A stretch of DNA of 64,000 nt from Henriciella sp. (lineage in GTDB: Bacteria > Pseudomonadota > Alphaproteobacteria > Caulobacterales > Hyphomonadaceae), in assembly GCF_029936995.1 (NCBI RefSeq), contig NZ_JAPYRE010000005.1, positions 124,001 to 188,000 of the forward strand, written 5' to 3'. The position numbers and the translations under genes are program-made. Below, piece by piece: positions 1-64,000 of this stretch. The notes beneath the pieces were generated by a model. The model was not told the DNA's origin. It did not search any database and was given only the letters and a program-made list of their open reading frames with translations. Position 1 is the stretch's first letter. Each line of letters starts with the position of its first letter.

Positions 1-301
1 TGCATAGTGAATGGTCCGGTTACGCATGCACGGCACCAGACGTATCTGGAACAAAGATAACACCAGAGCGGCAAACGCGGTTCCACGCGAACGGAAATTA
101 GATAGCTGATCCTGTGGACAGATTTACGCAGGAAGCCCTGTTTGGCGGTACTTGCAGTGGTCTGAGGATGGTCTGACGACGGGCCAGAAAATGCTGCTGC
201 AAGGTCCCGGCACTGCATGCCCTGTCACATCAGGCAACCATTGAAGCACAACGCGCGAGGGCTAAGGTAAGTCTCCTGAGACAAGGAGATTGCCACCCCT
301 C
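1..301. other. non-coding left edge, no gene recognised
   Basis: No reading frame here looks like a real gene. Plus frame 1 is open from the window edge for 19 codons to a TAA at 58-60, so the tail of an upstream gene is possible but cannot be supported. Near the right end a short inverted repeat (GTCTC-CT-GAGAC, 271-282) directly precedes the AAGGAG ribosome-binding site of the next gene and could fold over it. The rest presumably holds that gene's promoter; I see no clear -35/-10 pair. Confidence 0.4.
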
Positions 302-1891
302 ATGCATCGTTTTCTGCCACTCGCCGCCGCGTTACTCCTGACTGCGTGTTTCGCCGTATTATTGACGTTCAGTGCCTGGTTCGCCGTCGGGCTCGTGATG
401 TTCGCCGCGCTTTCCCTGCTCGGTATTTACGATGTCTTCCAGACCCATCATACGCTGTGGCGGAATTTTCCGATCCTGGCGCGCATCCGCTGGATCATGG
501 AGGAGCTGAGGCCATTCTTCAGGGCCTACATGGTCGAGAGCGAGATGGAGGGCCGTCCTTTCAACCATGAGCAGCGCGCCATGGTTTATCGCCGGGCAAA
601 GGATGTCACCAGCGTCGAACCTTTCGGTTCACAGCTGGAAATCGACAGGCCGCCTTATGAGTGGCTTTCACACTCGGTTGCTGCGCAGACCCCGGCGACG
701 TCTGATCCGCGGGTCATTGTCGGGTCGGACTCCTGTGCGAAGCCTTATTCGGCGAGCGTGTACAACATTTCCGCAATGAGTTTCGGTGCCCTGAGCGCCA
801 GGGCGATAGAGGCGCTCAACCGAGGTGCGGCGATGGGCGGGTTTTATCATGATACGGGTGAAGGCGGCGTCTCTGACTATCACCGCGCCGGCAATGGCGA
901 TCTCGTTTGGGAAATCGGCTCGGCCTATTTCGGCTGCCGCACAAAGGACGGCAGGTTCGATCCCGAGAAGTTTGCCGAAACAGCCCGGTCCGACCAGGTG
1001 AAGATGATCGAGATCAAGCTAAGCCAGGGCGCGAAGCCCGGGCATGGCGGTGTCCTGCCCGGCGCGAAAGTCACGGCGGAAATTGCGGCTGCGCGCGGAA
1101 TCGAGATTGGCCAGACCTGTATTTCCCCACCAGCACATTCGGCCTTCTCGACGCCGCTTGAGATGATGGAATTCGTCGCCCGCCTGCGCGAGCTTTCAGG
1201 CGGCAAGCCGGTTGGTCTCAAATTCTGTGTCGGCAATCGCTGGGAAGTTCTCGCTATGTGCAAGGCGGCGCTCGAGACCGGCATTGCCCCGGACTTCATG
1301 GTCGTGGATGGCGCAGAAGGCGGCACAGGGGCCGCACCGGTCGAGTTCCTCGACCATGTCGGCTCTCCCCTGCGTCAGGGGCTCGTGCTGACGCGGAACG
1401 CGCTTGTCGGCACAGGCCTGAAGGGGCGTGTACGGCTGGCTGCCTCTGGCAAGCAGATATCGGCGTTCCAGATCGCGGCCTCCATGGCACTCGGCGCAGA
1501 CTGGGTGAATTCAGCCCGCGGATTCATGTTCTCGCTGGGCTGCATCCAGGCCAAGCATTGCCATGACAATACCTGCCCGACCGGGATCACGACGACAAAC
1601 AAGGGCCGCCAGCGCGGGCTTGTCATTCCCGACAAGGCAGAGCGTGTCTGCCAGTTCCAGAAGAATACGGTGCACGCGCTCATGGAAGTGGTAGGGGCCG
1701 CCGGATGCCAGCATCCATCGGAACTCACGCCGCGCCATATCATGCACCGGGTAACTGAAGACATCGCAGAGCCCGGCCACAGGGCTTACAAACTACTCGA
1801 AGATGACTGCCTCATTTCCGATCCATCAGGCACGCACCTGGCGCGGGAATGGTCGCTGGCCCAGTCACACAGTTTCGAGCCGGCGCGCTAG
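302..1891 (+). CDS. FMN-binding glutamate synthase family protein (GltB-like domain), membrane anchored
   Basis: Residues 1-45 form two hydrophobic segments, and the rest is the FMN/central domain of glutamate synthase. Visible family motifs are ISAMSFGALS, the glycine-rich GEGGVSDYH, VVDGAEGGTGAAP (FMN phosphate region) and the cysteine cluster CIQAKHCHDNTCPTG, which matches the 3Fe-4S site of GltB. There is no N-terminal amidotransferase domain and no gltD neighbour, so this is the stand-alone family of about 530 residues whose substrate is not established; it is not an assimilatory GOGAT. I chose ATG 302 because AAGGAG at 283-288 lies 13 bases upstream; an in-frame TTG at 290 sits almost on top of that site. 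It ends 12 bases before a convergent penicillin-binding protein gene. Confidence 0.85.
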   Translation: MHRFLPLAAALLLTACFAVLLTFSAWFAVGLVMFAALSLLGIYDVFQTHHTLWRNFPILARIRWIMEELRPFFRAYMVESEMEGRPFNHEQRAMVYRRAKDVTSVEPFGSQLEIDRPPYEWLSHSVAAQTPATSDPRVIVGSDSCAKPYSASVYNISAMSFGALSARAIEALNRGAAMGGFYHDTGEGGVSDYHRAGNGDLVWEIGSAYFGCRTKDGRFDPEKFAETARSDQVKMIEIKLSQGAKPGHGGVLPGAKVTAEIAAARGIEIGQTCISPPAHSAFSTPLEMMEFVARLRELSGGKPVGLKFCVGNRWEVLAMCKAALETGIAPDFMVVDGAEGGTGAAPVEFLDHVGSPLRQGLVLTRNALVGTGLKGRVRLAASGKQISAFQIAASMALGADWVNSARGFMFSLGCIQAKHCHDNTCPTGITTTNKGRQRGLVIPDKAERVCQFQKNTVHALMEVVGAAGCQHPSELTPRHIMHRVTEDIAEPGHRAYKLLEDDCLISDPSGTHLAREWSLAQSHSFEPAR

Positions 1892-1903
1892 CGACTGGCC
1901 AGT

Positions 1904-3874
1904 TCAGTTGGTCGCCGCGCCTGCAAAGGCCTGGCTGAGATCGCGATAGAATGAAATACGCTGGCGCTGGCGCGGCGAAAGGGTGACGAGCGAGTCGGCT
2001 CCCGCAAGCGGCTGGGGCTCAAGGTCCTGATGAGCCAGCACCATCATGTCGTGCCACAACCGGGCAGGCAGGCCGCCGCCTGTAACCCGCGACATTGGGC
2101 TGTCATCATCATTGCCGACCCAGACGGCACCAACGCGAACCGCTGAAAAACCGGCAAACCATGCATCGCGCGATTCCTGGCTGGTGCCGGTCTTGCCGGC
2201 CAGCTGCCAGCCGTCGATCCGGGCCCGTGTGCCGGTACCTTCAGCGATGACGCGGGTCATCATGCCGACCATGGTTTCAGCATCTTCCTGATCATAGACG
2301 CGTTCGGGATCGTATTGCGGGCGCTCATAAAGGACATCGCCGCGCGAGTTGGAGATGCGCTCGACGATATAGGGGTCCATGCGTTTGCCGCCCGTCATGA
2401 AGACGCCATAGGCGCGCGCCATGTCCTTCAGGCTCACGCCCTGGCTGCCCAGTGCGATCGAGGGCAGGGGCCGCATGTCGCTGGTAATGCCGAAGCGTTT
2501 CGCCAGCGCGATGATTGATTCCTCACCGACTTCCTGTCCCAGCTGTGCGGCGACCGTATTGATGGAATCGCGCAGGGCTTCGGTCAGGGTCATGGCACCG
2601 GCATGAACGCGCGAATAGTTCTGAGGAGACCAGCCATCAATCGTGACCGGGCGGTCGCGGCGGATGTCATACGGGGTGATGCCGGACTGTATCGCTGCGG
2701 CATAGACAAAGGGCTTGAAGGCCGAACCCGGCTGGCGGCTGGCCTGCGTGGCGCGGTTGAACTGGCTCTCATTGTAATCGACCCCGCCATACATGGCGAG
2801 AATCCGGCCCTTAGGATCCATGATGATCGCGGCGGCCTGGCTGGCATTCTGCTTGCTGCCTTCCTCCTCCATGCGCTTGGCGAAAGCATCGTCAATCCCG
2901 GCCTGAAGCTCGGAGTCGATGGTCAGCTGGACGATAAGGTCGCCAGGCAGGGTCGGCAGGATTTCATTGATGCGTTCGGTGGCGACATCCAGCGCATAGC
3001 CGAACTGGGGATCGCGTTCTGGTGCGTCAGCAAGTGAGATGTCCTCGGCCTCGGCGGCTTCAGCCTCTTCCGGCCTGATGAAACCGGCATCGACCATTTC
3101 CCTAAGGACATAGCGCTGGCGTGGCTTGGCGTCGGTCATGTTGTCGGTCAGGGCAAGGCGTGAGGGGGCCTTGGGAAGAGTGGCGAGCAGGGATGCTTCG
3201 CCGATCGTCAACTCCTCCGGCTGCTTGCCGAAATAGAAGCGGGAGGCAGCCCCGAGCCCATAAAAACCGGCACCGAAATAGATGCGGTTGAGATAAAGTT
3301 CGAGCACTTCGTCCTTGCTGAGGCGTTCCTCGAGCCGCCGGGCGAGCCGGATTTCCTGCGCCTTGCGTTTCAGGGTCTGCTCAGGCGAAAGGACGAGATT
3401 CTTGACCAGCTGCTGGGTAATGGTCGAGGCACCAGAGACGGTCTCGCCAGCCGTGACGTTCGCCCATACGGCCCTGGCGATGGCGCGCGTGTCTGCGCCA
3501 TTGTGTTCGTAGAAGCGTTTGTCTTCAGCGGCGATGAAGGCCTGCGGGACATGCGGTGGCAGGTTTTCGAGCTTGATGGCGCGGCCATAGCGCGGGCCGC
3601 GAATCGCCATGGTCTCGCCATTGGTATCGGTAAACTCGATCGCCTGCTCCCGGCCGGTTGCCCAGAGTTCGTCATTCGAGGGCAGGGACGGCATGCCGCG
3701 ATAGAGGCTCTGCCAGTAAAGCCATACAACGATCAGCGCGATGAGGCAGAGGCTGAAGCCGGTAATCAGCGTCCATTTGAGGATCGGCCTATGGGACAGG
3801 AAACCGCCGCCATTGTCTGAACCGAGGGTGGGCGGACGGCCTGACTGGCTCCGGTTTGGGGGTCTTGCTGCCAC
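1904..3874 (-). CDS. mrcA: penicillin-binding protein 1A, bifunctional glycosyltransferase/transpeptidase
   Basis: Class A penicillin-binding protein that polymerises glycan strands and cross-links peptides in the periplasm. A cytoplasmic basic tail is followed by one membrane anchor (about 33-55). The GT51 domain follows, with catalytic Glu in AAEDKRFYEH (about 117) and the STITQQLVKNL motif. The transpeptidase domain has SAFK (Ser about 384), SIN (about 438-440) and KTGTS (about 561). At 656 residues it is at the short end for PBP1A and appears to lack a long OB-fold insertion between the domains, resembling PBP1C/PbpG-length enzymes. The start is GTG at 3872-3874 with AAGGAG five bases upstream, a strong ribosome-binding site. 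It is a single gene whose 3' end converges on the glutamate-synthase-like gene. Confidence 0.92.
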   Translation of the reverse strand: MAARPPNRSQSGRPPTLGSDNGGGFLSHRPILKWTLITGFSLCLIALIVVWLYWQSLYRGMPSLPSNDELWATGREQAIEFTDTNGETMAIRGPRYGRAIKLENLPPHVPQAFIAAEDKRFYEHNGADTRAIARAVWANVTAGETVSGASTITQQLVKNLVLSPEQTLKRKAQEIRLARRLEERLSKDEVLELYLNRIYFGAGFYGLGAASRFYFGKQPEELTIGEASLLATLPKAPSRLALTDNMTDAKPRQRYVLREMVDAGFIRPEEAEAAEAEDISLADAPERDPQFGYALDVATERINEILPTLPGDLIVQLTIDSELQAGIDDAFAKRMEEEGSKQNASQAAAIIMDPKGRILAMYGGVDYNESQFNRATQASRQPGSAFKPFVYAAAIQSGITPYDIRRDRPVTIDGWSPQNYSRVHAGAMTLTEALRDSINTVAAQLGQEVGEESIIALAKRFGITSDMRPLPSIALGSQGVSLKDMARAYGVFMTGGKRMDPYIVERISNSRGDVLYERPQYDPERVYDQEDAETMVGMMTRVIAEGTGTRARIDGWQLAGKTGTSQESRDAWFAGFSAVRVGAVWVGNDDDSPMSRVTGGGLPARLWHDMMVLAHQDLEPQPLAGADSLVTLSPRQRQRISFYRDLSQAFAGAATN

Positions 3875-3989
3875 GAAGCTCCTTCCAGTCCAGCTTTCGC
3901 CTCTCGGGTCGCGCTAATGTAATCTAATTGAGGCCATGTGAAGGCAGTGTGAATTTTCAAACGCCACGACAGGCAGATGTGTTGCAAAT

Positions 3990-4466
3990 CTATCCCGCTC
4001 GACCTGCACAATCTGCATGGGCTGGCACTTGCCCGGCTTTTGCCATGCCGCGGCTCGTGGCCGCTGCGAGCTTCAGGCGTCCAGCCATTTCGCGGGCCGA
4101 GAGGTCGCTCGTCAGGCAGTCGAGGGCCGTGCCTGTATCCGCATCTATGACAAAGGCGAGCCCGGTGCGGGCTTTGTGCTTCTCCCATATCCATGTCGCC
4201 TTGTGCAGACGCAGGCGGGCTTCTGTTGCGGCAGACAGGCCGCGCCGGGCTTCGTCACTGGCTGTCATGGCGGTCAGGTCAATGTCGATGTAGCGAACCG
4301 TGCCGGACGGCGTCTCCTCAAGCGCACGAGCCAGCGCCGGTTCGAGGACATGACATCGCGCGCACCAGTCTGCTGTCAGGGCGATCACCTTGAGCGGCGC
4401 CTCACCGAGAGCTGCCTGTGGCGTGGCCAGGGCAAGCACCAGGAGGGCTGGAACACAGCGTATCAT
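3990..4466 (-). CDS. exported thioredoxin-fold protein
   Basis: A 158-residue protein that starts with a cleavable signal sequence (LLVLALATPQAALG, about residues 6-20) followed by ALTADWCARCHVLEP. The WCARC motif is a CxxC redox site in the thioredoxin family position, so the protein probably reduces or transfers disulfides, or is a periplasmic thioredoxin-like domain. The C-terminal half (DADTGTALDCLTSDLS) is not a typical thioredoxin end, and the cis-Pro loop is not evident. An ATG at 4464-4466 was chosen because the signal peptide begins there; the frame stays open upstream, but that region is antisense to the symporter. It is divergent from the AGCS gene with a shared 58-base promoter region. 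Confidence 0.65.
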   Translation of the reverse strand: MIRCVPALLVLALATPQAALGEAPLKVIALTADWCARCHVLEPALARALEETPSGTVRYIDIDLTAMTASDEARRGLSAATEARLRLHKATWIWEKHKARTGLAFVIDADTGTALDCLTSDLSAREMAGRLKLAAATSRGMAKAGQVPAHADCAGRAG

Positions 4467-4524
4467 TTTACTCGCCGCCCGCTGGCCTCTAAGACAAACC
4501 AGAACCAGACCTAACAAGGATGTC

Positions 4525-5967
4525 ATGCTCGATTTTCTGAATGACCTCATCGGAGGCAAGATCCTCATTGCCGTGCTTATTCCGCTCGGCCTGATTTTTA
4601 CACTCTGGTCGAGGGGGGTCCAGTTCAGACTGTTCGGCTCCATGTTCTCCGTACTGGGACAAGGCTTCCAGCATGAAACCGACCAGCCGTCCTCCTTCCA
4701 GGCACTTGCCCTGTCTGTGGCCGGCCGTGTTGGTGGTGGTAACATCGCCGGTGTCGCCGCCGCCCTGGCGCTTGGCGGGCCGGGGGCGATCTTCTGGATG
4801 TGGGTGGTCGGCCTGGTCGGCATGGCGACCAGCTTCTTCGAATGTACGATTGCCCAGCTCTACAAGCAGAAGGAGCCGAATGGCGACTTCCGCGGCGGGC
4901 CGGCCTATTACATCAAGCACGGTCTCGGGAAGAAGCTCGGCAAGGGCGCGCCTGTCATGGGCTTTGTCTATTCGCTGCTTCTGCTCGTCACGTTCGGGTT
5001 CGCGTTCATCTGCTTCCAGAGTTTTGCGACTACCAGCTCCATCGATTCGGCCTTTGGCGCGCCCCGCATCGGGTCGGGCATCGTTCTGGCCCTCCTGATC
5101 AGTGTCGTCATCTTTGGCGGCGTCCGCCGGATTGCCAGCGTGGCGGAGGTCATCGTGCCGGTCATGGCGGTCTTCTATGCGCTGCTCGGGGCGTTTGTCC
5201 TGCTGACACACCTGCCGCAGATCCCCGGCGCATTCATGGAGATCGTGACCAGCGCCTTCGGGCTCAATGAAGCCGTCTCCGGCGGCATGGGCGCTGCCAT
5301 CATGATGGGCGTCAATCGCGGCCTGTTTTCCAATGAAGCGGGTCTTGGCTCGGCCCCGAACGTGGCCGCAGCCGCCTATGTCGAGCATCCGGCCCAGCAG
5401 GGCATGGTCCAGTCGCTGTCGGTCTTCATTGATACGATCATCATGTGTACCTGCACGGCGCTGATCATCATCTTGTCATCGCAGTCCTATCTCGGTGTCT
5501 CCGATGACGCGCAGGGTGTGCTGACACAGCTTGCCCTGGCAGATCATGTCGGCGTCTGGGCGGAGTATTTCATCGCGGTCGCGCTGTTCCTCTTCGCCTT
5601 CTCCTCGATCATGTATTCCTACTATCTCGGGGAGAATGCGGTCGATTACTACATTCCGGACAACAAGCTTGCCGTGATGATCTACAGGGCCGTGGTGATC
5701 GGCTTTGTGCTGCTGGGGGCGACCATCCAGCTGGCAGACGTGCTGAGCTTTACCGACATCACGATGGGCCTGCTGGCACTGGTGAACCTGCTCGCCGTGG
5801 CGTTGCTGTTCCCCATCGGGCTACGCATCATGCGGGACTTCGACGAGCAGCGTAAGGCAGGCGTTAAAGTGCCGGTTTTCGATGTCGAGAAGTTCGATGA
5901 TCTCGATCTCGACAAGGCGGCCTGGCAGCTGACAGAGCGCGAAGGCGTTGAGATCGACAGATCATAA
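4525..5967 (+). CDS. sodium:alanine/amino-acid symporter (AGCS family)
   Basis: An integral inner-membrane symporter of 480 residues with about 10-11 hydrophobic segments. Family signatures are VAGRVGGGNIAGVAAA near residue 72 and the motif around GVNRGLFSNEAGLGSAP (about 266-282), both diagnostic for AlsT/DagA Na+:alanine (or glycine) carriers. ATG 4525 is preceded by AAGGA at 4516-4520, and the protein then begins like other family members (a short N-terminal helix before the first membrane span). Upstream codons in the same frame lie inside the divergent thioredoxin-like gene and are not coding. A perfect 11-base-pair hairpin follows the stop codon. Substrate specificity within alanine, glycine or glutamine cannot be read from sequence. 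Confidence 0.9.
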   Translation: MLDFLNDLIGGKILIAVLIPLGLIFTLWSRGVQFRLFGSMFSVLGQGFQHETDQPSSFQALALSVAGRVGGGNIAGVAAALALGGPGAIFWMWVVGLVGMATSFFECTIAQLYKQKEPNGDFRGGPAYYIKHGLGKKLGKGAPVMGFVYSLLLLVTFGFAFICFQSFATTSSIDSAFGAPRIGSGIVLALLISVVIFGGVRRIASVAEVIVPVMAVFYALLGAFVLLTHLPQIPGAFMEIVTSAFGLNEAVSGGMGAAIMMGVNRGLFSNEAGLGSAPNVAAAAYVEHPAQQGMVQSLSVFIDTIIMCTCTALIIILSSQSYLGVSDDAQGVLTQLALADHVGVWAEYFIAVALFLFAFSSIMYSYYLGENAVDYYIPDNKLAVMIYRAVVIGFVLLGATIQLADVLSFTDITMGLLALVNLLAVALLFPIGLRIMRDFDEQRKAGVKVPVFDVEKFDDLDLDKAAWQLTEREGVEIDRS

Positions 5968-5971
5968 AAGA

Positions 5972-5998
5972 AAGGCCGGTCCAGTGCGGACCGGCCTT
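5972..5998 (-). terminator. intrinsic terminator, probably bidirectional
   Basis: Stem AAGGCCGGTCC (5972-5982) pairs perfectly with GGACCGGCCTT (5988-5998) around loop AGTGC. Read on the minus strand it is followed by a T-rich tail (TTCTTTTATGAT), so it is the strong terminator of purB. It also lies five bases beyond the stop of the plus-strand symporter and can end that transcript, although the plus-side tail lacks a T run. Confidence 0.85.
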
Positions 5999-6023
5999 CG
6001 TCTACTCGCGAGTGCTTGGGCGT

Positions 6024-7316
6024 CTACCCGAAGACGCGCGTGAAAATGCGGTCGACCTGCTTGAAATGATAGTCGAGGTCGAACAGGGCTTCGAGCTCAT
6101 CATTGCTGAGTTTGGCTGTAACGTCGCCGTCGGCCTTGAGGTGGTCGAGGAAGGCGCCTTCGCCAGCCCAGGTCTTCATCGCATTGCGCTGGACGAGCGT
6201 ATAGGATTCCTCCCGGCTGACACCGGCTTCGACAAGGGCAAGCAGGACACGCTGCGAGTTATGCAGGCCACCCATGCGCTCCATGTTCAGCATCATCCGG
6301 TCTGGATAGATCAGCAGGTTCTCGACAACCCCGGCAAGACGGTGCAGCGCGAAGTCCAGGTGGATGGTCGCGTCCGGGCCGATGCCGCGCTCGACGGAGG
6401 AATGCGAGATATCACGCTCATGCCAGAGCGCCACATTCTCCAGCGCAGGCGTGACCGCCGAGCGGATCAGGCGGGCCAGCCCGGTCAGATTTTCCGTCAG
6501 CACCGGATTGCGCTTGTGCGGCATCGCGGATGAACCCTTCTGGCCCTTGGAGAAGAACTCTTCGGCCTCGAGCACTTCGGTGCGCTGGAGGTGGCGGATC
6601 TCGGTGGCCAGCCGCTCGACCGACGAAGCGATGACGCCGAGCGTGGCGAAGAACATGGCATGACGATCACGCGGGATAACCTGCGTGGAGACCGGTTCCG
6701 GCTGAAGCCCGAGCTTTTCAGCGACATATTCCTCGATGCGTGGATCGATATTGGCGAAGGTGCCGACTGCGCCGGAGATCGCGCAGGTAGCGACTTCCTC
6801 GCGGGCGGCAACGAGGCGCGCACGGCCGCGGGCAAACTCGGCATGGAAGGTGGCGAGCGTCACACCGAAGGTCGTCGGTTCGGCATGGATGCCGTGACTG
6901 CGGCCGATCTTGGGGGTGTATTTATGCTCCTCGGCGCGCTTTTGCAGCGCGTCCAGAACGCGGTCCATACCCTTGAGAAGCAGGTCGCTGGCGCGCACCA
7001 GCTGCACATTGAGGCAGGTGTCGAGCACGTCAGACGAAGTCATGCCCTTGTGCAGGAAGCGGGCGGGCTCTCCGACATGTTCGGCAACATTGGTCAGGAA
7101 GGCGATGACGTCATGCTTCACCTCGGCCTCGATCTCGTCGATCCGCTCGACTTCAAAGCTGGCTTTCTCGCGCACGGCCTTCGAGGTGCCTTCGGGAATC
7201 TGGCCAAGGCTTTCCATGGCCTCGGCGGCGAGCGTCTCGATCTCCAGCCAGATGCCGTATTTGCTTTCCGGCGACCAGATGGCGGTCATGTCAGGGCGGG
7301 CATAGCGTTCGATCAT
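6024..7316 (-). CDS. purB: adenylosuccinate lyase
   Basis: Catalyses two beta-eliminations of fumarate in purine synthesis, from SAICAR and from adenylosuccinate. The signature loop GSSAMPHKRNP (about residues 261-271), with its catalytic serine, is intact. The histidine region GRSHGIHAEPTTFG and KGMTSSDVLDTCLN are both present. At 430 residues it has the normal length of the bacterial PurB of the Bacillus type. Its stop is followed by a strong hairpin terminator. It lies 83 bases downstream of ispH on the same strand and may have its own promoter in that gap. Confidence 0.97.
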   Translation of the reverse strand: MIERYARPDMTAIWSPESKYGIWLEIETLAAEAMESLGQIPEGTSKAVREKASFEVERIDEIEAEVKHDVIAFLTNVAEHVGEPARFLHKGMTSSDVLDTCLNVQLVRASDLLLKGMDRVLDALQKRAEEHKYTPKIGRSHGIHAEPTTFGVTLATFHAEFARGRARLVAAREEVATCAISGAVGTFANIDPRIEEYVAEKLGLQPEPVSTQVIPRDRHAMFFATLGVIASSVERLATEIRHLQRTEVLEAEEFFSKGQKGSSAMPHKRNPVLTENLTGLARLIRSAVTPALENVALWHERDISHSSVERGIGPDATIHLDFALHRLAGVVENLLIYPDRMMLNMERMGGLHNSQRVLLALVEAGVSREESYTLVQRNAMKTWAGEGAFLDHLKADGDVTAKLSNDELEALFDLDYHFKQVDRIFTRVFG

Positions 7317-7399
7317 GGGTGTCTCCGTCTGTTGCGCCGGGTTCTACGCATGTAGGCGGAAGGGGCAAGACCTTTGCTGAGCAATGAAGGGTTGGAAGG

Positions 7400-8350
7400 T
7401 CAGACTTCCTCCGCCAACACCCGTGGCAGTTTGAAGGTTACCGTTTCCTGCGCGGTGGTGATGTGCTCGACCTCGATGTCAAAACGCGCGCGGCAGGCGG
7501 CGATAAGGCCCTGGACGAGGTCTTCCGGCGCTGAGGCGCCTGCTGTCAGGCCGAGCGTGTCCACGCCTTCGAACCAGTCCCAGTTCACGTCCAGTGCGCT
7601 GGCGACAAGACGCGAATCCTTTGCCCCGGCGCGCTTGGCCACTTCCACGAGACGTTTGGAGTTCGACGAGGTTTCCGCCCCGATGACGAGGAAGAGGTCG
7701 GCCCCGTCGGCCATCGCTTTCACGGCTTCCTGGCGGTTGGTGGTTGCGTAGCAGATGTCTTCCTTGTGCGGTGTGGCGATGCCGGGAAAGCGCTCCTGCA
7801 GGATATTCACGATACTGGCCGTGTCATCGACAGACAGCGTGGTCTGGGTGACGAAGGCGGTATTGGCCGGATCCTGCGGGGTGAAGGCACGCGCATCGTC
7901 CTCTGTCTCGATCAGCGTGATCGCGCCATCCGGAAGCTGGCCCATCGTGCCGATAACTTCGGGGTGGCCGGCATGGCCGATCAGCACGATCTCGCGGCCT
8001 GCCTTGTGATGACGCTCGGCCTCGACATGCACCTTGGAGACGAGCGGGCAGGTCGCGTCGACATAGATCATCTCCCGGCGTTCGGCCTCGGCAGGCACCG
8101 CCTTGGGCACACCATGCGCGGAAAAGACGACCGGCCTGTCTACCGGGCACTCGTCCAGTTCCTCGACAAACACCGCGCCAAGCCCTTCAAGGCGTGAGAC
8201 GACATGCTGGTTGTGCACGATTTCATGGCGCACATAGACGGGCGCGCCCCATTTCTCGAGGGCTTCCTCGACGATCTGGATTGCGCGGTCGACGCCCGCA
8301 CAGAAGCCGCGTGGGGCGGCGAGCCGGATTGTAAGTTTGCGCCGTTCCAT
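7400..8350 (-). CDS. ispH: 4-hydroxy-3-methylbut-2-enyl diphosphate reductase
   Basis: Last enzyme of the MEP isoprenoid pathway, a 4Fe-4S protein making IPP and DMAPP. The three conserved cysteines appear in [26 protein letters not shown] and [26 protein letters not shown] and the catalytic TQTTLSVDD are also present. The start is ATG at 8348-8350 because AGGAGGAA lies five bases upstream; 14 further in-frame upstream codons are unlikely to be translated. The product is 316 residues, the usual length. It is divergent from a lipoprotein gene with about 115 bases between the starts. Confidence 0.97.
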
Positions 8351-8466
8351 GGTCTTCCTCCTGCAGTGCAAGCAGATCGGGCGTTGCGCCATCGGCTGGT
8401 GCCCGGTAACACTCCCCCATTACATGGAGAGCCTGAAGGTTCAGGCCAAGAGTGACAAGGCATTCA

Positions 8467-9033
8467 ATGATGCGCGTATTTGCCGTAATTGCAGCCGGAC
8501 TGATGCTTGCCTCCTGCGGGAGCAACTCTGTGAGCCGGGCGCTGGACTCCCGCCAGAATGCCGGGCCATGCCCGCCAGCCTCGATTCTTTATGATGCCTC
8601 CCGTGTCGTCGAGCTTGATGGGGCAGGGCAGGATTACAACAATATCACCTACACCGGCGAGATGACCGATGTGGAGATGTTCTGCCGCTATGTAGACGAC
8701 CAGCCGCTGCGCGCGTCCATCGAGATTGATTTCGCATTCGGCAAGGGGCCGCAGGCGACAGCGAACCAGCACCAGTACACTTACTGGGTGGCCGTGACGC
8801 GCCGCAGCTCCAAGGTTCTGGCCAAGCAGTACTTTTCCGTGGATGCCAATTTTGCCGATGGCAAGGTCGATGGCCGGACGGAAGTGGTCGAGGACATCGT
8901 AATCCCGCGTCTGGATTCGACGATTTCCGGGGCCAACTTCGAAGTGGTTGTAGGCTTTGATCTGACCGATGAGCAGCTGACCTTCAACCGCGAGGGCCGC
9001 CGTTACCGCCTCGACGCAGGCTCAGGCAGCTAG
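8467..9033 (+). CDS. predicted lipoprotein of unknown function
   Basis: Begins with MMRVFAVIAAGLMLASCGSN, a classical lipoprotein signal with lipobox LASC, so the mature protein (about 170 residues) is anchored to the envelope. The body is soluble and beta-rich with no motif I recognise; Cys residues at about 34 and 73 could pair. ATG 8467 (or 8470) has AAGG at 8457-8460 at a usable distance. It lies 31 bases upstream of argS on the same strand, so the two may be co-transcribed. Confidence 0.75.
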   Translation: MMRVFAVIAAGLMLASCGSNSVSRALDSRQNAGPCPPASILYDASRVVELDGAGQDYNNITYTGEMTDVEMFCRYVDDQPLRASIEIDFAFGKGPQATANQHQYTYWVAVTRRSSKVLAKQYFSVDANFADGKVDGRTEVVEDIVIPRLDSTISGANFEVVVGFDLTDEQLTFNREGRRYRLDAGSGS

Positions 9034-9064
9034 ACAGCAGAAACAGGACAATCCGGGGACCAGC

Positions 9065-10828
9065 ATGAGCGATCTCGCCACGGAACTTTCGGCGGCGTGT
9101 GCGGCCGCGTTTGAAGCTGAAGGCTTTGAAACCCGCTGGGGCGCGGTGCGCCGCTCCGACCGGCCGGAGCTGGCCGATTTCCAGTGTAATGGCTGCATGG
9201 GCGCGGCAAAGTCGCAGGGGCTCAATCCGCGTGAGCTGGCCGCGAAGGTCGCCGAGCGGATCAGCGGGCAGGGACCGATCGAGCGGGTCGACGTTGCCGG
9301 GCCGGGCTTTCTCAATATCCGGGTCAGCGGCGAGGCGCTGTCGAAACAGGCGGAATTCATCCGCGCGGATGAGAAAGCGGGCGGCGGCAGGCTGGAGCAG
9401 ACTGAAAAGGTCGTGATCGATTTTGGCGGGCCGAACGTGGCCAAGCCGATGCATGTCGGACACCTGCGTTCAGCCGTGATCGGTGACACGCTGGTGCGCC
9501 TGTTCAGTTTCCTCGGGGATGATGTGACAGGGGATGCGCATCTTGGTGACTGGGGCCTGCAGATGGGCCATCTGATCACGGAGCTTTTTGCCGAGCAGCC
9601 CGATCTCGTCTATTTCGACCCCGATTTTTCCGGTCCGTACCCGGACGAACCGCCGGTCACGATTGACGATCTCGGACGCCTCTATCCGCAGGCGTCGGCC
9701 AAGGCGAAGGAAGACCCGCAGCGCAATGAGGCAAGCCAGCTGGCCGTGGCAGAGATGCAATCCGGCCATCCAGGCTACCGCGCGCTGCTGAAGCATTTTA
9801 TCGATGTCTCGGTCGAGGCGCTGAAGGTCGATTACAGTTTTCTGGGGGTCGAGTTCGACCTCTGGAAGGGCGAAAGCGATGTCGACGGGCTGATTCCTGG
9901 CATGGTCGAGGACCTGAAGGACAAGAAGCTCGCCCGCATGGATGACGGTGCGTGGATCATCGATATTGCGCGCGACGGCGACAAGAAGGAAATGCCGCCC
10001 TTCATGCTGATCAATTCGCGCGGCGGCACCGGCTATCACTCCACCGACCTGGCAACCATCGTTGATCGGATGGACGAGATCGGGCCGGACCGTATTCTCT
10101 ATGTCGTCGACCAGCGTCAGGCCCTGCACTTCGAGCAGGTCTTCCGCGCAGCCGATCTCGCCGGGCTTATCAGCGAGGACAGGCTGGAACATATCGGCTT
10201 CGGCACGGTGAACGGCACTGATGGCAAGCCTTTCAAGACGCGTGAAGGCGGCGTGCTGCGCCTGTCGGACCTCAACCGCATGGCGCTTGAGGAAGCTGAA
10301 AAGAAGATCGGCGAGGCCGGGCTGTCCGGCGATATCAGCGATGCCGAGCGCGGCAATATCGCCAAGCTGGTGGCGCGTGCGGCCCTGCGCTTTGCCGATC
10401 TCCAGAATGTGCGCACCACAAACTATGTCTTCGATCTCGAGCGCTTTACCAGCTTCGAGGGCAAGACCGGGCCGTACATGTTGTATGCCGCGGTGCGGAT
10501 CAAATCCCTGTTGCGCCGCGCGAAAGAGGCAGGCAACGCGCCGGGGCCTGTCAGCATCGAGCGCGATACAGAGCGCGCGCTCGTGCTCGCCATGGACGGG
10601 TTTGCCGGGGCACTCGCTCATGCCCATGCCAAGCGCCAGCCGCATGTCCTGTGTGAACATGTCTATTCACTCGCCCAAGCGTTCAGCGCGCTTTATGCCG
10701 ATGCGCCGATTGCGAACGCAGATGATGAGGCAGTGCGCGCCTCACGGCTTGGCCTGTGCGAGGCGGTGCTGAAGCAACTTGAAGCCGGGCTTGGCATTCT
10801 CGGCATCGAAGCGCCGGAGCGGATGTAG
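9065..10828 (+). CDS. argS: arginyl-tRNA synthetase
   Basis: Class I aminoacyl-tRNA synthetase charging tRNA-Arg. The HIGH-type motif appears as KPMHVGHLRSAVIGD (about residues 125-139), preceded by VVIDFGGPNVA. An N-terminal Add-1 domain and a C-terminal anticodon-binding DALR domain (TNYVFDLERFTSFEGKTGPY and onward) frame the catalytic core. At 587 residues the length is normal. In many alphaproteobacteria a SPOR-domain gene and nagZ follow argS; here they are absent and a short unknown gene follows after 169 bases. Confidence 0.97.
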   Translation: MSDLATELSAACAAAFEAEGFETRWGAVRRSDRPELADFQCNGCMGAAKSQGLNPRELAAKVAERISGQGPIERVDVAGPGFLNIRVSGEALSKQAEFIRADEKAGGGRLEQTEKVVIDFGGPNVAKPMHVGHLRSAVIGDTLVRLFSFLGDDVTGDAHLGDWGLQMGHLITELFAEQPDLVYFDPDFSGPYPDEPPVTIDDLGRLYPQASAKAKEDPQRNEASQLAVAEMQSGHPGYRALLKHFIDVSVEALKVDYSFLGVEFDLWKGESDVDGLIPGMVEDLKDKKLARMDDGAWIIDIARDGDKKEMPPFMLINSRGGTGYHSTDLATIVDRMDEIGPDRILYVVDQRQALHFEQVFRAADLAGLISEDRLEHIGFGTVNGTDGKPFKTREGGVLRLSDLNRMALEEAEKKIGEAGLSGDISDAERGNIAKLVARAALRFADLQNVRTTNYVFDLERFTSFEGKTGPYMLYAAVRIKSLLRRAKEAGNAPGPVSIERDTERALVLAMDGFAGALAHAHAKRQPHVLCEHVYSLAQAFSALYADAPIANADDEAVRASRLGLCEAVLKQLEAGLGILGIEAPERM

Positions 10829-10997
10829 CCTACGCCGGCGATTCCTTAACGAAACAGCCGCAAATCTTTACGCTTCCTAACAGGCTTTAAGACTTCGCGT
10901 TCAAAAATGAATGTGAAGCGGCCCTGCTGGTAACCTTAACGCAAGGGCCTCACGCATACGCTGCCCATTCAAGGCGCAGACATATGAGGAGGCTGCC

Positions 10998-11423
10998 ATG
11001 CTGTATGACCTGATCAGGTTCACGGCGAAGAAGACCGGGCTGAGCGATGCTCAGGCGCGCCAGGCGCTGGGCATTCTCTTTAACACCGCAGAACGCCAGG
11101 GCGCATCCATGGTCCAGGTCGTTTTCGACCATGTGCCGGGCGCGCGTCTCCTGTCGACCAGTACGGGCATCCAGACGGGGGCTGCCACCGGCCCGATTGC
11201 CCAGCTGATCGAGCAGACACCGGGCGGGCGCCGTCATATGGCCATGACCATGTTTTCCCGTTTTCACGAAATCGGGCTGGGGCATGAACAGGTGTCACGC
11301 CTGTTGGGCTGCGTCGGCACGTATATGAAGAAAACTCACAAGGTCGATGGCATTGGCCATCTTGGTGACCTTGTGGCTGTTGATGCGGCGCATGAGGACG
11401 TGCCGCACCGCGCGGTTGCCTGA
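10998..11423 (+). CDS. small conserved-looking protein of unknown function (DUF2780-like architecture)
   Basis: A 141-residue protein with a strong ribosome-binding site (AGGAGG, about 10985-10990) and its own downstream terminator, so it is a real, separately transcribed gene. Residues 8-30 (TAKKTGLSDAQARQALGILF) followed by FDHVPGARLL and GPIAQLIEQ resemble the helix-then-PGA pattern of DUF2780/VcgC-type proteins, but I would not insist on that. No signal peptide, membrane segment or catalytic motif is visible. The 169 bases upstream contain several TTAA elements but none with CtrA spacing. Confidence 0.7.
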   Translation: MLYDLIRFTAKKTGLSDAQARQALGILFNTAERQGASMVQVVFDHVPGARLLSTSTGIQTGAATGPIAQLIEQTPGGRRHMAMTMFSRFHEIGLGHEQVSRLLGCVGTYMKKTHKVDGIGHLGDLVAVDAAHEDVPHRAVA

Positions 11424-11454
11424 CAAGGCCCGCTTCGGTTTCGACTTCAGGAAC

Positions 11455-11490
11455 GGCCTGTACGCTCTCCATGCGGCAGGCCTTTTCTTT
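11455..11490 (+). terminator. intrinsic terminator after the DUF2780-like gene
   Basis: GGCCTG (11455-11460) pairs with CAGGCC (11477-11482), with an inner CGC/GCG pairing, followed by TTTTCTTTT. It sits 31 bases past the preceding stop. An in-frame ATG of the next gene at 11471 falls inside this hairpin, which argues for the later ATG at 11519. Confidence 0.75.
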
Positions 11491-11518
11491 TGGCAGCGCC
11501 CGGACTAGCAAACAGGCC

Positions 11519-11866
11519 ATGACAAAAGATGCTGGCCTGACCGATTCCCTGCCCGACCTTCAGATCAAGGCGCCCGGCGATGCCGTTGCGAAGCTGCCGG
11601 AGGGCGCCGATGAGTCCGTACTCTCGGCCCTCATCATTCGTGCCATGCAGGCACACGCCGATTCGCTTGCCGAGGCCCGGCAGGCTAGGACTGTCTCTGT
11701 CAGCCTTGACATGACCGGCAAACCCTTTGCCGGCGGCGAGGTCTCTCTACGCTCGAAAGTCGACCGGCAGACACGCACCATCATTTTCATGGGCGGTGAG
11801 CTGTGTGTGCAGGGGGATGTCATTCAGAAGGCGACGGCTATTTTCCGTCTGACCGAAGCAGGCTAG
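11519..11866 (+). CDS. hotdog-fold thioesterase-like protein
   Basis: About 115 residues. The C-terminal half (TVSVSLDMTGKPFAGGEVSL, then a long strand and VIQKATAIFRL) has the pattern of the strand-rich half of PaaI/4HBT hotdog enzymes. Those hydrolyse acyl- or aryl-CoA thioesters as dimers or tetramers. The N-terminal part carrying the usual Asn/Asp...Gly helix is weakly conserved, so catalytic activity is uncertain. Start ATG 11519 is preferred over 11471 because the latter lies inside a terminator hairpin. The neighbouring alpha/beta hydrolase may follow in the same transcript after 189 bases. Confidence 0.6.
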   Translation: MTKDAGLTDSLPDLQIKAPGDAVAKLPEGADESVLSALIIRAMQAHADSLAEARQARTVSVSLDMTGKPFAGGEVSLRSKVDRQTRTIIFMGGELCVQGDVIQKATAIFRLTEAG

Positions 11867-12023
11867 GCAACTGCATCTCGCGCAGAGAGTTTTGTGAACA
11901 TTGCAGATGTGAAGCTTTACAAGCCGCTGTGCTCTGCACAGGATCGCGCAGCATATTCGCATGCATGGCCGCCTGAGCGGACCTATATGTGTGTGGTGTG
12001 AGGGCTTAGGGCAGGAAGGGCAG

Positions 12024-12056
12024 ATGATGCACCAATCGATATTGGGTGTGGCCTGA
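12024..12056 (+). CDS. putative leader peptide ORF overlapping the hydrolase start
   Basis: ATG-ATG at 12024/12027 opens a 10-codon frame (MMHQSILGVA) that stops at TGA 12054-12056. The stop overlaps the next gene's ATG as TGATG. The only good ribosome-binding site nearby (AGGAAGG, 12013-12019) is placed for this short frame and not for the hydrolase, suggesting translational coupling. No composition or repeat of codons points to attenuation by a particular amino acid. Confidence 0.4.
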   Translation: MMHQSILGVA

Positions 12057-13045
12057 TGCGGCGGTATCAGACCGAGACGCCTGAAGGCGAGATGAAGGCT
12101 ATCGAGTTCGGCAATCCCGAGATGGACACTGCCGCGATATGGCTGCACGCGACCGGTTTCAACGCCATGACCTACCAGTCCATACTGGCGCCGCTGGGCC
12201 AGCGCACACGTGTGGCCGCGCTGGATATGCGCGGACATGGACGCACGACCCTTCCCGCAGAGCCGAAGTCCCTGAAATCCTGGCACACCTACCGTGATGA
12301 CGTGATCGAGTTCCTCGAGAAAACGGTCACGAAGCCTGTCGTCCTGAGCGGTCATTCGATGGGTGGTTGCGTGGCGCTTCTGGTGGCGGGCAAGCGTCCG
12401 GACCTCGTGAAGGGCCTTGTTCTTGTCGACCCGGTCATCCTGTCAAAGCGCTTTTATTTCATGAAGCACGCCTTTCCGTTTCTCGGCCCGCTCATGAGTG
12501 CCGGCAATGGCATGTCCCGCCAGGCCCGCAAGCGCCGGGCAGAGTTTGCAAGCCCCGCTGACGCCAAGAAAGCTTACAAGGGGCGCGGGGCCTTCAAGAC
12601 GTGGCGTGAACCCTTCCTGGAGGACTATCTCACGGATGGCCTGACCCGCACCGAGGGGAATGAGGCCGACAGTGATGGCGAAAGCTGGCGGCTTAGCTGT
12701 GACCCGGCCTGGGAGGCGGCGACATTCAATGCGCAGCGCAACCAGCCGTGGGGCGCGCTGAAGACAGTTCGCGCGGAAAACATCCCGACAGTAATCCTGC
12801 GGCCGACGCAGGCGCCTGTGATGACGAAACGGGTTACCAATCTCATCATCTCGAAATATCCGGGGATTATCCTGAAGGAGCGTCCCTACACCTCGCATTT
12901 CCACCCGATGGAAGTGCCCTATGAGGTGCGCAGTGAGCTTTCGACAACGATCTCACGCCTGATTGACGGGTTCTCTGCTGCCGATGAAGGCGCGGTGCGT
13001 CGCAGCTTCCACGGCTCCGGAGAGTTCGGAGATTTTGACCGTTAG
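12056..13045 (+). CDS. alpha/beta hydrolase
   Basis: A 329-residue alpha/beta-hydrolase fold protein with oxyanion-region IWLHATGFNAMTY, strand motif ALDMRGHGRT and nucleophile elbow LSGHSMGG (Ser about 105). The late His is probably in TSHFHPME near residue 285, and the acid may be in the VILRPTQAPV region. There is no signal peptide, so it acts in the cytosol. The substrate cannot be told from sequence; esters, lactones or epoxides are all possible. The start overlaps the stop of a short leader frame and lacks its own ribosome-binding site. Confidence 0.82.
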   Translation: MRRYQTETPEGEMKAIEFGNPEMDTAAIWLHATGFNAMTYQSILAPLGQRTRVAALDMRGHGRTTLPAEPKSLKSWHTYRDDVIEFLEKTVTKPVVLSGHSMGGCVALLVAGKRPDLVKGLVLVDPVILSKRFYFMKHAFPFLGPLMSAGNGMSRQARKRRAEFASPADAKKAYKGRGAFKTWREPFLEDYLTDGLTRTEGNEADSDGESWRLSCDPAWEAATFNAQRNQPWGALKTVRAENIPTVILRPTQAPVMTKRVTNLIISKYPGIILKERPYTSHFHPMEVPYEVRSELSTTISRLIDGFSAADEGAVRRSFHGSGEFGDFDR

Positions 13046-13067
13046 GCCCTGCTGGCGCCAGTTGCGA

Positions 13068-14006
13068 TCAGAGTGAGAGATTGCCCGGCGCGAGACTGGC
13101 GAGGTCATCCATCATGCCGGCGGGTGTCGCGATCACCTTGCGTTCATTCATGTCGAAGGTGACGGCGACAACTTCAGCCGTTATCCAGGGCCGGCCAGTC
13201 AGGGGGTCCAGCACCCAGTGGACCAGCGAGTGGGTTTTCTCCTCGGCCTTCGCCAGTGCCGTACGCACCTGGAAAAGGTCGCCTGCGCGCGGCCAGCGCC
13301 GGTAGATGATCCGGTTTTCCAGAACGGCGGCGCCCATCTTGCGGCCCGGCACCGAATTGGCGACGCGGGTGCGCCAGTCATAGAGCAGGTTCGGTACTGA
13401 ATCTGACACCCGCCCAATGAACCATGACGGCGCCATGCGTCCGAACAGGTCACAATGCTGGGGCGGGACCATGCCCTGTCCGATAACACTCACTCCCTGC
13501 GCGTCGGCAATTTCTTTCGAAATATCCTCATCCGGCAGCGGCGTCTTTTCCACATCCAGCCCGCGCGGTGCGGTCTGCGCAGGCGGGGTGTCCCTGAAAC
13601 TTTCCAGCGCGGCGCGTGTGCGATCACTCCAGCTGAAAGGTTTCAGCGTACGCGCATCGACATGCTCCAGACGTGTGCGGAAGGCAGCGGCTACCGTCCC
13701 GTCGCCATGTGTCAGTTGCTGGTAGACGGTTGCCGTCGTGTCGTCTGTTTCAAGCACGCAGCCTGTCATCGAAAGCGGACGGCCGGGATGGACTTCGCGT
13801 ATGAAGCGGATGTGCTGTTCACGCGGGATCAGCGTGGAAGGGGCATTTTCGCGGTAGATGTGGCTGAGATGTGAACGCCCGGCCAGCATGCCGAGCCCTT
13901 CGAATGCCTTTTCGAGATAGACGCGCACATTCATGTGCCCCATCTCGTCGCAATCCCACGTATTCGCGCTTCCCTTCCAGAGATCGATCAAGGAATCAGC
14001 CTCCAC
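13068..14006 (-). CDS. double-hotdog acyl-CoA thioesterase-like protein
   Basis: A 312-residue protein made of two hotdog repeats. The first begins WDCDEMGHMNVRVY (about residues 18-31), the 4HBT-type active site with Asp and His. The second begins around MVPPQHCDLFGRMAPSWFI (about 178-196) and has a similar pattern. This tandem build is typical of acyl-ACP/acyl-CoA thioesterases. GTG at 14004-14006 is taken as the start, as the hotdog domain begins immediately after; the ribosome-binding site is weak. It is convergent with the alpha/beta hydrolase, 22 bases apart, and lies downstream of the Zur-like gene on the same strand. Confidence 0.75.
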   Translation of the reverse strand: MEADSLIDLWKGSANTWDCDEMGHMNVRVYLEKAFEGLGMLAGRSHLSHIYRENAPSTLIPREQHIRFIREVHPGRPLSMTGCVLETDDTTATVYQQLTHGDGTVAAAFRTRLEHVDARTLKPFSWSDRTRAALESFRDTPPAQTAPRGLDVEKTPLPDEDISKEIADAQGVSVIGQGMVPPQHCDLFGRMAPSWFIGRVSDSVPNLLYDWRTRVANSVPGRKMGAAVLENRIIYRRWPRAGDLFQVRTALAKAEEKTHSLVHWVLDPLTGRPWITAEVVAVTFDMNERKVIATPAGMMDDLASLAPGNLSL

Positions 14007-14095
14007 CTTGCTTCAATCCGGAGGGGTAGCGCCGGGCTGTTGCGTGCGCAATACGAAAGGCGAAATCACTTTGGCCGGGCGGGCACGGCGTGGCC

Positions 14096-14581
14096 TCAGG
14101 ACGCGCATTTCCGGCAAAGTCCGCGCGCCTCGATCACGGCGTGATGCATCGCAAAGCCTGCCGCCTCTGTTTCTGCCTTGAGGGCCTCGGTCGTGGTGAT
14201 GGCATGAAGTTCTTCCGCACCCCCACATTCCTCGCAGATGAGAAAAACGGCAGAGTGCTTATGGCTGGCATGGCCGCAGGCGACATAGGCGTTGAGGCTT
14301 TCGATCTTGTGGGCAAGCCCCACTTCCTGAAGGAAATCCAGCGCCCGGTAGACAGTCGGCGGCTTTGCCGAGCCTTCGCCATCGAGATTGGCAAGCAGGT
14401 CATATGCCTTTGAAGGCTCGGCGCTTTCCAGCAGCAGGCGCAGCACCTTGCGGCGAATCCTTGTCAGCCGCTGGCCCTTGCGGATGGCCAGCTTCTCGGC
14501 CTCTTCAAGAAAGGCTTCGACATCCTGCGGGCTGCAGGGTGTGTTGACGTGGACATGCGTATGCGGGTCAGCTTGAGCCAT
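14096..14581 (-). CDS. zur: Fur-family transcriptional regulator, Zur type
   Basis: A 161-residue Fur-fold repressor. The N-terminal winged helix includes QRLTRIRRKVLRLLLE and KPPTVYRALDFLQEVGLAHK. The C-terminal dimer domain carries two CxxC pairs (CEEC near 120 and CRKC near the end) that bind structural zinc, and the sensing residues ACGHASHKH. The His-rich N-terminus (DPHTHVHVN) is also typical of zinc-responsive members. I assign Zur rather than Fur from these features and from similarity in the ICEECGGAEEL region. ATG 14579-14581 is used; an in-frame TTG lies three codons upstream. Targets such as znuABC are not in the window. Confidence 0.78.
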   Translation of the reverse strand: MAQADPHTHVHVNTPCSPQDVEAFLEEAEKLAIRKGQRLTRIRRKVLRLLLESAEPSKAYDLLANLDGEGSAKPPTVYRALDFLQEVGLAHKIESLNAYVACGHASHKHSAVFLICEECGGAEELHAITTTEALKAETEAAGFAMHHAVIEARGLCRKCAS

Positions 14582-14639
14582 CCGCGCCAATGTCGGACGT
14601 TTCGGCGCAGATTTCCAGCCCTAGCTTGTGGCAACCGGA

Positions 14640-15080
14640 TCAGACGGCCGGGCAGACACCATCATTCTCGCCCATTTCGGTCAGCATCTCATTCATCACT
14701 TCGTTAAAGGATGAGAGGATATCGGCGAAGGATTCGTCCGCGTCGCCGTCACCGTCTTCCGGCAGGAGCGAGCCTGAGACGAGTTTGTCGACAGCCTCGC
14801 GCGCGTTTTCGTCGGTTTCTTCCATACGTTCTGAGACCTTGGCAAAGAAAGCCTGGATGTCTTCGCGGTCATCGCCATCATCCTTCAGCGTCGCGCCAAG
14901 GCAGGTGCAGACCGCATCAGGGGTCGTCCCAGCAGCGCGCAGGTCTGTATTCAGTGTCATATCCCCCATGACGAGCTTGCACTGGGAGAACATTTCGCTC
15001 TTTTCCTCGCTGCTTTGCCCGCAGGCCGTCAGGATGAGGGCGGCACCGGAAACAAGGCCGGCAAACATTGCTGTTTTCAT
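14640..15080 (-). CDS. small predicted lipoprotein
   Basis: MKTAMFAGLVSGAALILTAC is a lipoprotein signal with lipobox LTAC, and the mature part of about 125 residues is strongly acidic (runs such as DDGDDRED and DGDGDADE). It contains three or four conserved-looking cysteines (QCKL, CTCL, GVCP). The start ATG at 15078-15080 has GGAG eight bases upstream. No family is recognised. It lies just upstream of the Zur-like gene on the same strand with a gap of 58 bases, but nothing shows a shared function. Confidence 0.65.
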   Translation of the reverse strand: MKTAMFAGLVSGAALILTACGQSSEEKSEMFSQCKLVMGDMTLNTDLRAAGTTPDAVCTCLGATLKDDGDDREDIQAFFAKVSERMEETDENAREAVDKLVSGSLLPEDGDGDADESFADILSSFNEVMNEMLTEMGENDGVCPAV

Positions 15081-15218
15081 CTGGTAAACTCCATTCCCGC
15101 ACGCGCCACCGGGGGCGCTGCGCAACTTGATTGCGATGTGGGAGGTTAACGGACGGACAGAAAAAAGGGTTCCGCCCACGGCGAGATTGCTTTGGAGATG
15201 CTACGGCGTCGGCCTGAT

Positions 15219-16400
15219 CTACAGGCCGAGTTGCCGGGCTGTGAGATCGCGCATGATCTCTTCAGATCCGCCACCGATCGCCATGACACGAACCTCGCGG
15301 TAGATCCGCTCGACCCTGTGGCCGCGGATGAAGCCTGCCCCACCGAGGATCTGCATGGCCTCGCGGGCGCAGAATTCCATCGTTTCCGTGGCCTGTACCT
15401 TCAACATGGCAAGTTCGGCGATCGGGGCTTCCCCATTCTGGACGCGCCAGGTGCATTGGTCGAGAAAGGCGGTTGTCGCCCAGACCCGCTGGGCCATCGA
15501 GGAAATCTTGTGACGAATGACCTGATGGTCGGCCAGCCGCTTGCCGAAGGTCTCGCGCTGTTTGGCCCAGGCGGCAGCTTCCTCGATACAGACCCGCGCA
15601 TAGGCAGCAGCCTGTGCCGCCATGCCAAGGCGTTCGCCATTGAAATTTGCCATGACACCCAGAAAGCCCTTGTCGACCTCGCCGATGAGGTTTTCCGGCG
15701 GCACGAAGACATCATCGAAGTGAATGGTCGCCGTGTCAGAGGCCCACCAGCCCATCTTGTCCAGACCCGTGCGTGAAACCCCTTCCGATTCCAGGTCGAT
15801 GAGCATAAGCGACACCCCGCCCATGCCCGGTCCACCTGTGCGTACAGCCGTAGTCAGCCATTTCGAGGTCATGCCGCCTGTAATGTATGTCTTCGCCCCG
15901 TTGACCACCCAGCCATTGCCGGAGCGTTTGGCACTGGTCTTGAGCTGGGCGACATCGGAGCCAGCACCGGGTTCTGTGATGCCGAGGCTGATCTGTTTTT
16001 TGCCTGACAGGACTTGCGGTGCGATCTCGCGTTTCATGTCTTCGCTGCCGCCGACCATGACAGGCGGCAGGCCGATACCGTGGATCATCAGGGCGGACGA
16101 CACACCGCCGGCACCCATGCGGGCAAGCTCTTCAGAGGTAACCGTGCCGTGGAAGCGGTCATACTCTGTGCCCGCACCGCCATACTCTTCCGGATAGCCC
16201 ATGCCGATCAGGCCGGCTTCGGCCGCCTTGGGAAAGACATCGCGTGAAATCCGGCCAGCTTCTTCCCACTCGTCGATATTGGGAACGAGTTCCTTCTCCA
16301 CGAAGCTGCGAACAGAGTTGCGCCACATGGCGTGGGTGTCGTCCATCCACGGGGCAGGCGCGCGGAGGCTGTCGAAGGTAATGTCGCGATATTTTGCCAT
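15219..16400 (-). CDS. acyl-CoA dehydrogenase
   Basis: A 393-residue FAD-dependent acyl-CoA dehydrogenase that introduces the alpha-beta double bond of acyl-CoA. Seen in order are the N-terminal helical domain, the FAD/substrate motif QISLGITEPGAGSDVAQLKT (about 134-153), the TYITGG beta-domain motif, the middle signature NFNGERLGMAAQAAAYA, and the C-terminal REAMQILGGAGFIRGHRVERIYREV (about 345-370). The last matches short/medium-chain and isovaleryl types. ATG at 16398-16400 has AGGA nine bases upstream; the open frame before it lies in the divergent promoter region. A hairpin wraps the stop codon. Chain-length specificity is not assignable. Confidence 0.93.
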   Translation of the reverse strand: MAKYRDITFDSLRAPAPWMDDTHAMWRNSVRSFVEKELVPNIDEWEEAGRISRDVFPKAAEAGLIGMGYPEEYGGAGTEYDRFHGTVTSEELARMGAGGVSSALMIHGIGLPPVMVGGSEDMKREIAPQVLSGKKQISLGITEPGAGSDVAQLKTSAKRSGNGWVVNGAKTYITGGMTSKWLTTAVRTGGPGMGGVSLMLIDLESEGVSRTGLDKMGWWASDTATIHFDDVFVPPENLIGEVDKGFLGVMANFNGERLGMAAQAAAYARVCIEEAAAWAKQRETFGKRLADHQVIRHKISSMAQRVWATTAFLDQCTWRVQNGEAPIAELAMLKVQATETMEFCAREAMQILGGAGFIRGHRVERIYREVRVMAIGGGSEEIMRDLTARQLGL

Positions 16401-16518
16401 GTGCACGATCCTGACGCCTGAAACGGTAAACTCAATCCGTGACGTCGGGATATGGCGTGCGCTTGCAGGCGACACGCAGGCACAGACTTTAACGCGTCAC
16501 TGTCTGCCCCATATCTCC

Positions 16519-17211
16519 ATGGTGCTTCGATACACATCCTCTTCCGACGGCCTGGAGCGTCCGCGCGAGCCGGTTTTCAATGGCTTTCCGGCCATAGTGC
16601 TGATCCTGTCAGCAGCAATAATCGGCGTGTCGGCTATCGGCTTTCTGGCCGGCGATGAAGTGCTGAACTGGCTCTATTATGCTTTCGCTCTGATCCATGA
16701 TCCGCAGATAAACTATATCGGCAGGCCGTTCGGCGCGATCGGGCCGGTCTTCCTGCATGTCTTCCTGCATGGCGGGCTATTCCACCTGATCATGAACATG
16801 ACGGTGATGGTCGCTTTCGGTCCGGCTATCGCAAAAGCTATGGGGCCGGGCATGAAAGGGGCGGTCGGTTTCCTGCTCTTCTTTTTCCTGTGCGCCGCAG
16901 CTGGCGCACTGTTTCAGCTCGGCTGGTCATGGATCGTCAGTGAGAAGATTACCGCTATCGGGGCTTCTTCGGCCCTTTCCGGGTTCTTTGCAGCAGGCGG
17001 CTGGCTTATGGGCGGCTTGAGGGGCGCGGTCCGGCTTTCGGCTCCGTGGCTCGTTATCAACGTTGTGATCGCTGTGATCGGCAATGCGATCACCCAGTCC
17101 CTGTTCGGGATGCAGCTTGCCTGGGCGGCCCATATTGGCGGGCTGGCCGGAGGGTTCGTGCTATTTCCGTTCATTGTGGCGCTGTTCAATCCGCGCCTGC
17201 GGTTGCGTTGA
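16519..17211 (+). CDS. rhomboid family intramembrane serine protease
   Basis: About 230 residues with six hydrophobic segments. HGGLFHLIMNM (about 84-94) is the HxxxHxxxN element of the rhomboid core. IGASSALSG gives catalytic Ser about 150, and AAHIGGLAGG gives the catalytic His about 205. The second residue after Ser is usually Gly (GxSGA), whereas here it is SSA, a mild variant that should still be active. ATG 16519 has no obvious ribosome-binding site, so the true start could be the adjacent GTG or a nearby codon. It is divergent from the acyl-CoA dehydrogenase. Confidence 0.85.
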   Translation: MVLRYTSSSDGLERPREPVFNGFPAIVLILSAAIIGVSAIGFLAGDEVLNWLYYAFALIHDPQINYIGRPFGAIGPVFLHVFLHGGLFHLIMNMTVMVAFGPAIAKAMGPGMKGAVGFLLFFFLCAAAGALFQLGWSWIVSEKITAIGASSALSGFFAAGGWLMGGLRGAVRLSAPWLVINVVIAVIGNAITQSLFGMQLAWAAHIGGLAGGFVLFPFIVALFNPRLRLR

Positions 17212-17214
17212 GGG

Positions 17215-18162
17215 CTAGCCGTCGCGCCTGATGGCGGGCGTGGCGATGCCAAGCGCGGCGCTGCGGCGTAGCTTCTCGCGGCAGAAACGGTAAAGCTCGG
17301 CCGGGCGCCCACCGGTCCGGTCCATCATCTCGCCTGTCCCCTCGACAAGCCCTGTCCGGTCCAATGCGCGGCGGAAGTTCTGTTTGTGAAGCCGCTGTCC
17401 CAGTATGCCTTCGCAGGCCGATTGCAGGGCTGAGAGTGTAAACCGTTCCGGCATCAATTCGAAGATGACCGGGCGATAGCGGATTTTCCCGCGCAGGCGG
17501 CCCATCGCGGTGGCGAGGATGCGGCGGTGGTCGGAGGCCATTGGCTCACCCAGCCTGACATCCGGCAGGGGCAGTCCGGCATCGCGTGCACATTCTGTGA
17601 CGAGCCCGGCCTCATAGAGAAGTTCGTAACGTTCAAGAACGCGGCTGTCGGCCCATTCCTGGCCGTCCAGGCCAAAGGCCAGGTTGACGCGTGACTGGCG
17701 GGTCTCGTGTCCGGCGGCCCACGTCTGCAGGCGCGGGACGATGGTATCGTCGATAATGGCCGGGCGTCCGCCACGATGGTCTTCCCACGGAAAATGCGCA
17801 TACCAGCCCCGCCAGCTCGCCTTGAGGCGTTCCGGCAGGCGGGTCTGGTCAGGTGTCAGCCCGATATAGCCGACAGAGACGACACGCGCATTGGCCGGGG
17901 CATCGGCCAGTGTGGCCTCCGGTGTCTCTCGGTCCCGGTCCCCGAAGGTGTAAAGTTGTTCGACATAGCCAAGGTCAAAGCCCGTCTGTTCGCGCACCCA
18001 GCCATGCAGGGCAAGTTCGAAAGTCCGGTGCCGGCCCGGGTCGAATGTCCCGAAGGGCAGGGCCGACAGCCCTTTGTCACGGCGGATGACGAGGACGCAC
18101 GGCTTCTCGCCATCCATGGCAACGATCACGACAGACAGGCCAATGATGAGGGCTGTCGTCAC
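17215..18162 (-). CDS. Nudix-fold plus winged-helix regulator, NadQ/NrtR type
   Basis: The N-terminal two thirds have a Nudix fold (CVLVIRRDKGLSALPFGTFD, then GRHRTFELALHGWVREQTGFDL). The catalytic Nudix box is degraded: the REUXEE glutamates are not present. The C-terminal about 90 residues form a winged helix (FTLSALQSACEGILGQRLHK, FRRALDRTGLV, GGRPAELYRF). This is the layout of NrtR and the alphaproteobacterial NadQ regulators that repress NAD-biosynthesis genes in response to ADP-ribose or related ligands. It overlaps the upstream HD hydrolase gene by four bases (ATGA), so the two are translationally coupled. Targets are not in the window. Confidence 0.7.
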   Translation of the reverse strand: MTTALIIGLSVVIVAMDGEKPCVLVIRRDKGLSALPFGTFDPGRHRTFELALHGWVREQTGFDLGYVEQLYTFGDRDRETPEATLADAPANARVVSVGYIGLTPDQTRLPERLKASWRGWYAHFPWEDHRGGRPAIIDDTIVPRLQTWAAGHETRQSRVNLAFGLDGQEWADSRVLERYELLYEAGLVTECARDAGLPLPDVRLGEPMASDHRRILATAMGRLRGKIRYRPVIFELMPERFTLSALQSACEGILGQRLHKQNFRRALDRTGLVEGTGEMMDRTGGRPAELYRFCREKLRRSAALGIATPAIRRDG

Positions 18163-18785
18163 CGGCGGCCCTCCATCTCTGCAAGCAGGGTTTCATGACG
18201 GGTCATGAAGGATTTCTGCGCGGTGATCGGGGCTTCCGGACTGAGCTTGAGCTCGATTGTGCGTGGCGGTGAACCGAAGAAACGGTCTGCCTCGGTTTCG
18301 CTGAATCCGGCAAGCTGCGTGGCTTCATACCAGGCGCAGACATGATCGGCGCGCTTTATCAGGCGCTTCAGGCTTGCAGGCATACGGGCAGGCAGGCCGA
18401 ACCGGATATGGATCGACTCAGTTAGTCTGTTCTCGATATCCTTGTAGCTGTCACCGAGCACCGCCTTGAAGGGCGAGATCATGTCTCCGATCACGTATTC
18501 GGCGGCGTCATGATGCAGCGCCATAAGGCGTTCTGAGGGTTTCAGGCCCGGCTCGAGCACGGCGCAGACCGATTCCACGACCACACTGTGCTGGGCGACC
18601 GAAAAGGCATGGTTGCCGAGGGTCTGCCCGTTCCAGCGGGCGACCCGGGCGAGGCCATGGGCAATATCGTCCACTTCGATATCGACCGGGGATGGGTCCA
18701 GGAGGTCGAGACGCCGCCCGGAGAGCATGCGTTGCCAGACACGTGCAGGCGCTTTTTTCGATACGGGGGAGGGGCGTGAACTCAT
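18159..18785 (-). CDS. HD-domain phosphohydrolase (YfbR-like)
   Basis: A 208-residue HD-domain protein. The metal-binding residues appear as SVAQHSVVVE (His), MALHHDAAEYVIGDM (the HD pair, about 93-97) and a later IKRADHVCAWYEA Asp. This matches YfbR/5'-deoxynucleotidase-type and related HD hydrolases acting on nucleotides. It is coupled through an ATGA overlap to the downstream NadQ/NrtR-like regulator, so it may act on NAD- or nucleotide-related compounds; that link is inference. The start is ATG 18783-18785. Confidence 0.82.
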   Translation of the reverse strand: MSSRPSPVSKKAPARVWQRMLSGRRLDLLDPSPVDIEVDDIAHGLARVARWNGQTLGNHAFSVAQHSVVVESVCAVLEPGLKPSERLMALHHDAAEYVIGDMISPFKAVLGDSYKDIENRLTESIHIRFGLPARMPASLKRLIKRADHVCAWYEATQLAGFSETEADRFFGSPPRTIELKLSPEAPITAQKSFMTRHETLLAEMEGRR

Positions 18786-18940
18786 GGGCCCTGTTTAGCT
18801 CATTGGGGAGCGGGGTAAAGAAAAGGGCGCATTTCAGTTACGAATCGGGCTGTATTGGCCTGCATCTTGCGAAGGTGTCGTTAAGGGTCTCAGGCGATAA
18901 CAGATCCTGCCAGACGATAATAAAACCGAGGCGTGATGAT

Positions 18941-19090
18941 ATGGTGGATATGGTGATGAATGCGGCAGGTAATCCTGCAACAGCATGGTGGGTTCTGGCC
19001 GGGGCGGCCGTGATCGTAGTGATCGAGGCCGCCCATTCCAGCCGGCGGGTCCTATGGGGCGACATCGGTGAAGACGAAGACTGGGCCTAG
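18941..19090 (+). CDS. putative small membrane protein (49 aa)
   Basis: ATG 18941 is preceded by GAGG (18929-18932) at a workable distance. The short protein has one membrane helix (AWWVLAGAAVIVVIEAAH, about residues 15-32) followed by SSRR and an acidic end. Its stop TAG (19088-19090) interlocks with the stop of the convergent pirin gene. No homologue is known to me; it could be a chance frame. Confidence 0.4.
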   Translation: MVDMVMNAAGNPATAWWVLAGAAVIVVIEAAHSSRRVLWGDIGEDEDWA

Positions 19091-19965
19091 GTTTTCGAGG
19101 CCTCTACAGAGTCCGGCGCGCGATTGAATTTGCCCTCCTGATAATCCGAGATTGCATCCCGGATTTCAGCTTCGGTGTTCATGACAAAAGGCCCGCGCGC
19201 CACAATCGGCTCATTGGTCGGTTCTGCGTGACCATACAGGACGAAGCTGTCCTCCTTCGAAACAATCTCGATTGAATCGCCGTCTGGTGAGAAGTCAGCC
19301 AGCTTGTGGGCCTCAACCCGCTGTCCGCCGGTCTCGATGCTGCCACGCACGACATAGAAGAAGACGTTACGTTCTTCGGGTGCGGGCAGGGTGATAGTTG
19401 TTCCCGCTGGCAGCGACACCATCGACATGAAAACGCCTGTCAGGGACTCTACCGGCCCTGGCCTGTCTTCATAGGTGCCTGAAACGAGATGAAGGACCGC
19501 CCCTTCGTTCGTAGTGATAGCCGGGATCGCCTCAGCCTGAACACCGGTATAGCGTGGCTCGGTCAGTTTCAGTTTTGCAGGCAAGTTCACCCAGAGCTGA
19601 AGGATTTCCAGATTCCCGCCTTCACGCTTGAATTCGTCCGGCGACAGCTCGGCATGTATGAGCCCTGAGCCAGCTGTCATCCACTGCACGCCGCCCGCAT
19701 GGATGATGCTCTCATGCCCGCCTGTATCCATATGGGCGAGACTGCCTTCGAGGATGAAGGTCACAGTCTCGAAACCCCGATGCGGGTGCGGCCCGAAGGG
19801 CAGACCATTATTGCCGCGCGTATAGGTCTGCGGGCCGTGATGATTGAGAAACAGGAACGGGTCGACTTGATCGACGCCCGGCCCGGGCAGAGGTCGGCGC
19901 GTAATAAGGTCGCCTATGTCATCGCGGTGGGCGGGATATGTGGCTTTGAGCTGTCTCTGGGTCAT
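19087..19965 (-). CDS. pirin family protein
   Basis: Bicupin of 292 residues. The N-terminal cupin carries metal-binding histidines in FGPHPHRGFETVTFILEG (His about 60, 62) and GLIHAELSP. The C-terminal cupin is present but degenerate. Bacterial pirins act as quercetinase-like dioxygenases or redox-sensing accessory proteins, and the precise role here is open. The ATG start lies 18 bases downstream of the stop of the FabH-like gene on the same strand, so the two may be an operon. Confidence 0.9.
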   Translation of the reverse strand: MTQRQLKATYPAHRDDIGDLITRRPLPGPGVDQVDPFLFLNHHGPQTYTRGNNGLPFGPHPHRGFETVTFILEGSLAHMDTGGHESIIHAGGVQWMTAGSGLIHAELSPDEFKREGGNLEILQLWVNLPAKLKLTEPRYTGVQAEAIPAITTNEGAVLHLVSGTYEDRPGPVESLTGVFMSMVSLPAGTTITLPAPEERNVFFYVVRGSIETGGQRVEAHKLADFSPDGDSIEIVSKEDSFVLYGHAEPTNEPIVARGPFVMNTEAEIRDAISDYQEGKFNRAPDSVEASKT

Positions 19966-19983
19966 ACGCCTTAAACAGACAGG

Positions 19984-21102
19984 TTAGCCCGCGCGTTCCA
20001 CGAACACCGTGCCGGCTGAATAGCCCGCGCCGAAAGAGCAGATCAGCCCGGTGTCGCCGGGCTGGAAGTCTTCGGAATGCTTGTGGAAGGCGATGATCGA
20101 GCCGGCAGACGAGGTGTTGGCGTACTCGTCCAGCACGGTCGGGCTTTCATTCTCGCTCGCCTCATGGCCAAGCACGCGCGATGAGATCAGCCGGTTCATG
20201 TTGGCATTGGCCTGATGCAGCCAGAGACGGCGCATCTGTTCAGGTTTGAGCTTCAGCCGCTCCATTTCTGACAGGATCATCTCCGAAACCATCGGCACGA
20301 CTTCCTTGAACACCTTGCGGCCTTCCTGGACGAACAGCTTGTCATGTGTGCCGATACCGGACGGATCGGCCCGGTTCAGGAAGCCGAAATTGTTGCGGAT
20401 ATTGCTGGAGAACCTGGTCTTCAGCTGGGTGCCGAGGATTTTCCAGTGATCGTCTGGCGCGATGTCTTCAGCCTCCACAAGCACGGCCGTGGCAACATCA
20501 CCGAAGATGAAATGGCTGTCGCGGTCAGTCCAGTTGAGGTGGCCGGACGTGATTTCCGGGTTCACCATGAGGACCGATTTCGCGTTGCCCGCACGGATAT
20601 AGTCGGCCGCTGTCTGAATGCCGAACGTGGCAGATGAGCAGGCGACGTTCATGTCGAAGGCAAACCCGTCAATGCCAAGCGCTTCCTGGACCTCGATGGC
20701 CATGGCCGGATAGGCGCGCTGCATGTTGGAAGCCGCACAGATGACCGCATCGACGTCTTTTGCGTCGCGGCCAGCGCGCTCAAGCGCTTGATTGGCCGCC
20801 AGAACAGCGATTTCAGCCAGTATGGAAAGCTCTTCGTTCGGGCGTTCCGGAATTTTCGGGCGCATATAGTCCGGGTCGACCACGCCGGTCTTCTCGACGA
20901 CATAGCGCGACTTGATGCCCGAGGCTTTCTCGATGAAATCGACAGAAGAATGCGTTTTCGCTTCCAGCGTGCCGGCCTCGATTTCAGCCTTGTTCTCGCT
21001 GTTCCACTTGTCGGCCCAGGCGTTGAAGCTCTCGACGAGTTCGGCATTCGTAACGGAATGTGGCGGGGTCCATAGACCTGTCGCGGAAATGACGGGGTTC
21101 AT
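19984..21102 (-). CDS. beta-ketoacyl-ACP synthase III family (FabH-like)
   Basis: A 372-residue thiolase-fold condensing enzyme with the FabH triad: Cys155 in NVACSSATFG, His296 in LWLHQANANMN and Asn329 in YANTSSAGS. It is about 50 residues longer than housekeeping FabH (about 320). The extra N-terminal stretch after SVTNAELVESFNAW matches the longer subgroup typified by Pseudomonas PA3286, which condenses medium-chain acyl-CoA with malonyl-ACP. No other fatty-acid synthesis gene adjoins it, and plsX-fabH context is missing, so this is probably a secondary synthase rather than the essential FabH. Pirin is immediately downstream. Confidence 0.85.
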   Translation of the reverse strand: MNPVISATGLWTPPHSVTNAELVESFNAWADKWNSENKAEIEAGTLEAKTHSSVDFIEKASGIKSRYVVEKTGVVDPDYMRPKIPERPNEELSILAEIAVLAANQALERAGRDAKDVDAVICAASNMQRAYPAMAIEVQEALGIDGFAFDMNVACSSATFGIQTAADYIRAGNAKSVLMVNPEITSGHLNWTDRDSHFIFGDVATAVLVEAEDIAPDDHWKILGTQLKTRFSSNIRNNFGFLNRADPSGIGTHDKLFVQEGRKVFKEVVPMVSEMILSEMERLKLKPEQMRRLWLHQANANMNRLISSRVLGHEASENESPTVLDEYANTSSAGSIIAFHKHSEDFQPGDTGLICSFGAGYSAGTVFVERAG

Positions 21103-21224
21103 GTGTCGTGCCCTCCCAAGCGTCTGACCTGTAGTCCCTGACGAGATTCGGTGTCTGGCGGGGAAATTAGACCCGTGTGGGCAGGGCGTCGAGCCTCGGG
21201 CTGCTCTACGGGGCCAATGGCCTC

Positions 21225-21434
21225 TCAGTCCTCTTCGCGGTCATCTTTCTCGCGGCGCTTTTCCTCGCGCCAGTCGGCTTCGGCCTGGCGGGCGCGTTCA
21301 TAGCAGTCGAGCCGGTCTTTCGAGTCGACGATGTCGTCACATGCCGCGCTGTTGTCGACATAGGGGCGCTGCCAGCTCTCGCAGCCACCGAGCATGAAAA
21401 GGCCGGCGATAGCCATACCAGTTACTGTCTTCAT
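21225..21434 (-). CDS. small predicted lipoprotein coupled to tag
   Basis: A 69-residue product whose start MKTVTGMAIAGLFMLGGCES is a lipoprotein signal (LGGC). The remainder (CDDIVDSKDRLDCYERARQA and an acidic/basic tail of E, R, K and D) is short and soluble, with two further cysteines. Its ATG overlaps the tag stop codon (ATGA), so translation depends on tag. DSKDRLDCYE resembles the DxxxRLxCYD pattern found in small type VI/secretion-associated envelope proteins, but no such system is here. Confidence 0.6.
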   Translation of the reverse strand: MKTVTGMAIAGLFMLGGCESWQRPYVDNSAACDDIVDSKDRLDCYERARQAEADWREEKRREKDDREED

Positions 21435-22033
21435 GCGTGCTTCTCCTGGACTTCCTTGTGGCGCGGGCAGCGCGTTTCATGATCGTTGACCATGCCGACC
21501 GCCTGCATGAAGGCGTAGACGATGACCGGGCCGCAGAACTTGAAGCCCTTCTGTTTGAGCGCTTTCGAAACGTCTTCCGAAAGTGGCGTCTTGGCCGGGA
21601 CTTCGCTGACATCGCGTAGCTGGTTCACGATCGGCCTGCCGCCCGTAAAGGCCCAGAGCCATTCGGAGAAGTCATCGCCATTTTCCTGCATGGCAAGATA
21701 GGCGCGGGCATTGCCGATCATGGCCTGTATCTTTTTCGGGCTGCGGATAATACCCGGATTTTGCAGTGCTTTTTCGATGCGCTCCTGATCCCAGCGGGCA
21801 ATGCGCTCTGGCACGAAACCTTCGAATTCTTCCCGCATGTTCTCGCGTTTGCGCAGGATGGTGATCCAGGACAAGCCCGCCTGCATTCCGTCGAGCTGAA
21901 GCTTTTCCCAGAGTGCGCGGGGGTCGTATTCCGGCACGCCCCATTCCTCGTCATGATAGGCGCGGTAAAGCGCGTCATCTGCCGGTGCCCAGCGGCAGGG
22001 CAGGGAGGTGTCAGGCGAGAGGTTCAGTCCCAT
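21431..22033 (-). CDS. tag: DNA-3-methyladenine glycosylase I
   Basis: Removes 3-methyladenine from alkylated DNA. Residues 14-30 (RWAPADDALYRAYHDEEWGV), LQLDGMQAGLSWITILRKRE and the C-terminal GMVNDHETRCPRH include the zinc-binding Cys/His residues and the catalytic Glu of the Tag family. The 200-residue length is right from ATG 22031-22033; a longer upstream frame reads into the divergent promoter region. It is divergent from a DUF488 gene (62-base gap) and coupled downstream to a small lipoprotein. Confidence 0.95.
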   Translation of the reverse strand: MGLNLSPDTSLPCRWAPADDALYRAYHDEEWGVPEYDPRALWEKLQLDGMQAGLSWITILRKRENMREEFEGFVPERIARWDQERIEKALQNPGIIRSPKKIQAMIGNARAYLAMQENGDDFSEWLWAFTGGRPIVNQLRDVSEVPAKTPLSEDVSKALKQKGFKFCGPVIVYAFMQAVGMVNDHETRCPRHKEVQEKHA

Positions 22034-22095
22034 ATGGATTGAATGGCAGGCTGCGGCAGGCTTGCCAAGACAGTAAGACGTGAAAGGCAGGCGAG

Positions 22096-22452
22096 ATGAG
22101 CGATATTCGTGTAAAGCGGGCCTATGAGAGTGCGGATAAATCCGATGGGGCACGTTACCTGGTAGACCGGCTCTGGCCACGCGGGGTTTCTAAGGAAAAA
22201 GCTGACCTGACGGACTGGCTGAAAAGCGTCGCGCCGAGTGACGAGTTGCGCCAGCGTTATCATGAGGGCGCGCTGAATTGGCCCAATTTCGTCAAGGCTT
22301 ATGAAGCCGAGCTTGGCAAGGATGAAGCCGCAGAAGGCGTGCAGACGCTAAAGGAAGCAGCGAGCAAGGGCCGGATCACGCTGGTTTTTGCGAGCAAGCA
22401 GACAGAACAGAATAACGCAACCGCGCTGCGGGATTATCTGCTGAAGGGCTAG
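22096..22452 (+). CDS. DUF488 family protein (YeaO-like)
   Basis: A 118-residue protein starting MSDIRVKRAYESADKSDGAR and containing LVDRLWPRGVSKEKADLTDW, WLKSVAPSDELRQRYH and a late TLVFASKQTEQNNA. These are the conserved blocks of DUF488 proteins of the YeaO branch. No biochemical role is established for the family. The stop codon overlaps that of the convergent ygfZ gene by four bases. Confidence 0.9.
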   Translation: MSDIRVKRAYESADKSDGARYLVDRLWPRGVSKEKADLTDWLKSVAPSDELRQRYHEGALNWPNFVKAYEAELGKDEAAEGVQTLKEAASKGRITLVFASKQTEQNNATALRDYLLKG

Positions 22453-23267
22453 TCGGCCCCGGACGGTGCGAGCGCTGCGGCCATTTCATCCTTCAGCCAG
22501 CCGGTCTCGACAAGCTGGACAGGGCTGTCTCCCGCCAACAGGCTTTCCCCGTCTTCCAGCGCCTTGGCGAGACGGTCGACGCGCAGACGCGCAAGGGCAT
22601 GGGTCGGGCTGGCGCTGGTGATGCTGCCGAGCGTGCCGCCCGCTGTAACATCCTGTCCGGCCTCGAGATTTTCACCTTCCAGAACGACGGTACGCTTGCG
22701 CAGTTTGCCCCGCCTGTGCATGCGTGAAACAACTTCCTGGCCTACGAAGCAGCCTTTTTTCAGGTCGACGCCGTTCATCCGGTCCATGTTGATTTCCCAC
22801 GGAAAGACTTCCGCCCCGGTGAAATCGAAACCCCATTCGCTAACGCCTGCGGGGATGCGGATCGCGTCCCAGTCTTCCTGGTTTAATTCAGGCGCGTCAC
22901 CGAGTGCGACGATGGCGCGCTTTGGAAGATCGGGTGAGCGCGGATCGGCTGTGCCGTCATCTGTAATGGCCACGGCCTGTTTACCATCGACATCGATCTC
23001 GACCTTGGCGCGCAGGCGGAACATCTTGAGCCGCTTGGAAAGGTCGCCGACCGCATGTGTGGCGGTGTCCAGGAGGGCGCCGTTTTCGGTGCGGTGCGCG
23101 ATATAGTCCGCGATGACCTTGCCCTGCGGAGTGAGAAGCGCGCCGTAGCGGGCTTCACCCACCTCCCAGTCATGGGTGTTGCTGGTCACCAGGCGCTCGA
23201 GCATGGCGAGCGTGTCCGGGCCGTCGAGGACGAGGATGGAGCGGTTGGGGAGGATCGAGGTTTCCAT
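22449..23267 (-). CDS. ygfZ: tRNA-modifying/Fe-S assembly folate-binding protein YgfZ
   Basis: A GcvT-like, folate-dependent accessory protein that helps assemble or repair certain Fe-S enzymes. The diagnostic motif GCFVGQEVVSRMHRRG (about 172-187) is intact and carries the essential cysteine. The protein has 272 residues from ATG 23265-23267; a GTG twelve codons upstream is also in frame. It overlaps the convergent DUF488 stop codon. In many alphaproteobacteria ygfZ lies near pyrC, and here a dihydroorotase is divergent about 0.7 kb away. Confidence 0.9.
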   Translation of the reverse strand: METSILPNRSILVLDGPDTLAMLERLVTSNTHDWEVGEARYGALLTPQGKVIADYIAHRTENGALLDTATHAVGDLSKRLKMFRLRAKVEIDVDGKQAVAITDDGTADPRSPDLPKRAIVALGDAPELNQEDWDAIRIPAGVSEWGFDFTGAEVFPWEINMDRMNGVDLKKGCFVGQEVVSRMHRRGKLRKRTVVLEGENLEAGQDVTAGGTLGSITSASPTHALARLRVDRLAKALEDGESLLAGDSPVQLVETGWLKDEMAAALAPSGAD

Positions 23268-23484
23268 GGGAAGGGATTTAATATCTCCACCCGGATGCAC
23301 CACCCCCGGTCCATGAAATAAACGGCCTTTTGATGGTGTGACAGCGGTGTAGCGGTGGTGTGAGGACGGTCCGGAATCGCGTGGTTCTGGCCCGGCCTTG
23401 CCATACGGGCCATGTCAGAAAAGGATGAAGTCAGGCGCGGGCGATGATTCGGACCGCCCAAGTCCGGTGCAGGAGGGGTTGACC

Positions 23485-23934
23485 TTGAGAGCTTTCGTGA
23501 TCCCGGCCGTTCTTGGCCTCGCTTTCATCTCAAGTGGCTGTCAGAGCCAGAAGTCACGCAGCGCCTGTGAGCAGGATGTCGAACGCCTGAAGGGCGCGAT
23601 CGACAGGACGGCAGGTTATCTCGAAGAGGTGAGGCCTGAGCTGAAAGCCGGATTTCTGGCGCTCGATGATTGCGATGTGCGCTTCCGGGCCTGCGAGCCG
23701 GCGCTGTGGCTTGAGCGCGCCGAGGCGATGCGGCTGGAATATCTCGATGTGCGTGCCCGGTTTGCCCGCGCTGTTGATGTCTACCACCCTGACGCCTGTG
23801 TGGCGTATATGCGTGGCTACAGCCGCAACGCACCGCAGCCGCGTACTTATAATGGCTTTTACTATTCGCTCGAAGAGACCGGCGACCAGATCGACGAACT
23901 GATCGAGCGCTTCAACAAGCGGGTGCGGACTTAA
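23485..23934 (+). CDS. predicted lipoprotein with TTG start
   Basis: A TTG at 23485 lies eight bases downstream of a perfect AGGAGG (23471-23476). Translation from it gives a clean lipoprotein signal (RAFVIPAVLGLAFISSGCQ, lipobox SSGC). The mature part (about 130 residues) is helical with four cysteines (ACEQ, CDVRFRAC, DACV) and ends in IDELIERFNKRVRT. Upstream ATG codons in frame give no signal peptide, so the TTG is preferred. No family is recognised. Confidence 0.7.
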   Translation: MRAFVIPAVLGLAFISSGCQSQKSRSACEQDVERLKGAIDRTAGYLEEVRPELKAGFLALDDCDVRFRACEPALWLERAEAMRLEYLDVRARFARAVDVYHPDACVAYMRGYSRNAPQPRTYNGFYYSLEETGDQIDELIERFNKRVRT

Positions 23935-23954
23935 GGTCTCAATTGATGCTTTGA

Positions 23955-23975
23955 ATGTCACCCTATTGGTGACAT
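23955..23975. promoter_or_regulatory. perfect palindrome upstream of dihydroorotase gene, candidate operator
   Basis: ATGTCACC (23955-23962) and GGTGACAT (23968-23975) are exact inverted repeats around CTATT. It lies 28 bases before the dihydroorotase ATG and 20 bases past the preceding lipoprotein stop. No T run follows, so a dimeric repressor or activator site is more likely than a terminator. Confidence 0.5.
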
Positions 23976-24003
23976 CGCGGCTTCAGAAGCGCATAACAGG
24001 GTC

Positions 24004-25347
24004 ATGAGCGAGACGTATGACCTGATCCTGAAAAACGGCACCGTGGTGTCGCCCGGTGGCGAAGAGCAAGTGGACGTCGCGGTGCGCGGCGGCAAGATCG
24101 TCGCCATCGGCAAGTTCGACGCAGCCAGCGCGGGCGAGACCTATGACGCGACCGGCCTGCACGTCCTGCCCGGCGTGATCGACAGCCAGGTCCACTTCCG
24201 TGAGCCGGGGCTGGAATACAAGGCTGACCTCGAGACCGAGGCGCGCTCTGCTGCGCTCGGCGGTGTGACAGCCGTTTTCGAGATGCCGAACACCAACCCG
24301 TCGACGACGACACCGGACATGATGCGCGACAAGCTCGCCCGTGCGAAGGGCCGTATGGATGTCGACCATGCCTTCTATGCCGGGGCGACGCACGAGAACA
24401 CGCACCTTCTTGGCGAGATGGAGCAGATGCAGGGGTGCTGCGGGGTGAAGGTCTTCATGGGGGCCTCGACTGGTGACCTGCTGGTCAAGGATGATGAAGG
24501 TGTCGAGGCGGTGCTGCGCGCAATCAAGCGCCGGGCGGCCTTCCACTCCGAAGACGAGTACCGCCTGGAGGAGCGCCGCCATCTGGCCCGCGAAGGCGAC
24601 TGGCACAGCCATATCGAGGTGCGCGACGTGGAAGCGGCTGTTTCCTCGACAAAACGCCTGCTCAGGCTCGCGCGCAAGACCGGCAAGCGGATTCACGTGC
24701 TGCATATCTCGACGGCGGAAGAGATGGACATACTGCGTGACGCGAAGGATGTCGCCTCTGTCGAAGTGCTGCCGAACCATCTGACGCTGGCCGCGCCGGA
24801 TTGCTATGATCGGCTGAAGGGCTTTGCCCAGCAGAACCCGCCGGTGCGTGAGCAGCGCCATCAGGACGCGCTCTGGCGTGCGCTCAATGCCGGGATCGTC
24901 GATGTCGTGGCGACAGATCACGCCCCGCACACCCGCGAGGAGAAGCTCAGGCCCTATCCGGCCTCGCCGTCGGGGATGCCCGGTGTGCAGACCTTCGTGC
25001 CGGTGATGCTGACGCATGTGAACAATGGCAAGCTCTCCCTGCGCCGCTTTGTCGAGCTGACGAGTGCCGGGCCGCAGCGCGTCTTCGGCATCGCCACCAA
25101 AGGGCGGATTGCGGAAGGCTATGATGCCGATTTCACGGTCGTGGACCTGAAGCGCAAGGAAACGATCACGAAGGAATGGTCGAAGGCCAAGTGCGGCTGG
25201 ACGCCCTATGATGGCTTCGAGGCGCAGGGCTGGCCAGTGGCCACCATTGTGCGTGGCAATTTCGTCATGCGCGACGGCGAGATCACCCAGAAGGGCGGCG
25301 GCAGGCCGGTCGCCTTCAACGAGACGCTGGAGCCGGCCGGGGTTTAG
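24004..25347 (+). CDS. pyrC: dihydroorotase, amidohydrolase superfamily
   Basis: Cyclises carbamoyl-aspartate to dihydroorotate in pyrimidine synthesis. The 447-residue protein has the class I layout: an N-terminal beta-sandwich, then GVIDSQVHFREPGLEYK, EMPNTNPSTTT (substrate binding), the lysine motif GVKVFMGAS, metal histidines at HSEDE and HVLHIST, and the catalytic Asp in VVATDHAPHTREEK. The usual first metal histidine (DxHVHxREPG) is Gln62 here; I recall this Q-variant as common in a branch of alphaproteobacterial dihydroorotases. No pyrB neighbour is present. A perfect palindrome lies in front of the start. Confidence 0.85.
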   Translation: MSETYDLILKNGTVVSPGGEEQVDVAVRGGKIVAIGKFDAASAGETYDATGLHVLPGVIDSQVHFREPGLEYKADLETEARSAALGGVTAVFEMPNTNPSTTTPDMMRDKLARAKGRMDVDHAFYAGATHENTHLLGEMEQMQGCCGVKVFMGASTGDLLVKDDEGVEAVLRAIKRRAAFHSEDEYRLEERRHLAREGDWHSHIEVRDVEAAVSSTKRLLRLARKTGKRIHVLHISTAEEMDILRDAKDVASVEVLPNHLTLAAPDCYDRLKGFAQQNPPVREQRHQDALWRALNAGIVDVVATDHAPHTREEKLRPYPASPSGMPGVQTFVPVMLTHVNNGKLSLRRFVELTSAGPQRVFGIATKGRIAEGYDADFTVVDLKRKETITKEWSKAKCGWTPYDGFEAQGWPVATIVRGNFVMRDGEITQKGGGRPVAFNETLEPAGV

Positions 25348-25456
25348 GCGTTCTCGATATTTAGGGTGTCGCTTTCCGATTTTCCCGTTAACATCCCTGC
25401 CTTGGTAACTTCGAGCCCTTCGAATTGGGCGGGTTGCCTGAATGGGTGGGACGATT

Positions 25457-26074
25457 ATGAAAATTATTGGTGCCGGCCTCGGCCGGACGGGGACGATGTC
25501 GTTGAAACTGGCGCTTGAGCAGCTGGGTTTCGGACCGTGCTATCACATGGAAGCCGTCTTCAATGATCTCGAGAAACGGGTTCCGCAGTGGAACGGTGCG
25601 CTGGCGGGGAAGCCAGACTGGGAAGAGATTTTCGACGGCTTTTCCAGCAGTGTCGACTGGCCGACAGCTGGCTTCTACGAGGAGCTTTACACAGCCTATC
25701 CGGATGCGAAGTACATCCTTTCAACACGCAGCCCGGAAAGCTGGGCGGCGAGTTTTGGTGGCACAATTGCAAAACTGATTGAGGACCGGGAAAATGCGCC
25801 CCCGCACATGCAGCCTTGGCTGGAAATGGCGCACGGGGTTATCGCGCGAACAGGGTTTCCTGACGGACTGACTGACGCCGAGCTGATAGAGCGGTTCGAG
25901 GCACATAATGAGGCGGTCAAACAGACCATCCCGGCTGACCAGTTGCTTGTCTTCGAGGTCAGGCAGGGTTGGGGGCCACTCTGCGACTTCCTTGGCGTCG
26001 AGGCACCGGACGAACCCTTTCCGAGAACGAACAATCGGGCTGAGTTCTGGGATCTTGTTACGGGGCAGAATTAG
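25457..26074 (+). CDS. sulfotransferase-like protein (P-loop fold)
   Basis: About 205 residues beginning MKIIGAGLGRTGTMSLKLAL, where GLGRTGT is the 5'-phosphosulfate-binding loop of the Sulfotransfer_4 family. AKYILSTRSPESWAASF carries the Arg/Ser that contact the 3'-phosphate of PAPS, and LLVFEVRQGWGPLCDFLG is the family's C-terminal signature. Such proteins are abundant in Hyphomonadaceae and other marine alphaproteobacteria; acceptors are unknown. ATG 25457 places the P-loop at the very N-terminus as in relatives; an ATG five codons earlier (25442) is also possible. Confidence 0.85.
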   Translation: MKIIGAGLGRTGTMSLKLALEQLGFGPCYHMEAVFNDLEKRVPQWNGALAGKPDWEEIFDGFSSSVDWPTAGFYEELYTAYPDAKYILSTRSPESWAASFGGTIAKLIEDRENAPPHMQPWLEMAHGVIARTGFPDGLTDAELIERFEAHNEAVKQTIPADQLLVFEVRQGWGPLCDFLGVEAPDEPFPRTNNRAEFWDLVTGQN

Positions 26075-26313
26075 AGCGCTGGCTCATTGCAGTATTCACC
26101 GACATGGTCGACGGCATGCTAAAGGATATGCCGGAATTGACCTATGGGGTCAGTTGCAGGCTGAGGAGTAAGCGAGGCGTGATCCTCCGTAGCTTCATGA
26201 TCTCATCGAAACCCCAAATTTCCATCCACCCCTGACTCCTGCCGCGATATGAGTATGGTTGGCGCAAATCACGTGCGCGCGGCCCTTCCGCGTGCCAGAT
26301 GAAAGGGACTTCC

Positions 26314-27723
26314 ATGATTTCCAGACTGAGCCTGCTTGTTTCCGTTGCTGCGCTGGCCATTGCCCCGGCGGCGGCCGCGCAGGAGCGCACCGCGCATGAA
26401 GAGATGGCGCGCGACATCTATGAGAATGTCGTCGAGATCCGCACCGCACGCGGGCAGGAGAAGGTGCCGGAGATGGTCAGCTATCTCTCGGAACAACTTA
26501 GCAAAGCGGGCTTCAGCGATGAGGACATCCAGGTCCGTGATTATGACAATGACGGCGAGGCGACGCAGGGCCTGATGGTCTGGTACCGCGCCGATGGCGA
26601 GGCTGAGCAGAAGCCCATCGTCATCCTCGCGCACATGGACGTCGTTGATGCGCTGGCGAAGGACTGGGAACGCGCCCCCTTCGAGCTGACCGAGGAAGAC
26701 GGCTATTTCTTCGGGCGCGGTACCGCCGATAACAAGTATGGCGTGGCCAACCTCGTCTCGACATTTATCCGGCTGAAGGAAGAGGGCTGGAGCCCGAACC
26801 GTGACATTGTCCTGGCTTTCTCAGGCGACGAGGAGACCGGCATGGTGTCCACGCGCGCACAGGCGAAATACACCGCGGAGAATATCGACCCGGCTTTCGT
26901 GCTGAACAGCGATGCCGGGGGCGGCGCACTCGGCGAGGACGGCAAGGCACTTTATTACAGCGTGCAGGCCGCGGAAAAGACCTATGCAACCTTCGAGCTG
27001 ACGATCAACAATCCGGGCGGGCACTCCTCGCGGCCGCGCGATGACAATGCGATCTACGAACTGGCCGATGCGCTGAAAAAGATCGAGGCACATAAGTTTC
27101 CCGTCCGTTCGAGCGAGCTGACGCGGGCCTATTTCGAGGCGGCCAGCGCGCGCAAGGGCGGCGTGCTTGGCGCGGCCATGGCGGCGTTTGCGGAAAACCC
27201 GGACAATGAGGATGCGATTGCGGCCCTGCGCGCCAATCCCGAAACACGCGGCACGACGGGCACGACCTGCGTGGCGACCATGCTGGAGGCTGGCCATGCC
27301 GAGAATGCGCTGCCGCAATCGGCCACGGCGACGGTGAACTGCCGCATTTTTCCCGGTGTCGGCATCGATGCGACGGAAGCGACGCTGAAAGAGGTTGTCG
27401 ACAATGAGGATGTGAAGTTCGAGCTGATCTCCGACCTCGTCGAAAGCCCTGAGTCGCAGGTGCCGGATGAGGTGGTCTCTGCGCTGGAGGTGGCCCTCGC
27501 CGAGCGGGGAATGGAGCTTGATATCTTTCCGCACATGTCCTCAGGTGGCACGGACGGGATGCATTACCGCAACCGCGGCTATGACACGGTGGGGATTTCA
27601 GGTGCCTTCGCCAAATCCGGCGATACCTATGCCCACGGGCTGAACGAGCGCCTGCCGGTCGACAGCTTCTATGACGGCCTCGACCACTGGTACGTCATCC
27701 TCAAGGAACTGGCTGGCAGCTGA
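26314..27723 (+). CDS. secreted M20 family metallopeptidase
   Basis: A 469-residue zinc peptidase with a cleavable signal peptide (MISRLSLLVSVAALAIAPAAAAQ). Metal-binding motifs are VILAHMDVVDA, GRGTADNKYGVA, AFSGDEETG (catalytic Glu and the next metal Glu) and a late HGLNERLP His. A dimerisation domain (NNPGGHSSRP) sits between. It is therefore a periplasmic di-/tripeptidase or carboxypeptidase. AAAGGG seven bases before ATG 26314 decides the start. Its 3' end overlaps the convergent small lipoprotein gene by 23 bases. Confidence 0.92.
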   Translation: MISRLSLLVSVAALAIAPAAAAQERTAHEEMARDIYENVVEIRTARGQEKVPEMVSYLSEQLSKAGFSDEDIQVRDYDNDGEATQGLMVWYRADGEAEQKPIVILAHMDVVDALAKDWERAPFELTEEDGYFFGRGTADNKYGVANLVSTFIRLKEEGWSPNRDIVLAFSGDEETGMVSTRAQAKYTAENIDPAFVLNSDAGGGALGEDGKALYYSVQAAEKTYATFELTINNPGGHSSRPRDDNAIYELADALKKIEAHKFPVRSSELTRAYFEAASARKGGVLGAAMAAFAENPDNEDAIAALRANPETRGTTGTTCVATMLEAGHAENALPQSATATVNCRIFPGVGIDATEATLKEVVDNEDVKFELISDLVESPESQVPDEVVSALEVALAERGMELDIFPHMSSGGTDGMHYRNRGYDTVGISGAFAKSGDTYAHGLNERLPVDSFYDGLDHWYVILKELAGS

Positions 27724-28069
27724 TGCCGTCGAGGCGGTAGCTTTCCCCTGTTTCCTGGCGGACCAGGAAACAGGCACTGCCATTGGTGACGATATCGAAG
27801 TGTGTAGGCACGGCCGGGCTCCGCGTCTCGTTTGGCCCGAGCGGCGGCGGCAGGACGCTGAGGCTTGTCGATGCCGTCAGGTCTTCCGGGCCGAGCCGGA
27901 TGCGGGCGCGCCCGAGAGCGTCAGAGAGCACTTCCTTTACACTGGCCAGCGTTGCCTCATCGGGACTGGTCAGCGTCGCAGGCACGCGTTCGCCGCCTGT
28001 CTGGCAGGCGGCGGTTCCAAGCCCGAGCGTGGCGGCGAAGAATGCTGTAAAGGTGGCCTGAAGGTTCAT
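27701..28069 (-). CDS. small predicted lipoprotein coupled to S41 protease
   Basis: A 122-residue product with MNLQATFTAFFAATLGLGTAAC, a lipoprotein-like signal (GTAAC). The mature part ends in a two-cysteine region (GSACFLV, GISCQPVP). Its ATG overlaps the S41 protease stop codon (ATGA), so it is translated after the protease and could be its partner or inhibitor; that is inference. No homologue is known to me. Confidence 0.6.
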   Translation of the reverse strand: MNLQATFTAFFAATLGLGTAACQTGGERVPATLTSPDEATLASVKEVLSDALGRARIRLGPEDLTASTSLSVLPPPLGPNETRSPAVPTHFDIVTNGSACFLVRQETGESYRLDGISCQPVP

Positions 28070-29742
28070 CGTGTCCGCTCATTGTATTCGCCGGGCATGG
28101 TCATGTCGCGATTGGTTTCGAAGACTGGCGCGGCAGGCTTGTCCAGCGCGACGCCGTCGTCAATCTGGCGGCTGTCTGCACTTGCGGTTGTCTTCTCCCC
28201 GCTTGAGCTGGCGGGTGGGGCCGGGCAGGTGCCGTCATCGCGGTATTGAAGGGCAGCGGCCAGAAGAGGTTCGCCCGCCTGTCCAAGCTGTTCGGTGAGT
28301 TCGTCACTGACGCGGCAGCCTGGTGTCTGCACGCCGAAATCGAATGTGGCATTCTGGGGCACAAAGCCGTCGGCATAATCGCCGAAGCCCTTGTCGTTCA
28401 CGCCCTGGAACTGGATCGAGTAATAGGTGCGCCCGCAATTGCCGGTGGGGTAGAAACCGAAGGGCTTGCCGCAGGTCGTGTCGCCGATCAGGACGACTTC
28501 GATGTCAACGCCACGCAGGGCGTTGATGACGGACTCGCTGGCGCTGCATGTACGTCCTGTCGACAGGACGTAAACGCGATCAAGATCGAGGCTTGGCAGA
28601 GCCGTCCCGTTGGCAACGGAAAAGCCCTGACCCGTCGTGTAGAACGGGATGGGGTCATTCCGGTTGCCGGTGACCGGATTGATGTTTCCGGCAGCGGCGT
28701 TGAAGCGCAGCTGTTCGAAAGCCCGACCGCTGGTCGCGGCATCCCCGGCAATCATGTAGGAGAGCTGACTGGCCACTGCGAGCAGGCCGCCGCCATTATA
28801 GCGCAGGTCGAGGACGAGATCGGTCACGTTCTCGCTGGCCATCGTCTGCATGGCATCGCGGATCTGCTCTTCCGAAGAGAACGGGCTGAATGTCGTGAAA
28901 TGGATATAGCCGACCTTGCCACCCGGCGTGTCGAGCACGGTGGTCGACTGAACCGGCTGGCGCGTAATGTTACCGGCTGTGAGGCTGATCGTGCGGGTGT
29001 CGGAAGCCCCCGGGTCCTGCACTGTGAAGGTGTGTGTTTCCCCTGCCGTATCTGGAAAGAGCCCGGCATTGATTGTGTCGATCTCAGCCTGCGTATTGGC
29101 GTTGACGACATCGACCCCGTCCACGGTCAGGATCTCGCTGCCGCGGATGAGATTCTGCACACCATTCACTTCTTCCGCGGCAGGTGAGTCCGGTTCGGAG
29201 TAGATCACGCGAACTTCGCGCGGTGGTGTGTTGGCAATCAGGACAAAATTCGCGCCATAGCCGGGTTCGGGCTCGGAGTTACGTGCGCGTAGATACTCTT
29301 CCGTCGGCTGGCTGAAATGGAAATCATCCTTCGGGGCGCCGGAGGCGGTGGTCTCGCTGGTTTTCAGCCGGTCGAAATAGGTGACACGGTTGTTGTAATC
29401 GTACGGATCGAGGTCAGGCACCTCATCGGGCCAGAGATAGGTCTCATTGGTCCAGGAGCGCAGCCAGAACAGCTCTTCCACCAGGCTGCCCTGTTCATCC
29501 GGAAACGGGTCACCCTCGATATTCGTCCCCGACCGCGGGGTCTCGCACTGGTGCCTGAAGGTGCTGGCCTCCTCGAACACGCCAGGGGTGTAATCGGGCC
29601 CTGATGGTCCGGCCGGAGGAGGTGGTGGTGGAGGTGGTGGGCTTGCCCCGCCTCCGCCGCCTCCCCCGCCGCCACAGGCGGACAGTGTTGCAAATGCTGC
29701 CGCAGCCAGCAGCGAGACGGAGGGCGCGGTCGTCTTCAGCAT
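28066..29742 (-). CDS. S41 family peptidase, lipoprotein with Gly/Pro-rich linker
   Basis: A 558-residue C-terminal-processing-type protease. The signal ends in lipobox LSAC (Cys23), followed by nine glycines and nine prolines as a flexible tether. Next come an N-terminal helical domain and a PDZ-like domain (about 190-290, with GSEILTVDGVDV). The S41 core includes KVGYIHFTTFSPFSSEEQI, LVLDLRYNGGG and the catalytic region STGRTCSASESVI (Ser near 440). RYNGGG and TCSASE match tricorn/CtpA-type proteases. AGGGAGA before ATG 29740-29742 sets the start. It is probably envelope-anchored and processes exported proteins. Confidence 0.9.
   Translation of the reverse strand: MLKTTAPSVSLLAAAAFATLSACGGGGGGGGGASPPPPPPPPPAGPSGPDYTPGVFEEASTFRHQCETPRSGTNIEGDPFPDEQGSLVEELFWLRSWTNETYLWPDEVPDLDPYDYNNRVTYFDRLKTSETTASGAPKDDFHFSQPTEEYLRARNSEPEPGYGANFVLIANTPPREVRVIYSEPDSPAAEEVNGVQNLIRGSEILTVDGVDVVNANTQAEIDTINAGLFPDTAGETHTFTVQDPGASDTRTISLTAGNITRQPVQSTTVLDTPGGKVGYIHFTTFSPFSSEEQIRDAMQTMASENVTDLVLDLRYNGGGLLAVASQLSYMIAGDAATSGRAFEQLRFNAAAGNINPVTGNRNDPIPFYTTGQGFSVANGTALPSLDLDRVYVLSTGRTCSASESVINALRGVDIEVVLIGDTTCGKPFGFYPTGNCGRTYYSIQFQGVNDKGFGDYADGFVPQNATFDFGVQTPGCRVSDELTEQLGQAGEPLLAAALQYRDDGTCPAPPASSSGEKTTASADSRQIDDGVALDKPAAPVFETNRDMTMPGEYNERTR
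29611..29673. repeat. GGN/CCN trinucleotide tracts encoding the S41 protease linker
   Basis: A run of GGN triplets (29611-29640) is followed within a few bases by a run of CCN triplets (29645-29673). They encode the Pro and Gly tracts of the protease linker on the minus strand. The two tracts are largely complementary, so the DNA or RNA can fold into a long GC hairpin and may be prone to slippage. Confidence 0.6.
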
Positions 29743-29905
29743 GAGGTCTCCCTGACAATTCAACCCTGACGGTAGCGTTGCACGGAAGGGGCGCAAGGCC
29801 TGTTCATCAGGGGATACGTTCTGATTTGTCATTCCGGTCCGGTACGGTCTAGATCGTGTGAGACAGCAATACGAACAGCCGGGCAAACGGCACAGGGCAA
29901 GTGGC

Positions 29906-30688
29906 ATGAGCGACCGAAGCGGTCTGAACAGGCAGATTTTCTGGCTCTATGAGGGCACGGGCACGGCGTCCTTCTGGTTTCGCTGGGCGCTGCTGATCTT
30001 CGACTTCGCGACGATTGCGTATTTTCTCTGGGCCCCTTTTGCCGAGAGCGGGCGCACGCACTTCCTGATCGACTATGTGATCGGTGCGATCATCGCACTC
30101 GACCTGGCGGCACGGTTCTACATCGAGAAGCACAGGCTTCGCTTCTTCACGCGCTGGATCAACTGGGCCGACATGGTGGTCGTGGTGACGATGTTTGCGC
30201 CGCTGCTGGTGTCGAACTTTGCGTTCCTGCGCATTCTGCGTGCGGTGCGGGCCGTGCGGGCCTTCACCTTTATCCGGCGGGTAAAGGTGCTGACGCCGTT
30301 CTTCCAGCGCCATGAACGGATCATCGACAAGGTGACGAATCTTGTCGTTTTCGTCTTCGTGATGGCCGCGATCGTCTATGCCACGCAGGTTGGGCGGAAC
30401 GCGGATATCAGCACCTATCTGGACTCACTCTATTACACGGTGTCGAGCCTGACGACGACGGGCTATGGCGACATTATCATGGAGAACCAGTTCGGGCGCC
30501 TTCTCTCGGTGCTCATCATGGTGCTCGGCCTGTCGCTTTTCCTGCAGCTCTTGCGTGCCATCATGGAGCCGGACTATAAGGTGGACTGCGAATGCGAGAC
30601 CTGCGGGCTGAGCCGCCATGACCGTGATGCGATCCATTGCAAGCACTGCGGCGAGCCAATCAAGATCGAGACAGAAGGAATTCAATGA
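29906..30688 (+). CDS. voltage-gated potassium channel with C-terminal zinc-ribbon-like tail
   Basis: A 260-residue channel subunit with six membrane segments. S4 is FLRILRAVRAVRAFTFIRRV (about 108-127), with arginines every third residue. The pore filter is TTTGYGD (about 183-189), specific for K+. After S6 comes a short cytosolic tail with CECETCGLSRHDRDAIHCKHC (Cys228, 230, 233, 245, 248), which resembles a zinc ribbon and is unusual for this family. ATG 29906 gives the shortest sensible N-terminus. The stop overlaps the start of the ligase gene (ATGA), so it is translationally coupled to it. It is inner-membrane, probably a tetramer. Confidence 0.88.
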   Translation: MSDRSGLNRQIFWLYEGTGTASFWFRWALLIFDFATIAYFLWAPFAESGRTHFLIDYVIGAIIALDLAARFYIEKHRLRFFTRWINWADMVVVVTMFAPLLVSNFAFLRILRAVRAVRAFTFIRRVKVLTPFFQRHERIIDKVTNLVVFVFVMAAIVYATQVGRNADISTYLDSLYYTVSSLTTTGYGDIIMENQFGRLLSVLIMVLGLSLFLQLLRAIMEPDYKVDCECETCGLSRHDRDAIHCKHCGEPIKIETEGIQ

Positions 30689-32550
30689 CGTCTGACATCC
30701 CGTTCCGCGAGATTCCCTACCTGCCGCAGAAGCTGGAGGTCGAACACCGCGAGGATGGCTGCATCCTGCTCAGGAATGGCCAGCCGAAACGTCCGCACCC
30801 GCCGCACATGCTGGCCCCCCTCGTCTATTGGGCGGCGACCGATCCGGACCGTGTGTGGCTGGCCCAGCGCGACCCGGACGACCCGTCGAAGCCGGGCTGG
30901 AAAAATATGACCTATGCTGAGGGGCTTGCCCGTATCCGTGAGCTGGCCCAGGGCTTTGTCGATGCCGGGGCAGGGCCGGATAGCCCGGTCATGATCCTCT
31001 CGCGAAATGCCATAGAGAATGCGCTCGTCATGTATGCTGCGATGTGGGCCGGCAGCCCGGTTGTGCCGGTCACCCCGGCCTATGCGACACTGAGCCAGGA
31101 TTTCGCGCGGCTCAACCATATCGACAATCTCACCAGCCCGGCGATCATCTATGTCGAGGACGGTGATGAGTATCAGCGCGGCCTGGACGGCATGGAGGTC
31201 GGCGACCGGCTGGTGCTTTACCGCAAGAACAGGCCTTCCGGTGTGACCAGCCAGTCTCTGGAAGAGTTTGCCAAGGTCCCGACCAGCTTTGTCGATCTTG
31301 CCTATGACCGCTTGAGCGAGGAGACGGTCGCGAAATACATGCTGACCTCGGGGTCCACAGGTGAGCCGAAAGCGGTGATCAACACGCATGGCAACATCGC
31401 CTCCATGGTGAAGATGATCCGCTCAGTCTGGGATGTTGAGCGGCTCGAGGCGCTTTCGGATGGCCCGCAGGTCATGGTCTCGTTCCTGCCCTGGAGCCAT
31501 ACTTATGGCGCACATTCCATCCTGCATTCGATGACGGACTGGGGCGGCACTCTCTACATTGACTGGGGCGCGCCGACGCCGGCCCGCCTGCCGGAGATGC
31601 TGCGCAATCTGCGCGAAATCGCGCCGACCCAGCACACCACTGTGCCAGCGGCCTGGGCGGTGATCGCGACCGAGCTGGAACAGGACCGTGAACTGGCGAA
31701 GACCTTCTTTTCGCGTATCATGGTGATGGCCTATGGCGGGGCGTCGATGGGGCAGGACATCTATGAGCGGATCCAGAAGGTGGCTGTCGATGTCACCGGG
31801 GAACGGATCAGCCTCAGCGCGGGGTATGGGGCGACTGAAACCTCCCCCACCATCTCCAATGTTCACTGGCCGAGCGACACGATGGGGCTGATCGGGCTTC
31901 CCCTGCCGGGATGCGAATTCAAGCTCGCGCCGGTCGGCGAGAAGATGGAGTGCCGGGTGCGCGGGGAAGGCATCACGCAGGGCTATTTCCGAAATCCGGA
32001 GAAGACCGCAGAAGCGTTTGACGATGAAGGCTTCTACAAGCTCGGCGATGCGGTGAAGTTCGCCGATCCGGACAATCCGGAAAAGGGCCTCGCCTTCAAT
32101 GGCCGGATTGCCGAGGAGTTCAAGCTTGCCAACGGGACATGGGTTTCGGCGGGCACCGTCCGGGTGAAGGCCGTCGAAGCTGTGGGCGGACCACTCTCCG
32201 ACGTGGTCGTCTGTGGGCTGAACGAAAACGAGATCGCGCTGCTCGGATTTCTCAATGAGAGCTGGTGCCGCCGCAAGACCGGGCGCAATGTCGGCCTCGA
32301 CGAGCTGGCGCATGACGAGACCGTGCGTGGAGCCGTGAAGGAAGGGCTGCAGGAACATAACCGGCGCCACCCCAATGCCGCCGCACGGGTGTCGCGCATC
32401 CTGCTGCAGCCCGACATGCCGAAGGCCGATGCCGGTGAGATCACCGAGAAAGGCTATATAAATCAGGGCCGGGTGCAGAGCCTTCGGGCAGGCGAGGTCG
32501 AGCGCCTCTATGCGAGCCCGCGCGACGAAGAGATTATCGAGATCAATTAA
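30685..32550 (+). CDS. feruloyl-CoA synthase-like acyl-CoA ligase
   Basis: A 621-residue ANL-superfamily ligase that adenylates a carboxylate and transfers it to CoA. The A3 motif YMLTSGSTGEPKAVINTH and A5 motif AGYGATETSPTISN are intact. NGRIAEEFKLANGTWVS and KADAGEITEKGYINQ near the C-terminus are the variants typical of feruloyl/hydroxycinnamoyl-CoA synthases, as the usual GRxxDxIK is altered. GAAGGA before ATG 30685 sets the start, within the preceding channel gene's last codons. The Ech hydratase and vanillin dehydrogenase that usually accompany Fcs are absent. A ThDP enzyme follows 40 bases later. Confidence 0.82.
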   Translation: MTSDIPFREIPYLPQKLEVEHREDGCILLRNGQPKRPHPPHMLAPLVYWAATDPDRVWLAQRDPDDPSKPGWKNMTYAEGLARIRELAQGFVDAGAGPDSPVMILSRNAIENALVMYAAMWAGSPVVPVTPAYATLSQDFARLNHIDNLTSPAIIYVEDGDEYQRGLDGMEVGDRLVLYRKNRPSGVTSQSLEEFAKVPTSFVDLAYDRLSEETVAKYMLTSGSTGEPKAVINTHGNIASMVKMIRSVWDVERLEALSDGPQVMVSFLPWSHTYGAHSILHSMTDWGGTLYIDWGAPTPARLPEMLRNLREIAPTQHTTVPAAWAVIATELEQDRELAKTFFSRIMVMAYGGASMGQDIYERIQKVAVDVTGERISLSAGYGATETSPTISNVHWPSDTMGLIGLPLPGCEFKLAPVGEKMECRVRGEGITQGYFRNPEKTAEAFDDEGFYKLGDAVKFADPDNPEKGLAFNGRIAEEFKLANGTWVSAGTVRVKAVEAVGGPLSDVVVCGLNENEIALLGFLNESWCRRKTGRNVGLDELAHDETVRGAVKEGLQEHNRRHPNAAARVSRILLQPDMPKADAGEITEKGYINQGRVQSLRAGEVERLYASPRDEEIIEIN

Positions 32551-32590
32551 GGACGGTGGAGACAAGCCGTCCGTACAGGGAGTTTCAGAC

Positions 32591-34159
32591 ATGGCCGATA
32601 GCGACACGACAAACCTTACAGGCGCAGATGCGCTGGTCTCGACACTGGCGGACAATGGTGTGGATGCCTGTTTCGCCAATCCGGGCACATCGGAGATGCA
32701 CCTTGTCACCGCGCTCGACCGGGAGACGCGGATCAAGTCCGTGCTTTGCCTGTTCGAGGGCGTGGCGACCGGGGCGGCCGATGGCTATGCCCGGATCAAG
32801 GGCGAGCCGGCGATGACGCTGCTGCACCTCGGGGCGGGTTATCTCAATGGCGGGGCGAACATCCATAACGCCAAGCGCGCCAAGACGCCGATGATCAACG
32901 TCATCGGCGATCATGCCGTCGATCATCGCAAGTATGATGCCCCGCTGAATTCCGACATCATGGGCATGGCGGGGCCGAATTCGGTCTGGATCAAGTCCGC
33001 TGACAGCGTGAAAGTGACCGGCAAGCTGGCGGCGGAAGCCTGGAGTGCGAGTTTCGGGCCGGAGCCGGGGCCGGTTTCGCTGATCCTGCCTGCGGATTCG
33101 GCCTGGACCGAGGGTGGGGAGAAGGGCGGCGATGCGAAGCGCCCGCCGCTGCGCCAGACACCCGCGAGTGTCATCGACGCCGCGGTCGAGGCGATCGGCA
33201 AGGCGAAAAGCCCGGTCATCCTCATCAACGGGACAGCGCTTGGCGAGGAGGGCCTTCAGGCTGCTGCACGCCTGAAAAAAGCGGGTGTGCGGATCATCAC
33301 CGACACCTTCTATGCCAGGATGCGCCGCGGCGCGGGCCTCTTCAGCCCGGACCGGATGCAGTATTTCGCCGAAGGCGCGATGGAGGATCTTGAAGGCAGC
33401 GATCTGATGCTGACGGCGGGCACGCATCTTCCAGCGGCTTTCTTCGCCTATCCGGGCAAGCCGAGCCTGCTCGTGCCGGAAGGCTGCGAGACGCTGGACC
33501 TTGGCGGAGCCGATACAGACAGCGCGGCCTCCCTGAAGGCGCTCGCCGATGCAATGGGCGCGAATGAGGCGGCCGATCCGACGCCGCTGAAAATCCCGGA
33601 GATGCGGACCGGCGATCTCGATGCGCGGGCCGTTGGCGCGAGCGTGGCCCGCCACATGCCTGAGAATGCCATCGTCTCCGATGACGGGGTGTCGAATTCC
33701 ATGCCGGTCTTCCTGTCGAACATCGGGGCCGAGCCGCATGACTGGATGGGGCTGACAGGCGGCGCCATCGGGCAGGGCCTGCCGCTGGCGCTTGGCGCAG
33801 CCGTGGCCGCACCGGACCGTAAAGTCATCGCGCTGACCGGCGACGGGGCCGGCATGTACACCAATCAGGCATTGTGGAGCATGGTGCGCGAGGGCGTCGA
33901 TGTGACGACCATCGTCTTCGTCAATCACACCTACCGCATCCTGAACATCGAACTGGCGCGTACTGGCGCGGGCAATCCCGGCCCGGCGGCGAAGGACATG
34001 CTGGAAATCGGCGGGCCGGACATCGACTGGGTGAGCCTCGCGGAGTCCCTCGGTATGCCCGCCACAGCGGTCACGACGGGCGAGGATTTCGATGCGGCCT
34101 TTGAAGAGGCGATGAAGAATACCGGCCCGCGCCTGATCGCCGCGATTGTGCCGGGGTGA
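32591..34159 (+). CDS. ThDP-dependent decarboxylase/acetolactate-synthase-like enzyme
   Basis: A 522-residue thiamine-diphosphate enzyme of the acetohydroxyacid synthase/benzoylformate decarboxylase superfamily. The N-terminal Pyr domain has NPGTSEMHLV and LFEGVATGAADGYARI with the catalytic Glu (about 56). The C-terminal PP domain has ALTGDGAGMYTNQALW, the GDG metal/diphosphate motif, followed by FVNHTYRILNIE. It is shorter than IlvB and has no ilvN neighbour, so it is not the branched-chain synthase. AGGGAG before ATG 32591 sets the start. It follows the feruloyl-CoA synthase-like gene and is probably in one transcript with it; the substrate is unknown. Confidence 0.8.
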   Translation: MADSDTTNLTGADALVSTLADNGVDACFANPGTSEMHLVTALDRETRIKSVLCLFEGVATGAADGYARIKGEPAMTLLHLGAGYLNGGANIHNAKRAKTPMINVIGDHAVDHRKYDAPLNSDIMGMAGPNSVWIKSADSVKVTGKLAAEAWSASFGPEPGPVSLILPADSAWTEGGEKGGDAKRPPLRQTPASVIDAAVEAIGKAKSPVILINGTALGEEGLQAAARLKKAGVRIITDTFYARMRRGAGLFSPDRMQYFAEGAMEDLEGSDLMLTAGTHLPAAFFAYPGKPSLLVPEGCETLDLGGADTDSAASLKALADAMGANEAADPTPLKIPEMRTGDLDARAVGASVARHMPENAIVSDDGVSNSMPVFLSNIGAEPHDWMGLTGGAIGQGLPLALGAAVAAPDRKVIALTGDGAGMYTNQALWSMVREGVDVTTIVFVNHTYRILNIELARTGAGNPGPAAKDMLEIGGPDIDWVSLAESLGMPATAVTTGEDFDAAFEEAMKNTGPRLIAAIVPG

Positions 34160-34214
34160 TCGGCCGCGACCATCGGAATGGATGCGAGGGCGCCTCTTGA
34201 GAGCTCATAAAAAA

Positions 34215-34236
34215 GGGCCGCGACGGATCGCGGCCC
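34215..34236 (-). terminator. intrinsic terminator of the glycine-zipper gene
   Basis: GGGCCGCGA (34215-34223) pairs with TCGCGGCCC (34228-34236) around CGGA. On the minus strand it is followed by TTTTTT, making it a strong terminator for the minus-strand gene ending at 34266. It can also stop plus-strand readthrough from the ThDP enzyme gene, which ended 55 bases earlier. Confidence 0.85.
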
Positions 34237-34265
34237 TCGTTCAGGGGTGATTTTTCGATCTTGAC

Positions 34266-35054
34266 CTAGTCTACAAATTCCCAGCGGTCGCCGCCGACAT
34301 TACAGGCGGTGGCAGGCTGGCTGCCGCGATAGACGGTGCGGCACTCGCCGGTGTTCTGAGGGGCGGAATAGCCGGCATTGTAGCCTTGCGTGGTCGCGCC
34401 ATATTCCGGGTTGTTCCAGGCGGGATTGCTCTGGGGTGAGCTGCCATAAAGCTCTTCACCGGGACGCAGGTCATAGGCGTCCTGATTGTAGCTGTCATTA
34501 TACGTCACGCGACGGGCATTGTTGTTTTTCCAGGCATTGCCATAGGGCTGGCGGGTCGGTGCAGGAACGTTAGAGCCGCCATAGCGGTGATTGTCCTGGC
34601 GACCATAGGCCTGCTGGTTACAGTTCGTGGAACTTCCTGCCAGAGCGCTGCCTGCGACACCACCGATCAGGGCACCGGCAATCGCGCCAGCAGCCTGGTT
34701 GCCGTCATCATTGTCGCGGTAGTGGCGGCGGCCATAGCCACGATGATAGCCACGCCCATAACCGCGGTTATATCCCCGTCCATAACGGGAATAACGGTGG
34801 TGGCCACGACGGTAGCGGTTGTCATCATCGCCATCTGCCAGTGCTGCGCCCAGGAGCCCGCCTGCCACGGCGCCGAAAAGGCCGCCTGCGGTCTGGTTGG
34901 CGCGGCGTTCGCGTTCGCAGTTGGCGTCGTAATACCCCTGTGTCTGCTGGCCATAGCCATTATAGCCATAGCCAGAATGTCCATACTGCTGGGCAGCTGC
35001 CGGAAGGCTCAGGGTAAGTGCAGCGGCGCTGCCGAGAATTGCCATGCGAATCAT
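34266..35054 (-). CDS. exported glycine-zipper protein with RGY-rich middle
   Basis: A 262-residue envelope protein with a cleavable signal (ILGSAAALTLSLPAAAQQ). Two glycine-zipper helices (about residues 56-75 and 121-140, GxxxG repeats such as GGLFGAVAGGLLG and GAIAGALIGGVAG) resemble the 2TM glycine-zipper/17-kDa surface antigen family. Between them residues 80-113 are Arg/Gly/Tyr/His-rich with repeats of RGY. The C-terminal part is Asn/Tyr/Gln-rich and ends GECRTVYRG and TACNVGGDRWEFVD. AAGGAG eight bases before ATG 35052-35054 is excellent. It is probably an outer-membrane or peptidoglycan-associated structural protein. A hairpin terminator follows. Confidence 0.72.
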   Translation of the reverse strand: MIRMAILGSAAALTLSLPAAAQQYGHSGYGYNGYGQQTQGYYDANCERERRANQTAGGLFGAVAGGLLGAALADGDDDNRYRRGHHRYSRYGRGYNRGYGRGYHRGYGRRHYRDNDDGNQAAGAIAGALIGGVAGSALAGSSTNCNQQAYGRQDNHRYGGSNVPAPTRQPYGNAWKNNNARRVTYNDSYNQDAYDLRPGEELYGSSPQSNPAWNNPEYGATTQGYNAGYSAPQNTGECRTVYRGSQPATACNVGGDRWEFVD

Positions 35055-35098
35055 GGGGTTAACTCCTTTCACGACGGGGAGGGCGTCTTTGCCCTTCG

Positions 35099-35144
35099 TC
35101 TTCAGGCTGCACATTAACATATTCACCTGAATGCAGGCTGAAGA
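35099..35144. repeat. near-perfect inverted repeat upstream of the glycine-zipper gene
   Basis: TCTTCAGGCTGCA (35099-35111) and TGCAGGCTGAAGA (35132-35144) are inverted with one mismatch, separated by 20 bases. It lies 45-90 bases upstream of the minus-strand start, so it may be in the promoter or the mRNA leader. Confidence 0.4.
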
Positions 35145-35217
35145 GTAAATCGCCGTATATTCAATGCACTAAACGTGCCACTGGACGCATGGTTGCTGCT
35201 GCCCAATATTGAGGGAC

Positions 35218-36306
35218 ATGGGATTACTCGACGAAACAGGAAAAAATGTCGGCCGGGCGCGCTACACAGCCGCGCAGGGTCTTCGCTCGGCCTGGTATGG
35301 CGCACAGTATGTAATTGCCAAGCGCCGCTCCGCAGGGTTCAACCGGCCCGGCGAGCCGCCATTCAAGCCGACCAACCCGGTCGACACGAAAGAGCTCCGT
35401 GCGAGTTATTTCCGGCTGTTTGCAAAAGACCGCGCCAACATTGAGGCGGGGCTCTATCCGCCGCCGGAAGATGTGCGCATGGCGGACATGGGAAAGGCGG
35501 TGCGCCGGGCTGGCTATTTCCTGAAGGATGTCGCCGAAGTCGACCGCAGACGTGTCGCGCGTGACGGAACCGAGGTGCGTGAGCAGCTTGAGGGCTCGAA
35601 CCGCTATCCGGCGTATTACCGCCAGAACTTCCACTACCAGACCGATGGCTGGCTGTCTGACGAGAGTGCGAAACTCTATGATCATCAGGTCGAGGCGCTG
35701 TTTACCGGCGCAGGCGACGCGATGCGCAGGGCCGCGCTGGCCGAGATTGCGCGTGAAGTGAAGGGCCGCGACCAGCGCGATGTCACGCTGCTGGACCTCG
35801 CCTGCGGGACCGGGCGCTTCCTGCGCCAGACGATGCGAGCCTTCCCGCGCCTGAAGGCTGCCGGGCTGGACCTGTCGCCCAACTATGCCGAGCGGGCGCG
35901 CGAGATGGTCGCCGACTGGCCGCATGTCGAGATCATCGAGGGGCAGGCAGAGACAATGCCGCTGGAGGACGCCTCGCAAGATATTATCGTCTCGGTCTTC
36001 CTGTTCCACGAGCTGCCGGAGAAGACACGCAAGCAGGTCTTCCAGGAAGCGGCGCGCGTGCTGAAGCCGGGGGGCGTGTTCATTATCGCTGACAGTCTCC
36101 AGTTCGGCGACAATGAGGGCCTGGATGGCATCCTCGAATATTTTCCGGAAGGCTTTCACGAGCCCTATTACAAGGCGTATCTGGCCTATGATTTCGCGCC
36201 GCCCATGAGCGAGGCGGGCTTCGCGCTGGAACGCACAGAGATCGCCTTCCTGACCAAGGTGAATGTCTGGCGCAAGGCCGGGGAGGCAGAGCATGGCGGG
36301 GAATAG
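35218..36306 (+). CDS. class I SAM-dependent methyltransferase
   Basis: A 362-residue protein whose C-terminal 200 residues are a Rossmann methyltransferase. LLDLACGTGRFLRQTM is motif I, LDLSPNYAERARE is motif II, and HVEIIEGQAETMPLED plus VFLFHELPEKTR are the following motifs typical of UbiE/COQ5-like enzymes. The N-terminal 170 residues have no motif I recognise, with stretches such as SYFRLFAKDRANIEAGLYPP. ATG 35218 is preceded very closely by GAGGG; a TTG at 35209 is also open. The stop is overlapped by the SDR start (14 bases). The substrate is unknown, perhaps a lipid or quinone. Confidence 0.8.
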   Translation: MGLLDETGKNVGRARYTAAQGLRSAWYGAQYVIAKRRSAGFNRPGEPPFKPTNPVDTKELRASYFRLFAKDRANIEAGLYPPPEDVRMADMGKAVRRAGYFLKDVAEVDRRRVARDGTEVREQLEGSNRYPAYYRQNFHYQTDGWLSDESAKLYDHQVEALFTGAGDAMRRAALAEIAREVKGRDQRDVTLLDLACGTGRFLRQTMRAFPRLKAAGLDLSPNYAERAREMVADWPHVEIIEGQAETMPLEDASQDIIVSVFLFHELPEKTRKQVFQEAARVLKPGGVFIIADSLQFGDNEGLDGILEYFPEGFHEPYYKAYLAYDFAPPMSEAGFALERTEIAFLTKVNVWRKAGEAEHGGE

Positions 36307-37102
36307 GCTTGTCCTGATTACAGGCGCATCTGCGGGGCTGGGTGCGGAATTTGCCCGCCAGTATGCCGCCAAGGGCTGGGACGTGGCGCTGACCGCACGC
36401 CGGGCCGACCGGCTGGATGCGCTGGCTCGTGAGATCGAGGAAAAGTACAAGGTCGCCACGCTGGTCATCACGCAGGACCTGGCCGCCGAGGGTGCCGTCG
36501 ATGCCATTCTCGGTGAGCTGAAAGAGGCCGGGCGGACGCCTGACGGGCTGGTCAATAATGCCGGCTATGGCCTGCCGGGGACGTTCTTCAATACGAGCTG
36601 GGAAGAGCAGGAAGCCTTCCTGCGCGTGCTCTATCATGCGCCCATAGAACTTGTTCACAAGCTGCTTCCCGGCATGGCGGAGCGCGGTTTCGGGCGGATC
36701 ATCAATGTCGCTTCGCTTGCCGGGTATGCGCCGGGCTCGAATGGCCACACGCTCTATGCCAGCGTGAAGGCGGGCCTGATCAAGTTCTCCGAAAGCCTTC
36801 AGGCGGAGGCGAACGCGGCGGGACATGACATCAATTGCTGTGCGCTTTGCCCCGGCTTCACATTCACCGAGTTCCACGATGTGAATGGCACGCGTGAAAT
36901 GGCCAAGGACTCCCCCGAGTGGATGTGGATGGAGGCTGGGCCTGTTGTGACGGCGGGTATGCAGGGCGTCTCGCGCGGACAGCCTGTTGTCGTTCCAGGC
37001 GCGGTGAACAAGGGCGTCGCGACGCTGACGCGGATTCTGCCCGAACCGCTGGGCCGCGAGATCATGAAACGGCAGGGCAGGCGCTTTCGCAAGACGGAGT
37101 AG
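36293..37102 (+). CDS. short-chain dehydrogenase/reductase
   Basis: A 269-residue classical SDR. LITGASAGLGAEFARQYA binds NAD(P); LTARRADRLD (Arg after the second strand) favours NADP. NNAGYGLPG and catalytic S...YASVK (Ser about 139, Tyr about 158, Lys about 162) are present. GGAGG six bases upstream of ATG 36293 lies inside the end of the methyltransferase gene, which it overlaps by 14 bases. The two are therefore one operon and may modify the same lipid-like substrate; that is inference. Confidence 0.9.
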   Translation: MAGNRLVLITGASAGLGAEFARQYAAKGWDVALTARRADRLDALAREIEEKYKVATLVITQDLAAEGAVDAILGELKEAGRTPDGLVNNAGYGLPGTFFNTSWEEQEAFLRVLYHAPIELVHKLLPGMAERGFGRIINVASLAGYAPGSNGHTLYASVKAGLIKFSESLQAEANAAGHDINCCALCPGFTFTEFHDVNGTREMAKDSPEWMWMEAGPVVTAGMQGVSRGQPVVVPGAVNKGVATLTRILPEPLGREIMKRQGRRFRKTE

Positions 37103-37110
37103 TCAGACCC

Positions 37111-37142
37111 CGCCACCACCCTGTTTTAACAGGGCCTGGCGG
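37111..37142. terminator. stem-loop in the convergent SDR/hemW junction
   Basis: Inner stem CCCTGT/ACAGGG (37119-37124 with 37129-37134) around TTTA is extended by CGCCA/TGGCG (37111-37115 with 37138-37142). There is no T run on either side, so it may be a weak bidirectional terminator or merely RNA protection. Confidence 0.45.
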
Positions 37143-37143
37143 G

Positions 37144-38310
37144 TCACGGCGACAGCTCGGCCGCGACACGGTCGGCCAGCAAGCGGCCTTCGCGCGTCAG
37201 GGTGATATGTCTGCCGTCCTGTTTCAGCAGGCCGGCTTCTTTCATGCCGCTCATGGCATCTGCTGGAACCGGGATGCCGGTCAGCTTTTGCAGGCGGGTT
37301 GTGTCAAAGCCTTCATCAGAGCGCAGGCCGAGGGCAAGGAGTTCGCGCGCATTGTCGAGCGGTGAAAGTTTTTCGCCTGCAAGACCGTCGGTACTGGAGA
37401 CCGCTGTTCTATAATCTCCGGGTCTGAGCGGAGCATGTGTGACAAGGCGCTGACCATCAAGGGTGAGGCGCCCGTGTGCGCCGGGGCCGAGACCGATCCA
37501 GTCCCCGCCACGCCAGTAGGTGAGATTATGGCGCGAGTACATCTCCGGCGCGCGGGCATGGTTTGACACTTCGTAAGCTGGCAGCCCATGCGCCTCGGCG
37601 ACTTGCTGGGTCAATTCATAGAGATCGGCCTGGTCGTCATCCGGCATCGGGATGAGTTCGCCGCGTTTGGCACGTTTACCAAAGGCAGTTCGCTCGGCGA
37701 TTGTCAGTTCGTAGAGCGAAAGATGCGGTGCGCCGAGGCCGAGTGCCGCGGAGAGTTCCTTCTCCCAGTCTTCGGGCGGCTGGCCGGGCCGGGCATAGAT
37801 CAGGTCGATCGAATGGTTGGGGAAATGGCGGGCGACCCGTTCGACCGCGCGCTGGGCCCCGACGGCGTCGTGATCGCGTCCCAGAAAGCTGAGCGCCTCA
37901 TCGTCGAGGGACTGGATGCCGATGGAAAGACGGGTGATGCCCGCATCTGACCAGGCCGAAAGATCGGCGGAGAGCACGTCATTCGGATTGGCCTCCAGCG
38001 TGACTTCGGTGTCCCTCTCAAGGCCGAACAGGGTCTCGGCTTGCTGGATAAGGCCTGCAATGTCTTTCGGTGCCATGAGAGAAGGCGTGCCGCCGCCGAA
38101 ATAGATGGAGCTGAGCCGAGGGTGGCTTTCCAGCGTACGGGCATGGCGGGCAAGATCGTCGGACAGGGCCTTTACCAGCGCATCATTATCCCTGTCCTTC
38201 GCCGCATAGACGTTGAAGTCACAATACGGGCAGATCTTCGTGCAGAAGGGCCAGTGGATATAGAGGCCGAACCCGTAAGCCGGGCCGAAGGGCAGCGCGG
38301 TGGAAATCAA
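37144..38310 (-). CDS. hemW: radical SAM heme chaperone HemW
   Basis: A 388-residue radical-SAM protein. [10 protein letters not shown] (CxxxCxxC, about 23-30) binds the 4Fe-4S cluster, and IHWPFC just before it is the HemW signature distinguishing it from Hem[25 protein letters not shown] and the HemN_C domain at the end are present. It inserts heme into respiratory enzymes and does not act as coproporphyrinogen dehydrogenase. The start is TTG (38308-38310), whose last two bases overlap the rdgB stop (TTGA), so the genes are translationally coupled. Confidence 0.92.
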
Positions 38311-38906
38311 AGCAGCGCGGCCCTGAGTTTCCTGAAAGCGTCGGCGCGGTGGCTCATGGCGTGCTTCTTCGCCGGGTCCATCTCGCCAAAGGTGTCGCTC
38401 TCGCCTTCAGCCACGAACATCGGGTCATAGCCAAAGCCTTTCTCGCCACGCGGGGGCCAGACAAGCTCGCCGTGGACCTCGCCTTCATAGACCTTTTCAT
38501 GGCCGTCCGGCCAGACAACGGCGAGCGCGCAGACGAATTTTGCACGACGGTTGTCTGCGTCCATCCTGGCCAGTTCCGCTTCGACCTTTTCCATTGCCAT
38601 ATTGAAATCGCGCGGCTCACCGGCCCAGCGCGCGGAATAGATGCCGGGCTGGCCATCCAGCGCCTCGACAGCCAGGCCGCTGTCATCGGAGAGGGCCGGA
38701 GAGCCTGTCGCTTTCGCCGCCGCGCGTGCCTTGAGAAGGGCATTGCCAGCGAAGGTCTTTTCGGTCTCTTCGGGTTCGGGCAGGTCCAGGTCAATGGCGG
38801 AGACGACCTCCAGCCCGGCTGGTTCGAACAGGTCCTTGAGCTCCCTGACTTTTCCCTTGTTGTGGGTTGCCGCAACGAGACGGCCTTTTCCGAGCGTGCG
38901 AGTCAT
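38307..38906 (-). CDS. rdgB: non-canonical purine NTP pyrophosphatase (RdgB/HAM1)
   Basis: Removes dITP, dXTP and ITP from the nucleotide pool. [14 protein letters not shown] (about 10-23), [36 protein letters not shown] and GFGYDPMF, with Lys/Ser/His of SHRADAF, complete the family pattern. The length is 199 residues from ATG 38904-38906, and GGAG lies twelve bases upstream; an in-frame TTG six codons earlier is less likely. The coupled downstream gene is hemW. The usual upstream partner rph is 2 kb away, separated by plus-strand genes. Confidence 0.95.
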
Positions 38907-39021
38907 GGATGTATGTGGCTCCAATCTTGCTTTCTGACTGAATAGTATTATCGTTTAACGGTAAATTACGTGTTTGGGCCCAGAAACCCTTCTCATGATC
39001 GAGGTTTTGAAGACTTAAGAT

Positions 39022-39552
39022 ATGACGATCCGGAAGCAAAACTCCATGGCCGCAGTCCTTTCAATGCTGATGCAGGTCGTCATCTGGATCGCCGTCATAT
39101 GCGGCATCGCCGCCTTTCTTCTTATCGGCGCCGGCCTTATCGGCAGCCTGAATGGCGGGGTGATCCGCATTCCTGGCATGGAAGCCTATGTGGAAGGCGT
39201 AAAGCCCGGACAGTTCGTTGCCGGACTTGCAAGCCTGGTCGTGTTCGCGCCGGGCATCATCTATGTGTGTGTCCAGCTCAGGCGCATCCTTTCGACGCTG
39301 GCGGCGGGCGACCCGTTCGTGCCGCAGAACGGCCCGCGGCTGACCCGGATCGCCATTGCCATCGCCCTTGTGGAGCTTGGGCGCTATCTGACCGTTATAC
39401 TGTTGAACAGCTTTGTAGACCTTGGCACCGACCAGCCGCTGAGGCTCAGCATTAATCTTGCCGCGTGGGCTGCCGTTGTGGCGCTTTTCATCCTTGCGCA
39501 GGTCTTCCGGGAAGGGTCCCGGCTGCGTGAGGAAGAGAAGATGACGATTTAG
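39022..39552 (+). CDS. DUF2975 membrane protein
   Basis: A 176-residue inner-membrane protein with four hydrophobic segments, two in the first 60 residues (LMQVVIWIAVICGIAAFLLI and others). VQLRRILSTLAAGDPFVPQN is the typical DUF2975 loop preceding the third segment. A small Xre/Cro-type HTH gene follows after 17 bases; this pairing is common in bacteria and suggests a membrane component regulated by, or regulating, the HTH protein. The function is unknown. Confidence 0.85.
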   Translation: MTIRKQNSMAAVLSMLMQVVIWIAVICGIAAFLLIGAGLIGSLNGGVIRIPGMEAYVEGVKPGQFVAGLASLVVFAPGIIYVCVQLRRILSTLAAGDPFVPQNGPRLTRIAIAIALVELGRYLTVILLNSFVDLGTDQPLRLSINLAAWAAVVALFILAQVFREGSRLREEEKMTI

Positions 39553-39569
39553 GAGGCCGACCAGACAAT

Positions 39570-39815
39570 ATGGCCATTCGTGTAACTCTCGACCGCGTTC
39601 TGCTTGAGCGCCGCATGTCCCTGACGGAACTTTCCGACAGGGTCGGCGTCACGCTCGCCAACCTGTCCATCCTGAAGACGGGCAAGGCCAAGGCGGTGCG
39701 TTTTTCCACGCTGGAATCGCTCTGCCGGGAGCTCGACTGCCAGCCCGGTGACATTCTCATATTCGACGAGGAAGACGGAGACGCTGCAGCCGCCGATGAC
39801 GAGGAAGCGGCCTGA
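39570..39815 (+). CDS. small Xre/Cro-type helix-turn-helix protein (YozG-like)
   Basis: An 81-residue DNA-binding protein. The HTH reads SLTELSDRVGVTLANLSILK (about 17-36), and LCRELDCQPGDILIF is the end typical of the YozG-like small regulators. It ends in an acidic/alanine tail. It is co-directional with and 17 bases after the DUF2975 gene and is almost certainly co-transcribed with it. Confidence 0.85.
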   Translation: MAIRVTLDRVLLERRMSLTELSDRVGVTLANLSILKTGKAKAVRFSTLESLCRELDCQPGDILIFDEEDGDAAAADDEEAA

Positions 39816-39870
39816 CCGTAAGGCCGTGGGTCGCCGGAACCTCTGCCCCCGGCAACAGGTTCATCTTTTC

Positions 39871-40371
39871 ATGAAAACCTTATCCAGACTCAGCGCGCTT
39901 GGTGCGGCGGGCCTTGTCCTCGCCGCCTGCGGGGGCGACCGGGAAGCGGGCGAGTTCAAGAATGACTGGCTTGGCAACGAGATCAAGATCGACCGTCTGC
40001 AAGATCCGAAAGTGCCGGGCATTACCTGCCACATCGCCTATTTCGACCGCGGTGTCTGGGACCGGCTGGGCAAGGGCAACTGGTTCGAGGACCCTTCCAA
40101 CTCCTCGATCTCGTGCAGCGTGACCGGGCCGGTGACGATTGGCCGGATCGACCTCGACCGGTCGGGCGAGGAAGTCTGGGACCGGGGCCGCTCGCTGATC
40201 TTCAAGCAGCTCGCCGTGCGCCGCATCTATGACCGCGAAGCGGACGCGATGATGTATGTCTCGTTTTCGAGGAAGCCGGTCGACGGCTCGGCAAAGATGA
40301 GCCTGTCGACCGTCCCGCTCTGGGATGTGGAGGTCAGCTGGGAAGGCCGGGAGAAGCCTGTGGGCGAGTAG
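39871..40371 (+). CDS. creA: CreA family lipoprotein
   Basis: A 166-residue protein with a lipoprotein signal (ALGAAGLVLAACGG). LGNEIKIDRLQDPKVPGITC, then GKGNWFEDPSNSSISC and VTGPVTI, is the CreA family pattern with its conserved cysteines. CreA is a periplasmic protein of unknown role, named from the creABCD locus; no creBCD genes adjoin here. ATG 39871 begins the signal peptide; the ribosome-binding site is weak. Confidence 0.8.
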   Translation: MKTLSRLSALGAAGLVLAACGGDREAGEFKNDWLGNEIKIDRLQDPKVPGITCHIAYFDRGVWDRLGKGNWFEDPSNSSISCSVTGPVTIGRIDLDRSGEEVWDRGRSLIFKQLAVRRIYDREADAMMYVSFSRKPVDGSAKMSLSTVPLWDVEVSWEGREKPVGE

Positions 40372-40424
40372 GCAGGCGACATGCCGCAGTTACATGGCTG
40401 CGTGGCCGGGGGCATATCTATCTT

Positions 40425-40859
40425 ATGACTTTCAGGGTTCGGAGTGCCGCTGCACGGCGGGAAGAGATTGAGGCCAATGCCGCCCGGCTTGGCATTGATG
40501 AGGCGTTTATCTCTACGCTGGTCGACACCTTTTATGCGCGTGTCCGCGCCCATCCCCGGCTCGGCCCGATCTTCAATGACGAGATCGGGGATGAATGGGA
40601 CGCCCATCTCGCCAAGTTGAAGGATTTCTGGGCCTCTGTTGCGATGAATGCCGGGCGCTATTCTGGTAAGCCGGTGCCTGCACACACAAAACTGGACGGT
40701 GTATCAGCGGAAGATTTCGTCATCTGGCTCGGTCTTTTCCGCGAGACGTTGGAAGACCTTTCCGACAGTGAGGAAACGGTCGACTATTTCATGCAGCGCG
40801 CCGAGCGCATCGCCCGTAGCCTGAAGCTGGCGATGTTCGGGCTGGAGAGGGTGGACTAG
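40425..40859 (+). CDS. group III truncated haemoglobin
   Basis: A 144-residue 2-on-2 globin. The order FYARVRAHPRLGPIFND, then HLAKLKDFWASVAMNAGRYS, matches group III, in which the proximal His (F8) is in KPVPAHTKL (about 86). The E-helix region WDAHLAKLKDFW includes the group III Trp. It probably binds O2, NO or sulfide. The gene stands alone, about 50 bases after creA, and converges on rph. Confidence 0.88.
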   Translation: MTFRVRSAAARREEIEANAARLGIDEAFISTLVDTFYARVRAHPRLGPIFNDEIGDEWDAHLAKLKDFWASVAMNAGRYSGKPVPAHTKLDGVSAEDFVIWLGLFRETLEDLSDSEETVDYFMQRAERIARSLKLAMFGLERVD

Positions 40860-40891
40860 TCCACCCCCAACCCTCACCGCGTTCGGGCGAT

Positions 40892-41617
40892 TTACCCAAT
40901 CGCCTTCTTCTGTGCCTCGAACAGCTCCGTGCAGCCCTTTTCCGCAAGACGCAGGAGGGTCTCGACTTCAGGCCGGGTCATCGGGCGTTCTTCGCCGGTA
41001 CCCTGGATTTCGATGAAACCGCCATCGGAACTCATCACGACATTCATGTCGCCTTCGCCGCCGGAGTCTTCGGGATAGTCTAGGTCGAGCACGGGGGTGT
41101 CCTGGAACAGGCCGACGGAAATGGCAGAGGCCTGTTTCTGGATCGGGTCAGCCTTGAGGACTCCTTCCTCACGCATGTATTTGCAGGCCAGCGCGAGGGC
41201 GACGAAACCGCCGGTAATGGCGGCCGTGCGCGTGCCCCCATCGGCCTGGATGACGTCGCAGTCGATCGTGATCTGGTTTTCGCCAAGGGCATTGAGGTCG
41301 ACGACCGAGCGAAGCGAACGGCCGATCAGGCGCTGGATTTCCTGCGTGCGGCCAGACTGCTTGCCGCGGGCGGCCTCGCGATTGCCACGGGTGTGGGTGG
41401 CGCGTGGCAGCATGCCGTATTCGCCGGTGACCCAGCCCTTGCCCTGTCCGCGCAGCCACGGCGGGACATTGTCCTGCCAGCTGGCCGTGCACAGGACATG
41501 GGTGTGGCCGAACTTCGCCAGGCAGGAGCCCTCGGCATAGCGGGTCACATTGGTTTCCAGAACGATGTCACGAAGCTGGTCTGCGGCGCGGCCCGAAGGG
41601 CGCACGAGATTGGTCAT
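40892..41617 (-). CDS. rph: ribonuclease PH
   Basis: Phosphorolytic 3'-5' exoribonuclease maturing tRNA 3' ends. A 241-residue protein with [14 protein letters not shown]-type strand ([13 protein letters not shown]), [17 protein letters not shown] (catalytic Arg region), [16 protein letters not shown] and [15 protein letters not shown], all diagnostic. The length is normal. The start codon overlaps the stop of the upstream MFS gene (ATGA), so rph is translated after it. Confidence 0.97.
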
Positions 41618-43014
41618 GGGGCGTCTCCTTTGTTCACCGTGGGGTGAAGCGCTTCGAGATTGGCTTGTCCACCCGCATTGATGGCGGCAGCTGCTTTCGC
41701 CTGTTCGGCGCGCGTGATGGGATAGCGCCAGAGGAGAAGCGCGGCGATGGCATAGGAACAGACCGGCACGCCGACGAAGACCATCATCAGCCCGCGTACC
41801 GTCTCCGGCGAATTGTCGCCGGACGGATTGAAGCCGACCAGAACGCCGAGCAGGATGTAGGGGATGCCGATGGCGAAGCTCGCGCCAGTCTTGTAGGCGC
41901 CTGACATCAGCGAATAGAAGAGCCCGGCCCGGTTAGCGCCGCCGCGGACTTCCTCGGCCTCGACAAGGTCTGCCATCATCGAGCGCAGGAGGATGAAGGG
42001 GGTGCCGTAGCCAAAACCGGTGACCAGGGAAGCGACAATAAGCGGTACAAGACCACCGCCCATCATGGCCAGCGGCAGGTAAGAAATATAGGTCAGCGCT
42101 GACCAGAGCGCGACAAAGCGCATCGCGATGAATTTTTCGGTACGCTTGGAAATCCAGACCCAGAACGGCATGGCGGCAAAGCCGGCGATGAAATGGATCA
42201 TCAGGATCAGTGAAGCGAGGCCACTGCTAACGCCAAATCCCCATTCCGCGGCGAACAGGAATGTTCCTGCTGTACCTGCAATGGCGATGCCGATGAAGAT
42301 TTCCGCGGCGAGTAGCCGCCAAAGCGTGGCTTCCCGCAGAGCCTTGAGGATGGCTTTCGGATGGAAGCTGGCGCGGGGGGCATTGGGGTCTGGCTGCGGG
42401 TCTGGAACGAGCCAGACGGCAGCGCCGATGGTGATTGGAAGGGCTATCAGCAGGAACCAGCCCATAATTGATATCTGGTGGGCAAAATCCACGTCCCCGG
42501 CCTGCGCCAGGATCTGTGGCAGGGCCAGCATGACCAGCATGGTGACAATGGTGAAAAGTTCCCGCCACATGAACAGGCGCGAACGCTCATCATAGCTGCG
42601 CGCAATGGAAGGCGCCCAGGCCTGGTGCGGCGTCGCGATCATCGTGGTGCCGATGTAGAAGAGGAAGAGGATGATACACAGGAAAATCGGTGAGACAGGT
42701 GGGCCTATGGGGTTATATAGGAACCAGACGGCCGGTAGCAGGACCGGCACGGCACCAAGCAGCCAGTGGCGGACCTTGCCGAGTCTTGAGGGCTTGGTAT
42801 CGACCAGCCAGCCCATGACCGGGTCTGAGAAAAGGTCCCAGAAACGCAGGATCATGAAAATCAGGCCGACGACGGCAGTCCCCATCCCCATTTCACGGGC
42901 ATAGAGCGGGGCGATAAAGACCGCCATGGGCAGGCCGACGGCCCCGAAGGGAATTCCGACGGAGCCATAGGCGACAACTTGTCGAAGAGGTAACTTAGCT
43001 GGCACGCTTGTCAT
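41614..43014 (-). CDS. MFS transporter, GPH (glycoside-pentoside-hexuronide) type
   Basis: A 466-residue inner-membrane carrier with about 12 hydrophobic segments. Residues 40-80 ([30 protein letters not shown]) are the GPH motif that includes the conserved D-P-xMG and D-x-x-x-S-R-x-G. [20 protein letters not shown] is the second typical loop. Substrates in this family are sugars or related anions, with Na+ or H+. The start is ambiguous: ATG 43014 is used, with ATG 43023 three codons upstream. Its stop overlaps the rph start (ATGA), which makes it the first gene of an rph operon. It is divergent from hrcA. Confidence 0.85.
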
Positions 43015-43117
43015 GTGCCCCATGGAAGCCGATTTGAGACTGACGGCCAAGAGAAAAACGACTAATGAAACTGGAGATTGCAAACATCGAGAATTCAACG
43101 GCCAGGGATGCACCGAG

Positions 43118-44197
43118 ATGAGTGACCAGCGTTTACATACCGGCCTGTTGCAGAGCCTGGACGACCGTTCGCGCGCGATTTTCCGCGAGATCGTCGAGAC
43201 CTATCTGGAAACCGGCGAACCCGTCGGCTCGCGCACATTGTCCAAGAGCGGCATCAGCCTGTCACCAGCCTCGATCCGGAATGTCATGTCGGACCTGACA
43301 GAACTTGGTCTGCTCGATAGCCCGCACGTTTCGGCGGGCCGGATGCCGACACATATCGGGCTGCGCCTGTTCGTCGACGGTTTCCTCGAGATCGGTGAGC
43401 CTTCCGGGGATGACCGGGCCGAGATCGAGGAACGGCTGCGCTCTGGCAACCGTGACATGAAGGGCCTGCTGAAAGAGGCTTCCTCCATCCTGTCCGGACT
43501 TGCGGGCGGGGCAGGGCTTGTGAGTTCTCCAACGCGTGAGCGGCCTGTGCGCCATGTCGAGTTCGTGCCACTGGCGACGGGCGAGGCGCTCTGCATCCTC
43601 GTGGACGAGATGGGCGACGTGGAAAACCGGCTGGTGAAGATACCGGCCGGGCTGCCGGCAACAACGCTGATGGAAGCGGGCAACTATCTCGCCGCCCGCA
43701 TGAAGGGGAAGACACTGCGTGAGGCGGCACAGGCCATTGGCGAGGAAATCGCCGAACGGCGCGCCCAGCTGGACCAGGCTGCGACAAGCCTTGTCGAGCA
43801 GGGGCTGGCCGAATGGGCCGGCGAAGTGCCCGGCGAGGAGCGCGCCCTGATCGTGCATGGCCGGGCGAATCTGCTGAATGACCCGGCAGCGGCTGAGAAC
43901 ATGGAACAGGTGCGCCAGCTGTTTGACATTCTGGAGCGCCAGCAGGGGCTTCTGGATGTGCTGGACTCCACCCGTGAGGCAGAAGGCGTGCGGCTTTTCA
44001 TCGGTTCTGAAAACAGGCTTTTTCCGTTATCCGGTTCAAGCCTGATTGTGGCACCCTATATGAACGCCACGAGACAGGTAATCGGCGCACTCGGTGTGAT
44101 CGGCCCGACCCGTCTGAACTATGCGCGTGTGATCCCGATGGTGGATTACACGGCGCGTATTGTCGGGCAGATCCTCGGCGAACGCCAGAAAACGTGA
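43118..44197 (+). CDS. hrcA: heat-inducible transcription repressor HrcA
   Basis: A 359-residue repressor of groESL through CIRCE operators. The N-terminal winged helix (RSRAIFREIVETYLETGEPVG, ASIRNVMSDLTELGLLDSPH, VSAGRMPTHIGLRLFVD) is complete. The C-terminal part (LIVAPYMNATRQVIGALGVIGPTRLNYARVIPMVDY) is the HrcA dimerisation/GroEL-responsive domain. AGGGA lies nine bases before ATG 43118. grpE follows after 15 bases. I found no CIRCE element in the window, so any target is elsewhere. Confidence 0.97.
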   Translation: MSDQRLHTGLLQSLDDRSRAIFREIVETYLETGEPVGSRTLSKSGISLSPASIRNVMSDLTELGLLDSPHVSAGRMPTHIGLRLFVDGFLEIGEPSGDDRAEIEERLRSGNRDMKGLLKEASSILSGLAGGAGLVSSPTRERPVRHVEFVPLATGEALCILVDEMGDVENRLVKIPAGLPATTLMEAGNYLAARMKGKTLREAAQAIGEEIAERRAQLDQAATSLVEQGLAEWAGEVPGEERALIVHGRANLLNDPAAAENMEQVRQLFDILERQQGLLDVLDSTREAEGVRLFIGSENRLFPLSGSSLIVAPYMNATRQVIGALGVIGPTRLNYARVIPMVDYTARIVGQILGERQKT

Positions 44198-44212
44198 GAG
44201 TAGACAAGAGTT

Positions 44213-44812
44213 ATGAACGAAGACCAGAAGAGACCTGAAGAGGCTGTCGAGACGGAAACCCTGGACGCAGGCAGCGAAGAGTCCGAAGCGCTGGAAGAGG
44301 CGGCCGTCGCGGACAATCAGGATGTGGACCCGGAAACCCGGATTGCCGAACTCGAAGGCGAGGTAACAGCCCTGAAGGATCAGGTGCTGCGCGCTCATGC
44401 GGAAATGGAAAACATCCGCAAGCGCTCTGCCAAGGAAGTGGCCGATGCACGCGTCTATGCGGTCGAGAAGTTCTCCAAGGACCTGCTCAGCGTATCCGAC
44501 AACCTGCTGCGCGCGCTCAGTGCCCTGCCGGATGAGGAGCGCTCTGCACTGACCGAAGCCGGGCAGAACCTGCTGGGCGGTATCGAGATGACGCAGAAGG
44601 AGCTGCACAGTGTGCTGGCAAGACACGGTGTCACCGTGATCGATGCCGAGCCGGGCGCGAGCTTCGACCCGAACATGCATCAGGCTGTCAGCCAGATTCC
44701 GTCCGATCAGCCGTCCGGCAAGATCGCGGAAACCTTCCAGTCAGGCTGGAAAATCGGCGACCGCGTCCTGCGCGCAGCGATGGTGGCGGTGAGCTCGGGG
44801 CCGGCGAACTAG
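44213..44812 (+). CDS. grpE: nucleotide exchange factor GrpE
   Basis: Releases ADP from DnaK. The 199-residue protein has an acidic N-terminal tail, a long coiled coil (RIAELEGEVTALKDQVLRAHAEMENIRKR region, about 42-70) and a C-terminal beta domain ending DRVLRAAMVAVSSG. It lies 15 bases after hrcA and is certainly co-transcribed with it. dnaK is about 2.8 kb away rather than adjacent, with four minus-strand or unrelated elements in between. Confidence 0.97.
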   Translation: MNEDQKRPEEAVETETLDAGSEESEALEEAAVADNQDVDPETRIAELEGEVTALKDQVLRAHAEMENIRKRSAKEVADARVYAVEKFSKDLLSVSDNLLRALSALPDEERSALTEAGQNLLGGIEMTQKELHSVLARHGVTVIDAEPGASFDPNMHQAVSQIPSDQPSGKIAETFQSGWKIGDRVLRAAMVAVSSGPAN

Positions 44813-44843
44813 AGACATATTGTGAGGCGCGAGAGGCGGGCAG

Positions 44844-45770
44844 CTATTCTTCTGCCGCCTCGACGCTCCACGCCGTGACGGTCCCCGGCAGCCAGTTAGG
44901 GACGATGACGGTGCCGTCGATAATGGTGAGGTCGTTCTGGAGGATACCTTCTTCCTGCGTGTTCAGGAGTTCGTGTGTCTCGCCATCCTCGCTGACGAAC
45001 CAGACCTGTCCCGGCCAGGCGGACACGAGGTAGCCGCCGTCTGTGAGGCCGATGCCGTCGGCGTTTTCCATGCCGGTGGCAATCTCGCTGAATTCCTGGG
45101 CTTCGGTCACTTCATAGAGCGTGCCCGAACTCATCGTGGCGACCAGAAGCCGGTCACCATCGCCGAGCAGGCCGTTCACGCCCTTGAGGCGGTCATCCTC
45201 CAGCCACACGCTGGCTTCATCTCCATTGATCTGCCAGATGCGCCCGCCGGAACTGTCGGACACCAGGACACTGGCATTCCAGGTCGTCATGTCGTTGAGG
45301 CCCTGCGCGCCGTCTATTTCCATGGTGTTGAGCAGGGTCCCGTCGGCGGGATCGACCATGTGAACCCGGTCAATGTCTGCGACGTAGAGAATGCTGCGGT
45401 CGACGACCATGCCCTTTGGGGCGTCCATGCCTGTGGCGAATTCAGCCGCGAGGACGTCGCCATCTGGTGAGACCTTGGAGATCCAGCCGGAGCCATCCTT
45501 CTCGCTTCCGTCGCCACCGACATTGGAAATGAAATATGCCCCGTCCGGTGCGGCAGCGACGCCTTCGGGCGCATTGAAACCGCTGGCTTTCCATTTCTCG
45601 GTGAGGCTCACAGGGGGAGGAGCTGTCTCTTCGGAGGCTTGTTCCTGAGCCTGCGCGTCTGTGTCCGTTGTGACTGTTCCGGCTTCTGTATCACCTGCTT
45701 CCGGTTCGTTAGCTGGCGTGCAGGCGGCGAGCAGCGTGCCCGCCAGAAGGCTTGTGAGGGTCAGTCTCAT
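44844..45770 (-). CDS. SMP-30/gluconolactonase-like lipoprotein (beta propeller)
   Basis: A 308-residue protein with lipobox LLAAC after a signal peptide, then an acidic, Thr/Ala/Glu-rich linker (about 25-55). The rest is a beta-propeller with repeats such as FNAPEGVAAAPDGAYFISN, MDAPKGMVVDRSILYVADI and ENADGIGLTDGGYLVSA. These resemble the SMP-30/gluconolaconase and strictosidine-synthase-like propellers, which bind a divalent metal and hydrolyse lactones or similar. AGGAG before ATG 45768-45770 is clear. The substrate is unknown. It is convergent with grpE. Confidence 0.78.
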   Translation of the reverse strand: MRLTLTSLLAGTLLAACTPANEPEAGDTEAGTVTTDTDAQAQEQASEETAPPPVSLTEKWKASGFNAPEGVAAAPDGAYFISNVGGDGSEKDGSGWISKVSPDGDVLAAEFATGMDAPKGMVVDRSILYVADIDRVHMVDPADGTLLNTMEIDGAQGLNDMTTWNASVLVSDSSGGRIWQINGDEASVWLEDDRLKGVNGLLGDGDRLLVATMSSGTLYEVTEAQEFSEIATGMENADGIGLTDGGYLVSAWPGQVWFVSEDGETHELLNTQEEGILQNDLTIIDGTVIVPNWLPGTVTAWSVEAAEE

Positions 45771-45837
45771 CGGTGTGCTCCTGAAAATGGCTTCACACCG
45801 ATCTGACCACACGCCTTACTGGCGGGCAAGCCGGAAG

Positions 45838-46929
45838 CTATTCGACCTGGGCTTTCCGGTCGGCCTGCTGACGTTCCAGCATCCAGCCGGGATACTCCGG
45901 TTTCAGGGCAGAGACCTCGTCCAGGCTGGCGAGTTCTTCTGCGGTAAACTCGATATCGATAGCACCGAGATTGTCCTTCAGCTGGTCAAGCGTGCGCGCG
46001 CCGATAATGACGCTGGTCACATGCGGACGCGACAGGAGCCAGCCAAGCGCAACCTGCGGGACAGTCGCCTTCTTTGCCTTTGCGATGTCGCGCATGACAT
46101 CGATGATGTCGAAGCCCTGTTCCTTGTCGATGGGCGGAAAGTCGAAGACGGTACGGCGCGCATCGTTCGGCCCGTCGCTGTCACGGGTGAACTTGCCTGA
46201 CAGGAAGCCACCTGCAAGCGGGCTCCAGGGCAGGATGGCGAGATCCTGGTCCTCGGCCAGTGGAACGACCTCGCGTTCGAGCTCCCGGCCTGCGATGGAG
46301 TAGTACATCTGCGCACTCTCAAAGCGGTGAAGGCCCTTCTCGCGGGCATAGGCAACCGCTTTCATGGTGAGCCAGGCTGGCATGTTGCACAGGCCGACAT
46401 AGCGCACCTTGTTATGGCGGATGAGCAGGTCGAGCGCTTCGACGGTTTCCTCGATCGGTGTCAGCGGATCAGTGCCGTGGACCTGGTAGAGGTCGATATA
46501 GTCCATGCCGAGCCGGTCGAGGCTTTTCTCGACGCCGTCCATAATATGCTTGCGCGACAGGCCGGAAATGTTGACGGCCTGATTTTCACGGCGCTCTGCC
46601 TCGGCCTTGACCTTGTCTGAAGCGTCTTCGCTGACAGCCATGGAGACACGTCCGAAAACCTTGGTGGCCACGACGATTTCATCCCGTGGGAGATTATTGT
46701 TGCGGATGGCCTCGCCGAGCATCTTCTCGGAGATGCCGGCGGAATAGACATCGGCGGTGTCGAAGAAGTTGATCCCCGCATTAAAGGCGGTGCGGACCAG
46801 TTCGTCAGCGTCTTCCTGCTGTTGCTTGCCGATGTATTTCCAGAAGCCGGTCTGGCCGCCGAAGGTCATCGTTCCGAGACAGAGTTTCGAGACGACGAGA
46901 CCCGTGCGGCCGAGTTTCGTGTATTTCAT
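45838..46929 (-). CDS. aldo/keto reductase
   Basis: A 363-residue NADPH-dependent oxidoreductase with TIM-barrel motifs: KLGRTGLVVSKLCLGTMTFG, INFFDTADVYSAG (catalytic Asp, Tyr), VVATKVFGRV (Lys) and YIDLYQVHGTDPLTP (His). The C-terminal VTSVIIGARTLDQLKDNL binds the cofactor phosphate. This is the AKR11/AKR-like family of general oxidoreductases; a specific substrate is not readable. It lies 67 bases upstream of the SMP-30-like gene on the same strand, which could make an operon of sugar- or lactone-related enzymes; that is speculative. Confidence 0.9.
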   Translation of the reverse strand: MKYTKLGRTGLVVSKLCLGTMTFGGQTGFWKYIGKQQQEDADELVRTAFNAGINFFDTADVYSAGISEKMLGEAIRNNNLPRDEIVVATKVFGRVSMAVSEDASDKVKAEAERRENQAVNISGLSRKHIMDGVEKSLDRLGMDYIDLYQVHGTDPLTPIEETVEALDLLIRHNKVRYVGLCNMPAWLTMKAVAYAREKGLHRFESAQMYYSIAGRELEREVVPLAEDQDLAILPWSPLAGGFLSGKFTRDSDGPNDARRTVFDFPPIDKEQGFDIIDVMRDIAKAKKATVPQVALGWLLSRPHVTSVIIGARTLDQLKDNLGAIDIEFTAEELASLDEVSALKPEYPGWMLERQQADRKAQVE

Positions 46930-47009
46930 TGGAATTGTCCTTCCTGCGGTCTTGTCCGGGCCACGGATGTGGGGCGGGGGTGGCGCGAAGGCGAGGGCAT
47001 GAAGAAATT

Positions 47010-47297
47010 TTATGCTGGCAGAGGCGCGCGGCCGACTGTGTGCCTGTCGGCATATTCCTGAATACGGATCAGTGTGTGAGCGCAGCCATGTGCAGAAGCG
47101 ACAGGAGCACTACGGCCGGGAATCCACTTTTCCCACATGCGTTCATGGATCGCGTAGGCGATTGTCTGGAAGACTGGTTCAACAAGGCCAATGCCAAGTG
47201 CAATCCGCCAGCTGCCTGTAAGCCCATAGGCTACGGCGAATGCGACGATCAGGTGCATCAGACTGTAACTGAGTGTTTTCAAAGCGGTACGTGGCAT
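47010..47297 (-). CDS. DUF2061 membrane protein
   Basis: A 95-residue protein with the DUF2061 core: MPRTALKTLSYSLMHLIVAF, AVAYGLTGSWRIALGIGLVE and AIHERMWEKWIPG. It contains two membrane segments. AGAGG before ATG 47295-47297 decides the start. A 20-base perfect palindrome lies 60 bases upstream, so the gene is probably under a dedicated repressor. The function is unknown. It is divergent from dnaK. Confidence 0.8.
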   Translation of the reverse strand: MPRTALKTLSYSLMHLIVAFAVAYGLTGSWRIALGIGLVEPVFQTIAYAIHERMWEKWIPGRSAPVASAHGCAHTLIRIQEYADRHTVGRAPLPA

Positions 47298-47357
47298 CGG
47301 GGCCTCTGGAGACGTTGCCAGCAAAAATTATGGCGAATGAGAATAGTTTTCAAATTG

Positions 47358-47377
47358 ATCGTAACAGGTGTTACGAT
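47358..47377. promoter_or_regulatory. 20-bp palindrome, candidate operator for the DUF2061 gene
   Basis: ATCGTAACA (47358-47366) and TGTTACGAT (47369-47377) are exact 9-base inverted repeats around GG. It lies 60 bases upstream of the DUF2061 start and 120 bases before the dnaK sigma-32-type promoter. The arm length and close spacing suit a TetR- or MarR-type dimer. No regulator gene adjoins it. Confidence 0.55.
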
Positions 47378-47477
47378 AAATGTTGTCTATAGGGGCTGGT
47401 GTGCGTTTGCCGGTTAAGCGGAGTCTGCCAGGCCCACTCAGATGTCACCACGGCGTCACTCAAATGTGAGGATGCCT

Positions 47478-47505
47478 CTTGAGCCTGCGAAAGGCCTTCC
47501 CATAT
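47478..47505 (+). promoter_or_regulatory. sigma-32-type heat-shock promoter of dnaK
   Basis: CTTGAG (47478-47483), 15 bases, then CCCATAT (47499-47505) closely fits the heat-shock sigma factor consensus CTTGAA-N13-15-CCCCATnT. Transcription would start near 47512, giving a leader of about 120 bases before dnaK. Confidence 0.75.
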
Positions 47506-47633
47506 CGCTGCTGAAGACACGCTCGAATGAAACGGGCGCGACATTCACATTCCATAGAGCTGCTGTTCCGGGTGCTGCCCGCCAGACCAGGAAACAAGGA
47601 GCAGCGGCGGCTTAAAGAAGAGAGTGAACTGAA

Positions 47634-49547
<1,914 letters not shown>

Positions 49548-49571
49548 TCGTTTCCGGCATAGCTGAAACAG

Positions 49572-49603
49572 ACGCCCCGCAATCACTTGCGGGGCGTTTT
49601 TTT
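49572..49603 (+). terminator. intrinsic terminator of dnaK
   Basis: ACGCCCCGCAA (49572-49582) pairs with TTGCGGGGCGT (49587-49597) around TCAC and is followed by seven T residues. A textbook terminator 25 bases past the dnaK stop, separating it from mscS. Confidence 0.93.
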
Positions 49604-49652
49604 ATTGGTAGTACCAAGGGCCACGAATAGCTGCCTGTGAGGGGACTGCATC

Positions 49653-50987
49653 ATGGAATTTGTGTCGACGCTCGAAGCCTTCTGGGAACAGGTCGAGACT
49701 GTTTTTACCACAGGCTTCCTGGGCCAGCCGATCGGGCGCGGTGTCATGGCACTGGCGATCCTTGTCGTGGCTTTCCTGCTGCGTGGGCTGGTGGCCAAGG
49801 CGATCGCGGCCACGATCGGAAAGATGGCCGGGCGCACGAAGACAGACTTTGACGACCAGGTCGTTTTCGCGCTGAAGAAGCCGCTTACACTGTTGCCGAT
49901 TGCAGCCGGTGTGTTCTTTGCCGCCCAGGCGCTCGGCGCGTCGGGTGAAGTCGATGTCTTTATCGCCAATCTGACACGCTCGATCGTGATCCTGGCCATT
50001 TTCTGGGGCATGTTCAGGGTCATCGGGCCGCTTCTGGACTTGCTGAAGGGCCTCAAGAGCGTGATGGGGGACACGTTCCTCGACTGGATGAAGCGTATCA
50101 TCAAGGCGATTGTCTTTTTTGTCGGGGGCGCAGCGATCCTGGATGTCTGGGGAGTTCCGGTCCTGCCTTTCCTGGCCTCGCTGTCGCTCCTGTCTGTTGC
50201 CGTCGCGCTTGGCGCACAGGACCTGTTCAAGAACCTGATTGCAGGGATGACGATTATCGGTGAACGCCGGCTGGCCAAGGGCGACTGGATCTTTGTCGAC
50301 AATGTCGTTGAGGGGTTCGTCGAGGATGTCAGCTTCCGCTCGACCACGGTACGCCGTTTCGACAAGGCGCCGGTCTATGTGCCGAACGCGAAACTTGCGG
50401 ACAATCCACTGACCAACTTCTCGCGTATGACGCACCGCCGGATCTACTGGCAGATCGGGCTTGAGTACCGCACGACTTCGGAGCAGCTCACCACGATCCG
50501 CAAGGCGATCGAGGATTATATAACGTCGAATGATGACTTCGCTCCGGCCGCCGAGGTGTCGACACTGGTGCATATCGACGAGTTCTCCGACTCGGCTGTG
50601 ACCATCATGGTCTACTGTTTCACCAAGACGATCACTTGGGGCGAGTGGCTGGCCATCAAGGAACAGCTGGCCTTCTTCGTGAAAAAGACCGTCGAGGCGG
50701 AAGGGGCGAGCTTCGCCTTCCCGAGCCGCTCGCTTTATTTCGAGAAACTGCCGGATGGCTTCGGTCCGGAAGCGTTCAAGCCGCCCCATGATGATGACGA
50801 CGAGGAGTCTGAAGAAGGTGGCGACACGCAGGCTGATGACGTCGAGGAGGAGATTCCCGACAAGCATGTCAGCAGGAGTACCAAGGCTTCAAGGCGCAGC
50901 GGCGCAAAGCACGGTAAGGGACCTCACCCGCATGGCCGTGGTGTAGAAGGCGAAGGCGGTGATGTCGGTGGCGATGAGGGGGAGTAG
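49653..50987 (+). CDS. mechanosensitive ion channel, MscS family
   Basis: A 444-residue channel with about four N-terminal membrane segments. The pore helix LSLLSVAVALGAQDLFKNLIAG (about 180-200, GxxxG-type packing) is followed by the beta domain GDWIFVDNVVEGFVEDVSFRS and VYVPNAKLADNPLTNFSR. That is the MscS signature. After the C-terminal domain (to about 375) there is a 70-residue low-complexity tail: DDDDEESEEGGDTQADDVEEE, then a basic SRSTKASRRSGAKHGKGP, then Gly/Asp. GAGGGG lies about eight bases before ATG 49653. It is convergent with ctrA and probably releases solutes on hypo-osmotic shock. Confidence 0.92.
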   Translation: MEFVSTLEAFWEQVETVFTTGFLGQPIGRGVMALAILVVAFLLRGLVAKAIAATIGKMAGRTKTDFDDQVVFALKKPLTLLPIAAGVFFAAQALGASGEVDVFIANLTRSIVILAIFWGMFRVIGPLLDLLKGLKSVMGDTFLDWMKRIIKAIVFFVGGAAILDVWGVPVLPFLASLSLLSVAVALGAQDLFKNLIAGMTIIGERRLAKGDWIFVDNVVEGFVEDVSFRSTTVRRFDKAPVYVPNAKLADNPLTNFSRMTHRRIYWQIGLEYRTTSEQLTTIRKAIEDYITSNDDFAPAAEVSTLVHIDEFSDSAVTIMVYCFTKTITWGEWLAIKEQLAFFVKKTVEAEGASFAFPSRSLYFEKLPDGFGPEAFKPPHDDDDEESEEGGDTQADDVEEEIPDKHVSRSTKASRRSGAKHGKGPHPHGRGVEGEGGDVGGDEGE

Positions 50988-51052
50988 CGTCCGCGTGTAT
51001 GAGGGGGCGCCTGACTGCCGGACAGCGGCAGGACATGCAGCCCAAAAGAAAA

Positions 51053-51072
51053 CCCCGGTACATGGACCGGGG
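51053..51072 (-). terminator. intrinsic terminator of ctrA
   Basis: CCCCGGT (51053-51059) pairs with ACCGGGG (51066-51072) around ACATGG. On the minus strand a T-rich tail (TTTTCTTTT) follows, 30 bases beyond the ctrA stop. Confidence 0.75.
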
Positions 51073-51104
51073 CTTCCTGGGTGTTCTGATGTCGAGAAGA
51101 GGGA

Positions 51105-51830
51105 TCAGGCCGCGACGAGCGCCTCGTCCTTGTTCTTCTTCGGGTCACGCAGGACATAGCCGCGGCCCCAGACTGTCTCGATGTAATGCTCACCCTGCGG
51201 ATTGTCCGCCGTGGCTGTCGCCTTGGCGAGCTTCTTGCGGAGCTTACAGATGAAGACGTCGATGATCTTCAGTTCCGGCTCGTCCATGCCGCCATAAAGG
51301 TGGTTGAGGAACATTTCCTTTGTCAGCGTCGTGCCCTTGCGCAGCGAGAGCAGCTCGAACATCTGGTATTCCTTGCCAGTCAGGTGAACGCGGTCGCCTT
51401 CGACCTCGACCGTCTTGGCATCCAGGTTGACCAGAATGTCGCCGGTGCGGATGACGCTCTCAGCGTGGCCCTTGGACCGGCGAACGATTGCCGTGATCCG
51501 GGCAATCAGCTCGTCCTTGTTAAAGGGCTTGGTTAGGTAATCGTCTGCACCATAACCGAGTGTCTTAACCTTTGCTTCAATATCGGGATTGCCCGACAGG
51601 ATCAGGACCGGCGTATTGATACGGGCCATGCGAAGCTGCTTAAGGACGTCGTAACCGGAAATATCCGGCAGGGAGAGGTCGAGAATGATCAGGTCATACT
51701 CGTAGACCTTGCCCAGATCGACGCCTTCTTCACCGAGATCGGTGGTGTAGATATTGAACCCTGCAGCCTTGAGCATCAGCTCAATACTGCGGGCGACCGA
51801 GTTGTCGTCTTCAACCAGAAGAACTCTCAT
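51105..51830 (-). CDS. ctrA: cell-cycle response regulator CtrA
   Basis: Master OmpR-family regulator of cell cycle and motility genes in alphaproteobacteria. The 241-residue protein has the receiver [20 protein letters not shown] with phospho-acceptor Asp51 ([17 protein letters not shown]), Thr/Ser and Lys at the usual places, and the winged-helix [37 protein letters not shown] and [10 protein letters not shown]. The C-terminus ends in Ala-Ala, as in Caulobacter, where that end is the ClpXP degradation tag. Phosphorylation would be by CckA-ChpT, not in the window. A CtrA-box-like site lies 73-88 bases upstream, consistent with autoregulation. Confidence 0.97.
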
Positions 51831-51902
51831 GTGTGCGCTCCCGAATCACTCTAGCGACACCGTAGCCGCCCCATTAACCAATGTGAATCTACGAACCGTT
51901 CG

Positions 51903-51918
51903 TTACCAAGACTTTAAC
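51903..51918. promoter_or_regulatory. CtrA-box-like site upstream of ctrA
   Basis: TTAC-N7-TTAAC (51903-51906, 51914-51918) differs from the CtrA consensus TTAA-N7-TTAAC by one base. It sits 73-88 bases upstream of ctrA and 36 bases past the flhG stop, as expected for autoregulation of ctrA. Confidence 0.6.
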
Positions 51919-51953
51919 GTGGATAACTCAGCGGCTATTTTTGTTCATACCTC

Positions 51954-52805
51954 TTAATAATGTAGCTCCTCGCCGCGCCGGCGCGTGATAAGCGTCTGTG
52001 CGATGGCGATGGCATCCTTGACCGGCTGGGCCGAGGCATCTGTCGAAATCAGCGTGCGCTGGCTGCGAATGGCTTCGCGCACCTTTTCGTCCCGCATAAC
52101 GATACCCGCCAGCGGAGGCCGGAAACCGAGGAACTTCTTGCAGGCCATGGAAATGGCTTCATAGGTCTGCTGGCCGGTTGCGCGGGTCTGGGCCTGGTTG
52201 ATGATGATGCCCTGTTCGACTTCAGGCGCATAACCGCGCAGCACCTTGATGAAGGCGTAGCCATCGGTCATCGAAGACGGGTCATCGGTAATCACCATCA
52301 GGGCCTTGTCAGAAGCGCGAGCCAGTCTCATGCAGTTCGACTCGATTCCGGCACCGAGGTCCAGGACGACCTTGTCGTACTGGAGCGCAAGCGCGGAGAG
52401 GCCGGCTGCAAGGCGGGAGACCTCTTCCGTCGAGAGTTCTGCCAGTGCGCCTGAGCCGGAGCGGCCCGGCAGGACATCGAAACCACCCTGGCTGGCACCG
52501 CCATCGACATTGATGACGGCATCTTCAAGCTCGATCCAGCCTGCGATGACGGCCGCGAGGTCCGTCTCCGGCGCGATACCCAGCTGGACATCGACATTGG
52601 CGAGGCCAAGGTCGCCATCGACCAGCAACGTGCGTTGGCCTGCCTGCGCAAAGGCGCTGGCAAGCGTGATGGACATAAAGGTTTTACCGACCCCGCCCTT
52701 TCCGGACGCGACCGAGATGACCTGACCTGGTTCCACGCGCCGCCTTGGGGCCTTGCCCTGCGACCTGCGTGGCCGGTCAATGGATTTTGGGAGCATGAAG
52801 CTCAT
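51954..52805 (-). CDS. flhG: FlhG/MinD-like ATPase controlling flagellar number
   Basis: A 283-residue ParA/MinD-family ATPase. The deviant Walker A motif SGKGGVGKT (about 34-42) is intact, as are LLVDGDLGLANVDVQLG and VVLDLGAGIESN, and the end (ITRRRGEELHY) is basic/amphipathic, suitable for membrane contact. In polar-flagellated bacteria FlhG limits flagellar number and counteracts FlhF. ATG 52803-52805 has AAGGAG nine bases upstream inside the flhF end; the two genes are separated by one base. It ends 123 bases before ctrA. Confidence 0.88.
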   Translation of the reverse strand: MSFMLPKSIDRPRRSQGKAPRRRVEPGQVISVASGKGGVGKTFMSITLASAFAQAGQRTLLVDGDLGLANVDVQLGIAPETDLAAVIAGWIELEDAVINVDGGASQGGFDVLPGRSGSGALAELSTEEVSRLAAGLSALALQYDKVVLDLGAGIESNCMRLARASDKALMVITDDPSSMTDGYAFIKVLRGYAPEVEQGIIINQAQTRATGQQTYEAISMACKKFLGFRPPLAGIVMRDEKVREAIRSQRTLISTDASAQPVKDAIAIAQTLITRRRGEELHY

Positions 52806-52806
52806 C

Positions 52807-53817
52807 TCATGCAGCTCCTTTCAGCGCGACATCAGCTGGAGATTCTTCCAGCAGGATCCGAGATAGCCGTCCCGGAGCGGCCGGAATAAGTCCGCCTCCG
52901 ATAAACGGCGTGATGGCAAGATGCGAGAAGGCGAGACCAGCGCCTGACAGGGCCGCAACGACACCACCGCGGCGGCGTGTTACATCGAGTTTGGTTACGA
53001 TGGCCCGGCGCACGCCGACCTCGGCGAAGGCCCGGGCTGCTTCAGCCTGGTCTTCTGGGTGGCCTTCTGCCGACATGATGAGGACCGGTTCAGCGTCTAT
53101 GGCGTTGATCAGGTCCCCGAGGCTGGCCATGTCCTCCTCGTCATAGGGGACGATGGCCGGAAGATCGATAACACAGCGATGGCCGCCCCGGCGGGCATCA
53201 CGTAGCATGTTGAACAGGTCGTCTGGCGTTCTCGCCGTACGGACCTGACGTTGTTCGAGTTCGAGGTAGGCCGCCAGCTGCGCACCACCTGCTGTGGCAT
53301 CGAGATCAGCGGCGACTGGAAGTATCTGGGTTTTGGCAACCGCGGCGCGGCGCGTCATCTTGGCAGCTGTTGCTGTACGGCCATGACCGGGCGGGCCGAC
53401 AAGAAGAATGTCATGAGCGGGCAGGGGCGCGATCGGATCGCACGTGATCAGCGCGTCGAGGCCGGACGCCATGATTTCTGCCGGATCCTGCGTGCGCGCA
53501 CTGGCGGGCATACCCGCGTCAGCAACACGTTCGGCAAACCTTTGCGGTGCGCCATGCCAGGTCAGTGCATCGCGCACACGATTGCGCAACGGGTTGTCCT
53601 GAGGGCGTCCGGGGGCGGGCTGTCTGTTGTTAATACGGCTGAGGAAGCGTGGCTCGCTCGGAACCATGCCGCCTCCCAGCTTGTCAGTTGCCGCACGAAC
53701 TTCAACACCACCCGGGACTTCCCGCTCAGACAGGATGATGGCGTCGTCCCCCATCTCCGCGAAGATCATGGACTTGGCGGCCTCGAACGTCTCGGCTGCG
53801 AACATTTTCATGCGCAT
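52807..53817 (-). CDS. flhF: FlhF-like SRP-GTPase with degenerate nucleotide site
   Basis: A 336-residue relative of the flagellar placement GTPase FlhF. The N-terminus (MRMKMFAAETFEAAKSMIFA, then MGDDAIILSEREVPGGVEV) is the clear FlhF B-domain start. In the NG domain the P-loop is GPPGHGRTATAAK (141-153), with Arg147 in place of the essential Lys. The G3 motif is IDLPAIVPYD instead of DTAGR. G4 TKLD (275-278) and the GGG closing motif remain. It may bind nucleotide weakly or not at all. ATG at 53815-53817 has GGAG nine bases upstream. It precedes flhG by one base. Confidence 0.8.
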   Translation of the reverse strand: MRMKMFAAETFEAAKSMIFAEMGDDAIILSEREVPGGVEVRAATDKLGGGMVPSEPRFLSRINNRQPAPGRPQDNPLRNRVRDALTWHGAPQRFAERVADAGMPASARTQDPAEIMASGLDALITCDPIAPLPAHDILLVGPPGHGRTATAAKMTRRAAVAKTQILPVAADLDATAGGAQLAAYLELEQRQVRTARTPDDLFNMLRDARRGGHRCVIDLPAIVPYDEEDMASLGDLINAIDAEPVLIMSAEGHPEDQAEAARAFAEVGVRRAIVTKLDVTRRRGGVVAALSGAGLAFSHLAITPFIGGGLIPAAPGRLSRILLEESPADVALKGAA

Positions 53818-53957
53818 AGGCAAATCACTCCAGTTCCAGATTCGGAGCCTCGCGTGAAAAGGTTAACGAAATCTGTTAATCTATTAGGGAAACAGAAATT
53901 GCCTGTGAATGAATTGGGTTAATGCAGTCGGGGTCTGTTGCCCGGCTATGTGCGCGG

Positions 53958-54218
53958 TCAGGCGGCGCGTTTTTCGTCGACGATTTCAGACAGTTTGACC
54001 CCTAATTGCCCATCGGCGACGACGAGACGTCCACGGGCCATAAGGCGGTCTGATACATATATGTCGACCGGTTCGTTGGTGCGTTTTTCAAGCTCGACAA
54101 TTTCGCCATCGCCAAGCGCCATGAGTTCGTCCAGGGACATGCGTGCCTCGCCAAGCACGACATCAACACGGACGGGAACGTCCATGAGGCTGGATTGAAG
54201 TGCACGATTACCGGACAT
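53958..54218 (-). CDS. fliN: flagellar motor switch protein FliN
   Basis: An 86-residue SpoA/FliN-domain protein: LMDVPVRVDVVLGEARMSLDELM, then GDGEIVELEKRTNEPVDIYV and GQLGVKLSEIV. This is the C-ring component that binds FliM, and it interacts with FliH in export. It is short even for alphaproteobacteria (Caulobacter about 110 residues) because only the conserved C-terminal domain is encoded. GGAG lies six bases before ATG 54216-54218. fliM is not in the window. It follows the FliH-position gene after 96 bases. Confidence 0.9.
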   Translation of the reverse strand: MSGNRALQSSLMDVPVRVDVVLGEARMSLDELMALGDGEIVELEKRTNEPVDIYVSDRLMARGRLVVADGQLGVKLSEIVDEKRAA

Positions 54219-54314
54219 GCCTTACTCCACGATGCCGCTGGCGAATCAGTAGCCTCCTCCGGATTGGTTACCGAGGAATGAATGGCTGTCTGCTGGCGGG
54301 ATTGTCTGTGAGCG

Positions 54315-54680
54315 TCAGCTTTGGAAGAGATCGCCCTGTCCGTCAATGAGTTCAGCAGCAATATGGCGCACACGTTTCAGTGCGTCCTGTCTGGCATCAT
54401 CAGAAAGCGAAGCAGTTTCAAGGGTCTTTGCAAGCTCAACAATATGCCCAAGCGCGGTTTTGAGCCCGCTGGCTGAAGCGCTCATGGCGTCTGCATGGAG
54501 CTTCAGTTGCTCATCCTGAACAAGACTGGCTGTGCTGCTGCGTGTATCCTCGAGCAGCGCGGCAAGCTCTGCGATGCTGATCGAGATGCGGTCCTCATCG
54601 GCTGGCTGGACAGATTGCGGGGCTTCGAAATCGGCCCTGAACTCGAACGGCGTTACCGTTTTTGCAGCGCGTGCCGTCAT
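54315..54680 (-). CDS. short protein in the fliH/flbE position
   Basis: A 121-residue, helical, acidic protein (pattern such as ISISIAELAALLEDTRSSTA and LGHIVELAKTLETASLSDDA). It lies between fliG and fliN, where Caulobacter has FlbE, the FliH-like negative regulator of the FliI export ATPase. I see no clear FliH signature in it, and it is about half the usual size. Its start codon overlaps the fliG stop (ATGA), so it is translationally coupled. An assignment as FliH/FlbE rests on position, length of helix and context only. Confidence 0.6.
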   Translation of the reverse strand: MTARAAKTVTPFEFRADFEAPQSVQPADEDRISISIAELAALLEDTRSSTASLVQDEQLKLHADAMSASASGLKTALGHIVELAKTLETASLSDDARQDALKRVRHIAAELIDGQGDLFQS

Positions 54681-55624
54681 TCGATCAGCTCGTCTTCTTC
54701 ATCATTCGCGGCAAGGATTTCGCCACGCTTGGCAAGCCTGCGGGCAATGGCCGTGACCTCGTTACGGGCTTCAAGAATGGCCGAGCGCCGGACCGGGCCG
54801 AGACCGTCAATTTCAGAGCTCAACAGCTCACCGGCGCGCTTGGTCATGTTCCTGAGGAAAACCTGTCGAACGGGTGTCTTTGCACCCTTCAGGGCAATCG
54901 CCAGAACGCCCCGGTCAACGCTTGAGAGTATGGTTTGCACAGCGCCCGGATCGAGGGCGGAAAGGTCATCAAAGGTAAACATCAGGGCCCGGATGCGTGT
55001 CGCGCTTCCCGGTTCATCCCGGTCCAGCGCGGACATGAAACCCTGCTCCAGGCGGGGGTCCAGCCGATCGAAAATACGCGCGACATTTTCGGCACCTTCG
55101 CCGGATTGTTGCCCGCTGCGGCTGGACACGAGATCATTCATTGCCGCTTCAACGACTTTCAGGGCCTCACCGCGTACGCGGCCGAGATTCATCAGGCGCC
55201 GTAATGCCGTGGTTGCCAGCGGGCGAGGCATCAGCCGGACAACATGGGCTGCCGTTTCGGGCCCCAGGCGTGAAAGAATGACACCGACAAGCTGGGGATG
55301 TTCGTGTTCAATGAAGTTGGCGATGATCGCTGGGTCGAGCCTGGCCATCCGGCTCCAGACACTGATGCCTGAGTCCCCCTGACGGTCAGGGATACTTGTG
55401 AAGGCTTCGATGAGAGCGGCGGTGTCGCCACCTGGTCCGGATGCTGCGCCTGCTGGACCGTTCAACTCCATTGCAGTGCTCAACTGACTGGCTTCATCCG
55501 GCGAGAGTTCAGCCCAGACCGCCGAGGCAGAGGGGCCAAGGGCCTTCATCAAACGGGCCGCACGTTGTGTTCCAGGGCTGCTGGAGGGCAGTGGCGGGCT
55601 CATCTTGGTGGCGGGCAAGCTCAT
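54677..55624 (-). CDS. fliG: flagellar motor switch protein FliG
   Basis: The rotor protein transmitting torque from the stator. A 315-residue protein with FliG-N (RAARLMKALGPSASAVWAEL and on), FliG-M with EHPQ (108-111) and GVILSRLGPETAAHVV, and FliG-C with the torque helix MFTFDDLSALDPGAVQTILS and IALKGAKTPVRQVFLRNMTKRAG. Torque charges Lys (IALKG), Arg (KRAG) and Arg (GPVR) are present. The residues matching E. coli Asp288/Asp289 are Ser270/Glu271. The length is slightly below normal (about 330-340). Both ends overlap neighbours (ATGA) in a tight operon. Confidence 0.93.
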   Translation of the reverse strand: MSLPATKMSPPLPSSSPGTQRAARLMKALGPSASAVWAELSPDEASQLSTAMELNGPAGAASGPGGDTAALIEAFTSIPDRQGDSGISVWSRMARLDPAIIANFIEHEHPQLVGVILSRLGPETAAHVVRLMPRPLATTALRRLMNLGRVRGEALKVVEAAMNDLVSSRSGQQSGEGAENVARIFDRLDPRLEQGFMSALDRDEPGSATRIRALMFTFDDLSALDPGAVQTILSSVDRGVLAIALKGAKTPVRQVFLRNMTKRAGELLSSEIDGLGPVRRSAILEARNEVTAIARRLAKRGEILAANDEEDELIE

Positions 55625-56322
55625 CCTGTCTCTCCTTCATTCATCCAGCCGCGAAGTATGCGGGCGGTATCCTGCGGGTGTTCCCGGGCAATGCGCTGGG
55701 CTTCGCCATGAGAGTCCGGCTGCGCGTGCTGTGGTTCTGCCGGCACGGCATGCAGATAAGGCGTGCCCCCTTGGCCTGGCCTTGAAGCCTGTGGGGTCTG
55801 TTCGGGCGCCGGCTCTGAAACGGGGGCACGGTCAGGCCCGGCCTGACGCCTTGGCGCGAAGGCCAGAAAGCCGAGCAGACCGCAGATACCAGCCAGGAGG
55901 CCGAGTTCCATGAAATCGTTTCTCTGCAGGCCACCCGCTGTGCCGGGGGCGAATGCCATGTGTTCGATGCGAAGGCTGTCAGTGGGCGGATCAAACCCTG
56001 TCGCGGCAGTGAGGATTGTCTCGATGCGGGATGTTGTCGCGACACTGAGGTGTTCGCCTGTCTGCGGCGTATCGGCAAGGATCAGGAGGTGGCGATTGCC
56101 GTCTTCATCCGTATGCCCGGCAAGACGGAATGCGTTCTGGCCGAGGACAGGCTCAAGCAGTGATTGAAGCTGGCTGATTTCGGGGGAGGGGCTGGCCGGC
56201 GCGGTTGGCGTCTCGGTGAGGCGTGTGTGTCCACGCCATGCCAGCAGGCACGCGGCAAGACCAAGCGCAATCAGCGCCACCTGCCGCGTGCCTTTAGGCA
56301 TATTGGAGTTCATTGCTGACAT
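55621..56322 (-). CDS. fliF: minimal FliF-like M-ring protein (RBM3 and FliG-binding tail only)
   Basis: A 233-residue protein in the fliF position (normal FliF about 550). TM1 (about 14-29) is followed by a single periplasmic domain of about 48-125: ISQLQSLLEPVLGQNAFRL and SRIETILTAATGFDPPTDSL match the two halves of RBM3. TM2 (about 137-155), a Pro/Gln-rich cytosolic part and GEAQRIAREHPQDTARILRGW (about 206-226), the FliG-binding tail pattern, complete it. RBM1, RBM2 and the beta-collar insertion are missing. AGAGG seven bases before ATG 56320-56322 sets the start, and no upstream FliF remnant exists before sciP. It overlaps fliG (ATGA). Confidence 0.7.
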   Translation of the reverse strand: MSAMNSNMPKGTRQVALIALGLAACLLAWRGHTRLTETPTAPASPSPEISQLQSLLEPVLGQNAFRLAGHTDEDGNRHLLILADTPQTGEHLSVATTSRIETILTAATGFDPPTDSLRIEHMAFAPGTAGGLQRNDFMELGLLAGICGLLGFLAFAPRRQAGPDRAPVSEPAPEQTPQASRPGQGGTPYLHAVPAEPQHAQPDSHGEAQRIAREHPQDTARILRGWMNEGETG

Positions 56323-56391
56323 CAGCCTGCCTCTCAGCTGTACCACGTGTGAAATGCACGGGACGTTCAGCTGGGAATTTGGCGTGTCAGC

Positions 56392-56407
56392 GTAAACGGC
56401 GCTTTAA
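56392..56407. promoter_or_regulatory. CtrA-box-like site upstream of the short fliF
   Basis: On the minus strand TTAA-N7-TTTAC (8 of 9 consensus bases TTAA-N7-TTAAC) lies 70-85 bases upstream of the ATG. In Caulobacter the fliF operon is a CtrA-activated class II operon, so this is the expected place. No sigma-54 promoter was found. Confidence 0.5.
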
Positions 56408-56454
56408 CGATACCGCACGGGCGCCACTGATGGAGTTCCAGATGCCGTAACTGT

Positions 56455-56745
56455 TTAAGAGGCGCGATACTGCTGCAGGCGGGTGGCGCGCAGGCCTTTC
56501 GTGCCGTGCTCGTCGAGAAGCTGGGCCCAGCCATTCAGCTCTTCTTCGCTAAGCGCGTAGCGCTCGCATGCCTCACTCCGGGAAAGAAGTCCGCCGCGGA
56601 CGGCCGCGACCACTTCAGCCTTGCGGCGCGTGACCCAGCGGCTGATACCGGGGGGAGGAAGATCCTCCCGCGTCATTGGGCGACCATCCGGGCCCTTTAC
56701 ACTCAACGTCTTCGCATTCTGCTGCGCCATGAGATTCACCATCAT
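56455..56745 (-). CDS. sciP: CtrA inhibitor protein SciP (DUF1153)
   Basis: A small HTH protein (96 residues) with the SciP core: KGPDGRPMTREDLPPPGISR, RRKAEVVAAVRGGLLSRSEA, CERYALSEEELNGW and HGTKGLRATRLQQYR. In Caulobacter SciP blocks CtrA-RNA polymerase activation at swarmer-specific genes, among them flagellar ones. It lies immediately upstream of the fliF operon as in Caulobacter, 132 bases before the short fliF start. ATG 56743-56745 is used; in-frame ATGs at 56742 and 56730 are alternatives. A weaker CtrA-like sequence lies at 56814-56828. Confidence 0.93.
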   Translation of the reverse strand: MMVNLMAQQNAKTLSVKGPDGRPMTREDLPPPGISRWVTRRKAEVVAAVRGGLLSRSEACERYALSEEELNGWAQLLDEHGTKGLRATRLQQYRAS

Positions 56746-56895
56746 CTATATTTTTCTTCACGGTAGAAACCGGAGACGCTTTCTGCGCCCAGAAGTGGTG
56801 TATCCCAGGCTTCTTAAATCAGTTTTCAGCAAAGCCTGTGAGTTTTCTTGAAAATTAAAAATGGCTCTGGCGGTCCCGTTAAGGCTGTTACACGA

Positions 56896-56937
56896 ACCTG
56901 TCCCGTCATGGATCACCTGTCCTGAAACCGGACAGGT
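56896..56937. repeat. ACCTGTCC repeat cluster between sciP and mnmA
   Basis: ACCTGTCC occurs at 56896-56903 and 56915-56922 as direct repeats, and inverted as GGACAGGT at 56930-56937. The last two form an 8-base-pair hairpin around TGAAACC, followed on the plus strand by a T-rich stretch. It lies just past the mnmA stop. It could be the mnmA terminator (weak on that strand) or a multi-site operator upstream of sciP. Confidence 0.45.
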
Positions 56938-56948
56938 TTATCCATTTT

Positions 56949-58127
56949 TTAGGCCGGAATCCGCTCATCTGCCGGAATTGTGGAGGCAATGAAGCCGCCG
57001 CCCATTACACGAGTTTCACATGAAAAATCGTACAGGACGCAGGCTTGCCCCTTTGCCACCCCTTCTTCCGGGATCGAGAAGTAAACAGCGGGCTGGTTTT
57101 CGTGCCAGCCGAGCTTCGCGGGAAGCGGCTCACGGGTCGACCGGACACGCGCGAGGACGGGCCGGGCCTCATTGCAGGCAGCTTCGAGTGTGCCGTCCCC
57201 CAGCCAGTTCAATTCTTCCATGGTGAGCCCGGCGGTCAGCAGGGCTTCACGTGGACCGACAATCACCCGGCGGGTGGCTGCGTCGATCTTCACCACGAAG
57301 AGGGGTTCGCCGGTAGCAATGCCCAAACCGCGGCGCTGGCCGATCGTATAGTGGATCACGCCCTTGTGCTCGCCGAGCACGCGTCCGTCGATATGCACGA
57401 TCTCACCCCCGCGGCCGGCACGGGGGCGTAGCTTTCGCACGACATCGGCATAAGAGCCCTGCGGGACGAAGCAGATGTCCTGACTGTCGGGCTTGGCCGC
57501 GACGGGCAGGTTGTACTTGTCGGCCAGTTCGCGCACTTCCGTCTTGGGCAGGTTGCCAAGCGGGAAGCGCAGAAAGCCCAGCTGCTCACGCGTCGTGGCG
57601 AACAGGAAGTAGGACTGGTCGCGGGAGGGATCGGCCGCGCGATGAAGTTCCGCGCCGTCTTCTCCATCCGCCCGGCGGATATAGTGACCGGTCGCCAGGC
57701 AATCGGCACCGAGTTCCTTTGCCGTGGCCAGGAGGTCCTTGAACTTCACTGTCTGATTGCAGCGGATACAGGGGATGGGTGTCGAGCCGGTCAGATAGGT
57801 GTCGGCAAAGTCTTCCATGACCTGTTCACGGAAGCGGCTTTCATAATCCAGCACATAGTGTGGGATACCGACCTGGTCGGCGACATTGCGGGCGTCATGG
57901 ATGTCCTGTCCGGCACAGCAGGCCCCCTTCTTCTCGATAGCTGCGCCATGGTCATAGAGCTGCAGCGTGATGCCAACGACATCATAGCCTTCCTCGGCCA
58001 GCATCGCTGCCACGACAGAGCTGTCCACGCCGCCGGACATGGCGGCAACCACACGGGTTTCGGATGGGGGCTTGGCAAATCCAAGCGAATTGAGCCCGCC
58101 AGTACTGGCGGTCGTCAGATCGGTCAT
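56949..58127 (-). CDS. mnmA: tRNA-specific 2-thiouridylase MnmA
   Basis: Transfers sulfur to U34 of tRNA-Lys, -Glu and -Gln. A 392-residue protein with ATP-binding [16 protein letters not shown] (about 29-44), the catalytic cysteines in [10 protein letters not shown] and [22 protein letters not shown], and the C-terminal beta domain ([17 protein letters not shown]). GGAGG precedes ATG 58125-58127. A transcript entering sciP from here cannot be excluded, as the intervening hairpin has no T tail on this strand. Confidence 0.96.
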
Positions 58128-58315
58128 TTTTATCCTCCAGCGGGTTCAAGGCCCGAAGCAGAAACAGGGGTGTATCGGCACCGACCGTTCATGGAAACAC
58201 GGATCGGGCCGGATCGGCGTGTATATAGTCCAAAGGAACGAAATTGTCAGGGGTGCGGGCTCAGCAGGGCCGTCAGGGGCTCAACCCGTTTGAGGGCCAG
58301 AGACTGGCATACCCT

Positions 58316-58954
58316 TCAGGCTTGATCGCCCTTCCCGATATCGAGCCCGATCGCCTTTGCGAGGGCCTCATGGCCATCGGGGGTGAACAGATGGGCATCC
58401 CAGCCATGTTCACGGGCCGCCGCTACGTTCTCTTCCATGTCATCGATCAGGATGATGCCGCGCCTGGTGTAGCCAAGACTGTCCTCGATGTGGCGGAAAT
58501 AGGCGAGGTCGGGTTTGGCCAGGCACATGCGCCCGGCTGCGAAGACATGATGCATGTGTTCTCCAAAACCCTGCGCCTCGATCCAGTCGGCACGATAGAC
58601 TTCATTATTTGTGGCAATCACGTTGATCGCCCCGGCTTCGCGGGCCTGGCGCACGATGGAAAGCGTCTTCGTGTCTGGCAGGTGGTCCTTGTCGAACCAG
58701 TAATCGACGACTTCTCCGGCGCGGTCGGGGACGCCCTCGCCCGCGGCCCATTCCCCGACGAGTTCATGCAGGTCCGCCTCGCCGACCATGGCTTTCTGGA
58801 AACGCCCGGAGAAGAGATAGTTGGCCAGCGAGCGTATGGAGAGGCCTGTATCCTCCTCGAAGGTTGTCATCCAGAGGAAGATGCCATCACGGACATTCGC
58901 GTTCAGCACGCCGTCGAAATCCCAGGCGATGACTTTGTGTTTTAGCTGGGACAT
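58316..58954 (-). CDS. HAD family hydrolase
   Basis: A 212-residue haloacid-dehalogenase-type phosphatase. Motif I is AWDFDGVLNANV (about 10-21), motif II-like VIATNNEVYRA, and motif IV ILIDDMEENVAAAREHGWDA. A helical cap of about 80 residues follows motif I. The organisation is like subfamily IA (phosphoglycolate-phosphatase/beta-PGM type); the substrate is unknown. It lies upstream of mnmA with a 188-base gap and on the same strand. Confidence 0.88.
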   Translation of the reverse strand: MSQLKHKVIAWDFDGVLNANVRDGIFLWMTTFEEDTGLSIRSLANYLFSGRFQKAMVGEADLHELVGEWAAGEGVPDRAGEVVDYWFDKDHLPDTKTLSIVRQAREAGAINVIATNNEVYRADWIEAQGFGEHMHHVFAAGRMCLAKPDLAYFRHIEDSLGYTRRGIILIDDMEENVAAAREHGWDAHLFTPDGHEALAKAIGLDIGKGDQA

Positions 58955-59015
58955 GGGCGCCTCCCTGAACCTGGCTGGAACCTACGCGGATCAGAGCGGA
59001 TTTCCAGCCCTGCCA

Positions 59016-59744
59016 TCAGACAAGCGCACTGCCTTTCAGCCGGGTGGCAACAGGGTTGCCCTCCGTTCTGGGCCACTGGCCGATAATTTCGGATGGTTCG
59101 TACAGAGACTGGAAATACTCGAAAGTTCTATGGCTGTAATTGGCGCGGATCGCTTCTTCCATGGGTTCGTCTATGTACAGTAATGTCCAGACAAGATCCG
59201 GGCTGAATACGGTCCGGACCATGTCATCGGCCACCGCTCCATTCCCGGCCAACCGGGCCATCTTGTGAAAGACATGAACAAAACGGCGTCGCGATGAGTC
59301 CAGGAGTTCGAATTCGTCCTGCTCTTCAGGGGTCCGGTCTGCCTTTTCGCGCAGGAGGCCATACTTTCCGAGCGTGCCTTTCAGCTCATACTCGCGAAGC
59401 ACATTCGAGGCCTGCCGGAATTCTTCCGAGGCTATGTCGTCCATGAAAGGCATGACGATCTGGAGTGTCAGGGCCTGTCGCTGGTTCTCCGCCATGCGTG
59501 CAAGCTCCTGCTTCTGTATGGCAAGAGCCTCCATCTGGGCGCGCGTGCTGAGCAGGATTCCGATGAGTGCGAAGCCGGAGAAAAAGGCGCTGGCGGCCCC
59601 GAACATGCCGCCATAATGAGAAAAGCGGGCCGTATACTCGTCACTGAAGACATCAAAGATACCGAGAAAAATCGGCACCAATCCAAAAAGAAGCCAGATC
59701 AGGAGGGCTCCGAAAGTGAGCCGAAGCCAGGGAAGTTCGTTCAT
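59016..59744 (-). CDS. predicted two-TM membrane protein of unknown function
   Basis: A 242-residue protein with two N-terminal membrane segments (FGALLIWLLFGLVPIFLGIF and AASAFFSGFALIGILL, about 8-75). They are followed by a helical cytosolic domain (about 80-235) beginning with a coiled-coil-like stretch EALAIQKQELARMAENQRQ and containing LVWTLLYIDEPMEEAI and YFQSLYEPSEIIGQWP. This resembles DUF4760-type proteins, whose role is unknown. ATG 59742-59744 has AAGAGA upstream. It is divergent from cioA. Confidence 0.6.
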   Translation of the reverse strand: MNELPWLRLTFGALLIWLLFGLVPIFLGIFDVFSDEYTARFSHYGGMFGAASAFFSGFALIGILLSTRAQMEALAIQKQELARMAENQRQALTLQIVMPFMDDIASEEFRQASNVLREYELKGTLGKYGLLREKADRTPEEQDEFELLDSSRRRFVHVFHKMARLAGNGAVADDMVRTVFSPDLVWTLLYIDEPMEEAIRANYSHRTFEYFQSLYEPSEIIGQWPRTEGNPVATRLKGSALV

Positions 59745-59885
59745 GATCTCTTCAATGGACTCATTTCTTCGTCCCGTCACCTCTGTTCATGAGCCGCGCT
59801 ATTCCGCCGCGCGTCAGTCTGTATGCTTTTGCCGCGACGTGCCGGGTTTGATAGTCTCATCACAAAATCAACAAAGGCCATGCCA

Positions 59886-61304
59886 ATGGAATTCGATGCG
59901 CTGATCCTGTCGCGGCTCCAGTTCGCTTTTGTCATAGCATTCCATATCATGTTCCCTGCCTTTACGATTGGTCTTGCGGCCTTCCTGGCCGTCTGTGAGG
60001 GCATGTGGCTCTGGACCAGGAAGAGCGTTTTCAAGCGGCTCTATATTCACTGGGTCAAGATTTTTGCGCTCGCCTTTGCGATGGGCGTCGTCTCCGGTGT
60101 CGTAATGTCCTACCAGTTCGGCACCAACTGGTCTGTCTTTTCCGACAAGGCGGGAAGCGTGATCGGTCCATTGCTGGCTTATGAAGTTCTCACCGCTTTC
60201 TTCCTGGAAGCGACATTCCTCGGCGTGATGCTGTTCGGCTGGAAGCGTGTGGGCAACAAGCTGCACTTCATCGCGACCTGTGCGGTGGCGATCGGCACGA
60301 CGATTTCGGCCTTCTGGATCCTTTCGGCAAACAGCTGGATGCAGACACCGGCAGGTTATGCGATCGACGAGACGACCGGGAATTTCTACGCGACCGACTG
60401 GCTGGCCGTGATCTTCAATCCGAGTTTCCCGTCGCGCTATGTCCACATGATGCTGGCCGCGTTCATCACCACCGCGGCGGTGATCATGGCGGCAGGCGCC
60501 TGGCAGGTGATCCGGCGGCACTCCAGCCAGCCGACACGCTGGCAGATACGCATGGCGGCGGGAACGCTCTGTCTCCTCATGCCGCTTCAGATCATTGCGG
60601 GGCACTGGTCCGGCGAGGTCGCGCATGAGCATCAGCCTGCGAAGATTGCGGCGATGGAAGGCTGGTGGGAGACGCGCGCGGTGCAGCCGACAGTCCTGTT
60701 TGCGCTGCCTGATGAAGAGAATGAACGCAATATCGCAGAGCTTTCGATACCGGGGACGAGCCCATACCTCTTCTTTAATGTTGAAGGAGACCTTGAAGGG
60801 CTGAAGGCCTTTCCGGAAGACGAGCGTCCGCCTGTCTGGCTGGTTTTCTGGGGCTTCCGCATCATGGTGGGCGCCGGGCTGGCCATGCTGGTGCTCGGCA
60901 TATGGGGCGCTGTCCTGTGGTGGCGTGACCGGATCGACAGGCCGGGCATCTTCCACTGGCTTGCCATTCCCGGGGGCGCGCTCGGCTTTGTTGCCGTCAT
61001 CAGCGGCTGGGTCGTCGCGGAAGTTGGCCGGCAACCCTACACGGTTTATGGCGAGCTCCGGACCGAGGACAGCCTTGCGCCGGTCACGACCGGGCAGGTG
61101 GCGACCTCGCTGATATTCTTCATGGTGGTCTATGCCATCATCTTCACTGCCGGCACGGTTTACATGGCGCGGATTGCCACGCGCGGCTTCGGCGATGATC
61201 CGACCGATCCGCCTGAGCGCGAAAACCGTGCGCCAGGCAGCCCTCTCGGCTCAGTCAGCGAGAAGGCGAAAGTGCCGACGCTCAAATCAGAACCGGACGA
61301 ATAG
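59886..61304 (+). CDS. cioA: cyanide-insensitive bd-type quinol oxidase subunit I (CioA)
   Basis: A 472-residue quinol oxidase subunit with heme ligands in LQFAFVIAFHIMFPAFTIG (His20) and RYVHMMLAAF, and a Met ligand region later (about 385). The Q-loop is short (AGHWSGEVAHEHQPAKIAAM, GWWETR), which marks the CIO branch rather than long-loop CydA. It reduces O2 with ubiquinol, tolerates cyanide and does not pump protons. AAAGG eight bases before ATG 59886 sets the start; an ATG six bases earlier is too close. cioB follows after 12 bases. Confidence 0.96.
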   Translation: MEFDALILSRLQFAFVIAFHIMFPAFTIGLAAFLAVCEGMWLWTRKSVFKRLYIHWVKIFALAFAMGVVSGVVMSYQFGTNWSVFSDKAGSVIGPLLAYEVLTAFFLEATFLGVMLFGWKRVGNKLHFIATCAVAIGTTISAFWILSANSWMQTPAGYAIDETTGNFYATDWLAVIFNPSFPSRYVHMMLAAFITTAAVIMAAGAWQVIRRHSSQPTRWQIRMAAGTLCLLMPLQIIAGHWSGEVAHEHQPAKIAAMEGWWETRAVQPTVLFALPDEENERNIAELSIPGTSPYLFFNVEGDLEGLKAFPEDERPPVWLVFWGFRIMVGAGLAMLVLGIWGAVLWWRDRIDRPGIFHWLAIPGGALGFVAVISGWVVAEVGRQPYTVYGELRTEDSLAPVTTGQVATSLIFFMVVYAIIFTAGTVYMARIATRGFGDDPTDPPERENRAPGSPLGSVSEKAKVPTLKSEPDE

Positions 61305-61316
61305 GGGGAAGACGAT

Positions 61317-62351
61317 ATGGATCTGCCATTAATCTGGGCCATTCTGATTGCCGGCGCTGTCATGCTCTATGTCGTGCTCGATGGCATGGATCTCGGTATC
61401 GGCATCCTGACGGGTTTTGCCAAGAATGATGAGGAACGAAACCTCATGACCGCCTCGATCGAGCCGGTCTGGGATGGTAACGAGACCTGGCTTGTGTTGG
61501 GCGGCGGGGGCCTCATGGCTGCCTTTCCGCTCGCCTATGCGATCCTGATGCCGGCTTTCTACCTGCCTGTCCTGTTCATGCTGGCCGCCCTCATCTTCCG
61601 GGGTGTGGCGTTCGAGTTTCGCCACAAGGCCGTGCGGGCGCGGACAAGGTTTTTCTGGAACAATGCCTTCTTCATCGGCTCTCTGGTGGCGGCCCTTTCG
61701 CAGGGGCTGATCCTCGGTGGTTTCATACAGGGCGTCGATGTTGAAGGCCGGTCTTTTGCCGGTGGCACGTTTGACTGGCTGACCCCTTTCTCCCTGCTTG
61801 TCGCGGTGTCCGTGGCGGTCGGCTATGTGCTGCTCGGGGCCTGCTGGCTGGTATTGAAAACGGAAGGCGAGGCGCAGCGCCGGGCGCGGCGTCGAGGGCT
61901 GTTGGCATTGATCGGCGTGGCGGTCTGCTTTGCGGCGGTAAGCCTCGCGACGCTGTCCATTGATCCACGCGTCACCGCGCGCTGGGGCTTTTCCATGTCC
62001 AGTATCGAACCGGAAAAACTGCTTCCTCTTTCCCCAATTCCATTGGCGGGCATGATCCTTGTCGTGCTGGCTGGACGGGACCTGATGCGGAAAAACAAGG
62101 CGCCGGACTGGCGGCCATACCTCTTTGCTGTTGGCGTGTTCCTGTCGGGCTATCTGGGTCTTGCCATCAGCCTGTTTCCATATCTCGTGCCGTTTGAAAT
62201 CGACCTCTGGCAGGCGGCTGCACGCGACAATGCGCTGGCATTGATGCTCGCCGGGGGCGGGATCATGCTGCCGGTGATCCTGATCTATACCGGCTATGTC
62301 TATTCCCTTTTCTGGGGCAAGGTTGATCCAGACGAGGCCTATCATGACTGA
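61317..62351 (+). CDS. cioB: bd-type quinol oxidase subunit II (CioB)
   Basis: A 344-residue membrane partner of CioA with about eight hydrophobic segments. MDLPLIWAILIAGAVMLYVV, LDGMDLGIGIL, SIEPVWDGNETWLVLGGGGL (with the conserved Asp/Glu) and FRGVAFEFRHK are the CydB family blocks. It carries no heme itself. It lies 12 bases after cioA and overlaps the DUF2474 gene by eight bases. Confidence 0.96.
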   Translation: MDLPLIWAILIAGAVMLYVVLDGMDLGIGILTGFAKNDEERNLMTASIEPVWDGNETWLVLGGGGLMAAFPLAYAILMPAFYLPVLFMLAALIFRGVAFEFRHKAVRARTRFFWNNAFFIGSLVAALSQGLILGGFIQGVDVEGRSFAGGTFDWLTPFSLLVAVSVAVGYVLLGACWLVLKTEGEAQRRARRRGLLALIGVAVCFAAVSLATLSIDPRVTARWGFSMSSIEPEKLLPLSPIPLAGMILVVLAGRDLMRKNKAPDWRPYLFAVGVFLSGYLGLAISLFPYLVPFEIDLWQAAARDNALALMLAGGGIMLPVILIYTGYVYSLFWGKVDPDEAYHD

Positions 62352-62502
62352 TTTCATCAAACCGGAAGGCCCGGACGAAACAGACCGCAAGCCACGCTCC
62401 CTGGCGCGCAGGCTGGGGTGGTTCTTCGCGATCGCCGCGATGAGCCTGATTGTCGTGGTCGTGGTGGCCTATGCCCTGCGTGGCCTGCTCTTCATCGGCT
62501 GA
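62344..62502 (+). CDS. DUF2474 small subunit of the bd oxidase
   Basis: A 52-residue single-span protein. RRLGWFFAIAAMSLIVVVVV is the DUF2474 core, which in other genomes directly follows cioB and plays the role of CydX/CydX-like small subunits that stabilise the hemes. It overlaps the end of cioB by eight bases (ATG 62344), so it is translationally coupled. The N-terminus is polar (KPEGPDETDRKPR). Confidence 0.8.
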   Translation: MTDFIKPEGPDETDRKPRSLARRLGWFFAIAAMSLIVVVVVAYALRGLLFIG

Positions 62503-62601
62503 AGCGTCCCGAATAGCCGGCTTGCCTTGACGTCAGGAACGACCGGGGGCAACCAGAAGGAAGGGACTTAAGCCCTGAAGCCGTAACAGTGAGGACAGGA
62601 C

Positions 62602-62937
62602 ATGGCTGCCAAATTCGAACTCTATACCGATAATGCGGGCGAATACCGCTTCCGTCTGAAAGCCGGCAATGGCGAAAACATTCTTGCAAGCGAGGGCTAC
62701 AAGGCCAAGGCCAGCGCCGAGAACGGTATCGAGTCCGTCAAGAAGAATGCATCCGACGATGCACGCTATGAGAAGAAGGAAACATCTTCCGGCAAGCACA
62801 TGTTCAATCTCAAATCGACCAATGGCCAGGTAATTGGCACGTCCCAGTCCTATGAGAGCACCTCTGGGCGCGATAACGGGATCGATTCTGTGAAGAAGAA
62901 CGCTCCGGGCGCTGAGGTCAGCGACCTGACGGCGTAG
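62602..62937 (+). CDS. YegP-like DUF1508 tandem-repeat protein
   Basis: A 111-residue protein of two DUF1508 units (FELYTDNAGEYRFRLKAGNG, then ILASEGYKAKASAENGIESV; repeated as GKHMFNLKSTNGQVIGTSQS, then YESTSGRDNGIDSVKKN). YegP-family proteins are small alpha/beta domains, induced under stress in some bacteria, with no assigned reaction. It has a GAGGA-type site (about 62591) ahead of ATG 62602. It follows the cio operon after 99 bases and probably has its own promoter. Confidence 0.85.
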   Translation: MAAKFELYTDNAGEYRFRLKAGNGENILASEGYKAKASAENGIESVKKNASDDARYEKKETSSGKHMFNLKSTNGQVIGTSQSYESTSGRDNGIDSVKKNAPGAEVSDLTA

Positions 62938-62943
62938 TTTGCC

Positions 62944-63534
62944 CTAGCTGATGAGGGAGAGCTTCAGGTGCTGGAGAAGCAGGATGGTCTTGGCGTCGAT
63001 AATGTCGCCTGACGCGATCATGGCGAATGCTTCATCCAGCGCCACTTCGAGAATTTCGATGTCTTCTCCCTCATCGGCAATCCCGCCCCCTTCGGAAACC
63101 TTGTCTTCCGGGCTGTAACGGGCGGTGAAACACCAGATGCGCTCAAGAACGCTGCCGGGGCTTGAATAGGCCTTGCAGACATATGCCATATCGCTGAGCT
63201 GGTAGCCGAGTTCCTCGCGGGCTTCGCGGCGGGCGCAGGCTTCCGGGTCATCCTCGTCGAGGACGCCGGCGCACGCCTCAAGCAGTGGGGCGGTATCACC
63301 ATTCAGGAAAGCAGGCAGCCGGAACTGTTTCAGCAGCAGGACCGTCCCGCGTGCCGGGTCATGTGGCAGGACAGCAACCGCATTGCCCCTGTCATAGACT
63401 TCACGGTTCTGATGGTTCCAGGTGCCATCGCGGCGCTGGTAGTCGAACTCGTACCGTGACAACCGCGCCCACTCATCGGAAAGCACGGTGTGGCTGATAT
63501 TTTTCAGCCGGTCTTTCAGGGGCTTGCCGTTCAA
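62944..63534 (-). CDS. Nudix hydrolase (ADP-ribose/GDP-mannose pyrophosphatase type)
   Basis: A 196-residue Nudix protein. The box reads GVLDEDDPEACARREAREELGY (the E of Gx5E is Asp here, while REAREELGY is complete, about 95-115). It is preceded by LLKQFRLPAFLNG, which is typical of the NudF/NudK subgroup. ETIVE-like residues are seen in EILEVALDEAFAMI. It probably cleaves nucleoside diphosphate sugars such as GDP-mannose or ADP-ribose. Its start overlaps the stop of the desaturase gene (63531-63534, ATGA), so the two are coupled. Confidence 0.85.
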   Translation of the reverse strand: MNGKPLKDRLKNISHTVLSDEWARLSRYEFDYQRRDGTWNHQNREVYDRGNAVAVLPHDPARGTVLLLKQFRLPAFLNGDTAPLLEACAGVLDEDDPEACARREAREELGYQLSDMAYVCKAYSSPGSVLERIWCFTARYSPEDKVSEGGGIADEGEDIEILEVALDEAFAMIASGDIIDAKTILLLQHLKLSLIS

Positions 63535-64000
63535 GCGAAGCGGGGGGCGATCTTGAGATTTTTCACCCAGCCCAGCTTTTCGTAAAGGAGAAGCATGGTG
63601 CCGTTATAATCCACGATCCGGTTCCAGACGCCCTTGCGCGGGCGGTGAAGGGCAGAGACCGGATCATCATGATGATGATCGTGGAAGGCTTCGCCGCCAG
63701 TCAGCAACGCCATCATGTGGTCAGCCCATTTAGGCGTATTGAGGTGGCCAAGCACGTTGATCCCGTAATTGGTGGCGTGGAACTGGATGGCGCGTCCGAT
63801 GACGACACTGGCGTGAATGATGCCGGTCAGCACGAGTGAGCCACCAGCTGCCCAGACGATGAGGTAGATCGCAGCCGGAATGATCAGGTGAATGACCAGC
63901 GAAATGGAATTGTAGAAGCCATCCATCCAGGTGATGATCGGATGGGTCTTCAGCCAGATTGGCATCGGTCGTGTAAGGTCCTTCCTGTCGCGGAAGAGAA
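63531..64000 (-). CDS. fatty-acid desaturase, C-terminal part (cut by the window edge)
   Basis: The visible 155 codons end with the third histidine box, in TGGEAFHDHHHDDPVSALH (family EGWHNNHHxxP type), preceded by HATNYGINVLGH. This is the type-1 acyl-CoA/acyl-lipid desaturase pattern of membrane di-iron enzymes. The frame is open through the last base of the window, and an ATG at 63963-63965 is internal, since upstream codons (RDRKDLTRPMPIW) fit the family. The first two histidine boxes must lie outside. Membrane segments at about 63800-63930 match the family. Its stop overlaps the Nudix start. Confidence 0.75.
   Translation of the reverse strand, partial: LFRDRKDLTRPMPIWLKTHPIITWMDGFYNSISLVIHLIIPAAIYLIVWAAGGSLVLTGIIHASVVIGRAIQFHATNYGINVLGHLNTPKWADHMMALLTGGEAFHDHHHDDPVSALHRPRKGVWNRIVDYNGTMLLLYEKLGWVKNLKIAPRFA

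Follow-up and report, generated by a model that had tools for sequence, protein, structure and literature searches.

FliF is regarded as the ring on which the flagellum is founded; it surrounds the export gate and is built of about 34 subunits. In the non-flagellated Lysobacter enzymogenes, part of the flagellar gene set is described as having been kept (PMC9927559), and the placement of FliG-FliF by FlhF and FlhG is presented as shown in another bacterium (PMC11236974). ExbB, TolQ, AglR, and Zorya are described as MotAB-related channel machines that work without a flagellum (PMC12505986). Hyphomonas neptunium is reported to have a motility island that spans HNE_0239-HNE_0276, and a fliL mutant of it to be non-motile (PMC7200025); a hat-shaped inner-membrane complex, which its authors connect with flagellar export, is described in the same species, in E. 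coli, and in Bacillus (PMC9380563). Among the open-access papers listed by literature searches, none describes a mini-FliF or a kept rotor-stator set in the family, as judged by titles and the openings of abstracts.

The locus considered here comes from the marine bacterium Henriciella sp., and the window is the whole stretch of DNA that was analysed (64,000 nucleotides), taken from a genome of 3.40 Mb in 20 contigs that is 100% complete. Where fliF would be expected, the window carries a short gene, here called mini-fliF, within the following set of features (window coordinates; the older motor parts carry the suffix 2):

56455..56745, minus strand: sciP (CtrA inhibitor), upstream neighbour; 128.5 bits against a cutoff of 100 (NCBIfam)
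56393..56407, unstranded: CtrA-box-like site with one mismatch, between sciP and mini-fliF
55621..56322, minus strand: mini-fliF, 233-aa product in the fliF slot; its stop overlaps the start of fliG2 in an ATGA
56215..56295, minus strand: predicted TM1 of mini-FliF, residues 10-36 (AlphaFold2 secondary structure)
55948..56196, minus strand: RBM3 core of mini-FliF without beta-collar, residues 43-125 (structural match to FliF 239-438 and profile match)
55858..55923, minus strand: predicted TM2 of mini-FliF, residues 134-155 (AlphaFold2 and alignment with the canonical FliF TM2 region)
55636..55713, minus strand: FliG-binding-like helical tail of mini-FliF, residues 204-229 (sequence comparison and AlphaFold2 helices)
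54677..55624, minus strand: fliG2, ancestral-type FliG of 315 aa with a shortened N domain and a conserved torque helix
54315..54680, minus strand: flbE2, FlbE/FliH-like, 121 aa, without the C-terminal part of canonical FlbE
53958..54218, minus strand: fliN2, 86 aa; exceeds the NCBIfam fliN domain cutoff
52807..53823, minus strand: flhF, SRP-type GTPase; NCBIfam FlhF 71.4 bits, under the cutoff
51954..52805, minus strand: MinD-type ATPase with a family-level match only, presumed from its position to be flhG
51105..51830, minus strand: response regulator, downstream neighbour, taken from sequence likeness to be ctrA-like

Mini-FliF as a shortened FliF

The mini-fliF gene is intact and flanked by sciP and fliG2, and it shares with fliF the position next to fliG. 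Profile homology joins the protein to the C-terminal half of FliF, and its RBM3 core, TM2, and FliG-binding tail align collinearly with canonical FliF (a comparison set of 24, from which the shortened frames L091 and L101 were left out). The RBM3 domain was recovered both by profile match and by structural match of the model, and a FliG-binding-like tail is suggested by sequence comparison (E 2.5e-4, probability 43%), and across alignment A1 (27 sequences) neither P216 nor W226 of this tail varies; the alignment used for structure prediction (A4) comprised 29 of 47 FliG2 loci and the window. Profile, alignment, and model together bear out the preliminary description of a FliF-derived protein of about 233 residues made of TM1, one RBM3-like domain, TM2, and a FliG-binding-like tail.

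No match to the Pfam family of RBM1/RBM2 (YscJ_FliF) was obtained for the window mini-FliF at E up to 10, and the 48 relatives in set A3 together matched 12 families (E up to 0.1) that did not include YscJ_FliF. YscJ_FliF_C was the commonest weak Pfam match among these relatives (8/48, best E 0.0022). The beta-collar insertion is also missing from the RBM3 of mini-FliF: the alignment skips FliF residues 270-406, and in the model just five residues separate strands 65-71 and 77-84 at the beta-collar site. A match of the window protein to DUF7269 (Pfam; E 1.9e-4, below cutoff, found in 1/48 relatives) was treated as chance, and plain Foldseek placed KH domains at the top of its ranking with no match at E ≤ 0.001. 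A frameshift or otherwise hidden longer gene, which according to the preliminary description would have overturned it, was rejected in view of the short gene that occupies the slot at 47/48 named loci.

Judged from profile homology, fold, and gene order, mini-FliF descends, in shortened form, from the fliF of ancestral Caulobacterales, and it looks like a FliF reduced to a FliG tether in which the FliG-binding tail and the RBM3 core are joined to two membrane helices. The slot of genome G030 holds a gene for only 126 aa (L115:4005-4385), whose product appears to have kept the tail and both membrane segments but to have lost RBM3, which suggests that tethering is the central task of mini-FliF.

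The operon and its regulation

The gene order is sciP, mini-fliF, fliG2, flbE2, fliN2, flhF, flhG, and then the ctrA-like gene. At 48 named loci found by a FliN2 profile, among them loci of Henriciella and Hyphomonas, sciP, fliG2, flbE2, and fliN2 are present throughout (48/48) and mini-fliF at all but one (47/48), followed downstream by flhF at 32, flhG at 31, and the ctrA-like gene at 29, some of the loci being cut by contig ends. The nearest named relative of the window FliN2 is that of H. aquimarina (88%).

The mini-fliF operon (window 51105-56745) is enclosed by sciP and the ctrA-like gene, which belong to the same cell-cycle pathway. The CtrA-box-like site between sciP and mini-fliF fits cell-cycle control. 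Such sites number six in the window against 2.16 expected (six was reached in 2/100 shuffles), and no sigma-70-like promoter was found in 50900-57000, where 1.8 are expected. In genome G013 (L243), sciP, mini-fliF, fliG2, and flbE2 are jointly missing between mnmA and fliN2, and fliN2, flhF, flhG, and the ctrA-like gene are still present.

A second motor set beside a full flagellar cluster

The earlier suggestion that a full FliF may lie elsewhere in the genome proved correct, with a single one of 515 aa found by genome search on contig C10. Its cluster includes fliN, fliG, motB, fliM, and motA (Pfam) together with flhA, which encodes the only FlhA of the genome; other genes there are taken, from their sequences, to be fliH, fliP, fliE, fliQ, fliR, and flhB. 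The genome holds two each of FliG, FliN, FliM, MotA, and MotB, the second copies of FliM, MotA, and MotB lying on contigs C3, C9, and C14, respectively. The set associated with mini-FliF comprises FliG, FliM, and FliN with stator-contact charges, and MotA2 and MotB2 have the channel aspartate, the prolines, and the OmpA-like domain of a stator. No export gate or full MS-ring belonging to this set was found in the genome, the one FliF and the one FlhA both lying in the other cluster.

Two further genes accompany the dispersed copies. A conserved protein of ~175 aa without a Pfam or NCBIfam match (L204:9408-9929 on C9 in the genome of the window) is encoded after motA2 in 16/16 derived motA2 loci among the matches listed and was not found at four canonical motA loci, and it is a candidate MotA2 partner. 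A putative flbT-like gene lies near fliM2 in 12/15 derived loci among the matches listed (L011, L224-L231, L240-L242), eight of the 12 being from genomes without FliF and FlhA.

Ancestry of the retained parts

In five relatives without mini-FliF, the composite gene order is fliF-fliG-flbE-fliN-flbD-flhA-flhF-flhG (flbE and flbD being presumed names), with sciP upstream in two of the five, and mini-fliF occupies the place of fliF in this order. The order is a composite in which the picking of open reading frames hides some genes, for example fliG in G077, which was placed there by a FliG_C search. In a FliG tree of 65 sequences and 222 columns rooted with T. maritima, FliG2 (ultrafast bootstrap 95) groups with ancestral FliG with moderate support (88), and FliG1 of the full cluster is separate (100). 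Of the 53 FliG2 sequences from outside the nine FliG2-bearing genomes without FliF and FlhA, the tree includes 25, and seven loci whose FliG is partial or duplicated (L117, L126-L130, and L155) were left out of the FliG set. The genomes without FliF and FlhA are dispersed within the FliG2 part of the tree, which implies either several origins of this state or several gains of the new flagellum.

MotB2 lies at the ancestral locus, as does MotA2 in one comparison: a dehydrogenase-like gene adjoins motB at 12/14 MotB2 loci and at 3/5 canonical loci, and of four canonical motA loci, one has three neighbours in common with MotA2 and the other three have none. An alignment of 289 columns (E 3e-11) relates FliM2 (a set of 14, omitting locus L229 of genome G003) to canonical FliM, and the EIxxLL motif is present in 14/14; FliM2 is too diverged for the Pfam FliM domain, which was not detected in the two that were scanned. 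The match of FlbE2 to canonical FlbE covers the N-terminal region (columns 11-86 of 213, E 7.3e-6), and a DLF-like motif can be seen by eye at the end of both proteins, where the profile match is not significant; the C-terminal domain between the aligned part and the DLF-like end is missing. From the established roles of these parts, the losses would seem to have hit those expected to serve export. Four of the five canonical genomes that were examined also encode an additional short FliN-like protein, in frames of 85-101 aa (G033:C1:646858, G077:C1:920721, G080:C16:779594, and G100:C43:36405).

Motor residues and selection

The stator-contact roles of FliG and MotA residues, numbered as in E. 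coli K-12, follow the account in PMC6079164. Among 62 distinct FliG2 sequences, R281 and an acidic residue at 289 occur in all 62, K264 and a basic residue at 297 in 61 each, and an acidic residue at 288 in 43; in the nine FliG2 from genomes without FliF and FlhA, the corresponding counts are 9, 9, 8, 8, and 4. At the 16 MotA2 loci, E98 and both channel prolines are kept in 16 and R/K90 in 15, and E150 is kept neither in these loci nor in four canonical relatives. All 14 MotB2 have D32 and the seven positions of the OmpA-like motif, which is peptidoglycan-binding (the counts omit L269, a weak second match in G100). In FliG1 of the replacement flagellum (L009:17373-18518 and six other loci), R281 is found in 7/7, the acidic residue at 289 in 3/7, K264 in 1/7, and the basic residue at 297 in 0/7.

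Among three related bins without FliF and FlhA (G021, G026, and G028), dN/dS was 0.03-0.04 for FlhG, 0.06-0.08 for FlhF, 0.08-0.15 for MotA2 (two pairs), 0.13-0.19 for MotB2, 0.21 for FliG2 (one pair), and 0.21-0.39 for FlbE2, values that are rough because synonymous sites are near saturation and 10/30 were not computable for that reason. Mini-FliF evolves fast, at 0.37-0.49 and near saturation in the same bins. The values of 0.10-0.32 between G061 and G073 were set aside as evidence because G068, a close relative of G073, has FlhA.

Distribution in the family

Across 105 genomes of the family, FliG_C was found in 100, YscJ_FliF in 90, and FlhA in 92, and mini-FliF was found by search in 71, namely in 71/78 genomes of genera g1, g2, g4, g6, and g9 and in 0/27 of g3, g5, g7, g8, and g10. 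Family searches, which covered FliF, FlhA, FliG, FliM/N, MotA, and MotB, left 13 genomes with neither FliF nor FlhA, and these include cases in Hyphomonas (G061) and in g2 and g9. Mini-FliF is present in eight of the 13, seven by search and G002 by synteny (E 1.2e-6), and none was found in G001, G013, G023, and G031. FliG2, FliN2, FliM2, and MotA2 occur together in the same nine of the 13, all of them metagenome bins in which no empty site was seen, and MotB2 occurs in seven of these nine, with no match in G030 and G088. G031 keeps FliM2, MotA2, and MotB2, with FliG and mini-FliF not detected, and G023, which is fragmented (590 contigs) and gave a FliG1-type match, is probably an incomplete flagellate.

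A second mini-FliF match in G027, in a 609-aa frame, was dropped because it resembles a dehydrogenase-complex E2 protein. More than one FlhA match was obtained in G079, G081, G098, and G099, with a second FliF match in the first three; these genomes, from genera that lack mini-FliF, may each hold two flagellar systems.

A probably retained ancestral rotor and stator

The descent of mini-FliF and FliG2, the retention of the set in genomes without FliF and FlhA, and the conserved contact and channel residues were observed in this analysis, and the account that probably explains them is that the ancestral rotor and stator outlasted replacement of the flagellum, FliF being trimmed to a protein that tethers FliG to the membrane. 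The old flagellum of the Henriciella/Hyphomonas lineage would have been replaced by one with its own FliF, FliG, FliM, FliN, MotA, and MotB, with loss of the old full fliF and flhA and retention of FliG2, FliM2, FliN2, part of FlbE, MotA2, and MotB2. FlhF and FlhG would most likely position the complex of FliG2 and mini-FliF, FliM2 and FliN2 would most likely finish a membrane-tethered switch ring, and MotA2B2, as a peptidoglycan-anchored channel, would most likely work against FliG2 through the conserved residue pairs. The parts would then assemble as one complex in which ion flow makes torque, and the output would be sensory rather than propulsive, responding to contact with the wall or a surface and relayed, as a guess, through FliM2 and a CheY-like protein. 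Lacking a rod, such a motor could not serve as a propeller, and the keeping of a rotor-stator set in relatives apparently without a flagellum suggests a flagellar motor put to other use. It is possible, if still doubtful, that the set is a rotary motor without rod, hook, filament, or export gate, in which MotA2B2 drives a mini-FliF-tethered ring of FliG2, FliM2, and FliN2 for sensing or envelope work. Weighing against the retained motor are the nature of the nine genomes as metagenome bins with no empty site seen, the exception of G031, the missing MotB2 matches in G030 and G088, the fast evolution of mini-FliF, the acidic residue at FliG 288 in only four of the nine, the loss of MotA E150, and the divergence of FliM2; the putative link between MotA2B2 and FliG2 consists of co-retention and matched residues in the sequences. 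Confirmation of this account would make the motor a module that can be separated from filament and export, it would offer a minimal natural rotor for structural work, and the use of a propeller-less motor in a bacterium would become a testable question.

Alternatively, mini-FliF, FliG2, FliM2, FliN2, FlhF, and FlhG may form a static polar scaffold that marks or organises the pole, MotA2B2 being a separate ion-driven machine whose retention is coincidental. The dN/dS of FlhF and FlhG, the lowest of ten genes bar one FliN2 pair in the same range, would suit such a scaffold, as would the keeping of FliN2, FlhF, and FlhG in G013 after the loss of four operon genes and the occurrence of MotA2B2 in G031 without a detected FliG2. 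However, the matched charges kept on the torque helix of FliG2 and the loop of MotA2 would be superfluous for a scaffold, and MotA2 is present in 15/15 examined genomes with FliG2, which makes this reading unlikely. Still less probable is that the old parts are accessories acting in or beside the new motor and that the genomes without FliF are incomplete or recently decaying. A full FliF does accompany mini-FliF in 63/71 genomes, the FliF-less genomes with FliG2 are bins, and G073, which lacks FliF and FlhA, has the FlhA-bearing G068 as a close relative; yet the related but distinct bins G021, G026, and G028 (100, 95, and 99% complete) are without any tested marker of the new flagellum (FliF, FlhA, FliG1, FliM1, FliN1, MotA1, and MotB1) and still hold the old motor genes at low dN/dS, and the cases in Hyphomonas, g2, and g9 add to them. 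The bolder proposal of the preliminary description, an RBM3-only M-ring of the cell's flagellum built around the export gate, draws on the RBM3 fold and FliG-binding-like tail of mini-FliF but can hardly be maintained, as the sole full FliF (RBM1-3) and the sole FlhA share the other cluster with export genes and a FliG of their own, mini-FliF is still present in genomes that yielded no FliF or FlhA, and G030 appears to do without RBM3.

Comparison with known systems

Like the MS-ring protein FliF of Salmonella and Vibrio, mini-FliF has two membrane helices and is encoded by a gene that precedes fliG, but it lacks RBM1, RBM2, and the beta-collar, has 233 aa instead of about 515-600, and persists in genomes where the export gate protein FlhA was not found. 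With the Caulobacterales flagellar motor, the kept set shares homologous proteins, the order or neighbours of several parts, and the conserved torque-contact and channel residues, whereas the C-terminal part of FlbE is missing, the N domain of FliG is shortened, fliF is reduced, flbD and flhA are gone from the operon, and MotB2 is shorter, at about 226-245 aa where canonical relatives have about 300. The kept FliG, MotA, and MotB fall under the NCBIfam equivalog cutoffs; MotA2, for example, gives a full-length match to the flagellar MotA model that scores 279.9 bits against a cutoff of 303.8.

The hat-shaped complex is, like the proposed complex of the kept set, a non-flagellar membrane structure in the family; it was considered and set aside, and its periplasmic part is, as described, not FliF (PMC9380563). 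The flagellar remnant of Lysobacter enzymogenes is a mirror image of the kept set, having lost fliG, fliM, motA, and motB, with an export system described as functional (PMC9927559). Finally, the generic transporters related to MotAB are described as being without flagellar features such as a torque-generating interface (PMC12505986), whereas MotA2 is kept together with FliG, FliM, and FliN.
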